Of a DNA stretch of 64,000 nt, positions 1-64,000 are shown in pieces (position 1 is the first letter of the stretch; the number at the start of each line of letters is the position of its first letter). The translations under genes were made by a program, and so were the position numbers. The DNA comes from Opitutaceae bacterium (GTDB lineage Bacteria > Verrucomicrobiota > Verrucomicrobiia > Opitutales > Opitutaceae). The notes beneath the pieces were generated by a model. That model was given only the letters and a program-made list of their open reading frames with translations, had not been told where the DNA came from and made no database searches. The stretch covers positions 163,055 through 227,054 of the forward strand of contig JANQKV010000001.1 in NCBI GenBank assembly GCA_028280945.1. The letters run 5' to 3'.

Positions 1-35
1 AGAGGTCACAGATTCGAGTTCTGTAGGGTCCACCA
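1..35 (+). tRNA. 3' end of a tRNA (truncated by window start)
   Basis: T-arm acaga-ttcgagt-tctgt followed by 7-nt acceptor strand agggtcc, discriminator a and encoded CCA. Confidence 0.8.
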
Positions 36-185
36 GAATTTCTTCAACTTGTTGCAGAGGAATTAGATAGGGAGAGGAAATTCGATCGTTGGCCGGGCTG
101 ACTCAACGTGGGCGGGCGATTTGCGGGAGTGGTTTAACAATGTGGCTTGAATCCGCTGCGCCTCGTGACCTGATTGTCGCGTCCC

Positions 186-1844
186 ATGCTGCAGACCCTG
201 ACCATTCGAAACCTGGCGTTGTTGGAATCAGTGTCTTTGGAGTTCGAGCAGGGTTTCACGGCGGTGACTGGAGAAACCGGTGCGGGCAAGAGCGTCTTGT
301 TGGGAGCGTTAAGCCTGCTGGCGGGGCAGCGGGTGGATAAGTCGGTGATCCGGCAGGGGGCGGATGTGTGCGAGGTCGAGGCGGCGCTGTGGTTCGAAGA
401 CACCACGTCGCTGGATGTGCTGCTGGATGAACTGGATTTGCCGCCATGTGAAGACGGGGTGTTGTTGCTCAAGCGCAGCATTTCCCGCCAGCGTGCCCCC
501 AAGATCAGCGTCAACGGCAGCATGACCACCCTCAGCAATCTACAGGAATTGGGTGAGGCATGGATCGATTTTCACGGCCCAAGCGAACCCCGGCGGCTGC
601 TAAAGGGTTCGTGCCAATTGGAACTGCTCGATCTCTTCGCGCAGCATCAAAAGAGCGTGGAGGCTTACCGTGCGGATTATGAGGCCTGGCGCAAAGCGGT
701 GGACGAACGCGCACGTTTGGCGACGCAGGAAAAACTGGCGCCGGACCAAATTGCCTTCCTGCAGGATCAACTCACGCAATTGGACGCCTTGAACTTGGAT
801 TTGTCAGCGGTCGAGGAATTGGAACGGGACTTCAATCGCGTGAGCCAGGCGCAGGAACTACTGGGATTGGCCCAAGAGCTCGAACACGGGTTGAACGGCG
901 ACGATGGTCTGGCCGCACGCTTGGCGCCCTTGCTGCGTGCGGCGCAGGACCTCGCGGAGTTGGATCCGGGCAGCCACGGATTGGCCGAGCGGGTGCAGGC
1001 CTTGGGGATCGAGATCGCTGAGTTGGCGCGGGATTACGCAGGCTTGGGAGCGGATCTTCAGTTTGAACCCGCCGAGGTGGAATCGCTGCACAGCCGCATG
1101 AACGCCTGGCTGGACGCCAAGCGCAAATACGGCCCGGACCCGATTGTCGTGGCGCAAGCGCGGGAGGAGCTGCGCGCGAAGATTGATTCCCAAGGCGACA
1201 TCGACGGAGCGCTGGCTCGTCAGGATGTCAAGGTGGCTGAGCTTCTTGAGGCCGCCTCCCGGTGGGCGGCAAAGCTGACGCAACAACGATCGAAGGCTGC
1301 CAAAAAACTCGCCGGAGTCGTCGCCGAATCGATTGCCCAACTCGGGTTCAAGAAAGCCGAGTTCGCTATCGAAATTGTGCCCCTTGCTGAACTGAGGCCC
1401 ACGGGTGATTCTTCGGTTGAGTTCATGTTTTCCCCCAACGTGGGCGAAGAGGTGCGGCCGTTGCACAAGATCGCCTCCAGTGGTGAGCTGGCCCGGGTGA
1501 TGTTGGCTTTGAAGACGGTCCTGGCGAAAATTGATGCCGTCCCGGTTTTGGTGTTTGATGAAGTCGACTCAAACGTTGGCGGGGAAATCGGCCGGATCGT
1601 TGGTCAGAAAATGGCAGAGATCGGGCAGAACCATCAGGTGATCTGCGTGACGCATTTGCCCCAGGTGGCGGCGCAGGGTCAGTCGCACCTGGTGGTCGAG
1701 AAGGACCAATCCAAGGATCGTGTCGAGGTTACCATTCGCCCGATCCATGCGGAGGCGAATGATCGCGTCGACGAGTTGGCCCGGATGCTGGGTGACCGCA
1801 AGGCGGCCAGTGCGCGGGCCCACGCCAGCGAACTGTTGGGCTAA
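186..1844 (+). CDS. recN: DNA repair protein RecN
   Basis: MLQTLTIRNLALLESVSLEFEQGFTAVTGETGAGKSVLLGAL (Walker A), C-terminal SSGELARVMLALK...VLVFDEVDSNVGGEIG; upstream TTG start also possible at 174. Confidence 0.95.
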   Translation: MLQTLTIRNLALLESVSLEFEQGFTAVTGETGAGKSVLLGALSLLAGQRVDKSVIRQGADVCEVEAALWFEDTTSLDVLLDELDLPPCEDGVLLLKRSISRQRAPKISVNGSMTTLSNLQELGEAWIDFHGPSEPRRLLKGSCQLELLDLFAQHQKSVEAYRADYEAWRKAVDERARLATQEKLAPDQIAFLQDQLTQLDALNLDLSAVEELERDFNRVSQAQELLGLAQELEHGLNGDDGLAARLAPLLRAAQDLAELDPGSHGLAERVQALGIEIAELARDYAGLGADLQFEPAEVESLHSRMNAWLDAKRKYGPDPIVVAQAREELRAKIDSQGDIDGALARQDVKVAELLEAASRWAAKLTQQRSKAAKKLAGVVAESIAQLGFKKAEFAIEIVPLAELRPTGDSSVEFMFSPNVGEEVRPLHKIASSGELARVMLALKTVLAKIDAVPVLVFDEVDSNVGGEIGRIVGQKMAEIGQNHQVICVTHLPQVAAQGQSHLVVEKDQSKDRVEVTIRPIHAEANDRVDELARMLGDRKAASARAHASELLG

Positions 1845-1872
1845 TCGGTGCGAGCCTGTTCCGGTTGCCGGC

Positions 1873-2868
1873 TTATGCGATCGGTCGGCAGAGGGCACGC
1901 AGGTTTTCGGGCGGGGTGCCGGAGGGTATTTCGCAACCGGCATTGACCATAAACCTAGCGCCGGCGAGCTGGGCACAGGCCAGGGTTTTCGCCGCGATCT
2001 CCTCCGGTTGACCAAAGCGCAGGTCGGCCACCGGATTGTGATTGCCGGCCAGGACCACGTCGGGCCCGAAGACGTCGCGCGCTTCATTGAGATCCACCAT
2101 GTGATCACAGTCCAGGATGTCGATGGGCAGCTCCTTGAGCTTGGGCCAGAGGTGTTGGGTCTGACCGCAGATATGCAGGCGCACGAAGACCCCGGCGTTC
2201 TTGATCGCTTGCATCAGCCGCTGCTGCCGCGGCCAGATCAGTTCGTCGTAGATGCCGGGCGAAATCTGACTGCAGATGGCGTCGCCGATGCCAATCGTGT
2301 CGGCCCCGGCCTCGATTTGAGCGAGGGCAAAATTGATTGAGGTTTGGGTGCACAGGTCGAGCAGCTCGGCACTGAGCTCGGGCTCTTCCATGAGGTCCAT
2401 GAGGAACTCGCTAAGGTCACGCACGTCCCCTGCCAGGGCGGCCGGTCCCTCGACCCACCCCATCACGCTGTAGCGGTCAGCGGTGCGTTCGCGGTAGAGT
2501 CGAATGGCATCGAGCCGGTCGCGCATGCGCTCGCTGGTGTGTGGATCGGGTACGGCAACACCCGAAAAATCCTCCACGTCGGCGAGGGGCGGAGACAGGC
2601 ATTCCGGCACACCGTTTTCGTGATATTGAATGATGGCTCCGAATCCCGCGGTTTCGCGGTAGGGGTCGGATATGCAGCTGAGTTGGTCGAACCCAAAATC
2701 CTCGGCGCAGCGGATGTTGGCTTCGACAAGCGTACGATAGTCCGAGGCGAATGCCGCATAGTTGCTGCCGATGTATTCGGCGGCAAATTGCATCACGATT
2801 GGTATACGGGCGGGGTGATCGACCGGTTCTCCGGCGAGAGTGGCGCGATAACGTTGGGAGGGGGTCAT
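1873..2868 (-). CDS. uroporphyrinogen decarboxylase-family protein (MtaA/CmuA-like methyltransferase fold)
   Basis: ORF translation resembles UroD/MtaA family (GWVEGPAALAGDVRDLSEFLMDLMEEPE..., HICGQTQHLWPKLKELPIDILDCDHMVDL). Confidence 0.8.
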   Translation of the reverse strand: MTPSQRYRATLAGEPVDHPARIPIVMQFAAEYIGSNYAAFASDYRTLVEANIRCAEDFGFDQLSCISDPYRETAGFGAIIQYHENGVPECLSPPLADVEDFSGVAVPDPHTSERMRDRLDAIRLYRERTADRYSVMGWVEGPAALAGDVRDLSEFLMDLMEEPELSAELLDLCTQTSINFALAQIEAGADTIGIGDAICSQISPGIYDELIWPRQQRLMQAIKNAGVFVRLHICGQTQHLWPKLKELPIDILDCDHMVDLNEARDVFGPDVVLAGNHNPVADLRFGQPEEIAAKTLACAQLAGARFMVNAGCEIPSGTPPENLRALCRPIA

Positions 2869-3785
2869 GCGGACAGGGCTCTTAATTGGCGGACGGCGTC
2901 GTCGAGGTGCGATTCATGGTCGTCGTGGGCGATGATAACAACCCGGGCCTCGCGCGTCGGATCACAGGGTTTGATGATCGCAGTGCTTACGGTGCGCTGA
3001 ATCTCGCGCCAACCTTCGGCGGTTTGCACGTGTCCTTTGACGCGCAGTATTTCCGACGGCAGGGCTTCCAACCATGACCGCAGGGCACCGACCGAAGGGG
3101 TGTGACGGATTTTTACGGTTTTGGTGGTGAAGGGGTTCGCATCACACTCGTGCAGTGGAGCCGATGGCAGGGAATCGGTGGGCCGAAGCCCGTTGAGGTT
3201 AAAATCCAGCCGACAGTGCTCGGCCTCCATGACCTGGGTGCGCGGGTTGGCTTGTTGCACCAGGGAACGGGTCTCCTGGATCTGAGCGGGGGTGGCGAGG
3301 TCGGTCTGGTTGATGATGAGAACATCACACGCCTGCACCTGTGCCTGCACCGAGGTCAGGTTTTCGTGCAGTTGCGGGAAACGGGCGGGGGCGACGATGT
3401 TGACGATCTGCTGGATCTGAAACGATTCGCTCAACCCGTGTTCCTGCATCAGTTCGCCGATGGCGGAAGGATCGGCGATGCCACTGGTTTCGATCACCAC
3501 TTGGTCGACGGTTTTCGCCTCGTGCAGCGCAGTGACGTGCTCGCGCATGAGCCGAACGAAGTCACCGGCCTTGCATTCGCAGAACAGACTGCCGCCCACC
3601 ACGGAATGCACCGGCACATTGGTGAGCGACAAAGTCGTGCCGTCGACGCTTTGCCGTGCGAATTCGTTGACGAGAAAGAGCAGTTTTTTCTGCGGGTTGC
3701 GCTCGGCGAGGCGAAGCAGGAAAGTCGTTTTTCCGCTGCCCAAAAAACCGGTGACCAACGTCACGGGGATGCGCGCCTTGGCCAT
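2865..3785 (-). CDS. CobW/G3E family GTPase (COG0523-like)
   Basis: Walker A VTGFLGSGKTTFLLRLAER, ETSGIADPSAI motif; FCECK in place of the canonical CxCC. Confidence 0.88.
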   Translation of the reverse strand: MAKARIPVTLVTGFLGSGKTTFLLRLAERNPQKKLLFLVNEFARQSVDGTTLSLTNVPVHSVVGGSLFCECKAGDFVRLMREHVTALHEAKTVDQVVIETSGIADPSAIGELMQEHGLSESFQIQQIVNIVAPARFPQLHENLTSVQAQVQACDVLIINQTDLATPAQIQETRSLVQQANPRTQVMEAEHCRLDFNLNGLRPTDSLPSAPLHECDANPFTTKTVKIRHTPSVGALRSWLEALPSEILRVKGHVQTAEGWREIQRTVSTAIIKPCDPTREARVVIIAHDDHESHLDDAVRQLRALSA

Positions 3786-3793
3786 CAGTTGGA

Positions 3794-5230
3794 CTAGTTG
3801 TTTTTCGCGGCCGCGGCCTCTGCGAGGGTGGCCACCAATTTGCTTCGGTCCGGAATGATGGAGGCGAACTTCTCCTGGCCATCGACGCAGATACTGGGGA
3901 TGGCGGAAACGGAGAGCTTGGTCATGTAACCCAAACCATCACGTTCGGTGATTTTGTGCTCGCGGACGGTGGCGCGGCCGTCGAATGCGCGAGCGGCCTC
4001 CTGGGCGGACTTGACCATGTAGGCGCAGGGGGCGCATCCGGCGGAGTCCAGGGTGACAACGTCGATAATGACTTCCGATTGTTCGGCATAGGTCGGCACC
4101 GTGATATCGTCGAAGCTGTCAGTGGACTCCTTGCTCGGCAGTTGGCGGGCAACGTCAAGTTGGTAGGGATCGTGCACCAGGGTGGCCACGGCCTCCAGAT
4201 TGGCGGGCGGCACGGCGTAAGGCAGGTCGCACCCTGGAGCCAGAATAAAGCCGGGTTCAGTGCCGGCTTGATCAAGACAGCGCAGCACATCCCGCCGGGC
4301 ATCGTCGGCATCGCCCAGGAGCAGCACGACGGTGAGTTGCAGGTTGCCGCCGAAGGACTTGCCGCCGGCCCGAGCGATTCGGCCGAGTTCGGCGAGGTCC
4401 ACGTTTTCATCCACTGAAAGATTGTCGCAATTTGTGGCGGCCATGGCCTCGAGGTTGCGGGTGGCGTTTCCGCAGACGAAGAGGGAAGACAGTTTGCCGC
4501 GTTCCCGCACGTGGTCGAAGATCTTGTTGAGCGCCGGGGCCACGAACTGGGTGAAGTGGTTGGGCCCGATCTGGCTGACCATGGGATCGACCACGGCGAT
4601 AACATCGATGCCCGCCTCGATGTAGGCGTCCACCATTTGGCAGGCGATGTCGGCGCAATAATCGAGGAGGCGGGGAACATCCTCCTCCTCGTCGAACATG
4701 TCCATCAACACATCGTCTCCCCGCAGGTGAAGCGCGAGGGTGAGGGGGCCGGTAAGCAGTCCGTAGAGGGCCACGGATTCACCAAACTTCGCCTGGCAGC
4801 GTCTGACTGCATCGAGCACCAGGGGGAGTCGTCCGGCTTCGGCCGAGAACTTGGGCAGCCCGGAGAGATTGTAGTCTTCCCCCAGGGGATGAGAGGCCAC
4901 GGAGGGCGGGGTTTCCTTGGCCCAGACCAATTCGCAGCCGAGGATCTCCGCCTCCAACTGGAGGTCGAATACGACGGGCAAACCATCGGGCCGGTAGCGC
5001 TCGACGGCGGTGGTGAGCCCATCGACGATGGCATCGCTGCTTTGCAGGTAGGCCGTGGCGTCGTGGCCAACCAAAGCGCCGCCATGCACGCCGACAAAAG
5101 GCACCCAGGGGGTGCGGGAGACAGGTTGGCCGCGGAGGGCGGCGAGGAGTATTTCTTTGCCGGAATTCATCAGGGAGGGATCAGGAGTGGGGGGATTTAT
5201 GAAGAGATGGTCTTCGAGTGACACAGCCAC
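3794..5230 (-). CDS. UroD-family methyltransferase fused to C-terminal thioredoxin-like domain
   Basis: N-terminal UroD-like region (VFDLQLEAEILGCELVW..., VDPMVSQIGPNHF...FVCGNATRNLEAM) and C-terminal IIDVVTLDSAGCAPCAYMVKSAQEAAR...SAIPSICVDG. Confidence 0.85.
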   Translation of the reverse strand: MAVSLEDHLFINPPTPDPSLMNSGKEILLAALRGQPVSRTPWVPFVGVHGGALVGHDATAYLQSSDAIVDGLTTAVERYRPDGLPVVFDLQLEAEILGCELVWAKETPPSVASHPLGEDYNLSGLPKFSAEAGRLPLVLDAVRRCQAKFGESVALYGLLTGPLTLALHLRGDDVLMDMFDEEEDVPRLLDYCADIACQMVDAYIEAGIDVIAVVDPMVSQIGPNHFTQFVAPALNKIFDHVRERGKLSSLFVCGNATRNLEAMAATNCDNLSVDENVDLAELGRIARAGGKSFGGNLQLTVVLLLGDADDARRDVLRCLDQAGTEPGFILAPGCDLPYAVPPANLEAVATLVHDPYQLDVARQLPSKESTDSFDDITVPTYAEQSEVIIDVVTLDSAGCAPCAYMVKSAQEAARAFDGRATVREHKITERDGLGYMTKLSVSAIPSICVDGQEKFASIIPDRSKLVATLAEAAAAKNN

Positions 5231-5351
5231 GATAGCACTCTGGAAACTCCGCCACTGCGCGCGGTTTGTTTTGATTTGTTCGTTGATTGGTAAAGTCGCT
5301 ACGCGCCCAAAGTGCAGAAGTCGGCCCCCTTAAGACCCGCTCTTGGCACAT

Positions 5352-5380
5352 TTGTCACGTTACAGTCACCCGACTGTGAC
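5352..5380 (+). promoter_or_regulatory. putative PHO box (three heptamers at 11-bp period)
   Basis: TTGTCAC-GTTA-CAGTCAC-CCGA-CTGTGAC; resembles CTGTCAT-N4-CTGTCAT architecture. Confidence 0.55.
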
Positions 5381-5423
5381 AACTGACCGTCTTAGTAGCG
5401 GCCCGTGGGGAAATCCCACGGAT

Positions 5424-6578
5424 GTGAAAATCGCAATCGTCTCCGAAACCTTTCCGCCTGAAGTAAATGGAGTTGCGATGACCTTCGGGGTCATTGCCGG
5501 TGAGCTGGGCCGCCGAGGTCACGAAATCAAAGTCTACCGCCCAAACCGGGATGACCTGCCCGAGCCCGGATCGGAACCACACTATACCCAGGTCCCGATG
5601 CCGGGCATGAATATTCCAGGCTACCCCCTGTTGCGGTTGGGTTGGCCGGCTCGGGGGAAGCTCACTCGCCATTGGCGCGATGATCGGCCCGACTTGGTGC
5701 ACGTGGTGACGGAAGGGCCGCTGGGAGCCACCGGCGTGAGTGCGGCCCGCGAGCTGGGGATCCCGGTGACTTCGAGCTTTCACACCAATTTCCATGCCTA
5801 CACCAAGAACTACGGTTTCGCTCTGATGAACCGATTGGTCTTGGGATGGCTGCGCCGGGTGCACAACCGCACGCGTCGCACGTTTGCCCCCACGGACGAG
5901 CTCTGCGCCGAACTGACGGAGATGGGTTTTAACGACACGTCGCTCCTTTCACGCGGCATCGACATCGCGTGTTTTTCCCCCAGTCGACGAAGCGATGAGC
6001 TTCGAGCTGAGTGGGGAGTTCAGCCCGGCGAACGGGTGGTGCTGCATGTCGGGCGCATGGCTCCGGAAAAGAATTATGAGTTGCTGTTCAAGGTCTATGC
6101 GGCGATGCGCGAGGTGGACCCGCTGCTGAAATTTGTCCTGGCGGGCGACGGTCCGGTGAAGGACCAACTCATGGGTGAGCATCCCGAGTGCATTTTTGCC
6201 GGATTCTATTCGCGGGAGGAGATCGGACGCTACTATGCGTCGGCCGACCTCTACATCCACGCGAGTCTTACCGAGACGTTTGGCAATGTGCTGACTGAAG
6301 CGATGGCCAGTGGCCTGGCCGTGGCGGGCTTCGATTACGCGGCCGGACGACAGTTCATTCGCGATGGTGAAAACGGGTTGTTGGTGCCGTGCGATGACGA
6401 TGAGGCGTTGATCGAGGCCGGACGCCGCCTGGCCGGAAATCGTGACCTTTGCCTACAGCTCGGCCAAGCCGCGCGCGATGGTTTCGAAAATCAATCTTGG
6501 GAAAAAGTGATCACCAAATTTGAAAACGACCTGCTGCGTGAAGCGGGCAAACTCAACGAATCATGCGGCGCGTTTTGA
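5424..6578 (+). CDS. GT4-family glycosyltransferase (MgtA/Agt/SQD2-like)
   Basis: MKIAIVSETFPPEVNGVAMT..., HVVTEGPLGATG, SLTETFGNVLTEAMASGLAV; GTG start at 5424 chosen because the longer ORF overlaps the putative regulatory repeats. Confidence 0.88.
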   Translation: MKIAIVSETFPPEVNGVAMTFGVIAGELGRRGHEIKVYRPNRDDLPEPGSEPHYTQVPMPGMNIPGYPLLRLGWPARGKLTRHWRDDRPDLVHVVTEGPLGATGVSAARELGIPVTSSFHTNFHAYTKNYGFALMNRLVLGWLRRVHNRTRRTFAPTDELCAELTEMGFNDTSLLSRGIDIACFSPSRRSDELRAEWGVQPGERVVLHVGRMAPEKNYELLFKVYAAMREVDPLLKFVLAGDGPVKDQLMGEHPECIFAGFYSREEIGRYYASADLYIHASLTETFGNVLTEAMASGLAVAGFDYAAGRQFIRDGENGLLVPCDDDEALIEAGRRLAGNRDLCLQLGQAARDGFENQSWEKVITKFENDLLREAGKLNESCGAF

Positions 6579-7735
6579 TTCTCTCGGCCAGCTACGGGGA
6601 AGGTCACAATGCGGCCGCCCGGAGCCTGGTGACCGCATTTGATCAACTGCACGGCGAGGGCACGGCCGACCTGCAGGATCCTCTCGCTGAAACGGCTCCG
6701 CGGCGTGACCGGTTGGCGCGCTCGGCCTACTATTTTGCCATCAACCGTCTGCCGCGGGCTTGGAGCGCGTTTTACGCGTGGCTCGACCGCACCAAACCGC
6801 TGCCGCGGTATTTGGGCCTGCTCGAGCGGGAATCAGCGTGGCTGGAGCAACACGTCCGGGCCACCCGACCCCAGGCGGTGCTGTGCACTTATCCGATCTT
6901 TGCGTTCATCTTTCAACGCCTGGCGAAGGAGCGGGGAATCGACGTGCCACTTTACAACGTCGTGACCGACTCCATCAGCATCAACTCCATGTGGTGGCTA
7001 GCCCCCTGCGCGGGGTGGTTTTTGCCCAATGAAGACTCTGCCGAAGTCGTGCGCTCGGTGGGGACTTTGGCCGAGAAAGTCCACGTGAAGGGTTTTCCCG
7101 TGCCGCCACTCTTTGCCGACGCCAGCCAGCGACTGGAGCCTCCCAATCTCTCCCGGGGAGCAACTCCGCGGGTGCTTTACATCATCAATTCCGGGGCCAG
7201 CCACGCTTTGGAAACCGCAACGCGTTTGATTCGGGAAACGGGCTGGGAACTCACTTTTGCGGTCGGTCGAGATAAGAACCTGCGCAAGAAAATCGCCGGG
7301 CTCGCCCAAAATCGACCCGTGCCGGTTGAGGTGCTGGGTTGGACAGACCGGATTCCCGAGCTACTGATGACTCACCACGCCGTGATCAGCAAAGCCGGTG
7401 GCGCAACCACGCAGGAATCAATCGCCGCGCATTGCCCGATGATCGTGAATCAGGTCGTGCCCGGACAGGAGGAGGGCAACTACGAGTTGTTGCGGCGGCG
7501 TGACATTGGCGCACGAGCTGATTCACCGACTGAGATTCTCAACGCTCTACGCGGAGCATTCGCCCGCAACGCGCTGGTGTGGGAAGGCTGGCATGAACGC
7601 GTGCAACAGCTCGCCCGGCCGCGCGCGGCGCTCGACATTGCGGAGTTTGTGGCCGCCAATGGTTCCGGCTCGAACCCTGACACGGATTTCCCCCTTCAAC
7701 CCATCACCTCGAACTCCTCCCCGGCTCATGGATAA
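6563..7735 (+). CDS. MGDG synthase-like (GT28-type) glycosyltransferase
   Basis: RRVLILSASYGEGHNAAARSLVTAF, C-terminal VISKAGGATTQESIAAHCPMIVNQVVPGQEEGN. Confidence 0.85.
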   Translation: MRRVLILSASYGEGHNAAARSLVTAFDQLHGEGTADLQDPLAETAPRRDRLARSAYYFAINRLPRAWSAFYAWLDRTKPLPRYLGLLERESAWLEQHVRATRPQAVLCTYPIFAFIFQRLAKERGIDVPLYNVVTDSISINSMWWLAPCAGWFLPNEDSAEVVRSVGTLAEKVHVKGFPVPPLFADASQRLEPPNLSRGATPRVLYIINSGASHALETATRLIRETGWELTFAVGRDKNLRKKIAGLAQNRPVPVEVLGWTDRIPELLMTHHAVISKAGGATTQESIAAHCPMIVNQVVPGQEEGNYELLRRRDIGARADSPTEILNALRGAFARNALVWEGWHERVQQLARPRAALDIAEFVAANGSGSNPDTDFPLQPITSNSSPAHG

Positions 7736-8576
7736 GAAGAACCTGCAGGTGCGAACCGTCATCATCTCGGATGTGCATCTAGGCACACCCGATTGTAAGA
7801 TCGAAGAAGTGAACCACTTCCTGCGACGCGTGCGTTGCGAGAAGCTCATCCTCAACGGCGACATTATCGACGGCTGGCAGCTGCGCCGGGCCGGTCGATG
7901 GACAAAAGCCCACACCCGTTTCGTGCGCATTGTGCTCAAGAAGCTCGAAAAACGTGATACCGAAATCGTATATCTGCGGGGCAACCACGACGATGTGCTG
8001 GCCAATTTCATGCCGCTCGAATTCGAGAACCTCTCGGTCGTTGAGGATTACGTGCACGAAGGGGCCGATCGGCGCTATCTGGTGTTGCACGGCGACGTGT
8101 TCGATACCGTGACCAAGAACTTTGTGTTCCTCGCCCACTTGGGCGACTGGGGTTACCGGGCACTGCTCAAACTCAACCGCGTTTACAACCATTGGCGGGC
8201 TTGGCGTGGCAAGGAATACTGGTCGCTCAGCAAGGCCATCAAGGCGCGGGTGAAAGAGGCCGTGAATCACGTGTCCAATTTCGAGGATCACATCGCTCAG
8301 CTTGCCAAGCAGCGTCACTGCAACGGTGTCATGTGCGGTCACATTCACACCCCGGCCGACAAGATGCTGGGTGACGTGCATTACCTTAACTCCGGCGACT
8401 GGGTCGAGTCTCTCACGGCGATCGTGGAGCATCTGGACGGACGTTTTGAACTCATCGAATTTGGCGACTTCACGAAGCGTTTCCCCATGCCCGACCAGCA
8501 GGAGCCGGAGGAATTGGTGCCCTTGCTGGAGATCAACACCAAGGAGCCCGAGTCGCCCAATGCATTGGCCGGGTGA
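7728..8576 (+). CDS. metallophosphoesterase, UDP-2,3-diacylglucosamine diphosphatase family (PlcP/LpxH-like)
   Basis: VRTVIISDVHLGTPDCK...LNGDIIDGWQLRR...LRGNHDD...VLHGDVFD...GHIHTPADK; ATG at 7728 overlaps preceding stop. Confidence 0.87.
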   Translation: MDKKNLQVRTVIISDVHLGTPDCKIEEVNHFLRRVRCEKLILNGDIIDGWQLRRAGRWTKAHTRFVRIVLKKLEKRDTEIVYLRGNHDDVLANFMPLEFENLSVVEDYVHEGADRRYLVLHGDVFDTVTKNFVFLAHLGDWGYRALLKLNRVYNHWRAWRGKEYWSLSKAIKARVKEAVNHVSNFEDHIAQLAKQRHCNGVMCGHIHTPADKMLGDVHYLNSGDWVESLTAIVEHLDGRFELIEFGDFTKRFPMPDQQEPEELVPLLEINTKEPESPNALAG

Positions 8577-8613
8577 TACAAAACGCGACCAAATCGCAAT
8601 CGGGTAAAACATC

Positions 8614-8664
8614 GTTCCACCAACCTGCAATGTTCGTATTACGAACATTGCAGGTTGGTGGAAC
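8614..8664. repeat. 51-nt perfect palindrome (25-bp arms), dispersed repeat copy 1
   Basis: GTTCCACCAACCTGCAATGTTCGTA-T-TACGAACATTGCAGGTTGGTGGAAC. Confidence 0.95.
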
Positions 8665-8745
8665 CCCTTGCATGAACGTTCGCTTCAGGCTTCGTCACCT
8701 CGTAGTGGTCGCTTAACACCAATCAATCAACGGCCTATTCCGAAA

Positions 8746-8770
8746 TGAATGTTCGTATTACGAACATTCA
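8746..8770. repeat. 25-nt perfect palindrome, dispersed repeat copy 2
   Basis: TGAATGTTCGTA-T-TACGAACATTCA. Confidence 0.95.
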
Positions 8771-8857
8771 CCGCGGTGGAGTTATTGCGTAATCGGTCAC
8801 TTCAGGGGCAAAGCCAGGGGCGCTGGCTACCGAGTGCCAGGGCGTAGGTTTGTAGTT

Positions 8858-10771
8858 TTACGCCTGGGCCAGGCGGGTTGCACTGAGCCACTTGCTCCGG
8901 GGCACGTAGGCCAGGGCAATGATGGCCAGATTCGCGGCCACAAAGGCAACGAGGGCGTTAAACGCAGCGTCCATGAACCCATAGCTGTGCAGGCCGACAC
9001 CCAGCATGTTGGTCCCGAACCAGCTCCAACTCGTCACGATGTTGCCAAAAATCGCCATGGCCATGATGCCGCGCGCGCGCGCCAAACCACCCCAGCGGGC
9101 GTGCAGGATGATCGCGTTCCACATCACGATGAGCAGCGCCCCGTTTTCCTTGGGGTCCCAGCCCCAAAAGCGGCCCCAGGACTGGTCGGCCCAGATCCCA
9201 CCCAGGATGGTGCCCACCAGGCTGAAGAGGGTCGCAAAACATACGATGCCGTAGACCATCCGTTCCATGATCTTGGACGTGTCGCGGTCCAGAGACCGGG
9301 TCAAAACGCCACGGAAAACGTAGATGATGGCCAGGAACCCCGCCAGGAACGTGGCCGAATACCCGATGGTGATCACGATGACGTGGGTCGCCAACCAGAA
9401 GTTGGAATCGAGCACCGCGCGCATCATCTCCAGGGTGTCACCCGAAAGCGAAAGCTGATGTGCCACAATCATGGTGGCGAAACCGGTCAAGCCGCCCGCC
9501 GTCGCCCCGATGGCATTGGGATAAACACGTTCCAGGAACAGGCAGAGAGCGACCGAGCCCCAGCCGACGAACAAGGCGGAAGAGTAGAGGTTGGTCACCG
9601 GCGGGCGGCCTTCCAGCCACATGCGGGTGATGATCCCGGCAGTCGTAGCGATCCACGCCAGCCACAACACGTAGTAAGCGGATTTTTGCAGTGCTTCGGG
9701 CCAGACCAGCCACGAGGCGATCGCGACCAGAAAAACAAAAACGTAAAGCAGCAGGCTGAGGTAAAAGGGTTCGGTCTGGTTGAATGCCCGCTCTGTATTC
9801 GCCTTCTTCATCTGGTCACCGAACTTGGTGTCCAGTTGGGCGGTATAGAGACCTACGATGGTGTTGAACGTTTCGGGAGTCTGGTCGCGCCACGAGCGGG
9901 CCATTCCCGCGTAGGCCAGAGCGTAGGGATTGACCAATCCGCTTTGGAAGGAATTGAGCAGCGCGCGACCGGTTTTCTGCCAGTTGTGGTCGGACGTATC
10001 CTCACCCAGCGGGGGCAGGGGGATCAGGTAGGCCATCTGGTCCATCGCCAGAAACATTTGGCCGACATCAATCATGCGGCTGGCCAGTTCCTCGTCGTGT
10101 TCCTCGCCATTGGAGCGGGCCCGCACGGCGGCAATGCCCTCGGCAAAGTTATCCTGCAGGGACTGCAGGGTGGTCAGAAAGTCCTCATCTCCCGGAAAAA
10201 CCGCGCTGTGTTTGAGCTGCTGGTAGAGGACCAACTTGCTGCGCAGCTTTACGATGGCGCGCTGAAAGCTGTCGCGTTGGGGCGCTTCCAGCGAAGCGGC
10301 CAGTTCCCCCTGACGATCGATCTCGGCCAGGAATGGCGCCAGTTGGTCGAACGAGAACCGGCTGTAATGGGAAGGCGCAAAACCCAGCACCGCCATGAAC
10401 CGAACAAACGCACTCTCGTAAACGCGCTTACGGGTCTCCTCATCCTGGCCAATCATCTGCAGCACATCCAGGTTATCGATCCGGAAAGTGCGGTAGGTGT
10501 CGGCCACTTCGGGGCGGAAGAGCACGTCGAGCAACCACTGGTTCGGGGTGAGCTTGCCGCCATCGGCCAGGTAGACGGTCTGGCGGGCCTGCAGGCTCAA
10601 CAGGGTGGTGCGCCCCACTGTATCCAATGGCTTGATACGCCCGTCCGCCAGGACGGGCAGCCGACCGAATCCATCGAGATCAAACTCGGTGTCCGGGCCG
10701 GGGGCAAACGCCGTGCGCGCCACCAGCAACAGCGCCGCGATCACCGCGAGAATGGGAATGAACCGTTTCAT
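8858..10771 (-). CDS. ccsA: cytochrome c biogenesis protein CcsA (System II)
   Basis: Multi-TM protein with WGWDPKENGALLIVMWNAIILHARWGG (CcsA/CcmF tryptophan-rich motif); start MKRFIPILAV chosen. Confidence 0.9.
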   Translation of the reverse strand: MKRFIPILAVIAALLLVARTAFAPGPDTEFDLDGFGRLPVLADGRIKPLDTVGRTTLLSLQARQTVYLADGGKLTPNQWLLDVLFRPEVADTYRTFRIDNLDVLQMIGQDEETRKRVYESAFVRFMAVLGFAPSHYSRFSFDQLAPFLAEIDRQGELAASLEAPQRDSFQRAIVKLRSKLVLYQQLKHSAVFPGDEDFLTTLQSLQDNFAEGIAAVRARSNGEEHDEELASRMIDVGQMFLAMDQMAYLIPLPPLGEDTSDHNWQKTGRALLNSFQSGLVNPYALAYAGMARSWRDQTPETFNTIVGLYTAQLDTKFGDQMKKANTERAFNQTEPFYLSLLLYVFVFLVAIASWLVWPEALQKSAYYVLWLAWIATTAGIITRMWLEGRPPVTNLYSSALFVGWGSVALCLFLERVYPNAIGATAGGLTGFATMIVAHQLSLSGDTLEMMRAVLDSNFWLATHVIVITIGYSATFLAGFLAIIYVFRGVLTRSLDRDTSKIMERMVYGIVCFATLFSLVGTILGGIWADQSWGRFWGWDPKENGALLIVMWNAIILHARWGGLARARGIMAMAIFGNIVTSWSWFGTNMLGVGLHSYGFMDAAFNALVAFVAANLAIIALAYVPRSKWLSATRLAQA

Positions 10772-11952
10772 GTCGCGGATGCCGCCCGGCGGCGCTGGGA
10801 AAATTTGTAGAGGTGCATGGTGAACTGCCACGTCAGACCGAGGGTCATCAGGAGGCACGCGATGTAAGGAAGGGCCCGGCCGGGATTGCGGACGACCTGC
10901 AGCACGCTGAACCCATTGGCGCTGTCCATCTGGTATTGGTAAAAGGTGTAGCCCTGGTAGCGCAGCGGATGGTTCATGTAGATGAGCGACTCCCGGTCTT
11001 CGCTGCCGTCGAGGGCGGTGACGCGAACCAGTGAGGAAAAGTTTTTCGGAATGTTGGAACCCGCGTAGACGTCGTGGCTCAGTTCGATCAGGTTGACGGC
11101 GAAGTCCTTGTATTCCCGCTCAAACCGGAAGGCGATTTCCCAGCTTTGGCCGGCATACTGAAAAGGTTGTGGCGCAATCAGCATGGGTGAGACCAACCAT
11201 GTGCCGAGCGACCCCTCCGTCCCCACGAGCTCAACCAGGGCGGTGGGCAGATTGCGTTCCTGGTCGTTGTAGGAAAGCGGCAGTGGTGAAATCCCCAGGC
11301 GTGGGCCGATGCCCATGGTCGAGAAATTCGGCGCGAGCGCTGATTGATCGATTCCCTCAGGCAATGAGCTGAGCATGCCGATGTTGGCGTTGGGATAGTA
11401 GGCCCGGGGAATAATCTGGAAGGGCAGCTTCCCGTGTTGCACCGGCTGCTGGTCGGCGATGAACGACTCGGGAATCGCCACCACGTCATCGTGGTCGGGA
11501 TCGCTTTTGTTGATCAAGACGACCTCGTTGCGTCGGAAGCTCTCGGAATAGCTGCGGGTTTCCCCTTCCTCCAGGCGCAACGAAAAGTCCTCCTGCAGCA
11601 GGCCGGTGATCAACTCTCCCACCAACAGTACGATGAGACCAAAGTGGGTGAGGTGAATGCCCGCCTTTTTCCACTCCAGCTTGAAGCGCGTGAGGTGGGC
11701 CGCCAACAGGTTGATCATCAGGAACCCTCCGATCAAATAGCCTCCCGGCATCACCGGAACGGGAATTTCCGTGCCGGGAAAATTCGCGAGGACAAAGAAG
11801 CTTTTGAAGAACTTTTCCTGTACGCCGTAAATGCCCAGGTTCACCTGGGCGAGGGTCGCGACGAACACGAGCACCATGGAAAAGGCCAGCAACGCGACGG
11901 TCAGTTTCAGCGAACTGAAGAAGACAACAAAGGACTTGGTTACTTCGTTCAC
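10768..11952 (-). CDS. cytochrome c biogenesis protein ResB-like
   Basis: MNEVTKSFVVFFSSLKLTVALLAFSMVLVFVATLAQVNLGIY..., LTRFKLEWKKAGIHLTHFGLIVLLVGE; overlaps ccsA. Confidence 0.85.
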   Translation of the reverse strand: MNEVTKSFVVFFSSLKLTVALLAFSMVLVFVATLAQVNLGIYGVQEKFFKSFFVLANFPGTEIPVPVMPGGYLIGGFLMINLLAAHLTRFKLEWKKAGIHLTHFGLIVLLVGELITGLLQEDFSLRLEEGETRSYSESFRRNEVVLINKSDPDHDDVVAIPESFIADQQPVQHGKLPFQIIPRAYYPNANIGMLSSLPEGIDQSALAPNFSTMGIGPRLGISPLPLSYNDQERNLPTALVELVGTEGSLGTWLVSPMLIAPQPFQYAGQSWEIAFRFEREYKDFAVNLIELSHDVYAGSNIPKNFSSLVRVTALDGSEDRESLIYMNHPLRYQGYTFYQYQMDSANGFSVLQVVRNPGRALPYIACLLMTLGLTWQFTMHLYKFSQRRRAASAT

Positions 11953-11959
11953 GGGCAGA

Positions 11960-12544
11960 TTAATCCTGGGCGGGCGCGACGGAAGCGACGAAGGCGCGGA
12001 AGTTTGCGTTTTCGGCTGCCACGAGATCGGCCGGCCCCATCAACTTGATGAACCATGACTCGGTACCGAAGCTAAAAATCGCCCCGTCTATGCGAGTGGG
12101 TTCACCGTTGGACTGACCGGTCATAGTGACGATATCGATGTGGAAATGAGCGGTATCGGTGTGCTCGACGGACGCATCGATTTCGGCCGAGGTCAGGGCG
12201 GGCAGGCCAACCTGACCCCTCCAGCGATTCACGTTGGCGGCGAGTCCTCCGACGTTCCCGGGAAACGCGATCACCGAAAGGTCGGCCGTCTGGCCATTTT
12301 CCCCCTCGATGGCGAAGCTGCCGCGTCTCATCCCGGTTGCCCCCAAATCATTCCAGTGATCGGGCGCGTTCCAAGTGAGCATACCACCGCCCTCCGGGGT
12401 GGCCGGGGCGTTCAGTCCCGGCACGGCCAGACTGGTTTCTTTGGGCACGCGATAAGACGTCACTTCGTCACGGCCGCAGCCGGCGAAGATGATCGCAAAA
12501 ACCAAGAAAAGGGGGGCCAGACGGGCAGGCATCCGACCACTCAT
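11960..12544 (-). CDS. putative lipoprotein, unknown function
   Basis: Lipobox-like N-terminus LAPLFLVFAIIFAGCGRDE; start chosen inside longer ORF. Confidence 0.65.
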   Translation of the reverse strand: MSGRMPARLAPLFLVFAIIFAGCGRDEVTSYRVPKETSLAVPGLNAPATPEGGGMLTWNAPDHWNDLGATGMRRGSFAIEGENGQTADLSVIAFPGNVGGLAANVNRWRGQVGLPALTSAEIDASVEHTDTAHFHIDIVTMTGQSNGEPTRIDGAIFSFGTESWFIKLMGPADLVAAENANFRAFVASVAPAQD

Positions 12545-12661
12545 TCGGTTTACGGGGCTAAATTCAACCCAATCCGAACAAGTATCAGCGAGGGCGCAGG
12601 CCGGGATTAGATCAGTGCGGGTGGGCTTGTCTTGCCTTCGCGACCTCCTGATGTTGTCGCC

Positions 12662-14332
12662 ATGACGATCAAGCTGCTCGGCGATACCGCACTTCTCATT
12701 GAGGTTGCCGAGCAACCCGGGGAGGCCGCCCTGACCGAAGTGCAACGGGTGGCGCAGGGGCTGCAGCAAGGTGCTCATGGGGGAATCCGCGAAATCGTGC
12801 CTGCCCTGACCACGGTCGGAGTGCACCTCCAGCCGAGCCAGCGACTGGGCCCTCTCCGCGCTTGGGTGGAGGAGCTTCTCAGAGATTTGCCAACGCAAGC
12901 CGAGGCGGATGTGGCGGCAACACGTGTCCGGGAGATTCCGGTGCGCTACGGGGGCAACGCAGGTCCCGATTTGGAGCGAGTGGCTCGACACACCGGGTTG
13001 CCCCAGAGAGAGATTATCGAGCGCCATGTGGCCGGTCGCTATCGGGTCGCGGCGATGGGATTTGCCCCCGGGTTTCCCTACCTCATCGGACTTGATCCCG
13101 ATTTGGCCTGTCCCCGGCTAGATTCCCCGCGAAGGGAGGTTCCGTCCGGATCGGTTGGCATTGGCGGGGCTCAAACCGGAGTTTATCCGCAGGCATTACC
13201 GGGTGGCTGGAACCTGATCGGTCGCACCCCTCGGACGCTTTTTGATCCGACCCGGCCGGAACCCGCCTGGTTGCGCGTGGGTGATGAAGTGCGATTTGTG
13301 CCGACCAAGGACCTGGCTCCGCGTGAACCAACCGCTGCCGGTCCGAGCGCCCGTCCGCCGATCGACGGGCAGGGGTGGATCGAAGTTGAATCGGGCGGGG
13401 TGCAGGCCACGGTTCAGGACCTGGGGCGCTGGGGTTACCAGAGCCTGGGGGTGTGCGTCGGCGGTGCGGTTAATCCGCGGGCCGCTGCCGTCGCCAATCT
13501 GTTGGTGGGAAATGATCGCAGCGCTGCAGTGATCGAATGGGCCCTGCGCGGGCCGCGGTTGCGGTTTAATGACTCCCGGGTGATTGCGATCGCGGGAGCC
13601 TCGGTATTGGATCGACCACTCGGGCAACCGTTTTTGGTCCAGGCCGGCGAAGTTGTGGATTTGCGCAATGCTGGAGCCAACGGGCGAGGGTATCTGGCTG
13701 TCAGTGGCGGTGTGGCGGTCCCGCCGGTTTTGGGTTCGGCGAGCACGCACCTGGGAACAGGGTTTGGCGGTTGGCAGGGACGAACCTTGCGGGCGGGCGA
13801 TCAATTGTCGCTGGGCAAGCCGGCGGCCGTTGATTTCAAACCCGGTTGGCGGGTGCCGGAGGTATGGATCGGGGGCGATCAACCGGAACACGTTGCGGTC
13901 CGGGTGCTGCGGGGACCTGAAGCCGAGGCGCTGGGGGAAAAGGCGTGGCATGCCTTCATCGGCCAGATGTTCACCCTTACTCCCGATTCCAACCGCATGG
14001 GCATGCGTCTGCGCGGCCGGCCGATCGAACCGGAACAACCGGTGGAATTGGTTTCACAACCGGTCGCCTGGGGCACGGTGCAACTCCCGCCCAACGGCCA
14101 GCCCGTGGTCCTGATGTCGGATCGCCAATCGCTGGGCGGTTACCCCCGGATTGCCAGCGTGATTTCCGCAGACTTGGCGACTTTGGCACAGGTGCCTTTG
14201 GGGCGGGCGGTGCGTTTTATTGAAACGGATGAAACCGAAGCGGAAGCGTTGCGTTGGGAAGAGCAACGCGACCTCGGCATGCTCGCCATGGCGACACGGC
14301 AACGATTGATTTTCTCAAAACGAGAATCGTGA
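12662..14332 (+). CDS. pxpBC: 5-oxoprolinase subunit B/C fusion (KipI-KipA type)
   Basis: N-terminal KipI-like (APGFPYLIGLDPDLACPRLDSPRREVPSGSVGIGG) and C-terminal KipA-like (VQATVQDLGRWGYQSLGV...VLRGPEAE). Confidence 0.88.
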   Translation: MTIKLLGDTALLIEVAEQPGEAALTEVQRVAQGLQQGAHGGIREIVPALTTVGVHLQPSQRLGPLRAWVEELLRDLPTQAEADVAATRVREIPVRYGGNAGPDLERVARHTGLPQREIIERHVAGRYRVAAMGFAPGFPYLIGLDPDLACPRLDSPRREVPSGSVGIGGAQTGVYPQALPGGWNLIGRTPRTLFDPTRPEPAWLRVGDEVRFVPTKDLAPREPTAAGPSARPPIDGQGWIEVESGGVQATVQDLGRWGYQSLGVCVGGAVNPRAAAVANLLVGNDRSAAVIEWALRGPRLRFNDSRVIAIAGASVLDRPLGQPFLVQAGEVVDLRNAGANGRGYLAVSGGVAVPPVLGSASTHLGTGFGGWQGRTLRAGDQLSLGKPAAVDFKPGWRVPEVWIGGDQPEHVAVRVLRGPEAEALGEKAWHAFIGQMFTLTPDSNRMGMRLRGRPIEPEQPVELVSQPVAWGTVQLPPNGQPVVLMSDRQSLGGYPRIASVISADLATLAQVPLGRAVRFIETDETEAEALRWEEQRDLGMLAMATRQRLIFSKRES

Positions 14333-15066
14333 TGACCATCGATCTGAATTGCGATGTGGGCGAAGGCGCGGGCAACGATGCCGAACTGATGCCCCACATT
14401 TCGTCGGCCAATATTGCCTGTGGTGCGCATGCGGGAGACGAGGCGACCATGCGGGAAACGTTTGCTTTGGCGGCGGCGGCGGGAACGACTCCTGGAGCCC
14501 ACCCGGGGTTTCCCGACCGGGAGCATTTTGGACGGCGCGAGATGCCGATGGATCTCCCGGAGTTGCGAGCGACCCTTTTGCATCAACTCACGGCCCTGCG
14601 GCGGGTGGGGGCATTTCGCTACGTGAAACCCCACGGGGCTCTCTATAACCTGGCGGCCCGCGATGAGGCGGTGGCGCAGGTGGTGGTGGAAGCTGTGGCC
14701 GATTTTGATGCTGAGCTGGGATTGATGGCCCTGGCGGGAAGCAAGCTGCTGCACCTCGGCCGGGACCGGGGACTGATCACGGCGGCGGAAGCGTTTGCGG
14801 ATCGCGCTTACACTGCAAAAGGAGCATTGGTTTCACGAGGGCAGCCGGGAGCGGTGCTCGACAGTGAGACGGCAGCGGTTGAACAGGTGTTGGAAATGGT
14901 GCAGCACGGTCGGGTCAGAGCCATCTCGGGTGAATGGGTGCCCGTGCAGGCCGACTCGATCTGCGTGCACGGCGACAACCCGCAGGCTGTGGCGTTCGTG
15001 CAGGGACTTCGTGAAGGGCTGGCCGCAGCGGGCGTAGAAATTAAGTCGAGTTGGACCAACGCATGA
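14332..15066 (+). CDS. pxpA: 5-oxoprolinase subunit A (LamB/YcsF family)
   Basis: MTIDLNCDVGEGAGNDAELMPHISSANIACGAHAGDEATM...GAHPGFPDREHFGRREM. Confidence 0.94.
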   Translation: MTIDLNCDVGEGAGNDAELMPHISSANIACGAHAGDEATMRETFALAAAAGTTPGAHPGFPDREHFGRREMPMDLPELRATLLHQLTALRRVGAFRYVKPHGALYNLAARDEAVAQVVVEAVADFDAELGLMALAGSKLLHLGRDRGLITAAEAFADRAYTAKGALVSRGQPGAVLDSETAAVEQVLEMVQHGRVRAISGEWVPVQADSICVHGDNPQAVAFVQGLREGLAAAGVEIKSSWTNA

Positions 15067-15683
15067 AGCCTCCCGTTCTGGTAACTGGTTTTGAGCCCTT
15101 CGGCGAGGTTGCGGTAAATCCTTCGGCGCAACTGGCCGAGCGGCTGAATGGCAGCCGCATTTGGGGACGAGACGTGATCGGGAAAACGTTGCCGGTCGAA
15201 TTCGGAGTGGCGGCAGATCGGCTCATCGCTTTGATCCAAAAGCACAATCCAGCGGTGGTGGTTTGCCTTGGCATAGCACCATCGCGACGGATTCTTTCGC
15301 TCGAGCGGGTGGCGATCAACCTCGCTGATGCCAGCATCCCGGACAATGCCGGCCGGCGGCCGATTGACCGGCCGATTGATCTACACGGCCCGGCAGCGTT
15401 TTTTTCGACGTTGCCCATCAAGGCAATCGCGCGCGCGTTGAGCGAGGCAGGGATTGGCTGTGAGATTTCCCAGACGGCTGGCACATATGTTTGCAATCAC
15501 GTGTTTTACCGCCTGATGCAGAAGTTGAAACAAAGGCCGCGGGTGCGCGGCGGATTTCTGCATGTGCCGCCGCCGCGGCGTGGATTGAGTTTGGAGGTGA
15601 TGGAGGAAGCGATTGGTTGCCTGATCAGCACAACCCTGCGAAGGAGGAAGGATGCAAAAGTCCCCGGTGGAAGGGTGGATTAG
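15063..15683 (+). CDS. pcp: pyroglutamyl-peptidase I
   Basis: VLVTGFEPFGEVAVNPSAQLAERL..., SQTAGTYVCNHVFYRLM (catalytic Cys motif). Confidence 0.9.
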   Translation: MKPPVLVTGFEPFGEVAVNPSAQLAERLNGSRIWGRDVIGKTLPVEFGVAADRLIALIQKHNPAVVVCLGIAPSRRILSLERVAINLADASIPDNAGRRPIDRPIDLHGPAAFFSTLPIKAIARALSEAGIGCEISQTAGTYVCNHVFYRLMQKLKQRPRVRGGFLHVPPPRRGLSLEVMEEAIGCLISTTLRRRKDAKVPGGRVD

Positions 15684-15719
15684 ACTTCGATCACGGTCCG
15701 CTCCAGCGGGCGTCCCCAG

Positions 15720-17189
15720 TTATGGCAGATTTACATGCCGGACTTCCTCAATGATTCCAACAGTGTCCAGATCGTAGTCCGTGTAGGTCACAAAATCCCC
15801 GCGATTCCAAAGGATAACGCGGCTGTCCCCCCACCGCAGGATTAAAGGCCGGATGTTTCGCACGGAAGAGTCCTGGGTGACCGGGTGCCACACGATCGAC
15901 TCAATAGTATCCGTAGTCTCGATACGAGCACGATAGATTTCGTGATAACCTCCGCGGAATTCTCCGGTGCTCGGGTCGACGTCGGTTGAGATGAACACCT
16001 CCCGGGGGTCGAGTGGGTCGAGGGCAAGCAACCCGGTATAGCTGGCCTCCCGATCATAGAGGCAGCGTCCGGCGTGGGCGATTTCGCGATCGATCCAGGT
16101 CGTGCCGTTCCATTGGGCCAACCGGAATCGATTGTCGTGGTTTGAAACATAGTAGGTATAGGCAATGTGCGGTGCTCCGTCGGCGTCCATTGCGATGTCG
16201 GTCGTCCAGGCTGCGCCGGGGGCGCTGAGCTCCTTGCCTCGCCCGGTTTCACCGCTGCCCTCAAAGACCAGGTCTGCTTCGCTCGGGCGCAGGGGGCCGG
16301 CTTCGGCGAGGGACTTGATCAAGGTGCCGTCGGCTCGCCAGAACCGACCGTCCCGATACACCGCGTGGTAGATACTGTTGCCGAATCTCCGCGGGTGTGC
16401 GTCGGTGAAGCTGACGTGGAGGCTGTCGGAATCACGCAGGACGTAGCGCGGATAGGGTCGATGTCGCCCGGACAGTTCGCTCTGGATGAAATGAGTGGGT
16501 CGCTTCCAAGTCAGGCCTTCATCTGCGGAGACTATAAAGGAAGGGTTGTAGGCAATTCCGCGGTGAAAATTATAAAGCAAACCGCTGCTCTGTTCCCCCC
16601 AAAGATTTACATAGGTGATCCGGCCTGCGTTGTCATAGTCGTGAACAAACACCTCCTCTGGGGACCATGTGAGCGGATCTCCTGCGTCACTCATCCGGAA
16701 CCGGTGCAGAAAATCGTCACCGTGCCTCGCGTAGACCGCGATCACTCGACCATCGGAACGCCGGAAAAAGGCCGCAGTATTGTGATCATCGCGGCCGAAA
16801 TCTTCGCGCAACACCACCCGGCCACGGGGGACATTGTTGGCGAGGTCATGTATTCCCACCACGACGGAACCCCGCCCGTTGCCTTCGACCCCGCCGATGA
16901 AGAGGTTGTTGTCGCTGACGATTGCCCGGGGATCCTGATACCAGCACCAACCTCCGTTTTCCAAGTATACGGTGAAGCCGTGAATATCAGTGGTCCGGTC
17001 GTAGGCTGCCAAGGCGGGAATCTCCGGCGCACTCCAAATTGCGATTGGGAACACACAGCCGATTGCAAGTTTGAGCCAGTGCGAAACCATGCTGCGGAGA
17101 TCACTGGTCCCGGCAGAGAGACTCAAGGCCATCCTGGTTTGAACCGTTGATTCGCCTTTTTCGGTTTTATCGAAGGGCAACTGATACAC
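15720..17189 (-). CDS. secreted BNR-4 repeat protein (sialidase/polysaccharide-lyase-like beta-propeller)
   Basis: GGWCWYQDPRAIVSDNNLFIGGVEGNG..., HNTAAFFRRSDGRVIAVYARHG; likely internal start near MALSLSAG. Confidence 0.72.
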   Translation of the reverse strand: MYQLPFDKTEKGESTVQTRMALSLSAGTSDLRSMVSHWLKLAIGCVFPIAIWSAPEIPALAAYDRTTDIHGFTVYLENGGWCWYQDPRAIVSDNNLFIGGVEGNGRGSVVVGIHDLANNVPRGRVVLREDFGRDDHNTAAFFRRSDGRVIAVYARHGDDFLHRFRMSDAGDPLTWSPEEVFVHDYDNAGRITYVNLWGEQSSGLLYNFHRGIAYNPSFIVSADEGLTWKRPTHFIQSELSGRHRPYPRYVLRDSDSLHVSFTDAHPRRFGNSIYHAVYRDGRFWRADGTLIKSLAEAGPLRPSEADLVFEGSGETGRGKELSAPGAAWTTDIAMDADGAPHIAYTYYVSNHDNRFRLAQWNGTTWIDREIAHAGRCLYDREASYTGLLALDPLDPREVFISTDVDPSTGEFRGGYHEIYRARIETTDTIESIVWHPVTQDSSVRNIRPLILRWGDSRVILWNRGDFVTYTDYDLDTVGIIEEVRHVNLP

Positions 17190-17670
17190 CGTCCATGGGT
17201 TGGATGGCGTCGACTACAATTCCTCGCAAGTTGCGGGCATTTACGCCTTCGCCATCGTGGGTGCGGTTGTTGAGCCCGGTGACCCGCCAGCCTTGACGGG
17301 TCTTTGCCACCAGAATGTGAGCCACGGTGCGACCGTATGAATTCTCATAAACGACGGTCTGGCCGCGCTTCAACTCATCGTAGTCGGCGGGGGCCACAAT
17401 CATGATGACGCCATGCTGGTAGAGCGGCAGCATGGAGTTGCCTTTGGCTGGGACGGCAACTCCCCGGCACTCGCGGGCTTTGGCCTGCGCAACACTCTGG
17501 GCGGACGCCGCCGGCACGAGCAGCGGCAAGGGGCTTTCGGCGACGTAGACTCCCTTGACCCATGCACAATTTTGGGCTCCGGCCGCCGTCATCAGACCTA
17601 CTCCCAACCAGAGGAAAATGATGCCCAAGGTCCGTTGCAAAAAAACCATTGGGACCCGATGCTGGATCAC
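17167..17670 (-). CDS. S26/S24-like signal peptidase-fold protein, exported
   Basis: KGNSMLPLYQHG..., RGQTVVYENSYGRTVAHILVA...GLNNRTHDGEGV; N-terminal hydrophobic signal. Confidence 0.65.
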   Translation of the reverse strand: MIQHRVPMVFLQRTLGIIFLWLGVGLMTAAGAQNCAWVKGVYVAESPLPLLVPAASAQSVAQAKARECRGVAVPAKGNSMLPLYQHGVIMIVAPADYDELKRGQTVVYENSYGRTVAHILVAKTRQGWRVTGLNNRTHDGEGVNARNLRGIVVDAIQPMDGVSVALR

Positions 17671-17686
17671 TCGGAAAACGAGCCAA

Positions 17687-17703
17687 ACCCTAATAATTAG
17701 GGT
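17687..17703. promoter_or_regulatory. palindromic site upstream of S26/S24-like gene
   Basis: ACCCTAAT-A-ATTAGGGT perfect 8-bp arms in intergenic region. Confidence 0.4.
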
Positions 17704-17726
17704 ATATTACCTATACATCGAGGAGA

Positions 17727-18554
17727 TCACCCTGGGTGCTTGGTTCGCTGGATTACGATCACCCCCGCGACGAACAGGAAGAGGGAGTAGAACGTCCCGC
17801 GCGTGAGACCAAAAAGCAGCGACGCATCCGGTTCCCGGAACATCTCCGTGATGATGCGAGCCACGGCATAGATGACCAGAAACTCACCGGTCATTCGGCC
17901 TGGTTGCCGGGTGGCCACCGGGGTTTTCCAGAGTCGCCATTGAAGATAGGCGAAGATCGCAAAACCCTCCAGCGCGGCCGCGTAGAGCTGTGAAGGATGA
18001 CGGGCGGCGATTTCCGTCACGGGGGTGCCGGGCCGGGCACTGCCGGGGAAGATGACCGCCCACGACACATCCGTGACGCGACCCCAGAGCTCGCCGTTGA
18101 TAAAGTTGGCCAGGCGTCCGAGCCCGATCCCGAGCGGGGCGACAGCAATGACCGAGTCGGCGAGATTCCAATACGATACCGGTCGTTTGCGGACGAACCA
18201 CCACATGGCCACGGCGACGCCGATGAACCCACCATGCGACGACATCCCACCATCCCACACCCGCAACAGTTGAAAGGGGTTGGCCAGGACCGACCCGAGA
18301 TCGTAGAGGATAAAATACCCCAAGCGTCCTCCCAGCATGACACCCAGGAGGAGTGCGGTCATCAGGTCCATCACGCTCGTAGGCGGGATTTGCAGGCGTT
18401 CCCGCTTGGCAGCGAGGTAGAGCAGCCAACCGCCGAGCACAAATCCCAGGATATAAGACAGACCGTAGTAGCGGATCCCCCACGTCTCGGTGAATTGGAT
18501 CAGGAAGGGGCTCAGGTCGTGGACCCAATAGGCGGGAGTGGCCGATTCGCCCAT
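17727..18554 (-). CDS. lgt: prolipoprotein diacylglyceryl transferase
   Basis: GIRYYGLSYILGFVLG..., GGMSSHGGFIGV, GRLANFINGELWGR, HPSQLYAAALEG. Confidence 0.95.
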   Translation of the reverse strand: MGESATPAYWVHDLSPFLIQFTETWGIRYYGLSYILGFVLGGWLLYLAAKRERLQIPPTSVMDLMTALLLGVMLGGRLGYFILYDLGSVLANPFQLLRVWDGGMSSHGGFIGVAVAMWWFVRKRPVSYWNLADSVIAVAPLGIGLGRLANFINGELWGRVTDVSWAVIFPGSARPGTPVTEIAARHPSQLYAAALEGFAIFAYLQWRLWKTPVATRQPGRMTGEFLVIYAVARIITEMFREPDASLLFGLTRGTFYSLFLFVAGVIVIQRTKHPG

Positions 18555-18559
18555 GGCGG

Positions 18560-19651
18560 TTACCCGGACTTGCCTTCGGCGGTTCCGGCCCGCGGTTTGG
18601 AGCCTGCCTTGGTCGCATCGCGTTTGGGCCGGGAATTCTTTTTCAACCGAGCCCGGGCCAATTCCCGCATGTCGACCGCGACATCATCCTTTTCGAAAAT
18701 CTCGCGGCCAATCAGGTGTTCCATGACGTCCTCGACCGTGAGCACCCCGGCCGTGGAGCCAAACTCGTCCACGACGACACAGAGCTGTTGGTGGGTCTTG
18801 AGAAACTCCTGCAAGGCCTGGGCGGCCGTGGCCGTTTCGGGCAGGAAGTGGATCTCATGCATGTGGGCGGTGATCGGATCGTTTTCCAGGTCGTTCGCCA
18901 CGGCCTTGAGCAGGTCGCGTCGCCGCACCAGACCAACCACATTGTCCAAGCTGTCCTGATACACGGGAATGCGGGCAAACGGAATGTTGGGATACTGCTC
19001 GAACACTTCACCAACCGTGGCGGTGCGGCTGAAGCTGGTGACCACGGTGCGCGGGGTCATGATCTCCTGCACGCGCACATCGTCGAGTGAGAGGGCGTTG
19101 GCAATGATGCTGGATTCGCTGCGGGTCAGGGAGCCGTCCATCGCTCCCTTTTCCGCAAGAAGGATGATCTCTTCATCCGAATCGGTTTTTTCCGGCGGGG
19201 AGGTAATGACAAGCCGCACCAAGGCGTTGCAAAGGTAAGTTATCGGGCGGAGCGCGTTGCGCATCCAAAGCAGCGGGTAGACCACGTGGGGCTGCAGGGA
19301 AATCCGATAGACCACGCCGAGGTTTTTGGGGATGACCTCGGAGAAGAAGAGGATGCCGAGGGTCATCAGTGCTGAAATGATGCCAAGGGCGGTCTGGCCG
19401 TAGAGCTCGATGGCGAGCCCCCCGATGGTGATCGAGCCGAGGGTGTTGGCGATCGTGTTGAGCGTGAGGATCGTTGAGATCGTCTCCTCGAGGTTCGAGG
19501 TGAGCTGTTGCAAAATCGCGCCGCGGATGGGGCGGGTCTTTTTGAGCGATTCCACCTCCGACACGTTGGTGCTCAGGATCAGCGCCTCCATGAGGGAGCA
19601 CATGAACGAGATGCCGAGAGTGAGAACGATCGCAGTTGCGAACAGGAACAT
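18560..19651 (-). CDS. CNNM/CorC-HlyC family protein (DUF21 + CBS domains)
   Basis: Multi-TM N-terminus with FFSEVIPKNLG, CBS region ALSLDDVRVQEIMTPRTVV..., VVDEFGSTAGVLTVEDVMEHLIGREI. Confidence 0.92.
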   Translation of the reverse strand: MFLFATAIVLTLGISFMCSLMEALILSTNVSEVESLKKTRPIRGAILQQLTSNLEETISTILTLNTIANTLGSITIGGLAIELYGQTALGIISALMTLGILFFSEVIPKNLGVVYRISLQPHVVYPLLWMRNALRPITYLCNALVRLVITSPPEKTDSDEEIILLAEKGAMDGSLTRSESSIIANALSLDDVRVQEIMTPRTVVTSFSRTATVGEVFEQYPNIPFARIPVYQDSLDNVVGLVRRRDLLKAVANDLENDPITAHMHEIHFLPETATAAQALQEFLKTHQQLCVVVDEFGSTAGVLTVEDVMEHLIGREIFEKDDVAVDMRELARARLKKNSRPKRDATKAGSKPRAGTAEGKSG

Positions 19652-19722
19652 GATGGTGCGCCGAGTCTACGACGCGGGTGACGCAGGTTTACGATTCAAA
19701 AATGCAGGTGGAATGGCCGGGT

Positions 19723-21315
19723 TCAATCAGCACCGACATTATCTTGCGTCCAATTGCCGTCGATTATGCGCCACATCCGGCCGGTGGGGTTTGGATCGCG
19801 GAGTGAAGCCGGCAGGCGTTCCGGGCGCACGTTGTCGTAGCATTTGAGTGAGCCGAACCGTCGCAGCGAAGCAGGGAACCCGACCGCGGTAAACCCGGGG
19901 TGGCCGCCGGCGGGGAAAGGCCCTCCGTGCATCATGGCCGGTGAGACCGCCACGCCGGTGGGCATCTTGTCGTTGAGAATGCGCCCGGCCTTTTGCGTGA
20001 CGATGGGCGAAAGTCGATCGTGGGCCGCGTCATCCGAGCCGTCGGTGGCGGAATAAAACGAAGCCGTGAGGGAGGCGTTGAGCTCGGTCGCGATGACGGT
20101 GAGTTCGTCTTCGTCGGCAGCCACCACCACAAGGGAGGCCGGTCCAAACATCTCGCTCTGGAAGCCATCGGGATCGGTGAGGAATCTTTCCCCGGAGACG
20201 CGAAGCAGGGCGGGTTGGGCGAGGAAGCCGGGTTCGGCTGCACTTTTGCCGCGGGCCAGGAGCTCGGCGCCAGCAGCGGTGAGCTTGGCCACACTCTCGT
20301 TTAACTCGGAGGGCAGGCTGGAAACCAGCATGACACCCGATGGGGCGGCACTAAACGTCTCGGTGGCAGCGGAGATGAATGTTTCCGTTGCTTTGCCCGC
20401 GATCGTCAGGATCAAGCCAGGGTTGGTGCAGAATTGACCGGCGCCGAGCAGACAGGAACCGCTGAATTCGGCGGCGAGCTCGACCGCTTTTTCAGCCATG
20501 GCTCCGGGCAGAAAGATGACGGGATTGACGCTGCTCATTTCCAGATAGACGGGTTTTCCGACTGCGTCGCCTGCCGCCTTGATCTTGCGCCCCGTGGTTT
20601 CGCTGCCGGTGAAACCAACCGCACCCAACCGGGGGTCGGCGACCATCAACTCGCCGTCTTCAGGGTCGCAGTGGTAGAACATTTGCACGGTGGCAGGCGG
20701 AAGTTGGGAGCTCGCGAGTGCGGCCAAAGCAATCTCGGCCAATCGCCTGGTGGTGCCGGGATGGGCGGGGTGGGCTTTGGCGATGACTGGGTGTCCCGTG
20801 GCAATCGCGGAGGCGAAGTCACCCCCGGCAACTCCATTATAGGCGAAGGGGAAGTTGTTGGGTCCGATGACCAACACCGGTTGGCCGAGCGATTCGAGGC
20901 GCGAGCGCAGGTTGTTGGCTGAGTCGATGACCGGTTGAGTCCACTCTTCGGAAACCGCGGCGGCGGCGGCTTGGCGAAGTTGCCCCGTGGTGCGGGGGAT
21001 CTCGACCTTGGTCAGGCGTGGTTCGACGGGGAGTCCGGTTTCCGAATGAGCCAGCCCAGCCAGCTCTTCAGTGGCGTCGTCGATGCCGTTGGCGTAGGCG
21101 TTGAGGAAGTCGGCGAGTTTGCTCGGTGCGAGCGCCCGAAGTTGCGCCGCGGCCACGTTGCCGGCATCGAGCATCTCGCCGATTTCGGCAGCGGAGGCTA
21201 CGGGATATACCACGTCATGTTGCTTCCCCGTGTTCGGGTTGGAGGGGGAGAACGTGGCGGCATCGGCGGCAGCGAGCCGCCACTCGCCATTGATGAGCTG
21301 GGGTTGGACAGACAT
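19723..21315 (-). CDS. aldehyde dehydrogenase (NADP+, ketoglutarate-semialdehyde dehydrogenase-like)
   Basis: VIGPNNFPFAYNGVAGGDFASAIATGHPVIAKAHPAHPGT, GFTGSETTGR, GAGQFCTNPG. Confidence 0.9.
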   Translation of the reverse strand: MSVQPQLINGEWRLAAADAATFSPSNPNTGKQHDVVYPVASAAEIGEMLDAGNVAAAQLRALAPSKLADFLNAYANGIDDATEELAGLAHSETGLPVEPRLTKVEIPRTTGQLRQAAAAAVSEEWTQPVIDSANNLRSRLESLGQPVLVIGPNNFPFAYNGVAGGDFASAIATGHPVIAKAHPAHPGTTRRLAEIALAALASSQLPPATVQMFYHCDPEDGELMVADPRLGAVGFTGSETTGRKIKAAGDAVGKPVYLEMSSVNPVIFLPGAMAEKAVELAAEFSGSCLLGAGQFCTNPGLILTIAGKATETFISAATETFSAAPSGVMLVSSLPSELNESVAKLTAAGAELLARGKSAAEPGFLAQPALLRVSGERFLTDPDGFQSEMFGPASLVVVAADEDELTVIATELNASLTASFYSATDGSDDAAHDRLSPIVTQKAGRILNDKMPTGVAVSPAMMHGGPFPAGGHPGFTAVGFPASLRRFGSLKCYDNVRPERLPASLRDPNPTGRMWRIIDGNWTQDNVGAD

Positions 21316-21484
21316 GGGATTAAGTGAAGTTGATTTGGGCCGGATGATTGGCCGGAAGCGGAACGAAATCGGGCAGGTCAAAGAGAGAACGAAACGTTCG
21401 AACCGGGGCCAAGGGATTTGTGGACAGGCCCGTCATGTCGCGTGCCGGAGTTTGCAATTTAGCCGAATCCTCGCCCGTTGCGGC

Positions 21485-22837
21485 ATGAGTGCTGCCGTGA
21501 ACGATGCCGTCGAACACTTCATGTCGGGTCTGATCAAGCTCAATCCGGCCGAAACCGAGTTTCACCAAGCCGTGCGGGAGGTGGTGCAGAGTGTCATGCC
21601 GGTTGTCCTCGACAAGAAAGCCTACCAGGATGCCCAAATCCTTGAGCGCATGACGGAGCCGGATCGAATCGTCATCTTTCGGGTAACCTGGGATACCGAC
21701 GAAGGACAAATCCGCGCCAATCGCGCGTGGCGCGTCCAGTTCAATAATTCCATCGGCCCGTATAAGGGGGGCCTGCGGTTCCATCCGTCGGTCAACCAGA
21801 GCATCCTCAAGTTTCTGGGCTTCGAGCAGGTGTTCAAAAACAGTCTGACGGGCCTGCCCATGGGCGGAGCCAAAGGCGGTTCAAATTTCAATCCCAAGGG
21901 CAAGAGTGACCGCGAGGTCATGCGGTTTTGCCAATCGTTCATGATCGAGCTGCATCGACATATCGGCAAGGATACCGATGTGCCCGCGGGCGATATCGGG
22001 GTGGGGGCGCGGGAAATCAGCTACCTGTTTGGCCAATTCAAACGGCTTGAGAATGTCTTCACCGGTGTGCTGACCGGCAAGGGCCTGGAGTTTGGTGGCA
22101 GCCTGCTGCGGAAGGAAGCAACGGGTTACGGCTGCGTGTATTTCTGCGAAAACATGTTCAAGCATCGCGGGGAATCCGTGGCGGGCAAAAAGGTTGCCGT
22201 CTCGGGTTCCGGCAACGTCGCCCTTTATGCGGCGGAGAAGGCCACCGAGCTGGGAGCAAAGGTCGTGACGTTGTCCGATTCCGGTGGGTTCATCCACGAC
22301 CCCGATGGAATCGATTTGGAAAAACTGGCCTTCGTGAAGGAGCTGAAGGAAGAGCGTCGTGGCCGCATCCACGAATACAAGGACCGGTTTCCATCCGCCG
22401 AATTTCATGCCGGCCAACGGCCATGGGTGGTGCCGGTGGACATTGCCTTGCCTTGTGCGACTCAAAACGAGATCAGCGCGGACGAGGCGAAGACCCTGCT
22501 CGGCAATGGGGTTCAGGCGGTTTGCGAAGGAGCCAATATGCCGACTGTCCTCGAGGGGGCGCATGCCTTCATTCAGGCGGGCATCCTGTTTGGTCCGGGC
22601 AAAGCCGCCAACGCAGGCGGTGTGGCCGTTTCCGGTCTCGAGCAGACGCAAAACTCCACCCGGTTGTCGTGGTCGCGGGAGCGGGTGGACGAGCGCCTGC
22701 AGGAAATCATGGCCAACATCCACGGGAGTTGTGTTGATCATGGCACCAACGGAAACGGGGTTGATTACGTGCGGGGCAGCAACGTAGGCGGGTTCATCAA
22801 AGTGGCCGATGCGATGCTGGCCCACGGTGCGGTCTGA
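21485..22837 (+). CDS. gdhA: NADP-specific glutamate dehydrogenase
   Basis: RVQFNNSIGPYKGGLRFHPSVNQSILKFLGFEQVFKNSLTGLPMGGAKGG; start MSAAVNDAVEHFMS. Confidence 0.96.
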   Translation: MSAAVNDAVEHFMSGLIKLNPAETEFHQAVREVVQSVMPVVLDKKAYQDAQILERMTEPDRIVIFRVTWDTDEGQIRANRAWRVQFNNSIGPYKGGLRFHPSVNQSILKFLGFEQVFKNSLTGLPMGGAKGGSNFNPKGKSDREVMRFCQSFMIELHRHIGKDTDVPAGDIGVGAREISYLFGQFKRLENVFTGVLTGKGLEFGGSLLRKEATGYGCVYFCENMFKHRGESVAGKKVAVSGSGNVALYAAEKATELGAKVVTLSDSGGFIHDPDGIDLEKLAFVKELKEERRGRIHEYKDRFPSAEFHAGQRPWVVPVDIALPCATQNEISADEAKTLLGNGVQAVCEGANMPTVLEGAHAFIQAGILFGPGKAANAGGVAVSGLEQTQNSTRLSWSRERVDERLQEIMANIHGSCVDHGTNGNGVDYVRGSNVGGFIKVADAMLAHGAV

Positions 22838-22842
22838 GGAAA

Positions 22843-23481
22843 ATGCAGATTGGCGAAAACGACGTCGCCTTGGGCATTGATGTGGGCGCAGAGCGCAAGG
22901 GCTGTCACCTTGTTGCCCTGAGCGGCGCGCGACAGATCGTGGGAGCGCCTGAGGTGGTGCATTCGGCGGATGAAATTGCCGCCCGCGTGGCGGCGACAAA
23001 ACCGGCGGTCGTGGCCATCGACTCTCCCTGTGGTTGGTCGGCCGGTGGCAAATCCCGGCGGGCGGAGCGGGACTTGGCCCGGGCGGGTATCCAGTCGTTT
23101 TATACACCAACCCGGGAACGGGCGGCACAAACGCCCGGCTTCTACGGATGGATCTTTGCGGGTGAGCGGGTTTATGCGGCGGTGCGCTCCACCCATCCGC
23201 TGTATGCCGGACAGGGCTCGATCTGGGCCAAGTCGATGGAGGTTTTTCCCAACGCCACCACGCGCATGCTTACCGGGCGGCGACCACCACTTGGTGAATC
23301 CAAGTCGGCGTGGCGGCGTCAGTTGCTCGATGCCCAGGGGGTGGACCAGACCCGGCTGAGCAACTTGGATTTTGTGGATGCAGCCCTGTGTGCACTTACG
23401 GGGTTGTACGCGCTGGATGGCGATTATCAGCCCTTTGGGGACGCGGAGGAAGGCATCCTGATAACACCCCGGGCGCATTGA
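22843..23481 (+). CDS. DUF429-family protein
   Basis: GIDVGAERKGCHLVAL..., AIDSPCGWSAGGKSRRAERDLARAGI, AKSMEVFPNATTR. Confidence 0.78.
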   Translation: MQIGENDVALGIDVGAERKGCHLVALSGARQIVGAPEVVHSADEIAARVAATKPAVVAIDSPCGWSAGGKSRRAERDLARAGIQSFYTPTRERAAQTPGFYGWIFAGERVYAAVRSTHPLYAGQGSIWAKSMEVFPNATTRMLTGRRPPLGESKSAWRRQLLDAQGVDQTRLSNLDFVDAALCALTGLYALDGDYQPFGDAEEGILITPRAH

Positions 23482-23510
23482 CGGATTGTCCGACCCATTC
23501 AGCTTTCGAG

Positions 23511-24116
23511 ATGCAAGAACAACGACGATTCCGGCTCAAGGGTGCGGTCATGGGCTTGTTGGTGGCAGCCGGATCAGGCGGTCCGATTGCTGCCTCTGAG
23601 ATTTTGATCGAGGACTTTTCAGAAGGTGCGGTGGTCTTGCGCTGGCAGATCGTCAACGACAGCGTCATGGGCGGTATTTCCAACAGCGACGTGGGCCGCG
23701 TCACGGACGAAACCGTGCGGTTCAGCGGCACGCTTTCGCTGGAAAACAACGGCGGATTCGCCTCGATGCGGTCCGCCGGCCGCATGCCTGATCTTGCCGG
23801 AACCGATGCGGTGGTGGTGCGGGTGAAGGGCGATGGCCGCACCTACCAACTGCGGTTGCGCACCGGCAATGGTTGGCGGGTGCCCGACTATCGGGCGGAG
23901 TTCGAGACGCGGCTGGGCGAGTGGCAAACCCACGTGTTGCCGCTGCGGGAGTTTAAAGCCGGTTGGCGGGGCATGGCCGTGCGGGATGCGCCGCCCATTG
24001 AGGCCGGGCAGATCCGATCGGTTGGCATTCTGTTGGGCGACAAAAAGCCCGGAGGATTCATGCTCGAAATCGACTGGATCAAAGCCACCGATCTCTCGCG
24101 CGGGATGGAGATCTAG
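23511..24116 (+). CDS. CIA30-like (complex I intermediate-associated protein 30 fold) exported protein
   Basis: WQIVNDSVMGGISNSDVGRVTDETVRFSGTLSLENNGGFASMRS. Confidence 0.85.
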   Translation: MQEQRRFRLKGAVMGLLVAAGSGGPIAASEILIEDFSEGAVVLRWQIVNDSVMGGISNSDVGRVTDETVRFSGTLSLENNGGFASMRSAGRMPDLAGTDAVVVRVKGDGRTYQLRLRTGNGWRVPDYRAEFETRLGEWQTHVLPLREFKAGWRGMAVRDAPPIEAGQIRSVGILLGDKKPGGFMLEIDWIKATDLSRGMEI

Positions 24117-24153
24117 TCGGGACTCCTCCTGTCGAAGGCAACGTATTCGATTT

Positions 24154-25851
24154 TTACAGGCCAACCTCGATGAGGTTGGGCTGATCGGTTTGCAGCGGGG
24201 CGACCCCGACGCGCGTGCCATAGTGGAAGTCCCGAACCTCCACCCGGATCAATAGGGGGGCGTCGGAATCAATGACAGTTGGCGGGACCTCAATCAGGCC
24301 GGACAGTTCTTCTTTCCAGAACCCATTCCAAAGCGGCACACTGCCATCGGCCGGATAGTCCGGGGTGACGATCGCGAGACTCACGTAGGGGGGGCGCTGA
24401 TACCAGGGATCGACCTTGGTGTCGTCGGGCACGGTGGCGCCATGAATCGCGACCGAAATCACCCCGGTCGACATGGGGGGCGGGGCAGGCGCCTGCGCAG
24501 ATTTCTCGACGTAAACCGTCGGGGGCACGTCCCAACGCAGTCCGGCATCGCTGCTGCGACGCTCTCCGTTTGATGTGGCGATCACCACCGTTTGAGTGTC
24601 CGGTTCGAAGCGAATGGAGGAGGCGTCTTCGTAGAGTAACCAAGAAATGGATACCCAGTCGCCGCCACGGTCGAGGGAACGCCGAAACACCGCGGGCCGT
24701 CCCCGCACCACGGCAAACTCGAAGCGTTCGCCATCAACTTCACCCTGGGTCGTGGCGATGATCTCGCGCGTCGGCAAACCGCGGTTGGCGGAGGTCCACG
24801 TCGCGCCACCGTCCGCCGATCGGTAGATGCCGACGTTGGTGCCGGCGAAAACGGCGTCGGAAGTGACCAGGAAACTCCGGGCAAATTCGCAGGTGAGGGA
24901 CGGCCCCACCTCCTGCCAGGTGACACCTGCGTTGGTGGTCTTCCAATTGGAGTAGTCGCTCCCGGCGTAAATCGTCGCGGGGTCTGCCGGGTCAAAAGCC
25001 GACCCACTGATCAGCACCGCGCCGTAGTGGGGGGTGCGTTTTTGCGGAGCGATCCCGGTGCTGGAGGATATCCAGCTAAGGCCGCGATTGTAGGACTTGA
25101 ACATGCCCTGGTGATGGGTCTCCGCCCAAAGCACATCCGGATGGACAGGGTCCGGGATAATTCGATCCCCCCGGCGGAAGATGGGTCCGATCCAGCGGTG
25201 CTCCCAAGTATCGCCGCCGTCATGGCTGACGTGGTAGCCGCCTTCCCAGCGGGCTCCCAAATAAAGTGTTGATGGATCATGTGGATCGATCGTGAGGTGC
25301 TGGAAGCGGGAGAGTTGCACCGCCCAATCGGGATTGGGCCAAGGCACCTGATTCTCCGCCACGAAGCGCGCGTAATCAAAAATCTGATGCCACTCGCCGG
25401 TGGCACCTGCGGTGGAACGGAACACACCGGCCGGGGTTAACGCCCAAAGCCGGTCCGAGTCGTTCAGATCGATCACCAGGCTGAGAATGCTCTCGTCGGC
25501 CAGCGCAACGTGTTCCCACGACTCGCCGTTGTCTTTGGTCAACCACAGCCCGGACTCGCGTCCCCCGGTATAGAATCGCATCGGATCCGCCGGATCGAAC
25601 ACGGCGATGGTGTAGTGCCGCACGTCCGATTGGGGGCTTATCAACTGCCAGTGATCTGCCGCGTTGTCGGATCGGTAAAGGCCGCTGCCGTGGGTGGCGG
25701 CAAAGAGTACGCGATCGTCGTCCGGATGAGCCGCCAGCTTCATGATGTAGGCGGAGGCGGGCGTCGGCGTGTCGGCGAAAATGGGTCCCGGTGCGCCGAT
25801 CAAAACCATCGGCAGCAGGCGCCGAAGTAGGGGGAGGGGTTGCAACGGCAT
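24154..25851 (-). CDS. secreted BNR/VPS10-sortilin-like beta-propeller protein
   Basis: Repeated TTNAGVTWQEV / SADGGATWTSANRGLP / SHDGGDTWEH motifs; signal peptide. Confidence 0.85.
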   Translation of the reverse strand: MPLQPLPLLRRLLPMVLIGAPGPIFADTPTPASAYIMKLAAHPDDDRVLFAATHGSGLYRSDNAADHWQLISPQSDVRHYTIAVFDPADPMRFYTGGRESGLWLTKDNGESWEHVALADESILSLVIDLNDSDRLWALTPAGVFRSTAGATGEWHQIFDYARFVAENQVPWPNPDWAVQLSRFQHLTIDPHDPSTLYLGARWEGGYHVSHDGGDTWEHRWIGPIFRRGDRIIPDPVHPDVLWAETHHQGMFKSYNRGLSWISSSTGIAPQKRTPHYGAVLISGSAFDPADPATIYAGSDYSNWKTTNAGVTWQEVGPSLTCEFARSFLVTSDAVFAGTNVGIYRSADGGATWTSANRGLPTREIIATTQGEVDGERFEFAVVRGRPAVFRRSLDRGGDWVSISWLLYEDASSIRFEPDTQTVVIATSNGERRSSDAGLRWDVPPTVYVEKSAQAPAPPPMSTGVISVAIHGATVPDDTKVDPWYQRPPYVSLAIVTPDYPADGSVPLWNGFWKEELSGLIEVPPTVIDSDAPLLIRVEVRDFHYGTRVGVAPLQTDQPNLIEVGL

Positions 25852-25985
25852 GATGCCTGATCGTGCGCGGTGGCGGAATGCAGGCAAGCCGCCGGCGAAA
25901 ATTCCGGACGGACTCACTTGCGGCCAGTCGATCCTTGGTCTGCTTTGACCTGCTTTCATTTCTCCCCTCCAACCTCCCTGTTGCC

Positions 25986-27188
25986 ATGCGTAGCCTGCTT
26001 GCTTTCGCCATAATCTCGGCCGCCTCGATCACGATGGCGGCTTCAACCGATGACTTGCTCGATGAAAACGGCAACCCTGCCGGGTTTCAAACCCTCGCCA
26101 TCGGCGATCCTGCGCCTTACTTCGAGCTGCCCGGCATCGATGGCAAAACCCACTCGCTTGATGACCATGCAGGGACCGACGTGTTGATGGTATTGTTCAC
26201 TTCCAACCACTGCCCGACGTCCCATGGAATCGAGGTGCGGCTGCAGAACCTCTACGAGGACTTCAGAAACGAGAGTTTCCACCTGGTTGCGATCAATCCC
26301 AACCATCCGGAAGGGCTTAGCATCGATGAGCTCGGGTTTGGGGAGTTCAATGACTCGTTTGAAGACATGATTCCCTACGCGGCGAAAAACGGATGGACGT
26401 TCCCTTACCTCTACGACGGCGAAACCCAAGCCGTCGCCCGGGCCTACGGGTGTCTTGCCACCCCGCATGTCTTCATTTTCGACCGAGATCGCAAGTTGCG
26501 CTACGCCGGGCGGTTCGATGACTCGCAATTTCCCGACCCCAGCACGGTGACCTCTCCCGATGCGCACAATGCGGTTACGGCGCTGTTGGCGGGCGAACCG
26601 GTGCCGGTCGAGCTCACGCGGCCGTTTGGTTGCTCCACAAAATGGCGGGAGAAACGATATCGGGTGCGGGCCAAGGAGACATCGTGGCAGGAGTTGCCGG
26701 TTGTTGTTGAAAAAATCGACGCCGAGGGCGTGTCCGAACTCCGGCGCAACAACACGGAAAAACTGCGCTTGATCAACCTGTGGGCGACCTGGTGCGCGCC
26801 TTGTGTGGAGGAGTTTCCCGATCTGGTGGAAATTTCCCGGCAGTATGACATGCGCCCGTTTGAGTTGATCACGATCAGTTTGGATCAGCCCGGCCATTTG
26901 CCCCAGGCTCAGCGCTTTCTGGAGCGACAGGGGGCGGGGGTCTCCAACCGAGTGATGCGGACACTGAAGCGCGAAGGCCGTGCCACCAACCACTACCTTT
27001 ACAACAGTGCCGACCACGATGCCCTGGCGGCGGCGTTGGATCCGGAGTGGCCGGGGCCAATTCCGCACACCGTGTTGGTGGCACCGGGCGGAGAAATCGT
27101 TTGGCGGTTCAACGGACAGATTGACCCGATGGAGGCGCGCGAGGAGATCATCAAAATTCTGACGCCCTACTGGCCGCAGCGGAACTGA
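25986..27188 (+). CDS. double thioredoxin-fold (redoxin + TlpA-like) exported protein
   Basis: GDPAPYFELPGIDGKTHSLDDHAG...VLFTSNHCPTSHG and LINLWATWCAPCVEEFPDLVEI. Confidence 0.9.
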   Translation: MRSLLAFAIISAASITMAASTDDLLDENGNPAGFQTLAIGDPAPYFELPGIDGKTHSLDDHAGTDVLMVLFTSNHCPTSHGIEVRLQNLYEDFRNESFHLVAINPNHPEGLSIDELGFGEFNDSFEDMIPYAAKNGWTFPYLYDGETQAVARAYGCLATPHVFIFDRDRKLRYAGRFDDSQFPDPSTVTSPDAHNAVTALLAGEPVPVELTRPFGCSTKWREKRYRVRAKETSWQELPVVVEKIDAEGVSELRRNNTEKLRLINLWATWCAPCVEEFPDLVEISRQYDMRPFELITISLDQPGHLPQAQRFLERQGAGVSNRVMRTLKREGRATNHYLYNSADHDALAAALDPEWPGPIPHTVLVAPGGEIVWRFNGQIDPMEAREEIIKILTPYWPQRN

Positions 27189-27259
27189 ACTCAGCTTATT
27201 AGCCGGGGACCACCCTTGGGCCTTGGACTCAAAGGTGACCAGGAGCGGAGACCCAACCC

Positions 27260-28003
27260 TCAGTCCTTCGCCTGGGGTTCAGCGGTTTTGCGGAAGATGG
27301 CGACGTGTTGCCAGGGGAGGGACATGCTGTCGGTGCTGACATGTTCCAGCGGGTGGACGGCCATCTCCTTGCGGATTTGGGCCGCGGTCATTTTGTGGGA
27401 GGGTTTGATGGGAATGCTGGGGTCCTCCTTGCGGTATTCCACGAGGATGAGCCGGCCGCCTGGTTTCAGCGCTTGGCACAGGGCCGCGGTCATTTCGTAC
27501 GGGTGGGAAAACTCGTGATACACATCGACCATAAAAGCCATGTCGATCGATGCGGGCGGCAGTTTGGGATCATCAATTTCACCCAAAATCATCGTGACGT
27601 TTTTGATGCCCTCGGCGGCGAGCCCGCGTTCGAGGATGGCCAACATCTCGGGTTGAATGTCCACGGCGTAGACTTGGCCTTCGTCTCCCACGATGGGAGC
27701 AATGCGACGGACGTGGTAACCGGACCCCGCGCCGATGTCCGCCACGTGGTCGCCCGGTTGGATGTCCATGAGCTCGACCAGTTTCGACGGCTGTTCTTCG
27801 CGCTCGCGGGATGAACGCTCCAGCCAAGGCGCGCCTTGGTGGCCCATCACATGGGAAATAAACCGCCCCATGTAGACCTTGCCGGTGGCGTCGCCGGGAT
27901 GGTCGTCGGAGAATGTATAGCCGGGATGGGAGGTGGATTTCTCAGCAAAGAGCGCCAAAGCGGGGCTGAAAATGAGCAGGGCAAGAAGGGCGCGAAGTTT
28001 CAT
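27260..28003 (-). CDS. class I SAM-dependent methyltransferase with signal peptide
   Basis: MDIQPGDHVADIGAGSGYHVRRIAPIVGDEGQVYAVDIQPEML; MKLRALLALLIFSPALALFAE leader. Confidence 0.87.
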   Translation of the reverse strand: MKLRALLALLIFSPALALFAEKSTSHPGYTFSDDHPGDATGKVYMGRFISHVMGHQGAPWLERSSREREEQPSKLVELMDIQPGDHVADIGAGSGYHVRRIAPIVGDEGQVYAVDIQPEMLAILERGLAAEGIKNVTMILGEIDDPKLPPASIDMAFMVDVYHEFSHPYEMTAALCQALKPGGRLILVEYRKEDPSIPIKPSHKMTAAQIRKEMAVHPLEHVSTDSMSLPWQHVAIFRKTAEPQAKD

Positions 28004-28124
28004 GGGGAACAGACTATAAAACCCTAGCCTGTTCGGCTCGGTTGAGCAAATGGAGCCGACATCCTTTTGCATCGGTGTGGTTTTCGCACGTTGCTCCTGT
28101 CAACGTGTCGCGTAAAGTCGCGCC

Positions 28125-29243
28125 ATGTTATCCCGTGCTTTCTCCAGTCTGGTGGTTTTTCTTTTAGGGTTGGCTGCTCTTGGAGCATCGCTTCCGGCCC
28201 AATCGGCCGACGTGGACAAATCCACCCTGGTCTGGCACCAGGTTACGGATTGGGATGTTGAGGGCAGGGCGTGGACGGATCACGAGCGACTGCGATTCTA
28301 CGACCGCTTTCCTGTGGCAGCAAAAACCATGGTGACCGAAGCGGTGTGGAATCTCAGCCGCAGTTCCACAGGCATGGTTGCACGGTTCATGACCGACTCA
28401 CCAAGCATTTGGGTGAACTTCGAACTGATGTCGTCGTCGTTCAACGGCCGCAACATGTCACCCATGGGTGCCAGTGGGTTTGATCTCTATGCCCGCGATG
28501 ACGAAGGGAAGTGGCGTTGGGTGGAGTCGACCGGTCCGGGCGAAGTGAAAGCCCGGACCAAGGTGGTTGCCGGGCTGGCTCCGGGCGAACGCGAATATGC
28601 GCTCTACCTGCCGTTGCGGAATGGAATCAACGACCTGCAAATCGGCGTCGACGCATCGGCGGCATTCACCGGCCTGGCACCCCGGGAGGTCCGACCGATC
28701 GTTTTTTACGGCACCTCCATCAATCACGGCGCGAGTGCTTCCCGTGCCGGCATGGTGCACACTGCAATTTTGGGTCGTTGGTTTGATCGTCCGGTGGTGA
28801 ATTTGGGTTTTGCGGGCAACGGCCGCATGCACGCGGCGGTGGGAGAGTGGCTGGGCAAAATCGACGCGGCGGTTTTTGTGATAGATTGTCTGCCCAACCT
28901 GAACGCCGAAAAAGTTCGGCAACGCGCCGTGCCCCTGGTCAAGCAATTGCGGGCGGCTCGTCCCGGCACGCCGATTGTATTGGTGGAGGATCGGCGGAAT
29001 ACCAATTCGTGGATTCTACCGGCCCGCAATGCCCATCACGATGCCAACCACGCGGCCCTTCAGGAGGCCTACGAAAGTTTGCAGGCGGAAGGCGTGGAGG
29101 AGTTGTATTACATCCCGGGTGATGACCTGATGGGCCACGATAGCGAAGCCACCGCCGACGGTTCACATCCGAGCGACCTGGGCTTCATGCGTCAGGCCGA
29201 GGTTTTCTTCCCGGTCCTGCAAGAAGCTCTGGCCGGTCGGTGA
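28125..29243 (+). CDS. SGNH/GDSL-type hydrolase
   Basis: VFYGTSINHGASASRAGMVHTAILGRWFDRPVVNLGFAGNGRM...DGSHPSDLGFM. Confidence 0.88.
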   Translation: MLSRAFSSLVVFLLGLAALGASLPAQSADVDKSTLVWHQVTDWDVEGRAWTDHERLRFYDRFPVAAKTMVTEAVWNLSRSSTGMVARFMTDSPSIWVNFELMSSSFNGRNMSPMGASGFDLYARDDEGKWRWVESTGPGEVKARTKVVAGLAPGEREYALYLPLRNGINDLQIGVDASAAFTGLAPREVRPIVFYGTSINHGASASRAGMVHTAILGRWFDRPVVNLGFAGNGRMHAAVGEWLGKIDAAVFVIDCLPNLNAEKVRQRAVPLVKQLRAARPGTPIVLVEDRRNTNSWILPARNAHHDANHAALQEAYESLQAEGVEELYYIPGDDLMGHDSEATADGSHPSDLGFMRQAEVFFPVLQEALAGR

Positions 29244-29301
29244 GCTGCCTTTGAATTGAATCCTTGCCGTTGCAGGTCGAAGCCTCGGGCAGAAGTGATT
29301 G

Positions 29302-29372
29302 AACCGCAGATTTCTCAGATGCGCACAGACATGAATCCTGCTGGCCTGAGAATATCTGCGTAATCTGTGGTT
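29302..29372. repeat. imperfect inverted repeat of CAGATTACGCAGAT type
   Basis: AACCGCAGATTTCTCAGAT (29302-29320) ... ATCTGCGTAATCTGTGGTT (29354-29372). Confidence 0.75.
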
Positions 29373-29395
29373 ATCCCAGCGGTTGGAAGCAGGCC

Positions 29396-31804
29396 CTATT
29401 TGAGCAGCTCGCGCAGGTCGGCCAGTTCCAGCTTGGCGGCAGCGGCGTCACTGGCTTCGAAGACATCCGCCAACAGGGAGCGTTTGGATTCCTGCAGGCC
29501 CAGCACCTTCTCCTCCACGGAGCCGCTGCAAATGAGTTTGTAGCTGGTGACCACCCGGGTCTGGCCGATGCGATGGGCCCGATCGGTCGCCTGCGCCTCG
29601 ACGGCCGGGTTCCACCACGGATCGAAGTGGATGATCGTGTCCGCGCCGGTGAGATTGAGGCCGGTGCCCCCGGCCTTGAGCGAAAGCAGGAAGACCGGGA
29701 TGGAATCGTCCCCTTGAAATTGGTCGACGGCGGCCTGCCGCTGCTTGGCTGGCATGGTGCCGTCGAGGTAGGCATAAGAGGTATTGGATGCGTCCAGTTC
29801 CATCTTCAGCAACGCGAGCAGGCTGGTGAACTGTGAGAAGACCAACACCCGGTGGCCTTCGTCGACGATCTCGTCTATCAGCTCGCGGAAGGCCGCGAGT
29901 TTGCTCGACCACGCCGGAGCGGCATCAGCCTGAATCAGGCGGGGGTCGCAGCAAATCTGGCGCAATCGCAGCAACTGGGTGAGCGCGGCGAGATGCAACG
30001 CGCCGCCTTTTGCACCGCTCGCCTCGAGATCGATCATGGCGCGCTCACTCTCTTCGTGAACTTTGCGGTAGAGCGCGGATTGTTCCGCGGTCGGCGAACA
30101 GTAGATCACTTGCTCGATCTTCTCCGGCAACTCCGGCGCGACGCTCTCCTTGGTGCGGCGCAGGATGTAAGGAGCGGTCTGCTCGCGCAGGCGTTGATCG
30201 TGCCATTTTCGTTCCTCGCCGCGGGTACCGGTGGGGACAGGTTTGAGAAAACCCGGCAACAAAAACTCAAACAGGGACCGCAGGTCATCGAGGGAGTTTT
30301 CGAGTGGCGTGCCGGTGAGCAGAAAACGGCTGGTGGCATCGAGGGCCCGCAGGGCCTTCGCATTGCGCGTGCGGCGATTTTTGATGTGCTGGGCCTCGTC
30401 GGCGATCACGGTCTGCCAGGCGACGTTGCCAAACAGCCCACGATCATTCGCCAGGGTGGCGTAGGAGGTCAGCACAACGTCATGGTTTGCCGCGGCGCTC
30501 GAGCCGTCCAAGCGGGAACCGCCGTGGTGCACAAAGACATTCAGCTGAGGGGCGAAGCGGGTGGTTTCGCGGCGCCAGTTCTCCACCAGGGAAGCGGGAG
30601 CCACCACCAAGACGGGGTCCGCCGTTTTGTGGCGTAAACTGGCGACGAGGGCGATAGCTTGGAGCGTCTTGCCCAACCCCATCTCGTCAGCAAGCACCCC
30701 CCCGAGATGGTGATGGTGCAGGTAAGCGAGCCAGGCGACGCCCAGTTGCTGGTAGGGCCGCAGCAGCTCACCCGCCGGGCCCGGCACGGTTGTCGGTTCG
30801 AGACGAGCCAGGTCCCGCAGCGCCCGACTACGCTCGCGCCACGTCGCCGGCGACTTGTATCCGGGTGAGAGCGCCTCCAGGACGTCATCGATCTCGGCGG
30901 CACGGCTGGCGGGCACGCGGTGGGTCTGGCGAGCCCCCCCGAGGGCGGTGGGTTCTCCGGCGATGGCGCTTTGCGCCGCCGAGACGCGGGCGGCGGTGGC
31001 GGGATCGAGCAAAACGATTTTGTCGCCCGTTTCCAGGTATCCGCAGTTGGCCGTAATCGCCTGGGTCAGGGCTGCGCCGGGCGCATCGGCGGCATCCAGT
31101 CCGATGGTGATTTCGAATTCGTTACCGGTCTTGCGAATCTGAGTTTCAACGGAAGCGCGCTGGATTTTGACCGTGTTCCGGTCGAAGTTGGGCGTGAACT
31201 CGGCGTGGAAGGTCGTTTCGAGGGTGCCGAGGTGTTGCGAAAGAAAATGCAGGGTCTTGTGGCGGTCACGCAGCCACCACTTGCGGTTGGACGGTTCGAG
31301 CCGGAAGCCATTTTCCTTCACAAGATCGAGTGCGCTGCCGTAAGCCGAGGATTCGCGGGAAGGCAGGCTGATCGCCAAAAAATGCTCCGAGCCATCGACC
31401 ACCATGGGAGTGAGATCGATTTCGGATTTGCGATTTGGGATTGTGGATTTGGCCTTCGGACGAGGGGGAGTTTGAGGGGCGGGCGTCGTGGCCGGGGGCG
31501 GCTTGGGCAGGTGTTCGCTGACGCCGCGCAGGATAGGGCCAATCCAGAGCAGGTCTTTTGTGGGGGTGTTAACGAAGGCGAAGACGGGTTGGCCCTTGAG
31601 CAGGTCGATGAGCTCGCGCAACTGGGCGGAGGTGAGTTGCAGGAACATCACGGGTGCCGCGACCGCGCCAAATCGTTGCAGGGCGGCCAAGGCGGGCAAG
31701 ATCTCCGGCAGGGGTGCGATACTCAGATTGGCCTCGATCTTGATCACGATGGCGTCGCGGGGAGCGGTTTGGGCAAGATTGGGCGGAAGGAGGATGCGCA
31801 GCAT
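29396..31804 (-). CDS. SNF2-family DEAD/DEAH helicase
   Basis: GGVLADEMGLGKTLQAIALVASL, DEAQHIKN, VFLLSLKAGGTGLNLTGADTIIHFDPWWNPAVEAQATDRAHRIGQ. Confidence 0.95.
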   Translation of the reverse strand: MLRILLPPNLAQTAPRDAIVIKIEANLSIAPLPEILPALAALQRFGAVAAPVMFLQLTSAQLRELIDLLKGQPVFAFVNTPTKDLLWIGPILRGVSEHLPKPPPATTPAPQTPPRPKAKSTIPNRKSEIDLTPMVVDGSEHFLAISLPSRESSAYGSALDLVKENGFRLEPSNRKWWLRDRHKTLHFLSQHLGTLETTFHAEFTPNFDRNTVKIQRASVETQIRKTGNEFEITIGLDAADAPGAALTQAITANCGYLETGDKIVLLDPATAARVSAAQSAIAGEPTALGGARQTHRVPASRAAEIDDVLEALSPGYKSPATWRERSRALRDLARLEPTTVPGPAGELLRPYQQLGVAWLAYLHHHHLGGVLADEMGLGKTLQAIALVASLRHKTADPVLVVAPASLVENWRRETTRFAPQLNVFVHHGGSRLDGSSAAANHDVVLTSYATLANDRGLFGNVAWQTVIADEAQHIKNRRTRNAKALRALDATSRFLLTGTPLENSLDDLRSLFEFLLPGFLKPVPTGTRGEERKWHDQRLREQTAPYILRRTKESVAPELPEKIEQVIYCSPTAEQSALYRKVHEESERAMIDLEASGAKGGALHLAALTQLLRLRQICCDPRLIQADAAPAWSSKLAAFRELIDEIVDEGHRVLVFSQFTSLLALLKMELDASNTSYAYLDGTMPAKQRQAAVDQFQGDDSIPVFLLSLKAGGTGLNLTGADTIIHFDPWWNPAVEAQATDRAHRIGQTRVVTSYKLICSGSVEEKVLGLQESKRSLLADVFEASDAAAAKLELADLRELLK

Positions 31805-31851
31805 GAGGAAGGGCGAGGCAGGGACCTAGGAGGAAGAAAAAGAGAAAGAGA

Positions 31852-33447
31852 ATGAGAAAGATGCGCTCTTTTCCCCATGCCACTGGGTTGGGCTTTGTGG
31901 AACGTTCCCAAAAACCGACGGGTTTCGGGCGGCGAGTCTTTCTTCTTTCTGCCGGTATCGACACCTATCGCATTACTCGACTGGGCGGCATTCTGGCACT
32001 CGCATTCACTGGCGGGTGCAGCTTTGCCGACGCGGAGTCCACATCACGGTTGCCGAACATCGCGCTCATCGTGGTGGACGACATGCTTTACAATACACCC
32101 GAGTCATTCGGCGGTTCGGTTGAAGGGCTGACGCCGCACATTGATGCCTTGGTCCGGCGCGGCATGAGCTTCACCCAAGCCTACAACGCGAGTTCCCGCT
32201 GTGCACCGTCGCGAGGTTCGATGATGACGGGGCTTTTTCAGGATGGTTACGCGGTGACCCAGCAAAGCTCCGATACCACCGTGAAGGATGAGGTCTACAC
32301 CATTCCGGAGCTGCTGGCCCCCAAAGGGTATGTGTCCGGTTTGTTCGGCAAGGACACCCACTACCGGCCGTTGGCCAAATATGGTTTCGATACCGTGGCC
32401 ACCATGGCGTCCATGGGGGTGGGGAGGAGTCCGGAGCTCTACGCGCAGAACGTTGGTGCGTTTATCGCGGATGCCGTGGCGCGGGATCGTCCGTTTTTCA
32501 TTTCAGTGAACACTCACGATCCGCACCGCCCCTTCGCGGGACAGCCGGACGAGGACGAAAACCTGGAGCGGCGTTTCGGATCCGAAGTCCGGCACCTGTC
32601 TTCACCACCCGAATACATTCGGCCGCCGCACGAGGACCGTTACAGCGGGCAGGGGATCGCGGCTCCCGGTTTTGTGCCTGATCATGACCTGGTGCGCGAG
32701 GAATACGGGTATTACCTCAACTCCTCCAAGCGCGCGGATGACTTTGTGGGGGCGATCATGCAAACCCTTGAGGACCACGGGGTGCTGGAAAACACCTTGG
32801 TGGTCTTCCTCTCGGACAATGGCATCCACTGGCCGTTCGCGAAGTCGAATGTCTACGTTGCCAGCGTCAAAACACCGTTGGTCGTATATTGGGAGGGTCG
32901 GTCCACCCCTAGCAGCCGCAGCGATAATCTGATCTCCACCATCGACCTGTTGCCGACTTTCCTTGATGCCGCTGCCATTGTTGCGCCCTACGATCTTCCC
33001 GGACAGTCAATGCTACCGTTGCTGGAGGGCCGCCAGCCGACGCCAGCCCGCCAACACGTTTTCGCGACGCTCAACAAAAAAGGCGATTCACCTCTCGATA
33101 TGCGATCGGTGATCACAAAGGAGCACACCTACGTCTACAATTTTTGGGCCGACGGCACCAATCTGCATTACGACGGCCGCGAATGGGGCGGACTGGCCTT
33201 TCAAGGCATGAAAGCGGCGGCCGAAACCGATGAGTTCGCTCGCCAGCGTTTGGAGTTTTTCTTCAAGCGAACCCGCGAAGAACTCTACGACAATGTCGGC
33301 GACGCCGACGCATTGATCAACTTGCGACAAAATCCGGCACATGCCGCGACGCTGCAGGAGTATCGAGATCTGATGCGCGAGACGCTGGTCGAAAACGACG
33401 ATCCGTATCTCGCCGACTTTGAACGATTCTTGGAGACCGGGCGCTAG
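31852..33447 (+). CDS. sulfatase
   Basis: PNIALIVVDDMLYNT..., SSRCAPSRGSMMTGLFQ (Cys-type CxPSR signature), LVVFLSDNGIHWPFAKS. Confidence 0.92.
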   Translation: MRKMRSFPHATGLGFVERSQKPTGFGRRVFLLSAGIDTYRITRLGGILALAFTGGCSFADAESTSRLPNIALIVVDDMLYNTPESFGGSVEGLTPHIDALVRRGMSFTQAYNASSRCAPSRGSMMTGLFQDGYAVTQQSSDTTVKDEVYTIPELLAPKGYVSGLFGKDTHYRPLAKYGFDTVATMASMGVGRSPELYAQNVGAFIADAVARDRPFFISVNTHDPHRPFAGQPDEDENLERRFGSEVRHLSSPPEYIRPPHEDRYSGQGIAAPGFVPDHDLVREEYGYYLNSSKRADDFVGAIMQTLEDHGVLENTLVVFLSDNGIHWPFAKSNVYVASVKTPLVVYWEGRSTPSSRSDNLISTIDLLPTFLDAAAIVAPYDLPGQSMLPLLEGRQPTPARQHVFATLNKKGDSPLDMRSVITKEHTYVYNFWADGTNLHYDGREWGGLAFQGMKAAAETDEFARQRLEFFFKRTREELYDNVGDADALINLRQNPAHAATLQEYRDLMRETLVENDDPYLADFERFLETGR

Positions 33448-34415
33448 TCGCCTGAACCGTGGGCGATGAGCCCGGTGTGGAAGTCCCGACTGACCACATC
33501 CCAGGTAATCTGCTGCATGAGGGCGGCGGCTTCCGCGGACGGGGCTGTGGCGGGGGTGCCATCGGCGCGGGCCAATTGATGCTGCAGTCCTTCCGGGCTG
33601 CGCTGGTAGAGCACGGCGTAGTGCACCAGAGCGACGAGATACATGCCGATGTCATTCACATGGATGGCATCGAGAGTGCCGTCGTCGTTGCGGATGAAAA
33701 TATCCTCGGGCTGGGTAATGCCGGGAACCCCGTCGCGTTCCTCGACGACGCGGAAAAAGGCAGCCAGCACTTGGCCGACCGGGATGACATGAATTCTTGC
33801 CGTTTGCTCGGATCGAGCGAGGGCCGGGTAGAGGATTTGGCCCAACCAGTGTTCCGGGTAGTCTTCGTCGAGCCGGGTAAACCATCCGCGTTCGTCGTCC
33901 ACGTGGTGCCAGGATTCGTAGAGGAATACCCGCGTCTGCGGGCTGTGCCTGGAGATGTAGGCTGCGAACTCGTGCAGGTAGTTTGCGCTGTCGAAATACC
34001 GGATGGCATCCTTGATTTCGACCATCTCGGTCATGACAAAGGCGTCGAGTTCACCGCTGACGATGGCTTCATGAACGTCCTGGTATTTGTTGTGCTGGTT
34101 CTCGAATTCGAATCCGTTGATCTCCACGTCGGGGTCCCAATGGGATTTTAAGGTGGCTCCCCAGCCGAGTTGACTGCGGTAGTCATGGTCACCCCCCGCG
34201 AGCTGTTGGAGAAACGCGGGCATGTTACGACCAACCAGGCTGTGCCCGAGGTGAAAGACCTGGAGTTCGCCTGCAGGCGCAGGCACACGTTTGCCGTATA
34301 TCGCCTTCAAGTCGACTTGGTTGGGTTGTGCGCCGTTGCGCTCAGGGGAGGCGACCGAGACGGGGAGCAAGACGCCACCGAAGGCAAAGACGCGGACCAA
34401 AGTCGTGAACTTCAT
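33444..34415 (-). CDS. secreted SGNH-like/hypothetical protein
   Basis: Signal peptide plus LQVFHLGHSLVGRNMPAFLQQLAGG...YESWHHVDD; convergent 4-bp overlap with sulfatase. Confidence 0.65.
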   Translation of the reverse strand: MKFTTLVRVFAFGGVLLPVSVASPERNGAQPNQVDLKAIYGKRVPAPAGELQVFHLGHSLVGRNMPAFLQQLAGGDHDYRSQLGWGATLKSHWDPDVEINGFEFENQHNKYQDVHEAIVSGELDAFVMTEMVEIKDAIRYFDSANYLHEFAAYISRHSPQTRVFLYESWHHVDDERGWFTRLDEDYPEHWLGQILYPALARSEQTARIHVIPVGQVLAAFFRVVEERDGVPGITQPEDIFIRNDDGTLDAIHVNDIGMYLVALVHYAVLYQRSPEGLQHQLARADGTPATAPSAEAAALMQQITWDVVSRDFHTGLIAHGSGD

Positions 34416-34536
34416 GGCTCCGACATTCCTGTTTTGATGAATCCCGGCAAGGTCTGACGGCCAAAGGTGGCGTGGGCGGAGCTGATCCCGCCGTCATACG
34501 CTCTGAAATAGAATTAATTGAGTTGGGAATAGGGGG

Positions 34537-35124
34537 ATGGAGTGCAGCCTCCTAGGCCCGATGAGCAATGAGGTCTTTGCCCAACTGGTGGATTCACACT
34601 ATACGCCACTTTACCGTTTCGCCCTGAGTTTGGCGCGGCGGGAGGCGGATGCGTGTGACCTCGTCCAGCAGACATTTTTCATATGGGCCAAGAGTGGCCA
34701 TCAACTGCGGGAGAAGTCCAAGGCGAAAACCTGGCTGTTCACCACACTTTACCGCGAGTTCCTGCGGGGACGTCGGCGCGATCAGCGATCCCAGTCGATC
34801 GAGGATCTGCCCCCCTCCGCCCAGGACATGCCTGCCGAGGAGATCGACCACGCCCGGCGGCTTGATGCCCATCAGGTGGTCGAAGCGTTGCAGGAAGTGG
34901 ATGAGGTTTTCCGCGCACCGCTCACGCTTTTTTATCTCGAAGATCTCAGTTATCAGGAAATCGCGGATTCCCTCGACGTGCCCATCGGCACGGTCATGTC
35001 GCGCCTGTCCCGAGGCAAAACCCAGTTGCGCAAAATCATGGCGCAAAAGGAAGCCGGTGCCGCCAAGAGCGAAGCCGATGTAGTTGTATTTCCGAAATTT
35101 AAGCAAGGAGGAGGCAAGCAATGA
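34537..35124 (+). CDS. ECF-type RNA polymerase sigma factor
   Basis: YRFALSLARREADACDLVQQTFFIWAKSG..., YLEDLSYQEIADSLDVPIGTVMSRLSRGKTQLRK. Confidence 0.93.
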   Translation: MECSLLGPMSNEVFAQLVDSHYTPLYRFALSLARREADACDLVQQTFFIWAKSGHQLREKSKAKTWLFTTLYREFLRGRRRDQRSQSIEDLPPSAQDMPAEEIDHARRLDAHQVVEALQEVDEVFRAPLTLFYLEDLSYQEIADSLDVPIGTVMSRLSRGKTQLRKIMAQKEAGAAKSEADVVVFPKFKQGGGKQ

Positions 35125-35888
35125 CAAACGAAGAAGCAAAATTCATGCTGCAGGGTTACCGTCCCAACGGGGCCGATGCCGACAACGAGGCGTTCGCCCA
35201 AGCGCTCGCCCAAGCCCAACGTGATCCCGCATTGCGCGAGTGGTTCGAGCGCGAACAGGCGTTTGACACCGTTGTGGCGGGCAAGCTGCGCAGCATCCAA
35301 CCGCCTCCCGGTCTGCGTGAATCGATTCTCGCCGGCAAGAAGATGACGCCGTCGCAGGCCACCGAGTCGGCCCGCCCTTGGTGGGCGCAGACGTGGACGA
35401 TTGGTTTGGCGGCGGCCGCCGCCATCGTCATGGTGTTCTCTGTCGCCCTCACGCGTCCGGCCACTGAACCCTCGGACAATTTGGTGACCATGGAACCCAT
35501 CATCAAATTGGCCATGGCAGATCTGGGAGGGGCGCACGGTCCGGGACCATATGCCAGTGCCTTGGGCACAATCGGGGCATGGATTATGGATGCGAACAAT
35601 CGGCTCCATGCTGACAGTATTCCGGTGGATTTGGATAAACTTCGGGCCATGGGCTGCCGCACGGTTACCGTGGCTGGTCACGAGGTGTTTGAGATCTGTT
35701 TCGAACGTGAGTCGGGTTGGTATCACCTCTACATCGTCGATCGGGAGAACTGCGATCCAGTCAGCCTGCATCGTGATCCCATGTTCCACGAAAAGGGCGA
35801 TTTTGTGGCGGCCTCCTGGGCCTGCGAAAAATACGCATATCTTGTCGCGGGGGGATCAGACCTCGCCACGCTTCGCGGTCTCCTCTAA
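35121..35888 (+). CDS. putative anti-sigma factor / single-TM protein
   Basis: Start overlaps sigma stop; one central TM (TWTIGLAAAAAIVMVFSVAL). Confidence 0.6.
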   Translation: MTNEEAKFMLQGYRPNGADADNEAFAQALAQAQRDPALREWFEREQAFDTVVAGKLRSIQPPPGLRESILAGKKMTPSQATESARPWWAQTWTIGLAAAAAIVMVFSVALTRPATEPSDNLVTMEPIIKLAMADLGGAHGPGPYASALGTIGAWIMDANNRLHADSIPVDLDKLRAMGCRTVTVAGHEVFEICFERESGWYHLYIVDRENCDPVSLHRDPMFHEKGDFVAASWACEKYAYLVAGGSDLATLRGLL

Positions 35889-35897
35889 TCCAACGCC

Positions 35898-38171
35898 ATG
35901 GGCACGATTCAAAAGTATCTCCACTGGTTGCATCTCCAGTGGCCGGCGGGACGTGTGGAGAAACTCCCTATCGTAAACGAAGACGGCACGACGGCGATCC
36001 CCGGGGTGCGGGTGGTCGGCGACCTGACCGGGGTGCCGTTGCTTAAGTTTGCGGCCGATACAGGAGCCAAGGCGGTTGCCGCCGTCGCCGCCGAACTGGG
36101 AACCGACATCGGGCGTGACTCCGGCCCGGTTGATCTTGCCATCGTGGGGGGAGGTGTCGCGGGCCTCTCGGCGGCGCTGGAGGCGCAGAAACTCGGCTTG
36201 CGGTTTGTTGTCTTCGAGGCGAGCAAGCCGATGTCGACCATCGTTAATTTCCCCAAGGGAAAACCGATTTTTACCTACCCGACGGATCTGGAGCCGGCGG
36301 GAGACTTGAAGCTTACGGCCGATGTCAAAGAGGCTCTGGTCGAGGAACTCGAGAAGCAACGTTCGGCGGCAGGCATCGAACCCAAGCGTGCCCGCATCGA
36401 GCGGCTGGCGCGCAAAGGCGACGTGGTCGAACTGCACCATGCCGATGGCGCGCCGTTCAAAGCGCGCCGTGTCATTGTGGCGATCGGTCGCAGCGGCAAC
36501 CACCGCAAGCTCGGCGTGCCGGGGGAGGACCTCGACAAGGTCTCCAATCGCCTGCATGACCCGGCTGAGTTCAAGGGCCGCAAGGTGCTGGTGGTGGGCG
36601 GCGGCGATTCCGCTCTCGAAGCCGCCACCGCGTTGCAACAATCCGGGGCGGACGTGACCGTGAGTTACCGGGGCGACGCGTTCACCCGGGCCAAACCGGA
36701 GAACGTGGCGGCCGTCCATACCAGCGGGGCCAACATCGTGCTGAAGTCGAATGTGGCGCGGATCGAGTCGGACGCCGTGGCCCTTAAGACCAAGGAAGGC
36801 GAGCAGATGCACGCCAACGACTACGTGTTTACAATGATCGGGCGTGAACCGCCGCTGGATTTCTTCCGGCGCAGCGGCATTCCGATTCAGGGGGAGACCA
36901 ATTGGCTGGGGTGGACCGGCGTGGCGGCCCTGGTGCTGTTCTGTATTTTTGTATATTCGTGGAAGGGCGGGGGACCGACCGAGGGATGGATCACGCCGTC
37001 GAATTGGGCGGCTTCGCTCGAGGCGCAATGGAATGATCGCACGACGGTGCTTGGCACCATCGCGGTGTCGATGAACTCGCGATCGTTCTACTACACGTTC
37101 CTCTACAGCATGTGCATCCTCGTATTTGGCATCGATCGCATGCGACGGCGCAAAACGCCTTACGTGAAACGCCAGACCACGGCGTTGATGGCGGTGCAAT
37201 GGCTGCCCCTCTTTATCCTGCCGGAGATTGTGCTGCCGTGGATGGGCTACAACGGCCTGTTCTCCAGTGGCCTCGGTTCGTGGTTCGCCAACAACTTGTT
37301 TGAGCCTTACATTCCGTGGGAGGAATACCTCGCCGGAGCCTGGCGCGAAGGGGAGCATCCCCGGGCTTACTGGCGGGCCTATGGCTTTATTTTGGCGTGG
37401 CCCCTCAACGTCTACAACGTGTTCACCGGATCGCCGCATTGGTGGTGGCTGGGCATCGGCTTCCTGCAGACCTTTGTGCTGATTCCTTGGATGATCTATC
37501 GCTGGGGCAAGGGAGCCTATTGCGGTTGGATTTGCTCCTGTGGGGCGCTTGCCGAAACCATGGGCGACCGGCATCGCCAGAAGATGCCGCACGGTCCGAT
37601 TTGGAACCGGGTCAACATCATCGGCCAGGTCTTCCTCGCCGCCGCATTCGCGTTGCTGGCTTTGCGGATTGTGGGGTGGGTCACGCCGTGGGCGTGGCCC
37701 GACCGTACGTTTGACCTGTTGCTCATGGGCACCGCTGCCGATGGCACCCGGGCTGCGGGCTGGTTCCTCAGCTATAAGTGGTTTGTCGACATCCTCTTTG
37801 GCGGCGTCCTGGGCGTGGGATTTTACTTCAAGTATTCCGGCCGGGTGTGGTGCCGGTTCGCCTGCCCGTTGGCGGCGCTCATGCACATCTACACCCGCTT
37901 CACGCGATTCCGGATTTTTGCCGACAAGAAGAAGTGCATTTCCTGCAACGTCTGCACTTCCGTATGCCACCAAGGTATTGATGTAATGGCGTTCGCCAAT
38001 CGGGGAGCTCCGATGGAAGACCCGGAATGCGTGCGTTGTTCCGCCTGTGTGCAGAGCTGCCCAACCGGGGTTTTGAGCTTTGGCCGCCTGCTCAAAGACG
38101 GCAAACCGCTCTTCGATGATCTGCCGGCTTCACCGGTGCAAATGAAAGAGCAATTAGCCGGGAATAGGTAG
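35898..38171 (+). CDS. FAD/NAD(P)-binding reductase fused to membrane polyferredoxin (NapH/NosR-like)
   Basis: DLAIVGGGVAGLSAALEAQ and VLVVGGGDSALEAATAL nucleotide-binding motifs; TM segments; CGWICSCGAL; CISCNVCTSVC...CVRCSACVQSCPTG. Confidence 0.9.
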   Translation: MGTIQKYLHWLHLQWPAGRVEKLPIVNEDGTTAIPGVRVVGDLTGVPLLKFAADTGAKAVAAVAAELGTDIGRDSGPVDLAIVGGGVAGLSAALEAQKLGLRFVVFEASKPMSTIVNFPKGKPIFTYPTDLEPAGDLKLTADVKEALVEELEKQRSAAGIEPKRARIERLARKGDVVELHHADGAPFKARRVIVAIGRSGNHRKLGVPGEDLDKVSNRLHDPAEFKGRKVLVVGGGDSALEAATALQQSGADVTVSYRGDAFTRAKPENVAAVHTSGANIVLKSNVARIESDAVALKTKEGEQMHANDYVFTMIGREPPLDFFRRSGIPIQGETNWLGWTGVAALVLFCIFVYSWKGGGPTEGWITPSNWAASLEAQWNDRTTVLGTIAVSMNSRSFYYTFLYSMCILVFGIDRMRRRKTPYVKRQTTALMAVQWLPLFILPEIVLPWMGYNGLFSSGLGSWFANNLFEPYIPWEEYLAGAWREGEHPRAYWRAYGFILAWPLNVYNVFTGSPHWWWLGIGFLQTFVLIPWMIYRWGKGAYCGWICSCGALAETMGDRHRQKMPHGPIWNRVNIIGQVFLAAAFALLALRIVGWVTPWAWPDRTFDLLLMGTAADGTRAAGWFLSYKWFVDILFGGVLGVGFYFKYSGRVWCRFACPLAALMHIYTRFTRFRIFADKKKCISCNVCTSVCHQGIDVMAFANRGAPMEDPECVRCSACVQSCPTGVLSFGRLLKDGKPLFDDLPASPVQMKEQLAGNR

Positions 38172-38285
38172 GGAGTCAGCTGCTCCCACTGGCATGATTT
38201 CGAAAAATGCCGTTGGGTGGGGTGGGTCGAGAAAATCGCCGCCCGGTGCAATCAAAACCAGGAGTGCCTCGTTGTGACAGGTGTG

Positions 38286-38528
38286 ATGCACTCAATTTTG
38301 CGTTCTCCCCGCTGTCGAATCGGCCTCCTCATGGTGGCCGTCGCAGCCCTGTTACTCTCGGGATGCAGTCAGGTATCCCTGTCGCAGCAGCGGTTGGTGG
38401 CGAAACCCGAGATGGGTTTTGATCTGACTGCCCAGGGGCACCCGCCGACGAATTTAATGAGCCAGGTTGAACCGGGACTCGCTTCCACGGCCGGCGCCCA
38501 GGCCGCCGGCTGCACTTCCTGCCGATGA
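38286..38528 (+). CDS. small lipoprotein, DUF4266-like
   Basis: LLSGCSQVSLSQQRLVAKPEMGFDL...AGAQAAGCTSCR. Confidence 0.72.
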   Translation: MHSILRSPRCRIGLLMVAVAALLLSGCSQVSLSQQRLVAKPEMGFDLTAQGHPPTNLMSQVEPGLASTAGAQAAGCTSCR

Positions 38529-39088
38529 ACTTCCCGACACACTTTCAACGCGGGGTGCGTTCCTGGATCTTTGGTGCACTGATTGCCCTCGGCACAACCG
38601 CCACGGGTTCCGCCGCCGATTTGGAAGCGGTGCGATTCACGGACCGCACCACGGGTGAGATCCAAAAACTGGATACATGGGCCGGAGAGATCGTGGTATT
38701 GGATTTCTTTGCCTACTGGTGTGCCCCCTGCCGACCCGCCTCGGAGAAAATTGAGCAGGAGCTTGCCCGTCACTACATCGAGAACGGCCACCCTCTCGGC
38801 ACCGAGGTGACCGTCCTGGCCGTCAACGTCGAGTCCGCGCGCCCGGCCCGCACCGAGAAATTTATCGAATCGGTCGGATTGTCACATGTGGTGGATGATG
38901 AAAAGGGGGCCGTGCTGGACCTGCTGGGGGCGCGGGGACTGCCGTTTTTGGTGGTGCTGGATGGCACCCGGGCCGAGGCGGATGGATCCGGCTGGAAAAT
39001 CGCCTACCGCCACAACGGATTGGAAAGCATCGCCAAGTTGCGTGAAGTGGTGAATGGAATCGGACCGCAAACCGGAGGGCAGGGATGA
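38525..39088 (+). CDS. TlpA-like thioredoxin-family protein
   Basis: VLDFFAYWCAPCRPASEKIEQELARH. Confidence 0.88.
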   Translation: MNFPTHFQRGVRSWIFGALIALGTTATGSAADLEAVRFTDRTTGEIQKLDTWAGEIVVLDFFAYWCAPCRPASEKIEQELARHYIENGHPLGTEVTVLAVNVESARPARTEKFIESVGLSHVVDDEKGAVLDLLGARGLPFLVVLDGTRAEADGSGWKIAYRHNGLESIAKLREVVNGIGPQTGGQG

Positions 39089-40173
39089 GGCGCGCTCTTG
39101 GAATCGTATCGTTGGTTTTGCTTGCTCCCCTGGCTCACGCCGAAAAGCGCTGGGATCTGGGTTTCGAGTGGGTGACCACCGACGACGTTGATCTCTACCA
39201 ACTCAACGCCAATCATCGCTGGGAACTGCCGGAGAAGGGCTGGTCGGGCGATCTGAGTGTAGCTTCCAATGGTTTCAGTCTGGACTACGTCCCCGTACCG
39301 TTCGATTTCCTGGGCGAATCCGCCTCGCTCGAGGAGTGGAGCTTTGCCGTGCAGGGCCTGGCCCGCCAGCGCCTGCGCGAGAACCTGGAATGGACGCTAT
39401 CAGCGTCGGGCTACGATGGATACACCAATTACCGCACGATCTGGTTGGCTGAGTTTTACCGCCAGCAGTTCGCGGATCGCGTGGGGTTGCCCGGTGATAC
39501 CTACCGCGCGCCTTCACCGCGGGGTGGCGGGGCGGGCCTGGGTTTGCGCTGGGAATATGTCCGGGCCAGCGGTTTCCTTGAAGTTTCGGCCAGCGCCCGG
39601 CGCGACGAAGTGGCGCCCGGGTATGAGATCGATTTCGAGGGCCTCCGTCGCGGGCGGGAGACGCTCAACGGAACCACCTTTTCCATCGCCACCGAAAACA
39701 TTCTCTCCCCCCGAATTCGCAGCCGGGCGGAAGTGCGGGCTTCCCGGGTGTCCGAGCGCGACTGGCGTGTCGGCGGCGAGGGCGCCCTCAACATCGCCTT
39801 GGGCGAACAGGTTGTGGCCCGTCTCGTTGCCGGAGGTGCCCATGAGAATCCCCAGTTTGATGCCTGGTATGGCGGGGTGCTGATCGACTGGGCCTTCGCC
39901 GAGGGTTGGGCGGTGTATGTCGAGGGACGCCACTACGAAGACTCGGGCGAAATTGAAAACGCGCTGCTTTTCACCAGCGCGGCCCCCGGCCTTGAAAGCC
40001 AGCAAGCCAGTATCGGCCTGCGTTGGTCGAATCTCCAGCACGCCTGGCGGGTGAAACTTGGCCGCACCAACGGCGACTACGACTCGCCCGATCCCCGCCT
40101 CGATTTCTTCCAGAACCTCTACGCCGACCGCGACTGGACGGTGATCCAACTCTCTTATTCCCGAACCTTTTGA
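39085..40173 (+). CDS. DUF3570-like outer-membrane beta-barrel protein
   Basis: Signal peptide, alternating beta-strand pattern, terminal aromatic residue (LSYSRTF); position after DUF4266/TlpA genes. Confidence 0.72.
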   Translation: MRRALGIVSLVLLAPLAHAEKRWDLGFEWVTTDDVDLYQLNANHRWELPEKGWSGDLSVASNGFSLDYVPVPFDFLGESASLEEWSFAVQGLARQRLRENLEWTLSASGYDGYTNYRTIWLAEFYRQQFADRVGLPGDTYRAPSPRGGGAGLGLRWEYVRASGFLEVSASARRDEVAPGYEIDFEGLRRGRETLNGTTFSIATENILSPRIRSRAEVRASRVSERDWRVGGEGALNIALGEQVVARLVAGGAHENPQFDAWYGGVLIDWAFAEGWAVYVEGRHYEDSGEIENALLFTSAAPGLESQQASIGLRWSNLQHAWRVKLGRTNGDYDSPDPRLDFFQNLYADRDWTVIQLSYSRTF

Positions 40174-40187
40174 ACGCTCGTCATCCG

Positions 40188-41924
40188 ATGAAATTCACGC
40201 CCCCTTTCCGCCCTGTATTTTGGATTGCCCTGCTGGCCGCTTTGGCGGCCCCGTTGTCCGCCCAGACCCGTTACCAGGTCGGCGACATTGTGCAGGATTT
40301 CGAGCTGATCGATCGTTCCACCGGCCAACCCGTGAAGCTTTCGGACTTCGAAGGCCAGGTGGTTTTCCTCGAGTGGTTCGCCAACTGGTGTCCGTTCTGC
40401 CAGGCCGCCGCGCGGGAAATCGGTCCGGGCATCGTGGATTATTACGCGCAACGGAGTGGCAACCTCAACGGTGTCCCCGTGAAGCACATTTCGATCAACC
40501 TGCAGGAAGGGCAGGAAACGGAGACCCAGCAGTTCATTGACTTTTATAGGTTGGGCCAGGTGCTCAATGATTTCAATCGCGACGTGGCCTCCCGGTTTCA
40601 GTCCGGTGGACAACCCATTTTCGCCATCATCAACGGCGTGGCCGGTTCGCCCTCCCATGCGCAATGGGAGCTGATGTATTCACAACTTGGATATGGAAAC
40701 ATCTCGTTTCCCATCGAGACCTTTCGCCAGGTCATCGACTCCGTCCAAGCCTCGACCGCGCCGCCCGACCCGGAACCTGAGCCCGAGCCCGAGCCTGAAC
40801 CGCCGCCGCCACCCGACCCGGACACCGGGATCGATGTTCCGACCGCAACTCCGACGATCGTGCGAGCCCCGGTCGCGCAGACCGTGCGGGCGGGCGACCG
40901 CGCCGAGTTGATCGTTGCCGCCAACGGTGGCGGTCTCAGCTATCAGTGGACGCGCAACGGCTCCCTGATTGCCGGAGCCGACTCAGCACGACTTGTGATT
41001 GAGCGGGCGACCCCGGCTGATGCGGGAAACTACCTGGTCTCGGTAACCAATGATATCGGCGTCGTCTCCACGGAGGCCGTTGCCCTGAGCCTGAATGAAT
41101 CGGTGGAAGGCCGCTTGGTGAACTTGTCCTCCCGGGCATTCTCGGGCACGGGCCTGGAGCAGCTGGTGCCGAGTTTTGTCGCCAACGGTCCGATGACGCT
41201 GTTGGTGCGGGCGGTTGGGCCGACCTTGGCCGATTTTGGAGTCATGGGTGCGCTGAATGATCCGCGGTTTGAACTCACGGCGGGCAGCGATGTGGTTGCC
41301 GGCAATGACAACTGGGGCATGGATTCGGCCGGAGCAGTCTCGGCCCTGCGTGAAGCTGCCGGGCAGGTGGGTGCGTTTGCCCTGCGTGAAGGGGGAGGCG
41401 ATGCGGCATTGTTGTATTCTTACGACGGAGGTCCCCGCACCGCACCGGTTTCCGATGTGGCCGGCGGCTCAGGTTCCGCGCTGGTCGAAGTTTACGCCGT
41501 GCCGGATTCTTCGCGGAATGGCACGCTGGCCAACCTCGCCGCCCGCGGATTGGTGCCCGCGGGGGAACCGCTGGTGGCGGGTTTTGTTCTGGGAGGTGAT
41601 CGAGCCCGGACACTGTTAATCCGCGGCGTTGGTCCCGAACTCGCGAACTTTGGCGTTTCCACTGCACTGGTTGACCCGGTCATCAGCATTGCGAGTGGTG
41701 GAACGGAATTTGTGAGCAATGACGATTGGTCCACGGATGTCGCAGCGGGCGCGCAAATCGCTTCGATCGCTTCGATGGCGGGGGCGTTTTCCCTGAGCAT
41801 GGGCAGCGCCGACGCCGCGTTGCTCATCACACTTTCGCCAGGTGCTTACACGGTGCAGGTGACCGGGAAAGACGGCGCCTCAGGCATTGTGCTTGCCGAG
41901 ATCTACGACGTGACCGGGCTGTAA
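40188..41924 (+). CDS. thioredoxin-domain protein with PE-rich linker, Ig-like domain and two C-terminal repeats
   Basis: FLEWFANWCPFCQAAAREI; PDPEPEPEPEPEPPPPPDPD; Ig-like SYQWTRNGSLIAGADSARLVI; repeats LLVRAVGPTLADFGV / LLIRGVGPELANFGV. Confidence 0.82.
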   Translation: MKFTPPFRPVFWIALLAALAAPLSAQTRYQVGDIVQDFELIDRSTGQPVKLSDFEGQVVFLEWFANWCPFCQAAAREIGPGIVDYYAQRSGNLNGVPVKHISINLQEGQETETQQFIDFYRLGQVLNDFNRDVASRFQSGGQPIFAIINGVAGSPSHAQWELMYSQLGYGNISFPIETFRQVIDSVQASTAPPDPEPEPEPEPEPPPPPDPDTGIDVPTATPTIVRAPVAQTVRAGDRAELIVAANGGGLSYQWTRNGSLIAGADSARLVIERATPADAGNYLVSVTNDIGVVSTEAVALSLNESVEGRLVNLSSRAFSGTGLEQLVPSFVANGPMTLLVRAVGPTLADFGVMGALNDPRFELTAGSDVVAGNDNWGMDSAGAVSALREAAGQVGAFALREGGGDAALLYSYDGGPRTAPVSDVAGGSGSALVEVYAVPDSSRNGTLANLAARGLVPAGEPLVAGFVLGGDRARTLLIRGVGPELANFGVSTALVDPVISIASGGTEFVSNDDWSTDVAAGAQIASIASMAGAFSLSMGSADAALLITLSPGAYTVQVTGKDGASGIVLAEIYDVTGL

Positions 41925-41977
41925 TTTCGACTCAGTCCACCATTGAATTGTCGCGGGTGAGCCCGGATAAGGGCGCG

Positions 41978-42610
41978 ATGCGTGTTTTGATTTCCGCGGG
42001 CCCCACTCGCGAACATCTTGATCCGGTGCGTTACCTCTCGAATGGCTCGAGCGGAAAGATGGGCTATGCTTTGGCGGCAGCAGCAGCGCAGCGAGGATGG
42101 GAAGTGAATTTGGTCAGTGGCCCCGTCACGCTTGAGGCACCAGCCGGGGTGACATTAACGGCGGTGGTTTCCGCGCAGGAAATGTATGACGCCTGCCGGT
42201 CAAGGTTTTCGGCGTGCGATGCGTTTATTGCAGTGGCCGCAGTGGCAGATTTTCGGCCGAAATTCCGTTTTGATCACAAGGAAACGAAGGCCGAGACTGA
42301 CTCGGTTTTGGAACTCGAGCCGACCGTCGACATCCTCAAATCACTCGGCCAACAGCGTCGCGACAGCCAGGTGCTGGTAGGATTTGCGGCTGAAACCGGT
42401 GACCTGGAACAAAAGGCTCCGGCCAAACTCATTGCCAAGGGGTGCGATTGGATTGTGGGCAACGACATCAGTGCGCCTGGAGTCGGCATGGAAGCTGACG
42501 CGAACTTCGTCACCCTCTGGAATCGTGCCGGGCGGGTTGGATCTTTTGGCCCGATGCCGAAATCCGAAATCGCCGATTGGCTTTTGGACCAGATATTCGG
42601 CCAAGCTTAG
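41978..42610 (+). CDS. coaB: phosphopantothenate-cysteine ligase (CoaB-type domain)
   Basis: MRVLISAGPTREHLDPVRYLSNGSSGKMGYALAAAAAQRGWEVNLVSGPV. Confidence 0.9.
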   Translation: MRVLISAGPTREHLDPVRYLSNGSSGKMGYALAAAAAQRGWEVNLVSGPVTLEAPAGVTLTAVVSAQEMYDACRSRFSACDAFIAVAAVADFRPKFRFDHKETKAETDSVLELEPTVDILKSLGQQRRDSQVLVGFAAETGDLEQKAPAKLIAKGCDWIVGNDISAPGVGMEADANFVTLWNRAGRVGSFGPMPKSEIADWLLDQIFGQA

Positions 42611-42664
42611 GCCCCACACTTCACTCTTGGATTTGGCGGAGGCGGAGCGCAGATTGGCGCGCGG

Positions 42665-44911
42665 ATGAAGCTGCGCGCCCCTCATCGCGACGACTGGGTC
42701 TACGTCGCTCCGCTGCTGTGTTTTGCCCTCGCCGCATGGCTGGGGTCGATGAAGGCGGTAAAGGGCTTGGAATGGAAAACGCTCGATTGGCGTACGCAAC
42801 TGCGGGCCGAGCGCGGCCAGCCCCCGCCGGATGAGCGTTTGCTGGTCATCGGCATCGGGGATCGTTCGACCAACAACATCGAGTTGTGGCCGTTCAAACG
42901 GGCGTGGCATGCCCAACTGCAGGCTTTGATCGAACATGAGCGACCGCGAGTGTTGGTCTGGGACATTATCTTTCGCAATCGGGTCGATGTGAATGGCGCG
43001 CCGCTGGACGCCGAGTCGGATGTGGACTTTGCGGATTCGACCCGGCACTTGGCGGATAAGGGTATCGACACCGTATTTGCAGCGGTGACCTATGGTGCGC
43101 CAACGGGGGACGATCCTCGCGACTTGGGTCGAACCGAGCCGTTGACGCGTATCATCGGTTCACCGGAACACATTTACGCCGACGATTTTCTCGAGATGCC
43201 ATTCCCTGGTTTGCGGGAATCGGGCTACATGGGAGCGGTGGATGCACCGCGCGGAGCCGGTGGCATCGTGCGACAAATGCCGATGGTGGTGCGGGTGGGT
43301 GACGTTGTGTTGCCTTCGCTGACGTTGCAGACAGCCATGCGGTACTGGGACACCGCGGCGGATGAGATTGAAGTGCGGCTGGGCGAAGCGATTGTGCTGG
43401 GAGGCAAGGGGGGCGGGCGGCGAATCCCCATCGACGAGGGGGGCATGATGACCATCAACTACCGCTACGAGCCGACGCAAAGCGACGCAGAGTTGGGAAG
43501 GGAAATGCCGACGGTGGAGTATTACGACGTCCTGATCGACTTGCACCAAAAGCACGTCGTCGAGGCCCCGGATGCGAGAGGACCGGTGCCGTTGCGCGAC
43601 CGCATCGTGCTGGTGGGAGAGTTTGCGACCGACAGCGGGCCGACTCCACGCAGCGAGCTTTCGCCGCTGGTGTTTCTTCACGCCAACGCGCTCAACAACA
43701 TCATGCAGTCTGACCACGTGAAGCCGGTCTCATCGTCCGCCGTGTGGACGATCGCAATTCTTCTGGGGCTGGTGGGTGCCATCCTCGTGCGGCGAGCAGC
43801 GGTGTGGGTCTCAGTTGTCTTTTCGGTGGGAGTGGTTTCCGCGCACCTCGTCGGCGCCCAATGGGCCTGGGAGACGGACAGCTGGTGGTTGCCGGTGGTG
43901 GCTCCCGTATTCGGTTTTCTGTTACTGCAGTTCGTGTTGATCGTGCATCGCGTGCTGACCGAGCAGCGGGCCAAAGCGGAGATTCGCGGGATGTTTGGCT
44001 CCTACCTTTCCCCGGTGGTGATCCAACAGATGGTTGAGTCGGAGGGCACGCCTGAGCTGGGCGGAGAAACCAAGGAGATCACGGCCTATTTTTCGGACAT
44101 TGAAGGTTTCTCGGCGTTTTCGGAAAAGCTCTCGGCTCCGCAACTCGTGGAGCTGCTCAACGAGTATCTGACCGCCTGCACCGACATCATCCAGGAAGAG
44201 CGGGGCACGTTGGACAAATACATCGGCGATGCCGTGGTGGCGATGTATGGCGCCCCGGTGCCGTTGGCAGATCACGCCTACCGGGCATGTGCTTCGGCGC
44301 TGCGGGTTCAGGCCAAACTCGAGGGGCTGAGGGAGAAGTGGACTGCGGAGGGCAACAGATGGCCGGAACTTGTCCATCGGATGCGCACGCGGATCGGTTT
44401 GAATACCGGTAAATGCATGATCGGCAATATGGGCAGTCGTTCGCGCTTCAGCTACACCATGATGGGCGATGATGTGAATCTGGCGGCGCGAATGGAAAGC
44501 GGCGCAAAAAGCTGGGGGGTCTACACAATGGTCACCGGGGCAACACGCCGAGCCTGTGAAGCCACTGGTAATCGTTCGATGGTGTTTCGCGCCTTGGGTA
44601 AAATCCGGGTCAAGGGGCGCGAGCAACCGGTGCAGATACACGAATTGGTCGACTGGGAGGATGAACTAACCGATTCCGTGAAAACGGGACTCACACAATT
44701 TGAGAGAGGGTTGGACAACTACTACGACCAGCGTTGGGCCGAAGCCGAAGCACATTTTAAAGCTGCCGCAGCGAATGAACGCTTTCAGCCGGCGCCGGAT
44801 CGCGGCATCCGCCGCAATCCTTCGATCACCTACCTACAGCTGGTTGAGGATCTTTCGAGTCGTGGGCTCCCAAAGGACTGGGACGGGATTTATGCCATGC
44901 AGACAAAGTAG
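42665..44911 (+). CDS. CHASE2-domain adenylate/guanylate cyclase
   Basis: CHASE2-like periplasmic N-terminus, TM cluster, class III cyclase (ITAYFSDIEGFSAFSE...GDAVVAMYG...MGDDVNLAARME). Confidence 0.93.
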   Translation: MKLRAPHRDDWVYVAPLLCFALAAWLGSMKAVKGLEWKTLDWRTQLRAERGQPPPDERLLVIGIGDRSTNNIELWPFKRAWHAQLQALIEHERPRVLVWDIIFRNRVDVNGAPLDAESDVDFADSTRHLADKGIDTVFAAVTYGAPTGDDPRDLGRTEPLTRIIGSPEHIYADDFLEMPFPGLRESGYMGAVDAPRGAGGIVRQMPMVVRVGDVVLPSLTLQTAMRYWDTAADEIEVRLGEAIVLGGKGGGRRIPIDEGGMMTINYRYEPTQSDAELGREMPTVEYYDVLIDLHQKHVVEAPDARGPVPLRDRIVLVGEFATDSGPTPRSELSPLVFLHANALNNIMQSDHVKPVSSSAVWTIAILLGLVGAILVRRAAVWVSVVFSVGVVSAHLVGAQWAWETDSWWLPVVAPVFGFLLLQFVLIVHRVLTEQRAKAEIRGMFGSYLSPVVIQQMVESEGTPELGGETKEITAYFSDIEGFSAFSEKLSAPQLVELLNEYLTACTDIIQEERGTLDKYIGDAVVAMYGAPVPLADHAYRACASALRVQAKLEGLREKWTAEGNRWPELVHRMRTRIGLNTGKCMIGNMGSRSRFSYTMMGDDVNLAARMESGAKSWGVYTMVTGATRRACEATGNRSMVFRALGKIRVKGREQPVQIHELVDWEDELTDSVKTGLTQFERGLDNYYDQRWAEAEAHFKAAAANERFQPAPDRGIRRNPSITYLQLVEDLSSRGLPKDWDGIYAMQTK

Positions 44912-45024
44912 ATGTGGTTACAAATCCTATGAGCTGAGCTCATTTGAGGGCTTGCTTGAATTTGATCTGCAAAACAAACTCTCAATAGAGTCATCAGTCT
45001 CGACTCTTAACACCCCCGATAGCC

Positions 45025-46380
45025 ATGAACTACAAATCTGTTCTTGTCCTCGCCGTCTTCGCTCTTCTGGGGGCGGTTTTGTCGGCCCAAGAGGCCACCA
45101 TAGCCCGTCTCGCTGGCGCAGAATCGGTCACTGTCACGCTTCCCGATGGTCACTCGCAGGGCGGCCAAGACGTGGAGATGGGCCAAGGGGAAGTCATCCC
45201 GGTGGGCTCCTGGGTTATTGTGCCCGACGGAGCCAAGCTTTTTCTCCGCACCTTCACCGGCACCGTTTCGGTTTTCAGTGCGGGATCGATTTTTGAAGTC
45301 ACCCAAGTTGAGGCAAATGCCGGTCAGGAGATCACGCGTCTGACCCTGCAAAACGGCGACATGGTTGCCAACCTTGACCCCAAAAAACGCAATGTGAATG
45401 ACTACGGCGTGGTCACGCCCAAGGGGGTAGCCGCCGCCCGGGGTACGAATTACACTGTGAGCGTTAATGGCCAGGAGGTGTTGGTCACCGTTGTGGCGGG
45501 TGTGGTGACGGTCGATATTCCCGACGTGGGAACGGTTAACCTGAACACCGGGCAAGTGACCACGGGCGGTGCTCCCACTACCTTGGCCGCAGCCTTGGGT
45601 GATTCAGCCACGGCTGCGATAACCCGGACGGCTCTGCAGAATGCCGCTTCGGTGGTCGCAACACTAGCCACCACTGGTGTTGATGGCGTGACCAACGACA
45701 CCTTGTCCACCGTGGTATCGACTGCAGCTGAAGCTGCTTCGGAGGCAGGTGACAATAATCTGGTGGCAGATGTTGCTACCGCAGCCACCCAGGCAAATCC
45801 GGCGGCGGTGGAGACGATTGTCACGGCCGCAGTTTCTGCCGCCCCCGCAGCCGCCAGCGAGGTTGTCGAGTCGGTTGCACAAGAAGTCGTGGAATCAACT
45901 GGCGCGGATACGGCAACGACTACCAGCGCTTTGGCTGAGATAGCGAGGGACGCCGGTTCCTCAGTTACGATCGATGAGTCGGCGATCACCGATTCGGTGG
46001 ACCAAAACATCGAAGATTCCGAGGGGCCTGAACCGGAGGTTGATGTTGAGGTGGATGTGCCCCTCGACGAGGTAGATGTGATTCGTGAGGCGGTCTTTAC
46101 CATTCGCTTGAGTGGGGGCCGTCTGGTTGCGGTCACTCTCAACAATTCCGATGCCCAGGTGACCACTACGTTGGTGACCACGGCTGAAGGTCCGGTTACC
46201 GAGGAGATTGGTGATGGAGGACAAGTTGCGTTCACTATCCCGGCCCGTGTCGCAATCGCACTTGGTGAACCCGTCACGGCGCAGCAATTCCAAGCGATTG
46301 CCGATGCACTCGAGATCCTACTTGGTATTCCCGAGATCACGGTGCCCAACAACACCATCGTGGTGAGCCCCTCCAGCTGA
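45025..46380 (+). CDS. FecR-domain protein with long Ala/Val/Thr-rich region
   Basis: VVTPKGVAAARGTNYTVSVNGQEVLVTVVAGVVTV; signal peptide. Confidence 0.85.
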   Translation: MNYKSVLVLAVFALLGAVLSAQEATIARLAGAESVTVTLPDGHSQGGQDVEMGQGEVIPVGSWVIVPDGAKLFLRTFTGTVSVFSAGSIFEVTQVEANAGQEITRLTLQNGDMVANLDPKKRNVNDYGVVTPKGVAAARGTNYTVSVNGQEVLVTVVAGVVTVDIPDVGTVNLNTGQVTTGGAPTTLAAALGDSATAAITRTALQNAASVVATLATTGVDGVTNDTLSTVVSTAAEAASEAGDNNLVADVATAATQANPAAVETIVTAAVSAAPAAASEVVESVAQEVVESTGADTATTTSALAEIARDAGSSVTIDESAITDSVDQNIEDSEGPEPEVDVEVDVPLDEVDVIREAVFTIRLSGGRLVAVTLNNSDAQVTTTLVTTAEGPVTEEIGDGGQVAFTIPARVAIALGEPVTAQQFQAIADALEILLGIPEITVPNNTIVVSPSS

Positions 46381-46406
46381 GGCCTCGTTTTCTGCCCATG
46401 ACTTCA

Positions 46407-46433
46407 AAGCGCACCCCGCGGGGTGCGCTTTTA
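46407..46433 (+). terminator. rho-independent terminator
   Basis: AAGCGCACCCC-GC-GGGGTGCGCTT followed by TTA, downstream of FecR gene. Confidence 0.8.
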
Positions 46434-46446
46434 TTTGGGATGAGAT

Positions 46447-47472
46447 TCAGCTACCGGCGAGAAACTCGGTCTGCTGCTCGCCGGGCTTGTTGGTAGGATC
46501 GTCCGCTCCTTCATCGGAAAGATGGCGGGGGGGACGGGAAACTTTCGAGGCGACCGCCGCATCGCGGCCGGCCACAATGCGGTCGCATATTTGGTGCACC
46601 TGCAGCCGCAGCCATTTCGAGGTGGCGCTGGTGACGCGGTAGTCGGCCTCGCCGTAATGGTCGATCCGGCCTACCTGGCGCAAGCGGTCGTTCTGCTCAA
46701 ATTCTCCAGTCGATTCCGGATTGTAGACACCATAGGCCTTGCCGCCGCCGCGTTTGACCACCGAGAAGCTGGGAATGTCACTCGGGCCATCGGCGACGTA
46801 GATCATGTTCTGCATCGGGATGCGGCGATCCTCGGGGGTCATGTTCGAATTCACATCGATGGCCCCATCCTTGTTGGAGCCTTTGTTGATTTCGAAAATG
46901 GCGCGTGTCTTGGTCGTATTGTCGATCACCATGCCGATCTGGGCGATCTCCGCCTCGGCGGCCAGTGACATTTCCTCCTGATGGAGAAAGCCGGGCTGGA
47001 GGGGATTCTCCACAAACTCACAAGCCCAGATCCCGTCGACTTTATCCGCGATGGCACTGCCGCGGACCATCTCCGCCAAACCGGTGCTGACGATGTAGTG
47101 CTCAAGCGTTATCTCGTGTTGCCGGTAGGCGGCTTTTTCCTTCACCCAACCGCGGCTGAGATCGAAGAAGTCGGGCAGGCCGGGGTAGAATTCGATTTCG
47201 GCTCCACACTCGCGCAGGACCCGGTTGTTGAGGCCGGCCATCTGCCCCGACAGCACGTAGGTGAGCAAGTGGTTGAGGTAGGCGATTTCACCCGAGATGC
47301 GGTAACCCCGCTTCTTGTATTCGGCATCGAGCCGGTTGGTTTCCGCCCAGAAGTTGCTCTCGTTGATGCCATACCGCTTGAACAGCGGCGATTGCATGTA
47401 TTGTGGGATCAACGTTTTGTCGAAGTCCCAAATGCAGGCGATGATGTTTTGAGTGAAAAGCGGAGCGGCCAT
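46447..47472 (-). CDS. HAD-superfamily hydrolase
   Basis: NIIACIWDFDKTLIPQYMQSPLF (DxD), YVADGPSDIPSFSVVKRGGG. Confidence 0.88.
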   Translation of the reverse strand: MAAPLFTQNIIACIWDFDKTLIPQYMQSPLFKRYGINESNFWAETNRLDAEYKKRGYRISGEIAYLNHLLTYVLSGQMAGLNNRVLRECGAEIEFYPGLPDFFDLSRGWVKEKAAYRQHEITLEHYIVSTGLAEMVRGSAIADKVDGIWACEFVENPLQPGFLHQEEMSLAAEAEIAQIGMVIDNTTKTRAIFEINKGSNKDGAIDVNSNMTPEDRRIPMQNMIYVADGPSDIPSFSVVKRGGGKAYGVYNPESTGEFEQNDRLRQVGRIDHYGEADYRVTSATSKWLRLQVHQICDRIVAGRDAAVASKVSRPPRHLSDEGADDPTNKPGEQQTEFLAGS

Positions 47473-47617
47473 GACAGAGAGGCGGGGAGTGGATCGGCCA
47501 TGCGCCGATCTCCCGTCGGCACGATGGCGAGGCGGGGTTTTTTCGCAATAGGCAATATCCGGCGGGTTCGTGCTTTCGTTTGGGCGGAGTTTGCCCTTAT
47601 GGAACGGTAACGACTTC

Positions 47618-48703
47618 ATGACCGAACTGCCTGATATCGCCCCGTTCCGCATCCGCCTGGATGAATTGGACGCCCAGATGGCCGATCCCAACCTCTTCGC
47701 CGATCCCAAACGAGCGGCCTTGGTTTCGCGTGACCAGCAGCGCATGGCGCGTCTCGTGGCGGACTATGAGGAGGTTGCCAAAATCGAGGCCCAGATCGAG
47801 GAAGCGCGTGGTTTGCTCCGCGATGAACAGGCCGATCCGGACTTGCGGGAGCTGGCGGAGCTGGAGTTGCCGGAAAACGAATCGAAGCTTGAGGAACTCA
47901 AGCGCGCCGTCCTGCTGGCCATGATCCCGCCCGACCCCACGGACAACCGAAACACCCTGCTCGAAATCCGCGCCGGGACCGGCGGCGATGAGGCGGCGTT
48001 ATTTGCCGGTGAGCTTTTTCGCGCGTATTCCCGTTTTGCGGACACGATTGGCTGGCGGGTGCAGCTCATGTCGGCCAGCGAAGCCGAACGCGGAGGCTTC
48101 AAGGAAGTCATTGCGTTGATCACGGGCGAGGCGGTTTATCGTCAGCTTAAATTTGAGAGTGGGGTGCACCGGGTGCAGCGGGTTCCGGTGACGGAGGCGA
48201 ACGGTCGCATCCACACGTCCACGGTTACCGTGGCAGTGATGCCGGAGGCGGAGGATGTTGATGTCGCGATCGACCCGCAGGAATTGGAGATTACCGTCAG
48301 CCGGGCAAGCGGTCCGGGAGGGCAGGGGGTAAACACCACCGACTCGGCAGTCCAAATCCTGCACAAGCCCACGGGCATGATCGTGACGTGTGCGGATGAA
48401 CGTTCGCAGATCAAAAACAAGGCCAAGGCTATGACGGTATTACGCTCGCGGCTGCTCAAACTGAAGGAGGAGGAAGAGCGCGCGAAATATGCGGCCGAGC
48501 GTCGAGGCCAGATCGGCACGGGCGATCGCTCGGAGCGGATTCGCACCTACAACTTTCCCCAGAGCCGGGTGACCGACCATCGCATTGGCCTCACCCTGCA
48601 AAGCTTGAACCAAGTCATGGAAGGTGAATTCGACCCCTTGGTGAAGGCGCTGCTCGAAGAGGACATGGCCCTGAAACTGGCTGAGTTTGGCCAGCACGCG
48701 TAG
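47618..48703 (+). CDS. prfA: peptide chain release factor 1
   Basis: [41 protein letters not shown]. Confidence 0.96.
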
Positions 48704-48708
48704 TCGCC

Positions 48709-49575
48709 ATGCCGATGACCAGCCTGCTGGAGGTTTTGCAGAAAAGCGCCGATTTCCTGGAGCGCAAGGGGGTGGAGCATCCGCGGCTGAACGCGGAGTT
48801 GCTGGCGGGTCACGCCCTGGGGTTGCCGCGCATGCAGCTTTACCTGCAGTTCGAGCGATTGTTGCCGGAGCGGGAGCTGGAGTTGATCCGGCCGTTGATT
48901 CGCCGACGGGCGCAACGGGAACCCTTGCAACACATCATCGGGTCAGTGGATTTCGCCGGGATTACGCTCAAGTGCGATGCCCGCGCGCTCATTCCCCGGC
49001 CGGAAACGGAGTATCTGGTCGAAATGGTGCGCGCGGAGTTTGCCAACAGGGAGACACCAACGGAATTCCTGGACTTGGGCACGGGAAGCGGAGCATTGGT
49101 GTTGGCGCTGGGCGAAGGATGGTCCCGGTCGCAGGGCTGGGCGGTGGATATCAGCGAAGATGCGGTTGCGCTGGCGCGGGAAAATGCGGAGGCGTTGGGT
49201 TTGGCCGAGCGGATTGATATCCGGGTTTCGGATTGGTTCGAAGCGCTGCCCGCGGAACAGCGCTTTGGGCTCATCGTTGCCAATCCTCCTTACCTGACTT
49301 CCTCGGAGGTGGCGGAGACTTCACCCGAGGTGAAAGACCATGAACCGGCGGTCGCACTCTCGACGGCGGTGGATGGTCTGGACGCACTGCATCACATTAT
49401 CGATCACGCCGGGGAGTGGCTGTCGCCGGGGGGACTCCTGGCGATGGAGACGGGGATTGCGCAGCACGCGACGTTGGTTGGACGGCTTGAATCCCGTGGC
49501 TATGTGGACGTGAGCTCGCGTCAGGATCTGACGGAGCGGGACCGGTTTGTTTTCGCGCGAAAGCCGGCGGACTAG
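48709..49575 (+). CDS. prmC: peptide chain release factor N5-glutamine methyltransferase
   Basis: PRPETEYLVE, FLDLGTGSGALVLAL, IVANPPYL (NPPY). Confidence 0.95.
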   Translation: MPMTSLLEVLQKSADFLERKGVEHPRLNAELLAGHALGLPRMQLYLQFERLLPERELELIRPLIRRRAQREPLQHIIGSVDFAGITLKCDARALIPRPETEYLVEMVRAEFANRETPTEFLDLGTGSGALVLALGEGWSRSQGWAVDISEDAVALARENAEALGLAERIDIRVSDWFEALPAEQRFGLIVANPPYLTSSEVAETSPEVKDHEPAVALSTAVDGLDALHHIIDHAGEWLSPGGLLAMETGIAQHATLVGRLESRGYVDVSSRQDLTERDRFVFARKPAD

Positions 49576-51887
49576 CCGCCGGTGGAGGAACGGGCGGTGA
49601 GAGGCACACGCTCGGCGAAGTGGGGCTGTTCGCCGATTTTCACCGCGTCGACCAATACGCGCATGGCCTCGCGGAGGTGAATGTCGAGTTGAGCGTAACC
49701 TTCGGGCTCAGGCTCCTCAGCTTCTTCGTCGTCGATGGCAGCATCCGGCTCAACTTCGGCCACGGCCACGGCTTCGACGGCCTCGCTGCCTGGCTCTTCT
49801 TCAGCAACCGGAACGGTGAGATCGGCTATTTCGGTTTCGTTTTTGATCGGCTGGTTTTCCTCAACGGCCGTGGCGTCGACTTCTTCCTCTTCGGGAGTCA
49901 GCAGAAACTCGGTGTAGGTGTAATTCTGTTCGCGCAGCATTTTACGCTCGAGCTTCATTGCCTCTTGGAAGGACTTGTCGGCATCGCGGCGGGCGATGCG
50001 GGCATCCAGATTCAGGGAGACGGTCTCCTCGTCCTGACGGGCCGTGAACCACGCGATGTTGCGTTGGAGGAAATCAAACTCTGGCAGCGTTGCCTGGCGG
50101 GCCAGGCTGGCTTCGCGCAGGGGGGCGAGGATGTGGCTGTCGAGGGGAGTGCCATCAAATTCGGTGGTTTCGATTTCATCCCAAACGAGGGCCTGCGGCA
50201 GGTACCGTTCGCCGCTTTCCATGGCATCGTCGATTGACGGCAGCACGATATCGGGAACCACCCCGTTGAGCTGGGTGGACGAACCACTCGGCAGGTAGAA
50301 CTTTTGAATGGTGAACTTCGCCGCTCCGGATCTCGTGTCGAGCATGCGCAGTTTCGGGTCGAGCTTCTTCATCTCGTAGACTGTCTGAACAGTGCCCTTG
50401 CCGTGAGTGTGACTGTCACCAAGAACCACGGCTCGACCGTAGTTTTGCAGCGCACCGGCAACGATTTCCGAAGCGGAAGCGCTGTATTTGGATACGAGCA
50501 CTGCCAGCGGTCCACCGTAACGCACCGCCTTGTCCTCGTCGTTGTCGACCTTCACATCGCCATAGTAGGAACGCACCTGCACGACCGGGCCTTGCTCAAT
50601 GAAGAGGCCGGTGAGGTAGATGGCTTCACTTAGCAGTCCTCCACCATTGTCGCGGAGATCGAGCACGAGGCCGTCGATGCCCTGCGCTTGAAGTTGCTCA
50701 ATCAAAATGGCGACATCACCGCTGGCGCTGTTTTGCGGACCGTCAGTGCTGCCGGGATTGGGGCCGTAGAATGCAGGCAGGGAAATAACACCAACGGAGC
50801 GGGGAGTGCCCGAGTCGTCGGGCACTTCAAAGATCGCTCCGCGCGCCCGGGCGGAATCGAGATTCACCACATCGCGGGTGATGCGAACGACTTCGCGGGC
50901 GGAGGCATCTGGAGTGTCGGCCGGTTGGATGGTGAGGAACACATCAGTGCCTTTTTCACCACGGATGAGGTCTACGATGCGGCGCAGCTTCATGCCGATC
51001 AGTTCAACCGTTTCAGCTTCGGGGTCGTCGGATTGGGAAACGGCGATAATGCGGTCGTTGGGCTTAAGCCGGGAGTCGAGGTCGGCAGGACCGCCGGGAA
51101 TGATCTCGCGGATCACACACTCGTCGTCTTCCAAACCAAGCAGGGCCCCGATGCCGACCAATTGCAGACGCATCTGGATGTCGAAGTCCTCGTAGGTGTC
51201 GGCCGAGAAGTAAGTGGAGTGGGGGTCGTAGAGCTGTGCGATATTCGACAAAAAGAGCTCGGTGACTTCGTGGGTTTCGATGTCAGCAAGGTTTTTGATC
51301 ATGCGCTCGTAGCGCTTGCGGATCTTCTCCTTGGCCTCATCGAGCTCCTGCTCGTTCAACAGCTCCTGGATGATTTCGAAGCGCAGGCGGTCCTCCCAGA
51401 TTTGATCCGCCTCGGATGTTGTGGTGGGCCACTCCAGATCGCGACGGTCGACGACAAATTCGTCGGCGGATTCAAGGTTAAACTCACCTTCGAGCCGGTC
51501 AAAAATCCAGCTCGCCCGGTTCTGAGCGCGTTCCTCGTAGCGTTTGAAGATTTCAAAGGCAGGGGAGATGTCGCCGAGGGTGGTGACATTCCAATAAAGG
51601 CCGTCGCTGTGTTTGGCGATGAAGGCCTCAGCGTCGCTATCGAGGAAGAAAAGATGGTGGGCGTCCCAATCCTCCATGTAGCTCCGAATGACCGACGGGT
51701 AATCGGAGGAGGCAACGGCTTCCCGGTTATAGTGGGCTTGTTCAAGCAGCTGGACGAAGTTGCGGATCTCCTTCGATTCAGCGGGCGTGAGGGTGAACGA
51801 GCGGTCGGGGTAAGCCGCCAGCGGGCCTAGACCAACGAGAAGAGAAATGAGGGCGAAGAGTCCGAGGAGGCGGGGCGTCAACGTCAT
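49572..51887 (-). CDS. carboxy-terminal/tail-specific protease (S41, Prc-like)
   Basis: PDZ (LGLEDDECVIREIIPGGPADLDSRLKPNDRII), catalytic SKYSASASEIVAGALQNYGRAVVLGDSHTHGKGTVQTV. Confidence 0.94.
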   Translation of the reverse strand: MTLTPRLLGLFALISLLVGLGPLAAYPDRSFTLTPAESKEIRNFVQLLEQAHYNREAVASSDYPSVIRSYMEDWDAHHLFFLDSDAEAFIAKHSDGLYWNVTTLGDISPAFEIFKRYEERAQNRASWIFDRLEGEFNLESADEFVVDRRDLEWPTTTSEADQIWEDRLRFEIIQELLNEQELDEAKEKIRKRYERMIKNLADIETHEVTELFLSNIAQLYDPHSTYFSADTYEDFDIQMRLQLVGIGALLGLEDDECVIREIIPGGPADLDSRLKPNDRIIAVSQSDDPEAETVELIGMKLRRIVDLIRGEKGTDVFLTIQPADTPDASAREVVRITRDVVNLDSARARGAIFEVPDDSGTPRSVGVISLPAFYGPNPGSTDGPQNSASGDVAILIEQLQAQGIDGLVLDLRDNGGGLLSEAIYLTGLFIEQGPVVQVRSYYGDVKVDNDEDKAVRYGGPLAVLVSKYSASASEIVAGALQNYGRAVVLGDSHTHGKGTVQTVYEMKKLDPKLRMLDTRSGAAKFTIQKFYLPSGSSTQLNGVVPDIVLPSIDDAMESGERYLPQALVWDEIETTEFDGTPLDSHILAPLREASLARQATLPEFDFLQRNIAWFTARQDEETVSLNLDARIARRDADKSFQEAMKLERKMLREQNYTYTEFLLTPEEEEVDATAVEENQPIKNETEIADLTVPVAEEEPGSEAVEAVAVAEVEPDAAIDDEEAEEPEPEGYAQLDIHLREAMRVLVDAVKIGEQPHFAERVPLTARSSTGG

Positions 51888-51980
51888 GGGCACGAGGGTG
51901 AGAAAGCCAAAGGCGGAATTTGTTTCAAGTTTGGGTCGCTTGACGGGATGTCCCGGAATACGAGCGGTGAAAAAGGCAGA

Positions 51981-52919
51981 TCAGCGGCGGTTGAGCATAT
52001 CCTTTGCCCGATCGAGGATTCGTTTTTCCTCATCGGTCAGCGCGCCGAAACCACTGGTGTTTATTTTGTCCAAAATACGATCGACCTCGGCCTTGAGGTC
52101 CACGTGGCGGGCTTGGGCCTTCGAACCGGCGCGCTTTGTTGTCGAGGAACCACCTACGTTTACCTGGTAGGCTCCCGATTCAGTCCGGCGGCTCTTGTTG
52201 CGCTTCAGCCATCCGGGAAGTTCCATCGCAGGACTGTCGCTCCCAAAGCCCTGCCAGTTGCGCTCATAAACGTAGCGAAAAAACAGCCATCCGAGGGCAA
52301 AGCCGCCCAAGTGGGCCGAGTGGGCGATGCCGCCGATGCCGCGGGAGCCCACGGCCTCGTAAAAGAGAAACCCGAGCAGGTCGAATCCGCCGAGGCAGAT
52401 GACCAGCCACTTGGGCCTGATGGTAACGGGTAGCACAAAAAACAGCAGGAATGTGATCGGCTTGTTGGGATTGATGGCGGCAAAAACCATCAAAAGCGCA
52501 CAGACACCGGCGGAGGCCCCGAACAGCATGCTGTTGTCACTCCAGTTTACCGCCAGCCACAGGATACCGCCAGCCGCTACCCCCCCGCCGTAAAGCCAGA
52601 GAAACCGCTTTCCTCCGAGCAGTGGCATGAGTTCCCGGCCCAAAAGATAGATCCACAGCAGGTTGAACACAACGTGCAGGAAGCTCGTCATGCTGTGGAG
52701 GAAACTGTAGCTCAGCAGGGTCCAAATCTTGAACGACTTGATGCTATCTCCACTGAGCGCCAACAAGTTGTTGAAGCTCTGTTCGGCTCCGTCCCCCAAC
52801 CATCGCGCGGCGATGTTTTGCAGCACGTAACCAGCAATGATCATGCAGATCAGCCACGTTGTCACCGACGTGGAGGGACGCTGGTAATCATCGCGCATGT
52901 AGGACCGATCCGAGAGCAT
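51981..52919 (-). CDS. rhomboid-family intramembrane serine protease
   Basis: FLHSMTSFLHVVFNLLWIYLLGRELMPLLG, SMLFGASAGVCALL, HSAHLGGFALGW. Confidence 0.93.
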   Translation of the reverse strand: MLSDRSYMRDDYQRPSTSVTTWLICMIIAGYVLQNIAARWLGDGAEQSFNNLLALSGDSIKSFKIWTLLSYSFLHSMTSFLHVVFNLLWIYLLGRELMPLLGGKRFLWLYGGGVAAGGILWLAVNWSDNSMLFGASAGVCALLMVFAAINPNKPITFLLFFVLPVTIRPKWLVICLGGFDLLGFLFYEAVGSRGIGGIAHSAHLGGFALGWLFFRYVYERNWQGFGSDSPAMELPGWLKRNKSRRTESGAYQVNVGGSSTTKRAGSKAQARHVDLKAEVDRILDKINTSGFGALTDEEKRILDRAKDMLNRR

Positions 52920-53049
52920 CGCGGCACATTACCCGAGAGGATGAGCGTGACAAGTGTGCAGCTTGCTTACTTGGGGAGAAGTTACATGGGACCGGTCGGC
53001 TGAGAATGGCCTAAATTGACTGGGGCACTCGCTTGACACGCCCGGGGGA

Positions 53050-53307
53050 ATGTCTTTGGTCGCGACATCTATGGCAGATAAAGACGACAAGTGGGAAGAC
53101 AACGTGGCAGGTAAGTTTTACGTCGATCAACAGTGCATCGACTGCGACCTTTGCCGTGAAACCGCCCCCGACTTCTTCACCCGTCACGACGACGGGGGAT
53201 ATTCCTTTGTGCACAAACAGCCGACCACGGAAGAGGATATTTCCCTCTGCATGGAGGCTCTCGAAGGCTGCCCGGTGGAGGCCATTGGCGAAGACGGCGA
53301 TTCCTGA
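53050..53307 (+). CDS. ferredoxin
   Basis: YVDQQCIDCDLCRETAPDFF...CMEALEGCPVEAI; start could be 53071. Confidence 0.9.
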   Translation: MSLVATSMADKDDKWEDNVAGKFYVDQQCIDCDLCRETAPDFFTRHDDGGYSFVHKQPTTEEDISLCMEALEGCPVEAIGEDGDS

Positions 53308-53334
53308 CCCGACCCGTCTTTCCTCGATTTCACG

Positions 53335-53364
53335 ACCCGAGTCCAATGCGGCTCGGGTTTTTTT
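53335..53364 (+). terminator. rho-independent terminator
   Basis: ACCCGAG-tccaatgcgg-CTCGGGT followed by T-run. Confidence 0.85.
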
Positions 53365-53458
53365 GTGCCAGGTGTGGTTTATGGGTGATTGTTAATATAA
53401 TTTGAGAAGATACTAACAATGGCTTGATTTGCCCGCGTTCCTTCCTAGCCAGAGAAGC

Positions 53459-55330
53459 ATGAAGTCACGCTTCTTCATCGTTTCCCTCTGCCTTGGCCCA
53501 TTCGTGGCGGGCTCATTTCTGTGCGCCCAAACAACCGCATCCTCAAATGACGACGAGAATGCTGCGGTTGAGCTGACCGCCTATCAGGTGCTCTCACCAC
53601 GGATTGCCCTCCAGGAACCCATCGCGACGGTGGCGACGCCGGCATCCGCGTTGCGCTATGAACCCCTGGTGGACCTGCAGTCGCGTAACTTTGCCGAGGG
53701 GCAGGCTGATATCTCGATCCGGGGCGGCACCTTTGCCAACGCCAACTTCAGTCTGGCCGGACTTCCGCTCTACGATCCCCAAACGGGACACTATTACGCC
53801 GAGATTCCCGTTGCCCCCGGCATGCTGTCGACTCCGACCATTGCGGTCGGGGCGGAGTTGGCGATGGGCGGGGCGTGGAATGCGACCTCCGGGGGGATTG
53901 CCTACGATTGGCGAGCCGTGCGGGCTGGAGGAGAACTGAGTGTTGGTGTCGGCGACTGGAACAGCTGGCGGACCGATTTGTTGGCGGGCACGCATCTGTC
54001 CGGAGGTTGGGCGGCGGACGTGGCCGCAGCGTATTCAACCTCGGATGGTCCGTTCGCCGATGCCGATCACGAGATCAGCCGCTACAGCGCCCGGCTTCAG
54101 CGGGCTGACGAATTGGGCACCACCAATTTCCTGGTCGGATATCAGGACAAGTTCTTCGGCTGGCCGAACATGTATACGCCGTTCAACTCCCCCGAGACAG
54201 AGGACATTCAAACCCTGTTGATTGCGGGCACCCACCAATGGACGCTCGACCCCGCCGCCGGTGATTTCGTGGAGATCGGGGCATATTGGCGCCGCAACGA
54301 TGACAACTACGCGTTCAACCGCTACGCACCGGTGCCGGCGATTCCGCCATTCAAACACACGACTTATGTGACTGCGGCCGGCGGGCGGGGCCGAGTGAAC
54401 CTCGATGGCCAAAGTGCGATTGAAGCCCGGCTTTGGGTGTTGGCGGATGACATCGAGTCGACGTCGCTGCGTTTCGGAGAATTCAACAGCCGCACGCACG
54501 CCACTGCCGGGGTTTATTATGAACGTCAGGGCCAGTTTGGTGGAGGCGATGCATGGGAGCTCCGGACTGGTGTCGGTTATGACACCTCCAACCGGGGAGA
54601 TGGTGCGTTGACCCCGGTTGTGGAGTTCGCTCTTCAACCCAGCTCCGGGCCGTGGAATCGTGTGGCCCTCGGCTACAGCACGACGTCCCAGGCCCCCAGC
54701 TACACCGCCATCGCGGGCAACCCCAACGGCGGGTTGTTTCGCGGCAACCCGGATCTTGATCGGGCGACCAGCCGGACGATTGATCTGACCGGCACGTTCA
54801 ACCTGGGCGCCTGGTCGGGAACGTTGGGGGCATTTTACCGTTTCGACGACGAATTGATCGACTGGACCTTCCGCAACGATTTTTGGGCGCGGTCGGCCGC
54901 CGCCGTCGACTTGGAAAACTTTGGCGTGGAGACTTACATCAGCCGAAGCTGGGAAACGGTGGATCTTCACCTCGGTTACTCGTGGTTGGAGAAGGATGAG
55001 GACTATGGGGGGCTTTCCGTGGACGGGAGCTTCTATGCGCTGAACTTCCCGAACCACCGGCTCACCGCAGCGGTCGTCTGGCGGGTTGCGAGCAATGTAG
55101 ATCTGCGCATGGACAACGAGTTTCGCATTCAGGAGCCGAATCCACTGCGTCGAAACGACACCGAGGAGACCGTGTTAAGCTCCCTGGGAGTTTACTGGCG
55201 GCCCAGCTTTGCCGACCAGCTCGAGCTCTCCGTGCAAATCGACAACGTCTGGGACTCGGACTTCGAGGAGATTCCCGCTGTTCCGGCCGCCCCACGCCTG
55301 TGGTCCTTCGGCGCTCGTTGGCGTTGGTAA
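53459..55330 (+). CDS. TonB-dependent receptor-like outer-membrane protein
   Basis: Signal peptide, plug-like SRNFAEGQADISIRGGTFANANFSLAGLPLYDPQTGHY, barrel, terminal LWSFGARWRW. Confidence 0.88.
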   Translation: MKSRFFIVSLCLGPFVAGSFLCAQTTASSNDDENAAVELTAYQVLSPRIALQEPIATVATPASALRYEPLVDLQSRNFAEGQADISIRGGTFANANFSLAGLPLYDPQTGHYYAEIPVAPGMLSTPTIAVGAELAMGGAWNATSGGIAYDWRAVRAGGELSVGVGDWNSWRTDLLAGTHLSGGWAADVAAAYSTSDGPFADADHEISRYSARLQRADELGTTNFLVGYQDKFFGWPNMYTPFNSPETEDIQTLLIAGTHQWTLDPAAGDFVEIGAYWRRNDDNYAFNRYAPVPAIPPFKHTTYVTAAGGRGRVNLDGQSAIEARLWVLADDIESTSLRFGEFNSRTHATAGVYYERQGQFGGGDAWELRTGVGYDTSNRGDGALTPVVEFALQPSSGPWNRVALGYSTTSQAPSYTAIAGNPNGGLFRGNPDLDRATSRTIDLTGTFNLGAWSGTLGAFYRFDDELIDWTFRNDFWARSAAAVDLENFGVETYISRSWETVDLHLGYSWLEKDEDYGGLSVDGSFYALNFPNHRLTAAVVWRVASNVDLRMDNEFRIQEPNPLRRNDTEETVLSSLGVYWRPSFADQLELSVQIDNVWDSDFEEIPAVPAAPRLWSFGARWRW

Positions 55331-55370
55331 TCCGCTTCAAGACCGCTCACGCCACGACCGGGTCCCAAGG

Positions 55371-55393
55371 CCATGTTCGTAATACGAACATGG
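55371..55393. repeat. 23-nt perfect palindrome, dispersed repeat copy 3
   Basis: CCATGTTCGTA-A-TACGAACATGG. Confidence 0.95.
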
Positions 55394-55475
55394 AGGTGAG
55401 ATCGGAAGCACACAGGGATAGAGATGACGGGTGGACGCTTGCGCCGGCAGAGCCGTTGGGTTCGGCTGAACCCAT

Positions 55476-57554
55476 ATGTCGACAAACCCCTTTCTCTCTT
55501 CTGATTTTACCATTCGATGGTCCGACCATACTCCGGAGCATATTGAGCCAGCCATCACCACTGCGATAGCGGACGGGCAGGTGGCCATCGATGCGATTGC
55601 AAATCTTCCGTTGGAGGAGGCGACCTATGCCAACACGTTTCTCGCACTGGAGAAGGCGACCGAGTCGCTGAGTTATGCGTGGAGCAAGGTGTCTCACCTC
55701 CAGTCGGTCGAGGACTCCCCGCCGCTCCGCGATGCCCAAAACAAAATGCTTCCCCAGGTTTCGGCATTTTTCGCCCGCATTCCGCTCAATCCCGAACTGT
55801 GGAAGCGTTTGAAGACCGTGGCCGAATCCACCGAGGCTGAAAACCTGACCGGAATCCATCGTCGTTATCTCGACGAGACCGTGGCCGATTTTCGGGAGGC
55901 CGGGGCGGACTTGCCGGAGGACGATCGCCAGCGCCTGGAGGAGATCCAAAGCGAATTGGCCAAACTCACCCAGACGTATTCCGAGAACGTTTTGGACAGC
56001 ACCAATGCCTGGGATGTGATGGTGGAGGATGAGTCGCGGCTTGCGGGCATTCCACAACATGCGCAGGACGCGGCTCGTCAAGCGGCGGCCGGCAAAGGCA
56101 AAGGCACAGACGAGAAACCCACCTGGCGCTTCACGTTGCACCACCCTTCGATGGAACCCGTCATGGTCTACGCCGAAGACGAGTCGCTGCGGAAGGACAT
56201 CTGGACTGCGGCCGCCGCCATCGGCTCGACCGAAGAGCACAACAACCGTCCTTTGGTTCCGCAGATCCTCGCCCTGCGCGATGAGAAGGCGAAGTTGCTC
56301 GGGAAGACCCATTTTGCCGATCAAGTGCTGGCCCGCCGCATGGCCGGGACCGGTGATCGCGCGCTGGAATTTGTTCGTGATCTGCAGGGCAAATCCCAGG
56401 ACATGTTTAACCGGGAAATCGAATCTTTGGAGCAGTTCAAGGCGGACCAAACCGGCCAACCGGTGAAGCGCCTGAAACCGTGGGAAGTCGCCTTCTGGTC
56501 CGAAAAACAGCGGCGGGCTTTGCACGACTTCGATGACGAGGTGTTACGGCCCTATCTGCCCATGCATTGTGTGATCGACGGCTTGTTTAACCTATGCGGC
56601 CGGGTCTTCGGTTTGGTGATCAAGGAGCAGGAAGTTGGGCCCGACTACGTCTGGCACAAGGAGGTGAAGTTTTACACGATTCACGATGAAGCGGGCCGCC
56701 ACTTGGGTTCGTTTTATGCCGACTGGCATCCCCGGGCATCAAAACGCGGGGGAGCTTGGATGGGTTACCTCAAGACCGGCGATGCGCATCCGGATCGCCC
56801 GCGTGATCCACATCTGGGCTACATCACGGGCAATCTCACTCCGCCGCTCAACGATCGCCCGGCCCTGCTTACGCACCGGGAGGCGGAAACGATCTTCCAC
56901 GAGTTCGGCCACCTGCTGCACCACCTCCTGGGTGAAGTCGAAATCAAGTCCCTCAACGGCGTGAATGTTGCCTGGGATTTTGTGGAGTTGCCCTCCCAGA
57001 TCATGGAAAACTGGTGCTGGGAACGGGAGAGCCTCGATTTGTTTGCCCGTCATTTCGAAACGGGAGAGCCGATTCCGGAGGATATTTTCCAGAAGATGAC
57101 GGCGGCACGAAATTTTGGCTCGGCGACCAAGATCACCCGTCAACTCCAGTTCGGCAAGATGGACCTGCTCATGCACACGGAGACGCCCGATTATGTGGCG
57201 ATCGGGGCCGACAAGCTGGAGGCCAAAATCACCGAGGCCACTGCCGACATGATGGTCCCCACCGAACCGCCCGTCCGGCCGATTGTCTACCGGTTTGGGC
57301 ACCTGTTCAGTGATGCGACGGGTTATGCCGCCGGATACTATTCATATCTGTGGGCGGAAGTTCTGGAAGCGGACGCCTTTGGCCGCTTCAAGGCCGAGGG
57401 CATCTTCAACCGGCAAACGGGTCGTGAGTTTGTCGATGGCATCTTGAGTCGTGGAAATTCCGCTGATCCGGCCGAATTGTTTCGGACCTTTCGTGGACGT
57501 GACCCCGACCCCGAAGCCCTCCTGCGCCGCAGTGGTTTGTTACCGATTTCCTAG
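55476..57554 (+). CDS. M3-family oligopeptidase A-like metallopeptidase
   Basis: ETIFHEFGHLLHHLL (HExGH), RASKRGGAWMGYL. Confidence 0.94.
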   Translation: MSTNPFLSSDFTIRWSDHTPEHIEPAITTAIADGQVAIDAIANLPLEEATYANTFLALEKATESLSYAWSKVSHLQSVEDSPPLRDAQNKMLPQVSAFFARIPLNPELWKRLKTVAESTEAENLTGIHRRYLDETVADFREAGADLPEDDRQRLEEIQSELAKLTQTYSENVLDSTNAWDVMVEDESRLAGIPQHAQDAARQAAAGKGKGTDEKPTWRFTLHHPSMEPVMVYAEDESLRKDIWTAAAAIGSTEEHNNRPLVPQILALRDEKAKLLGKTHFADQVLARRMAGTGDRALEFVRDLQGKSQDMFNREIESLEQFKADQTGQPVKRLKPWEVAFWSEKQRRALHDFDDEVLRPYLPMHCVIDGLFNLCGRVFGLVIKEQEVGPDYVWHKEVKFYTIHDEAGRHLGSFYADWHPRASKRGGAWMGYLKTGDAHPDRPRDPHLGYITGNLTPPLNDRPALLTHREAETIFHEFGHLLHHLLGEVEIKSLNGVNVAWDFVELPSQIMENWCWERESLDLFARHFETGEPIPEDIFQKMTAARNFGSATKITRQLQFGKMDLLMHTETPDYVAIGADKLEAKITEATADMMVPTEPPVRPIVYRFGHLFSDATGYAAGYYSYLWAEVLEADAFGRFKAEGIFNRQTGREFVDGILSRGNSADPAELFRTFRGRDPDPEALLRRSGLLPIS

Positions 57555-57977
57555 AATGAACGCGAGCAACTAAGAACAATAGAATAGGCTCTTATTTTGA
57601 ATAGAGTAGACGAGAAGTAGTATGTTACACCAGTCTCTTTAAGCTCGTTCAAACTTGCTGAGATAACCGTAAGCGTCCGGCTTCCCCATAGCGGAAGGAT
57701 TGACGTTCAGACGGCTGGTTTTCAGCCGCACGGGGGTCAGTTTTGCCTTTTCGATCTTGCTGCGCTGTCTACCTGGCATGACGACTAAACCAAGTCGAAG
57801 CTGCTGCTCTCACCCCGCGAGAGTGGGCTGTCTGTCACGTAGTCAATACGCGGTGGGACGGACGCTTACTTGATTTTTTGGAGCACTAATTCAGCGTCGA
57901 TTCGTATTAACCGAACTTTAACCGCAATTAGGCATACGTTCAGTGAAATTTGGCAGTGATTTATTGCGGTCAAGATA

Positions 57978-58030
57978 CAAAAAGCGCACTATACACAAGG
58001 CACGCCTTTCGCGTATCAGTATAGTGCGCT
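57978..58030 (-). terminator. putative intrinsic terminator for the minus-strand orphan operon
   Basis: On minus strand AGCGCACTATAC ... GTATAGTGCGCT followed by TTTTTG. Confidence 0.65.
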
Positions 58031-58152
58031 AACCTAAACAGTGGGAAATTGAGAAGAAATGTTATCTTCTCGAATTTAATCACTTTAGGAGTTTTATGAG
58101 ATCGTCATAATCTAACGTCTAGTGCTTTGCTGAATTGAGAGTGGAAAGACCA

Positions 58153-58938
58153 TTACATCGTAAGAGAGGGTCCGAGAAGAGGCCCGAGCTCATTTTGAAA
58201 CTTGTCGATGGTCACAATTCCAGCTGTTTTGAATCCATTGAGTAGTGGGTGGTTTGTAGCTGTGAAACGTTTCTCAACTCTAACCGCATTTGCTTCGACT
58301 ATAGATTTACTATCAAAATCAAGGACAAACGTTACTGTTTCTGCATTTGGATAGAGAAACTCGGAGAAAATCGATGGACTATGTGCCATTCGTCTCCTAT
58401 CTGCTTCCGATAAGTGCTGGGTATATTTCCCCATCACCTCCAATAGCTGTCTTCTGATGTCCTGTCTTAACTTGGCCGGAATCTTCAGCTCCAAAACATG
58501 TTGTGTCTCACGTTCCGCAACTCTAACGACGTAATGGGACGCTTGATTCAAGTATGAATCTTTACATTCCATGAGCTCTTTTCGTAGTGTGCGGACATCC
58601 TCTTCAGATAGGGCCAATAGAGCCTGATCTGACCGACTCAAGAACTTACCGAGAGGCGATGATCGGGTTGGGATACCTTCTGAATTGTATCCCGGTTGGA
58701 TTCTTTTTTCCTGGTCAAGAACTTCGACAGTAGACCTCTGTTTTGGAAGTATTTCGGTTTGTTTGTATTCCTTTATCTGTAGGCTAGTCGAAGGCTGAGC
58801 TGAACTAGAGGGAAGAAGAGGTTCCTGATTCGATGTGTCGGTTAGACGCTCAGTTGAGCTATAATTCATCCAATAAAGGAATGCGGAGACGGTGACAATC
58901 AAGCTTAAGAAAGCTATTATCAATATATTGGTTTTCAT
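58153..58938 (-). CDS. hypothetical membrane-anchored protein
   Basis: 261-aa ORF, N-terminal TM MKTNILIIAFLSLIVTVSAFLYWM, AT-rich island, no family recognised. Confidence 0.6.
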   Translation of the reverse strand: MKTNILIIAFLSLIVTVSAFLYWMNYSSTERLTDTSNQEPLLPSSSAQPSTSLQIKEYKQTEILPKQRSTVEVLDQEKRIQPGYNSEGIPTRSSPLGKFLSRSDQALLALSEEDVRTLRKELMECKDSYLNQASHYVVRVAERETQHVLELKIPAKLRQDIRRQLLEVMGKYTQHLSEADRRRMAHSPSIFSEFLYPNAETVTFVLDFDSKSIVEANAVRVEKRFTATNHPLLNGFKTAGIVTIDKFQNELGPLLGPSLTM

Positions 58939-58947
58939 GGCAAAAGA

Positions 58948-59568
58948 TTATCGGTCTCCGTTGTGGCCTTGACCCGAACCGGGTAAGTGAACAAACACAG
59001 TGACCGCCGAAGAGATTACGTGGTAGGTGGTTCCGTCCCAGTGTCCAGTGGTTTTATAGTAGGTTATAGGAACGACATTACCGTTTCCGTTCCCTACTAC
59101 TACATCCCATGAGTTTGAACGACTAATATTGTTAGGCGAACTATTCGTTTGGCTGTTGATATCTGACAACACGCCTAAAGATGACTGCTTCAATACTCCA
59201 ATTACTTTTGTTCCTCCCTGAGTATTGCCAATTAGGTCGGTCTCGCTCCAATCAACCACCACCACAACTTGACCACCTGTGACCTGAACTAAGCGCACTT
59301 CGAATTTTGCTGCCACAACGCCAAGCATCGCATCAAAGGAGAGTAGCCCCGGATTCGAGTTGTTCAGTGCCGAGCCATCCGACAACCACATGACATTGAT
59401 ATTGAACGTAAAATCAGGTTCTCCAGGCAAGGATCCGTTTCCATAGCTTCCCCCTAAAGGTAACCCTAAATCACCGACGTGCACATCCAGTCCGTCTTCT
59501 CCGAAATGCGACTGGCCGGACGCAGTCAAGACGATGAGGAAAAACGCTAAATTTATTAAGAACTTCAT
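58948..59568 (-). CDS. hypothetical secreted protein
   Basis: 206-aa ORF with signal peptide MKFLINLAFFLIVLTASGQS, 9-bp gap to downstream ORF. Confidence 0.6.
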   Translation of the reverse strand: MKFLINLAFFLIVLTASGQSHFGEDGLDVHVGDLGLPLGGSYGNGSLPGEPDFTFNINVMWLSDGSALNNSNPGLLSFDAMLGVVAAKFEVRLVQVTGGQVVVVVDWSETDLIGNTQGGTKVIGVLKQSSLGVLSDINSQTNSSPNNISRSNSWDVVVGNGNGNVVPITYYKTTGHWDGTTYHVISSAVTVFVHLPGSGQGHNGDR

Positions 59569-60092
59569 GCTTATTTAATAATATTAATCTTGGTATTACT
59601 GATTGCGGCCAGCATTTTTTAATTCAGAACTCGAACATCCAATGTCAATCGATTTTCTGAAGGCTCAATCACCACGAAAATCACAAGAAAACGGATGCTG
59701 AGATTACCCTCTTAAACTAGATGTGAAATGCGCTAAACCTCTTGCGCGTGACGCGGCCTCCTCAACTGGACACTTAGCTCTAATTTCTATGGCCGAGCCA
59801 GTGGTGGGTGATTGTTGTTTGCGCAGCGCCTTGGCGGAGACTGTTGGGGGGCGGTGCTATATGGTCCCACTATCGCTCGTCCGACTGGAATAAGGTCACA
59901 ACCTCGATCCCTGCCCCGTTGATCCGGACGGCACACGGCATTTCTACCTAGGATTCCCTTTCTAGGTGTCCGACTACAATCTGCACCACATTTTCCAAAC
60001 GCGACCGGTTGCACTTGCAAACGGGCGCAACTCGATAAGTTGGTTTCGGTCTGAGGAACCAATCCTCGGCTGAGAAATCAATTTATACCAAT

Positions 60093-60779
60093 ATGCTCTG
60101 GATGCTAATCCTCATTGGCGTACCGATGTTATTCGGTCTCTACGCCCAATCTAAGATTCGTCGTGCCTACGAGAAAAACGTGCGGCGTGGATCTCGCGGC
60201 GGCATCACCGGTTACGAAGCTGCTGCTGCCGTCATGCGTTCGGCCGGGATCAGTGACGTCGAAATCGTGCAGGTGCCCGGACAGCTCACGGACCACTACG
60301 ATCCAATCAAAAAACGTCTTGCGCTGTCGGAAATGAACTATCGTGGCTCCAGTTTGGCTGCGTTAGGAGTGGCTGCGCACGAAGCCGGCCATGCTATTCA
60401 GCACAAGGTGGGTTACTCGATGATGACCGTTCGCCAAACCATGGTTCCGGCCACGCAAATTGCAGCAGGAGCCTCCAATTTTGCCATCATCGCAGGATTC
60501 CTTTTGGCCGGGTCTCTCTTTGGTAACACTATGCTGATGTTGGGGGCTGTTGCCCTTACCATCATCGTGCTCTTCCAACTCGTGACCCTGCCGGTCGAGT
60601 TTGATGCGAGCGCCCGGGCCAAAGCCCAGCTCGTCGAGTTGGGTATTCTCGATCGCGATGAAATGGGTGGGGTCAACGAGACGCTGGATGCCGCCGCTTT
60701 AACCTATGTCGCTGCCTTTGTGGCTGCGCTCGGATCACTCCTGCACATCCTGATGATCCTTGTCGGTCGCCGGGACTAA
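60093..60779 (+). CDS. YugP-family zinc metallopeptidase (membrane)
   Basis: LAALGVAAHEAGHAIQHKVGYSMMTVRQTMVPATQIA. Confidence 0.93.
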   Translation: MLWMLILIGVPMLFGLYAQSKIRRAYEKNVRRGSRGGITGYEAAAAVMRSAGISDVEIVQVPGQLTDHYDPIKKRLALSEMNYRGSSLAALGVAAHEAGHAIQHKVGYSMMTVRQTMVPATQIAAGASNFAIIAGFLLAGSLFGNTMLMLGAVALTIIVLFQLVTLPVEFDASARAKAQLVELGILDRDEMGGVNETLDAAALTYVAAFVAALGSLLHILMILVGRRD

Positions 60780-60802
60780 ACCATAATAGGTTCAGATGCC
60801 GA

Positions 60803-60828
60803 AGCCGCCCGCCCGGGCGGCTTTTTTT
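60803..60828 (+). terminator. rho-independent terminator
   Basis: AGCCGCCC-GCCC-GGGCGGCT followed by TTTTTT. Confidence 0.92.
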
Positions 60829-60946
60829 GTGCACCGATCGTATTTTGATGGGCGGACCTGTCATCAAATCTCCTCACAAATGTAACATTGTGCCCCATGT
60901 TCTCGCTTTCGCTCGCCTAAACCGCCGCCGCTCACAGCGTCGGGGC

Positions 60947-61441
60947 ATGGCAAAGAAAAAGCTTTCTCGGGTGACCGGTTTGGGCGGCCTTTTTTTCAAG
61001 GCAAAGGACGTCAAAACCCTCAGTGAATGGTATCGTGATCGACTGGGGCTGCCGGTTGAGGAGTGGGGCGGATGTGTCTTTCCGTGGCGTTACGAAAACA
61101 ATCCGAAAAAGAAAGGACAGACGGTCTGGGGGGTGTTTGAGGCCAACACCGGTTATTTCAAACCCAGCCGCAAGGCCTTCATGATGAATTTCCGGGTCGA
61201 GGATCTCGACCGGGTACTGGCCGAGTTGGCAGCAGAAGGAGTGAAGGTCTCCGATGCCCGCGAGGAGTCTGAATACGGCAAGTTCGGTTGGATCATGGAT
61301 CCGGAGGGCAACAAGGTGGAGCTGTGGCAACCGCCCGCTCCCGCCAAGCCCAAGAAGAAGGCCAAAGCGAAGGACAAGGCCGCCAAGGACAAGAAGCCCA
61401 AGTCCAAGCCGAAGGGCAAAAAGAAGAAGGCGAAGAAGTGA
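60947..61441 (+). CDS. VOC/glyoxalase-fold protein with Lys-rich C-terminal tail
   Basis: GGLFFKAKDVKTLSEWYRDRLGLPVEEWGG...IMDPEGNKVELWQPP then KPKKKAKAKDKAAKDKKPKSKPKGKKKKAKK. Confidence 0.88.
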   Translation: MAKKKLSRVTGLGGLFFKAKDVKTLSEWYRDRLGLPVEEWGGCVFPWRYENNPKKKGQTVWGVFEANTGYFKPSRKAFMMNFRVEDLDRVLAELAAEGVKVSDAREESEYGKFGWIMDPEGNKVELWQPPAPAKPKKKAKAKDKAAKDKKPKSKPKGKKKKAKK

Positions 61442-61466
61442 TTGAGCGCCGCCAGGCGGCGCCAAA

Positions 61467-63278
61467 TCAGGAACTCAGGCGAGCTTCCACCGCAGCGGCA
61501 TAGGCGTCGATTTTAGGGGTCAGTCCTTGGATGGCTTCGGCCCAGAAGGCTTCTTCGCGAATGTCGCGGCCCAGCGACTGTTGTACAACTTCCTCACAGG
61601 TGGCGCGACCCGTCAGCCCAAGAAAGGTCTCGTAGCGCTCGAGGAAGGATTCTCCCTCTCGTTTAAACTCCTGGAAAAGGGCCGAGCTGAGCAGGTAGCC
61701 GAAGGTGTAGGGAAAGTTGTAGAATGAAAGCTGCGTGATGTAGAAGTGCAGTTTCGAAGCCCAGAACCAGGGGTCGACGCCATCCTCGAGCAGGGCATCA
61801 CCAAACACCTCGCGCTGGGTTGCGGTCATCAGTTCCTTGATTCGACTGACGGGCACGTTGCCCGCCTGACGCTCTTCGTAGAAACGTGACTCGAATTTGA
61901 ACCGCACCGGGATATCGAGCAGGAAGGCCGGGGCATGGGCCAGGCTGCGTTCCAGCAAGAACGCGCGTTGATCTTCGGTCAGGTCCGGATTGGCGAGCAG
62001 ACCGTCCGCCAGGATGCTCTCGGCAAACGTCGACGCCGTCTCGGCCAAGGTCATGGGATAATTCTGTGCGCAGGGGCGCAGGGAATTCAGCAAATGTGAG
62101 TGCCAGGTATGACCCACCTCGTGGGCCAGGGTGGTGACGTCCGTCATCGTGCCGCCGAAGGTCATGAAGATCCGCTCTTCGCTGATGATGGAGGATCCGG
62201 TGGCGAAGGCGCCGGCGCGCTTGTTGGGACGGCGTTCGTTCTCGACCCACCGCTGCTCGATCATCGCCTGGAAATAGGCCCGTAGTTTGGGATAGGAACC
62301 GGCGAAAGCTTGGTCGCACATCTCGACGGCGCGCTCCCAACTCAGTTCGGGCAGGGTATCGGGCAGCTGCGGGGCGTCCTGGTCGAACCAAGCGATGCCT
62401 GTGGTGCCTTGGAGCCTGGCGTTCAACTTCACCAGGCGCCGGGGGACTTCGATGTTGGCATCGATGGCGGCGAACATCGCGTCCACCGTGTGGCGCGAGA
62501 CGGCGGCGTCATGGAACGGCGCGTCGAGAAAGTGCTTTTGACCCCGGCGGCCGTAGAGCGTGTGGCGTGTGCCTGCAATGGCATTGAGAGCCGCGCCCAT
62601 AATGTCCTCATGCGCCTCCCAAACCTTGTTGCCCTCCCGAAACGCGGTTTCGCGGACGCGGCGATCACGATTGGTCAGGAGCGAACGGCGTTGCGACATG
62701 GGAGTGGTTTCCGTCCGTTCGTCGGGCCACTTCATCTCAAAGGTCATTTTTCCACTGACCGTATCGTAGAGACGCCCCCATGCGCCGATGCCATCAACGC
62801 CAAGATCGGCGGCCAGGGCCTCGGCCGGAAGGTCCATTTGGAACATGGCGCGTTCCCGCATGCGATTCACGCGGAAGGTGGCATCAATCAAGTCTTCGTT
62901 CTGCAGGAATGCGGTCCATGTCTTGTCGTCTGCGGCCTTAAAACCGGCGGAGAGAGAAGTGCTGAGTTTGGAATATTGGGCCCATTGTCCGGCAAGTTCC
63001 GCGTCGGCGGTTTGATAGGCCTCGTTGGCGGCATCGGCCGATCCCAGGCAGCCCAGGTAAGAGCTCAAATGACCCAGACGGGCGCCGATGCCCTCGTAAG
63101 TCCGAAACGCTGCGACCCAGGACAAAATCGTATTGGCTGTGAGTGGAGCCAGGGCCTGCGCATCTGCGATGGCTTGATTGAGGTCATCGGTGGTTTGCTG
63201 AAGAAATTTCCGGTATTCGGGCCCGTCAAAAGCCGGGAAATAACTCGTGAGCGACCAGGTGGGGGAGAGTTCAGGCAT
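61467..63278 (-). CDS. M3-family oligoendopeptidase F-like
   Basis: TTLAHEVGHTWHSHLL (HExGH), AETASTFAESILADGLL. Confidence 0.94.
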   Translation of the reverse strand: MPELSPTWSLTSYFPAFDGPEYRKFLQQTTDDLNQAIADAQALAPLTANTILSWVAAFRTYEGIGARLGHLSSYLGCLGSADAANEAYQTADAELAGQWAQYSKLSTSLSAGFKAADDKTWTAFLQNEDLIDATFRVNRMRERAMFQMDLPAEALAADLGVDGIGAWGRLYDTVSGKMTFEMKWPDERTETTPMSQRRSLLTNRDRRVRETAFREGNKVWEAHEDIMGAALNAIAGTRHTLYGRRGQKHFLDAPFHDAAVSRHTVDAMFAAIDANIEVPRRLVKLNARLQGTTGIAWFDQDAPQLPDTLPELSWERAVEMCDQAFAGSYPKLRAYFQAMIEQRWVENERRPNKRAGAFATGSSIISEERIFMTFGGTMTDVTTLAHEVGHTWHSHLLNSLRPCAQNYPMTLAETASTFAESILADGLLANPDLTEDQRAFLLERSLAHAPAFLLDIPVRFKFESRFYEERQAGNVPVSRIKELMTATQREVFGDALLEDGVDPWFWASKLHFYITQLSFYNFPYTFGYLLSSALFQEFKREGESFLERYETFLGLTGRATCEEVVQQSLGRDIREEAFWAEAIQGLTPKIDAYAAAVEARLSS

Positions 63279-63340
63279 GCAGGCAGATAAAGGGCCAAAT
63301 ACCCGATGGGGCCAGAATTTCCCGCCTTTCCAACTTGACC

Positions 63341-63374
63341 GATGATTTCAAAGTGATATCACTTTGAAATCATC
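63341..63374. promoter_or_regulatory. 34-bp perfect palindrome upstream of SPFH gene
   Basis: GATGATTTCAAAGTGAT-ATCACTTTGAAATCATC. Confidence 0.85.
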
Positions 63375-63386
63375 CAACTCCAAACT

Positions 63387-64000
63387 ATGAATAACGAATC
63401 CTTCTCTTCCTCCACCAACCGCGAGCATCGGGTCTCGGCCGTGAGCGGTTGGACGATGCTTTTCTTTAACGTCGTGCTCTACGCCGCCGTGGTGGCGGTC
63501 TTCATTCTCGGTGCGGTTGCAAAAGTGCCGCTGATAATTTTGTCGGCCGTGGTTCTTTTGTTGGCCTCCATCCTCACCAGCATCGGGTTTTTCACCCTAC
63601 AGCCCAATGAGGCGGCCGTGTTGATTTTGTTCGGATCCTACAAAGGCACGGTGCGCGACAGTGGGTTCTTCTGGACGAACCCCTTCAACAAGAAGCTCAA
63701 GGTCTCACTGCGTTCGCGAAACCTGAACGGCGACAAACTCAAGGTGAATGACAAGCGGGGCAACCCGATCGAAATCGCGGCCGTTGTCGTCTGGCGCGTG
63801 CAGGATACGGCCCAAGCCGTTTTTGATGTGGACGAATACGAACACTACGTTGCGGTGCAGAGCGAATCCGCAGTGCGGCATCTGGCCAGCGGTTACGCCT
63901 ACGATCAGGCGGAAGATGGCGAAATGACGCTGCGCTCCTCCACCGATGCGGTTTCGCAAGCGCTGCAGGTTGAGCTGCAGGAGCGGCTCGGCAAAGCGGG
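63387..64000 (+). CDS. SPFH/band-7 domain protein (truncated at window end)
   Basis: MNNESFSSSTNREHRVSAVSGW... TM helices then LQPNEAAVLILFGSYKGTVRDSGFFWTNPF...VVVWRVQDTAQAVFDV. Confidence 0.87.
   Translation, partial: MNNESFSSSTNREHRVSAVSGWTMLFFNVVLYAAVVAVFILGAVAKVPLIILSAVVLLLASILTSIGFFTLQPNEAAVLILFGSYKGTVRDSGFFWTNPFNKKLKVSLRSRNLNGDKLKVNDKRGNPIEIAAVVVWRVQDTAQAVFDVDEYEHYVAVQSESAVRHLASGYAYDQAEDGEMTLRSSTDAVSQALQVELQERLGKA

Follow-up and report, generated by a model that had tools for sequence, protein, structure and literature searches.

A Candidate Phosphate-Starvation Lipid-Remodelling Operon of the PlcP-Agt Kind in an Opitutaceae Bacterium

Pho-controlled membrane lipid remodelling by PlcP and Agt is established in proteobacteria (PMC4796936, PMC8528852, PMC9239053), with examples in Pseudomonas aeruginosa (PA3219/PA3218/PA0842), SAR11 HTCC7211 and Methylosinus (PMC8528852, PMC4796936, PMC9239053). 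The products of P. aeruginosa Agt1 and Agt2 are monoglucosyl- and glucuronosyl-diacylglycerol (PMC8528852), and some glycosyltransferases adjoining plcP are known to assemble lipids with several sugars (PMC4796936). Among Verrucomicrobiota, single-cell genomes have yielded a plcP homologue (PMC4796936), and the methanotrophs of this phylum lack plcP (PMC9239053). The literature library searched, which is incomplete, contains no paper that brings together plcP, diacylglycerol kinase, glycosyltransferase and operon, and none on a family 28 glycosyltransferase (GT28) in a verrucomicrobial plcP operon. PlcP-Agt remodelling itself is already known; what is new is the addition of GT28 and of the kinase, together with the verrucomicrobial promoter.

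The locus was found in a window, the whole 64,000-nucleotide stretch of DNA analysed, from an Opitutaceae bacterium whose assembly has 5.44 Mb and is 96% complete. It contains three genes transcribed in the same direction (+ strand), which encode a family 4 glycosyltransferase (GT4, 5424-6578), a GT28 (6563-7735) and a metallophosphoesterase (7728-8576). An earlier note on this DNA had claimed tandem overlaps between these genes, and both are exact by gene coordinates: the ATG of GT28 at 6563 precedes the GT4 stop at 6578 (16 nt), and the ATG of the phosphoesterase at 7728 precedes the GT28 stop at 7735 (8 nt). The gene types that it had proposed, GT4, MGDG-synthase-like glycosyltransferase and COG2908-type metallophosphoesterase, also agree with the Pfam domains. 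The three genes are set apart as a closed unit, because their upstream neighbour (3794-5230, URO-D/MtaA-like) is divergent and the downstream one (8858-10858) is convergent. The upstream gene, on the - strand, encodes a MtaA/CmuA-like methyltransferase with a thioredoxin-like C-terminal part, and adjoins a gene for a CobW-type GTPase (2865-3785, -).

The GT4 gene likely starts at the GTG at 5424 (MKIAIVSETFPPEVNGVA) rather than at the TTG at 5343 given in the list of open reading frames, and therefore a set of heptamers at 5352-5380 sits 5' of the gene. Between them and the start, a perfect 7-bp stem, CCGTGGG-GAAAT-CCCACGG (5403-5421, +), lies immediately 5' of the GTG. The same stem is found in the sister species only, for which reason no riboregulator is claimed, and an Rfam search of the window gave no matches. 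On the other side of the operon, the palindrome TGTTCGTATTACGAACA is found at 8631-8647 and 8750-8766, and again at 55374-55390 of the window. At 8614-8664 it is part of a longer, near-perfect palindrome of 51 bp, just 3' of the phosphoesterase gene. The genome shows 20 exact copies, some closely paired, against 0 for the reversed control, and these could be a REP-like family.

The PHO-box-like repeats claimed in the earlier note are present upstream of GT4 (5352-5380, +) and consist of three heptamers, TTGTCAC (5352-5358), CAGTCAC (5363-5369) and CTGTGAC (5374-5380), with N4 spacers and an 11-bp period, ending 43 bp before the GT4 start. With up to three mismatches, the three-heptamer consensus shows two sites in the whole genome and 0 in the reversed control; the second site, just past the 3' end of the neighbouring gene, was judged to be a chance match. 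A looser heptamer pattern gave nine genome matches against one in the control, and because its other sites are near genes without a clear phosphate link, no wider regulon is claimed. A weight matrix trained only on the sequences 5' of the relatives' GT4 genes, with the window excluded, the sister species included and pst unseen, recovered the three-heptamer motif of 11-bp period, mostly 50-110 bp before the GT4 starts. With this matrix, the site at 5352-5380 scores 19.9, the best of about 128,000 window positions, and none of 242,636 background positions of the same genome reaches 17. Sites of 17.6-27.3 bits were found 5' of the pst operon in most relatives read, so that the motif is common to the GT4-plcP and pst promoters. 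GT4 promoters of separately fetched Opitutae loci, from genomes some of which may overlap the training set, score 17.9-26.8 with the exception of the sister species; the 99% background level for a 250-bp stretch is 10.9. Two results count against: the box is degenerate in this sister species, the closest relative (G007, score 11.9), and the site of 19.0 bits about 65 bp upstream of the first gene of the own pst operon has an inverted orientation. This own site is at L109 5141-5169 (C58), and the first genes of the operon (C58; L089 33-8806) appear to be one for a TonB-receptor-like protein and one for a large predicted surface protein, followed by pstSCAB-phoU. The genome also encodes a PhoB-like regulator, whose gene precedes one for a likely sensor kinase; this regulator scores best within its family, yet stays under the curated cut-off for PhoB. 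The box is a putative PhoB site, and its sequence would be consistent with PhoB binding and induction at low phosphate.

According to Pfam, the phosphoesterase shows a Metallophos domain (PF00149, 3.6e-12). It was aligned with the Sinorhizobium meliloti homologue, with proteins encoded next to glycosyltransferase genes in Pseudomonas, Roseomonas and Sphingomonas, and with E. coli LpxH. The seven metal ligands and catalytic His listed for LpxH (PMC5016852) are all kept (D15, H17, D45, N86, H87, H121, H205 and H207). Sequence identity is 22% to E. coli LpxH and 38-44% to PlcP of PlcP-Agt systems, and the LpxH models match far below threshold: TIGR01854 gives 19.4 bits (cut-off 190) and PRK05340 gives 42 (cut-off 134). 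At His87, in the motif GNHD, E. coli LpxH has an Arg, a substitution that a study of LpxH structure gives as exclusive to LpxH (PMC5016852). This Arg is found in the six gammaproteobacterial LpxH compared, and since two Bacteroidota proteins annotated as LpxH have His, the position is supportive and not decisive.

The earlier note had asked for the placement of this protein among LpxH and PlcP clades and for a search of the genome for a separate LpxH; the outcome that it named as a refutation, a grouping with LpxH in a genome with no other LpxH, did not arise. In a maximum-likelihood tree of 47 sequences, LpxH and PlcP-type proteins fall without exception on the two sides of a split supported at 100/99, and the protein lies on the PlcP side, in a supported Opitutae set whose nearest other group is Bacteroidota. 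The S. meliloti homologue, also on this side, is encoded next to an AHL synthase and a LuxR regulator, and on account of these neighbours was taken as PlcP; we take this sinR/sinI neighbourhood to be that of SMc00171 (PlcP). The genome encodes LpxI and has no TIGR01854 match, so lipid A does not need the gene at 7728-8576. A PDB search with the single sequence gave nothing, and one with the family profile, which includes the E. coli LpxH row, matched LpxH structures strongly and no others; we attribute this to the fold and to that row, not to function. These sequence comparisons support a PlcP-type enzyme, a candidate intracellular phospholipase C, with 86% identity to the phosphoesterase on a contig of 'Opitutaceae bacterium isolate M30B9'. 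To our knowledge, this PlcP subclade has no characterised member from Verrucomicrobiota or Bacteroidota, which counts against the assignment. Parabacteroides distasonis has genes of both types: the PlcP-type gene is immediately followed by a glycosyltransferase gene unrelated to GT4 of the window (L114 3977-5898), and a separate LpxH-type gene of the same strain adjoins a pstS-like gene. Bacteroidota may have their own version of the plcP-glycosyltransferase arrangement.

GT4 shows the domains PF13439 and PF00534 and is 29-35% identical to the glycosyltransferases adjoining plcP in Pseudomonas, Sphingomonas and Roseomonas. When the Sphingomonas Agt-like protein was used as query against the source genome, GT4 was the best match with 123 bits, and the next had 43 bits. 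Its best NCBIfam model is N-acetylglucosaminyl-phosphatidylglycerol synthase, below threshold (134 bits, cut-off 480), and the second is monoglucosyl-diacylglycerol synthase. GT4 is thus Agt-like, and as a candidate Agt it may use diacylglycerol with UDP-glucose or UDP-glucuronate. GT28 is of the MGDG-synthase/UgtP type and shows the MGDG_synth domain (PF06925) above cut-off with 1.2e-11. Furthermore, it matches the NCBIfam diglucosyl-diacylglycerol synthase with 4.7e-37, yet below the curated cut-off, and plant MGD1 in PDB with 1.5e-19, with which it shares a conserved GQE-GN segment. Relatives of GT28 are found in 139 of the 188 genomes of the class. No plcP was nearby in five GT28 loci read outside the family, and a sixth, within the family, has the order GT4-PlcP-GT28; GT28 was probably recruited into the plcP operon within Opitutaceae. 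Glycosylation of diacylglycerol by GT4 and then GT28 is no more than plausible, since both could use diacylglycerol in parallel.

The operon architecture was read in 40 loci of relatives: 10 show GT4-GT28-DAGK-PlcP (DAGK, diacylglycerol kinase), six GT4-DAGK-PlcP, five GT4-GT28-PlcP as in the window, three GT4-PlcP-GT28 and seven others. In the remaining nine, plcP has no GT4, GT28 or DAGK neighbours, which counts against a remodelling operon. The extra gene before plcP in many relatives encodes a YegS-type lipid kinase (PF00781), and it is this diacylglycerol kinase that ties the operon to diacylglycerol. The operon of the window does not contain the kinase; the genome has a single copy, at a distance of about 117 kb on this contig, which shares 45% identity with the kinase from a relative's operon. 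This gene is at C30:51130-51981 (L217 1486-2391, -), and no box was found near it in the stretch read. Two Akkermansiaceae/Verrucomicrobiaceae loci show phoU directly 3' of plcP. The distance between the cluster and pstC is about 3.5 kb in two genomes (G013 and G049), and that to pst is about 9-20 kb in six (G002, G010, G022, G023, G024 and G001). Among the single-contig genomes of about 6 Mb, cluster and pst are within about 20 kb in G001, G002 and G010 and not in G011 and G020; by informal judgement, such closeness in three of them would rarely arise by chance.

Most probably, the operon serves membrane remodelling under phosphate starvation and is of the PlcP-Agt kind. This reading is supported by the placement of the phosphoesterase on the PlcP side, LpxI without LpxH, the likeness of GT4 to Agt and the matches of GT28 to MGDG and, below threshold, diglucosyl-diacylglycerol synthases, while the roles of the products are predicted from sequence. 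The link to diacylglycerol and phosphate comes from the kinase in the operons of relatives, the motif shared with pst, the proximity of pst and phoU, and the PhoB-like regulator. At low phosphate, phosphorylated PhoB would bind the box at 5352-5380 and start transcription of the three genes as one unit. The PlcP-type enzyme (7728-8576) would remove the head group of phospholipids, and besides diacylglycerol this would yield a phospho-alcohol whose phosphate could be recovered; GT4 (5424-6578) would put the first sugar on diacylglycerol, and GT28 (6563-7735) would add a second sugar or make a second glycolipid in parallel. A more specific proposal, which we put forward tentatively and to which we give a little under an even chance, is that Opitutaceae have a distinct Pho-regulated cassette in which PlcP would release diacylglycerol, GT4 and then GT28 would make mono- and diglycosyl lipids, and the kinase of many relatives would return the surplus to phospholipids.

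Other explanations were weighed together with remodelling. The phosphoesterase could be LpxH or a functional equivalent, with the operon serving synthesis of lipid A for the outer membrane; it has the COG2908-type fold, and relatives on plasmid records are annotated as 'UDP-2,3-diacylglucosamine diphosphatase'. The low identity to E. coli LpxH, the separate and strongly supported side of the tree, the two LpxH models below threshold, the presence of LpxI with no TIGR01854 match, and His in place of the gammaproteobacterial Arg make this extremely improbable, and we reject it. The remodelling reading suggests instead that proteins so annotated in bacteria with LpxI are often PlcP. It is also unlikely that the glycosyltransferases decorate another lipid, such as phosphatidylglycerol as in GlcN-PG synthesis, or a glycan anchor, with the phosphoesterase recycling a by-product. 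The top sub-threshold model of GT4 points to phosphatidylglycerol, whereas its second-best model, its likeness to the plcP-linked Agt-like proteins, the match of GT28 to MGDG synthases and the kinase within the operons of relatives all point to diacylglycerol.

A constitutive glycolipid operon, in which the phosphate link is incidental and the box is bound by another regulator of the OmpR/PhoB family, would agree with the degenerate box of the sister species and with the looser genome matches that show no clear phosphate link. A member of the PhoB family other than PhoB might recognise a tandem repeat of this kind, and full-length PhoB-like matches number at least 12 in the genome. However, a motif trained without pst marks the pst promoters of most relatives and that of the own pst operon, and the clusters lie close to pst and phoU, so we regard a constitutive operon as quite improbable.

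If the remodelling reading holds, Pho-controlled PlcP-Agt remodelling, which has been studied for the most part in proteobacteria, would reach into Verrucomicrobiota, with concrete genes, a promoter motif and products that can be tested. Furthermore, the diacylglycerol kinase of relatives raises a testable question of diacylglycerol balance; if the proposal holds, the kinase would be a 'balancing valve' within a lipid-swap cassette, which is undescribed in the literature searched.

In relation to the PlcP-Agt pathway, the operon is alike in its PlcP-type phosphoesterase, its Agt-like GT4, its transcript-like unit and its Pho-box-like site. It differs in its reversed order, with the glycosyltransferase first and plcP last, in the extra GT28, in the Verrucomicrobiota-specific heptamers and in the kinase of relatives, and PlcP is 38-44% and GT4 only 29-35% identical. 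Among the marine plcP clusters, types 3 and 5 also combine plcP with further glycosyltransferases, which make di- and triglycosyl-diacylglycerols (PMC4796936); their plcP is upstream of the glycosyltransferases, while here it is last. The second glycosyltransferase belongs here to the GT28/MGDG-synthase family, an assignment made for this operon only. MGDG synthase and UgtP share with GT28 the PF06925 domain, and plant MGD1 also the GQE-GN segment; GT28, with a predicted activity, is below the diglucosyl-diacylglycerol cut-offs and sits in a phosphate-linked operon. Finally, LpxH shares with the phosphoesterase the fold family and the metal-ligand motifs, whereas the phosphoesterase is in the other clade, with 22% identity and without the gammaproteobacterial Arg, in a genome that uses LpxI.
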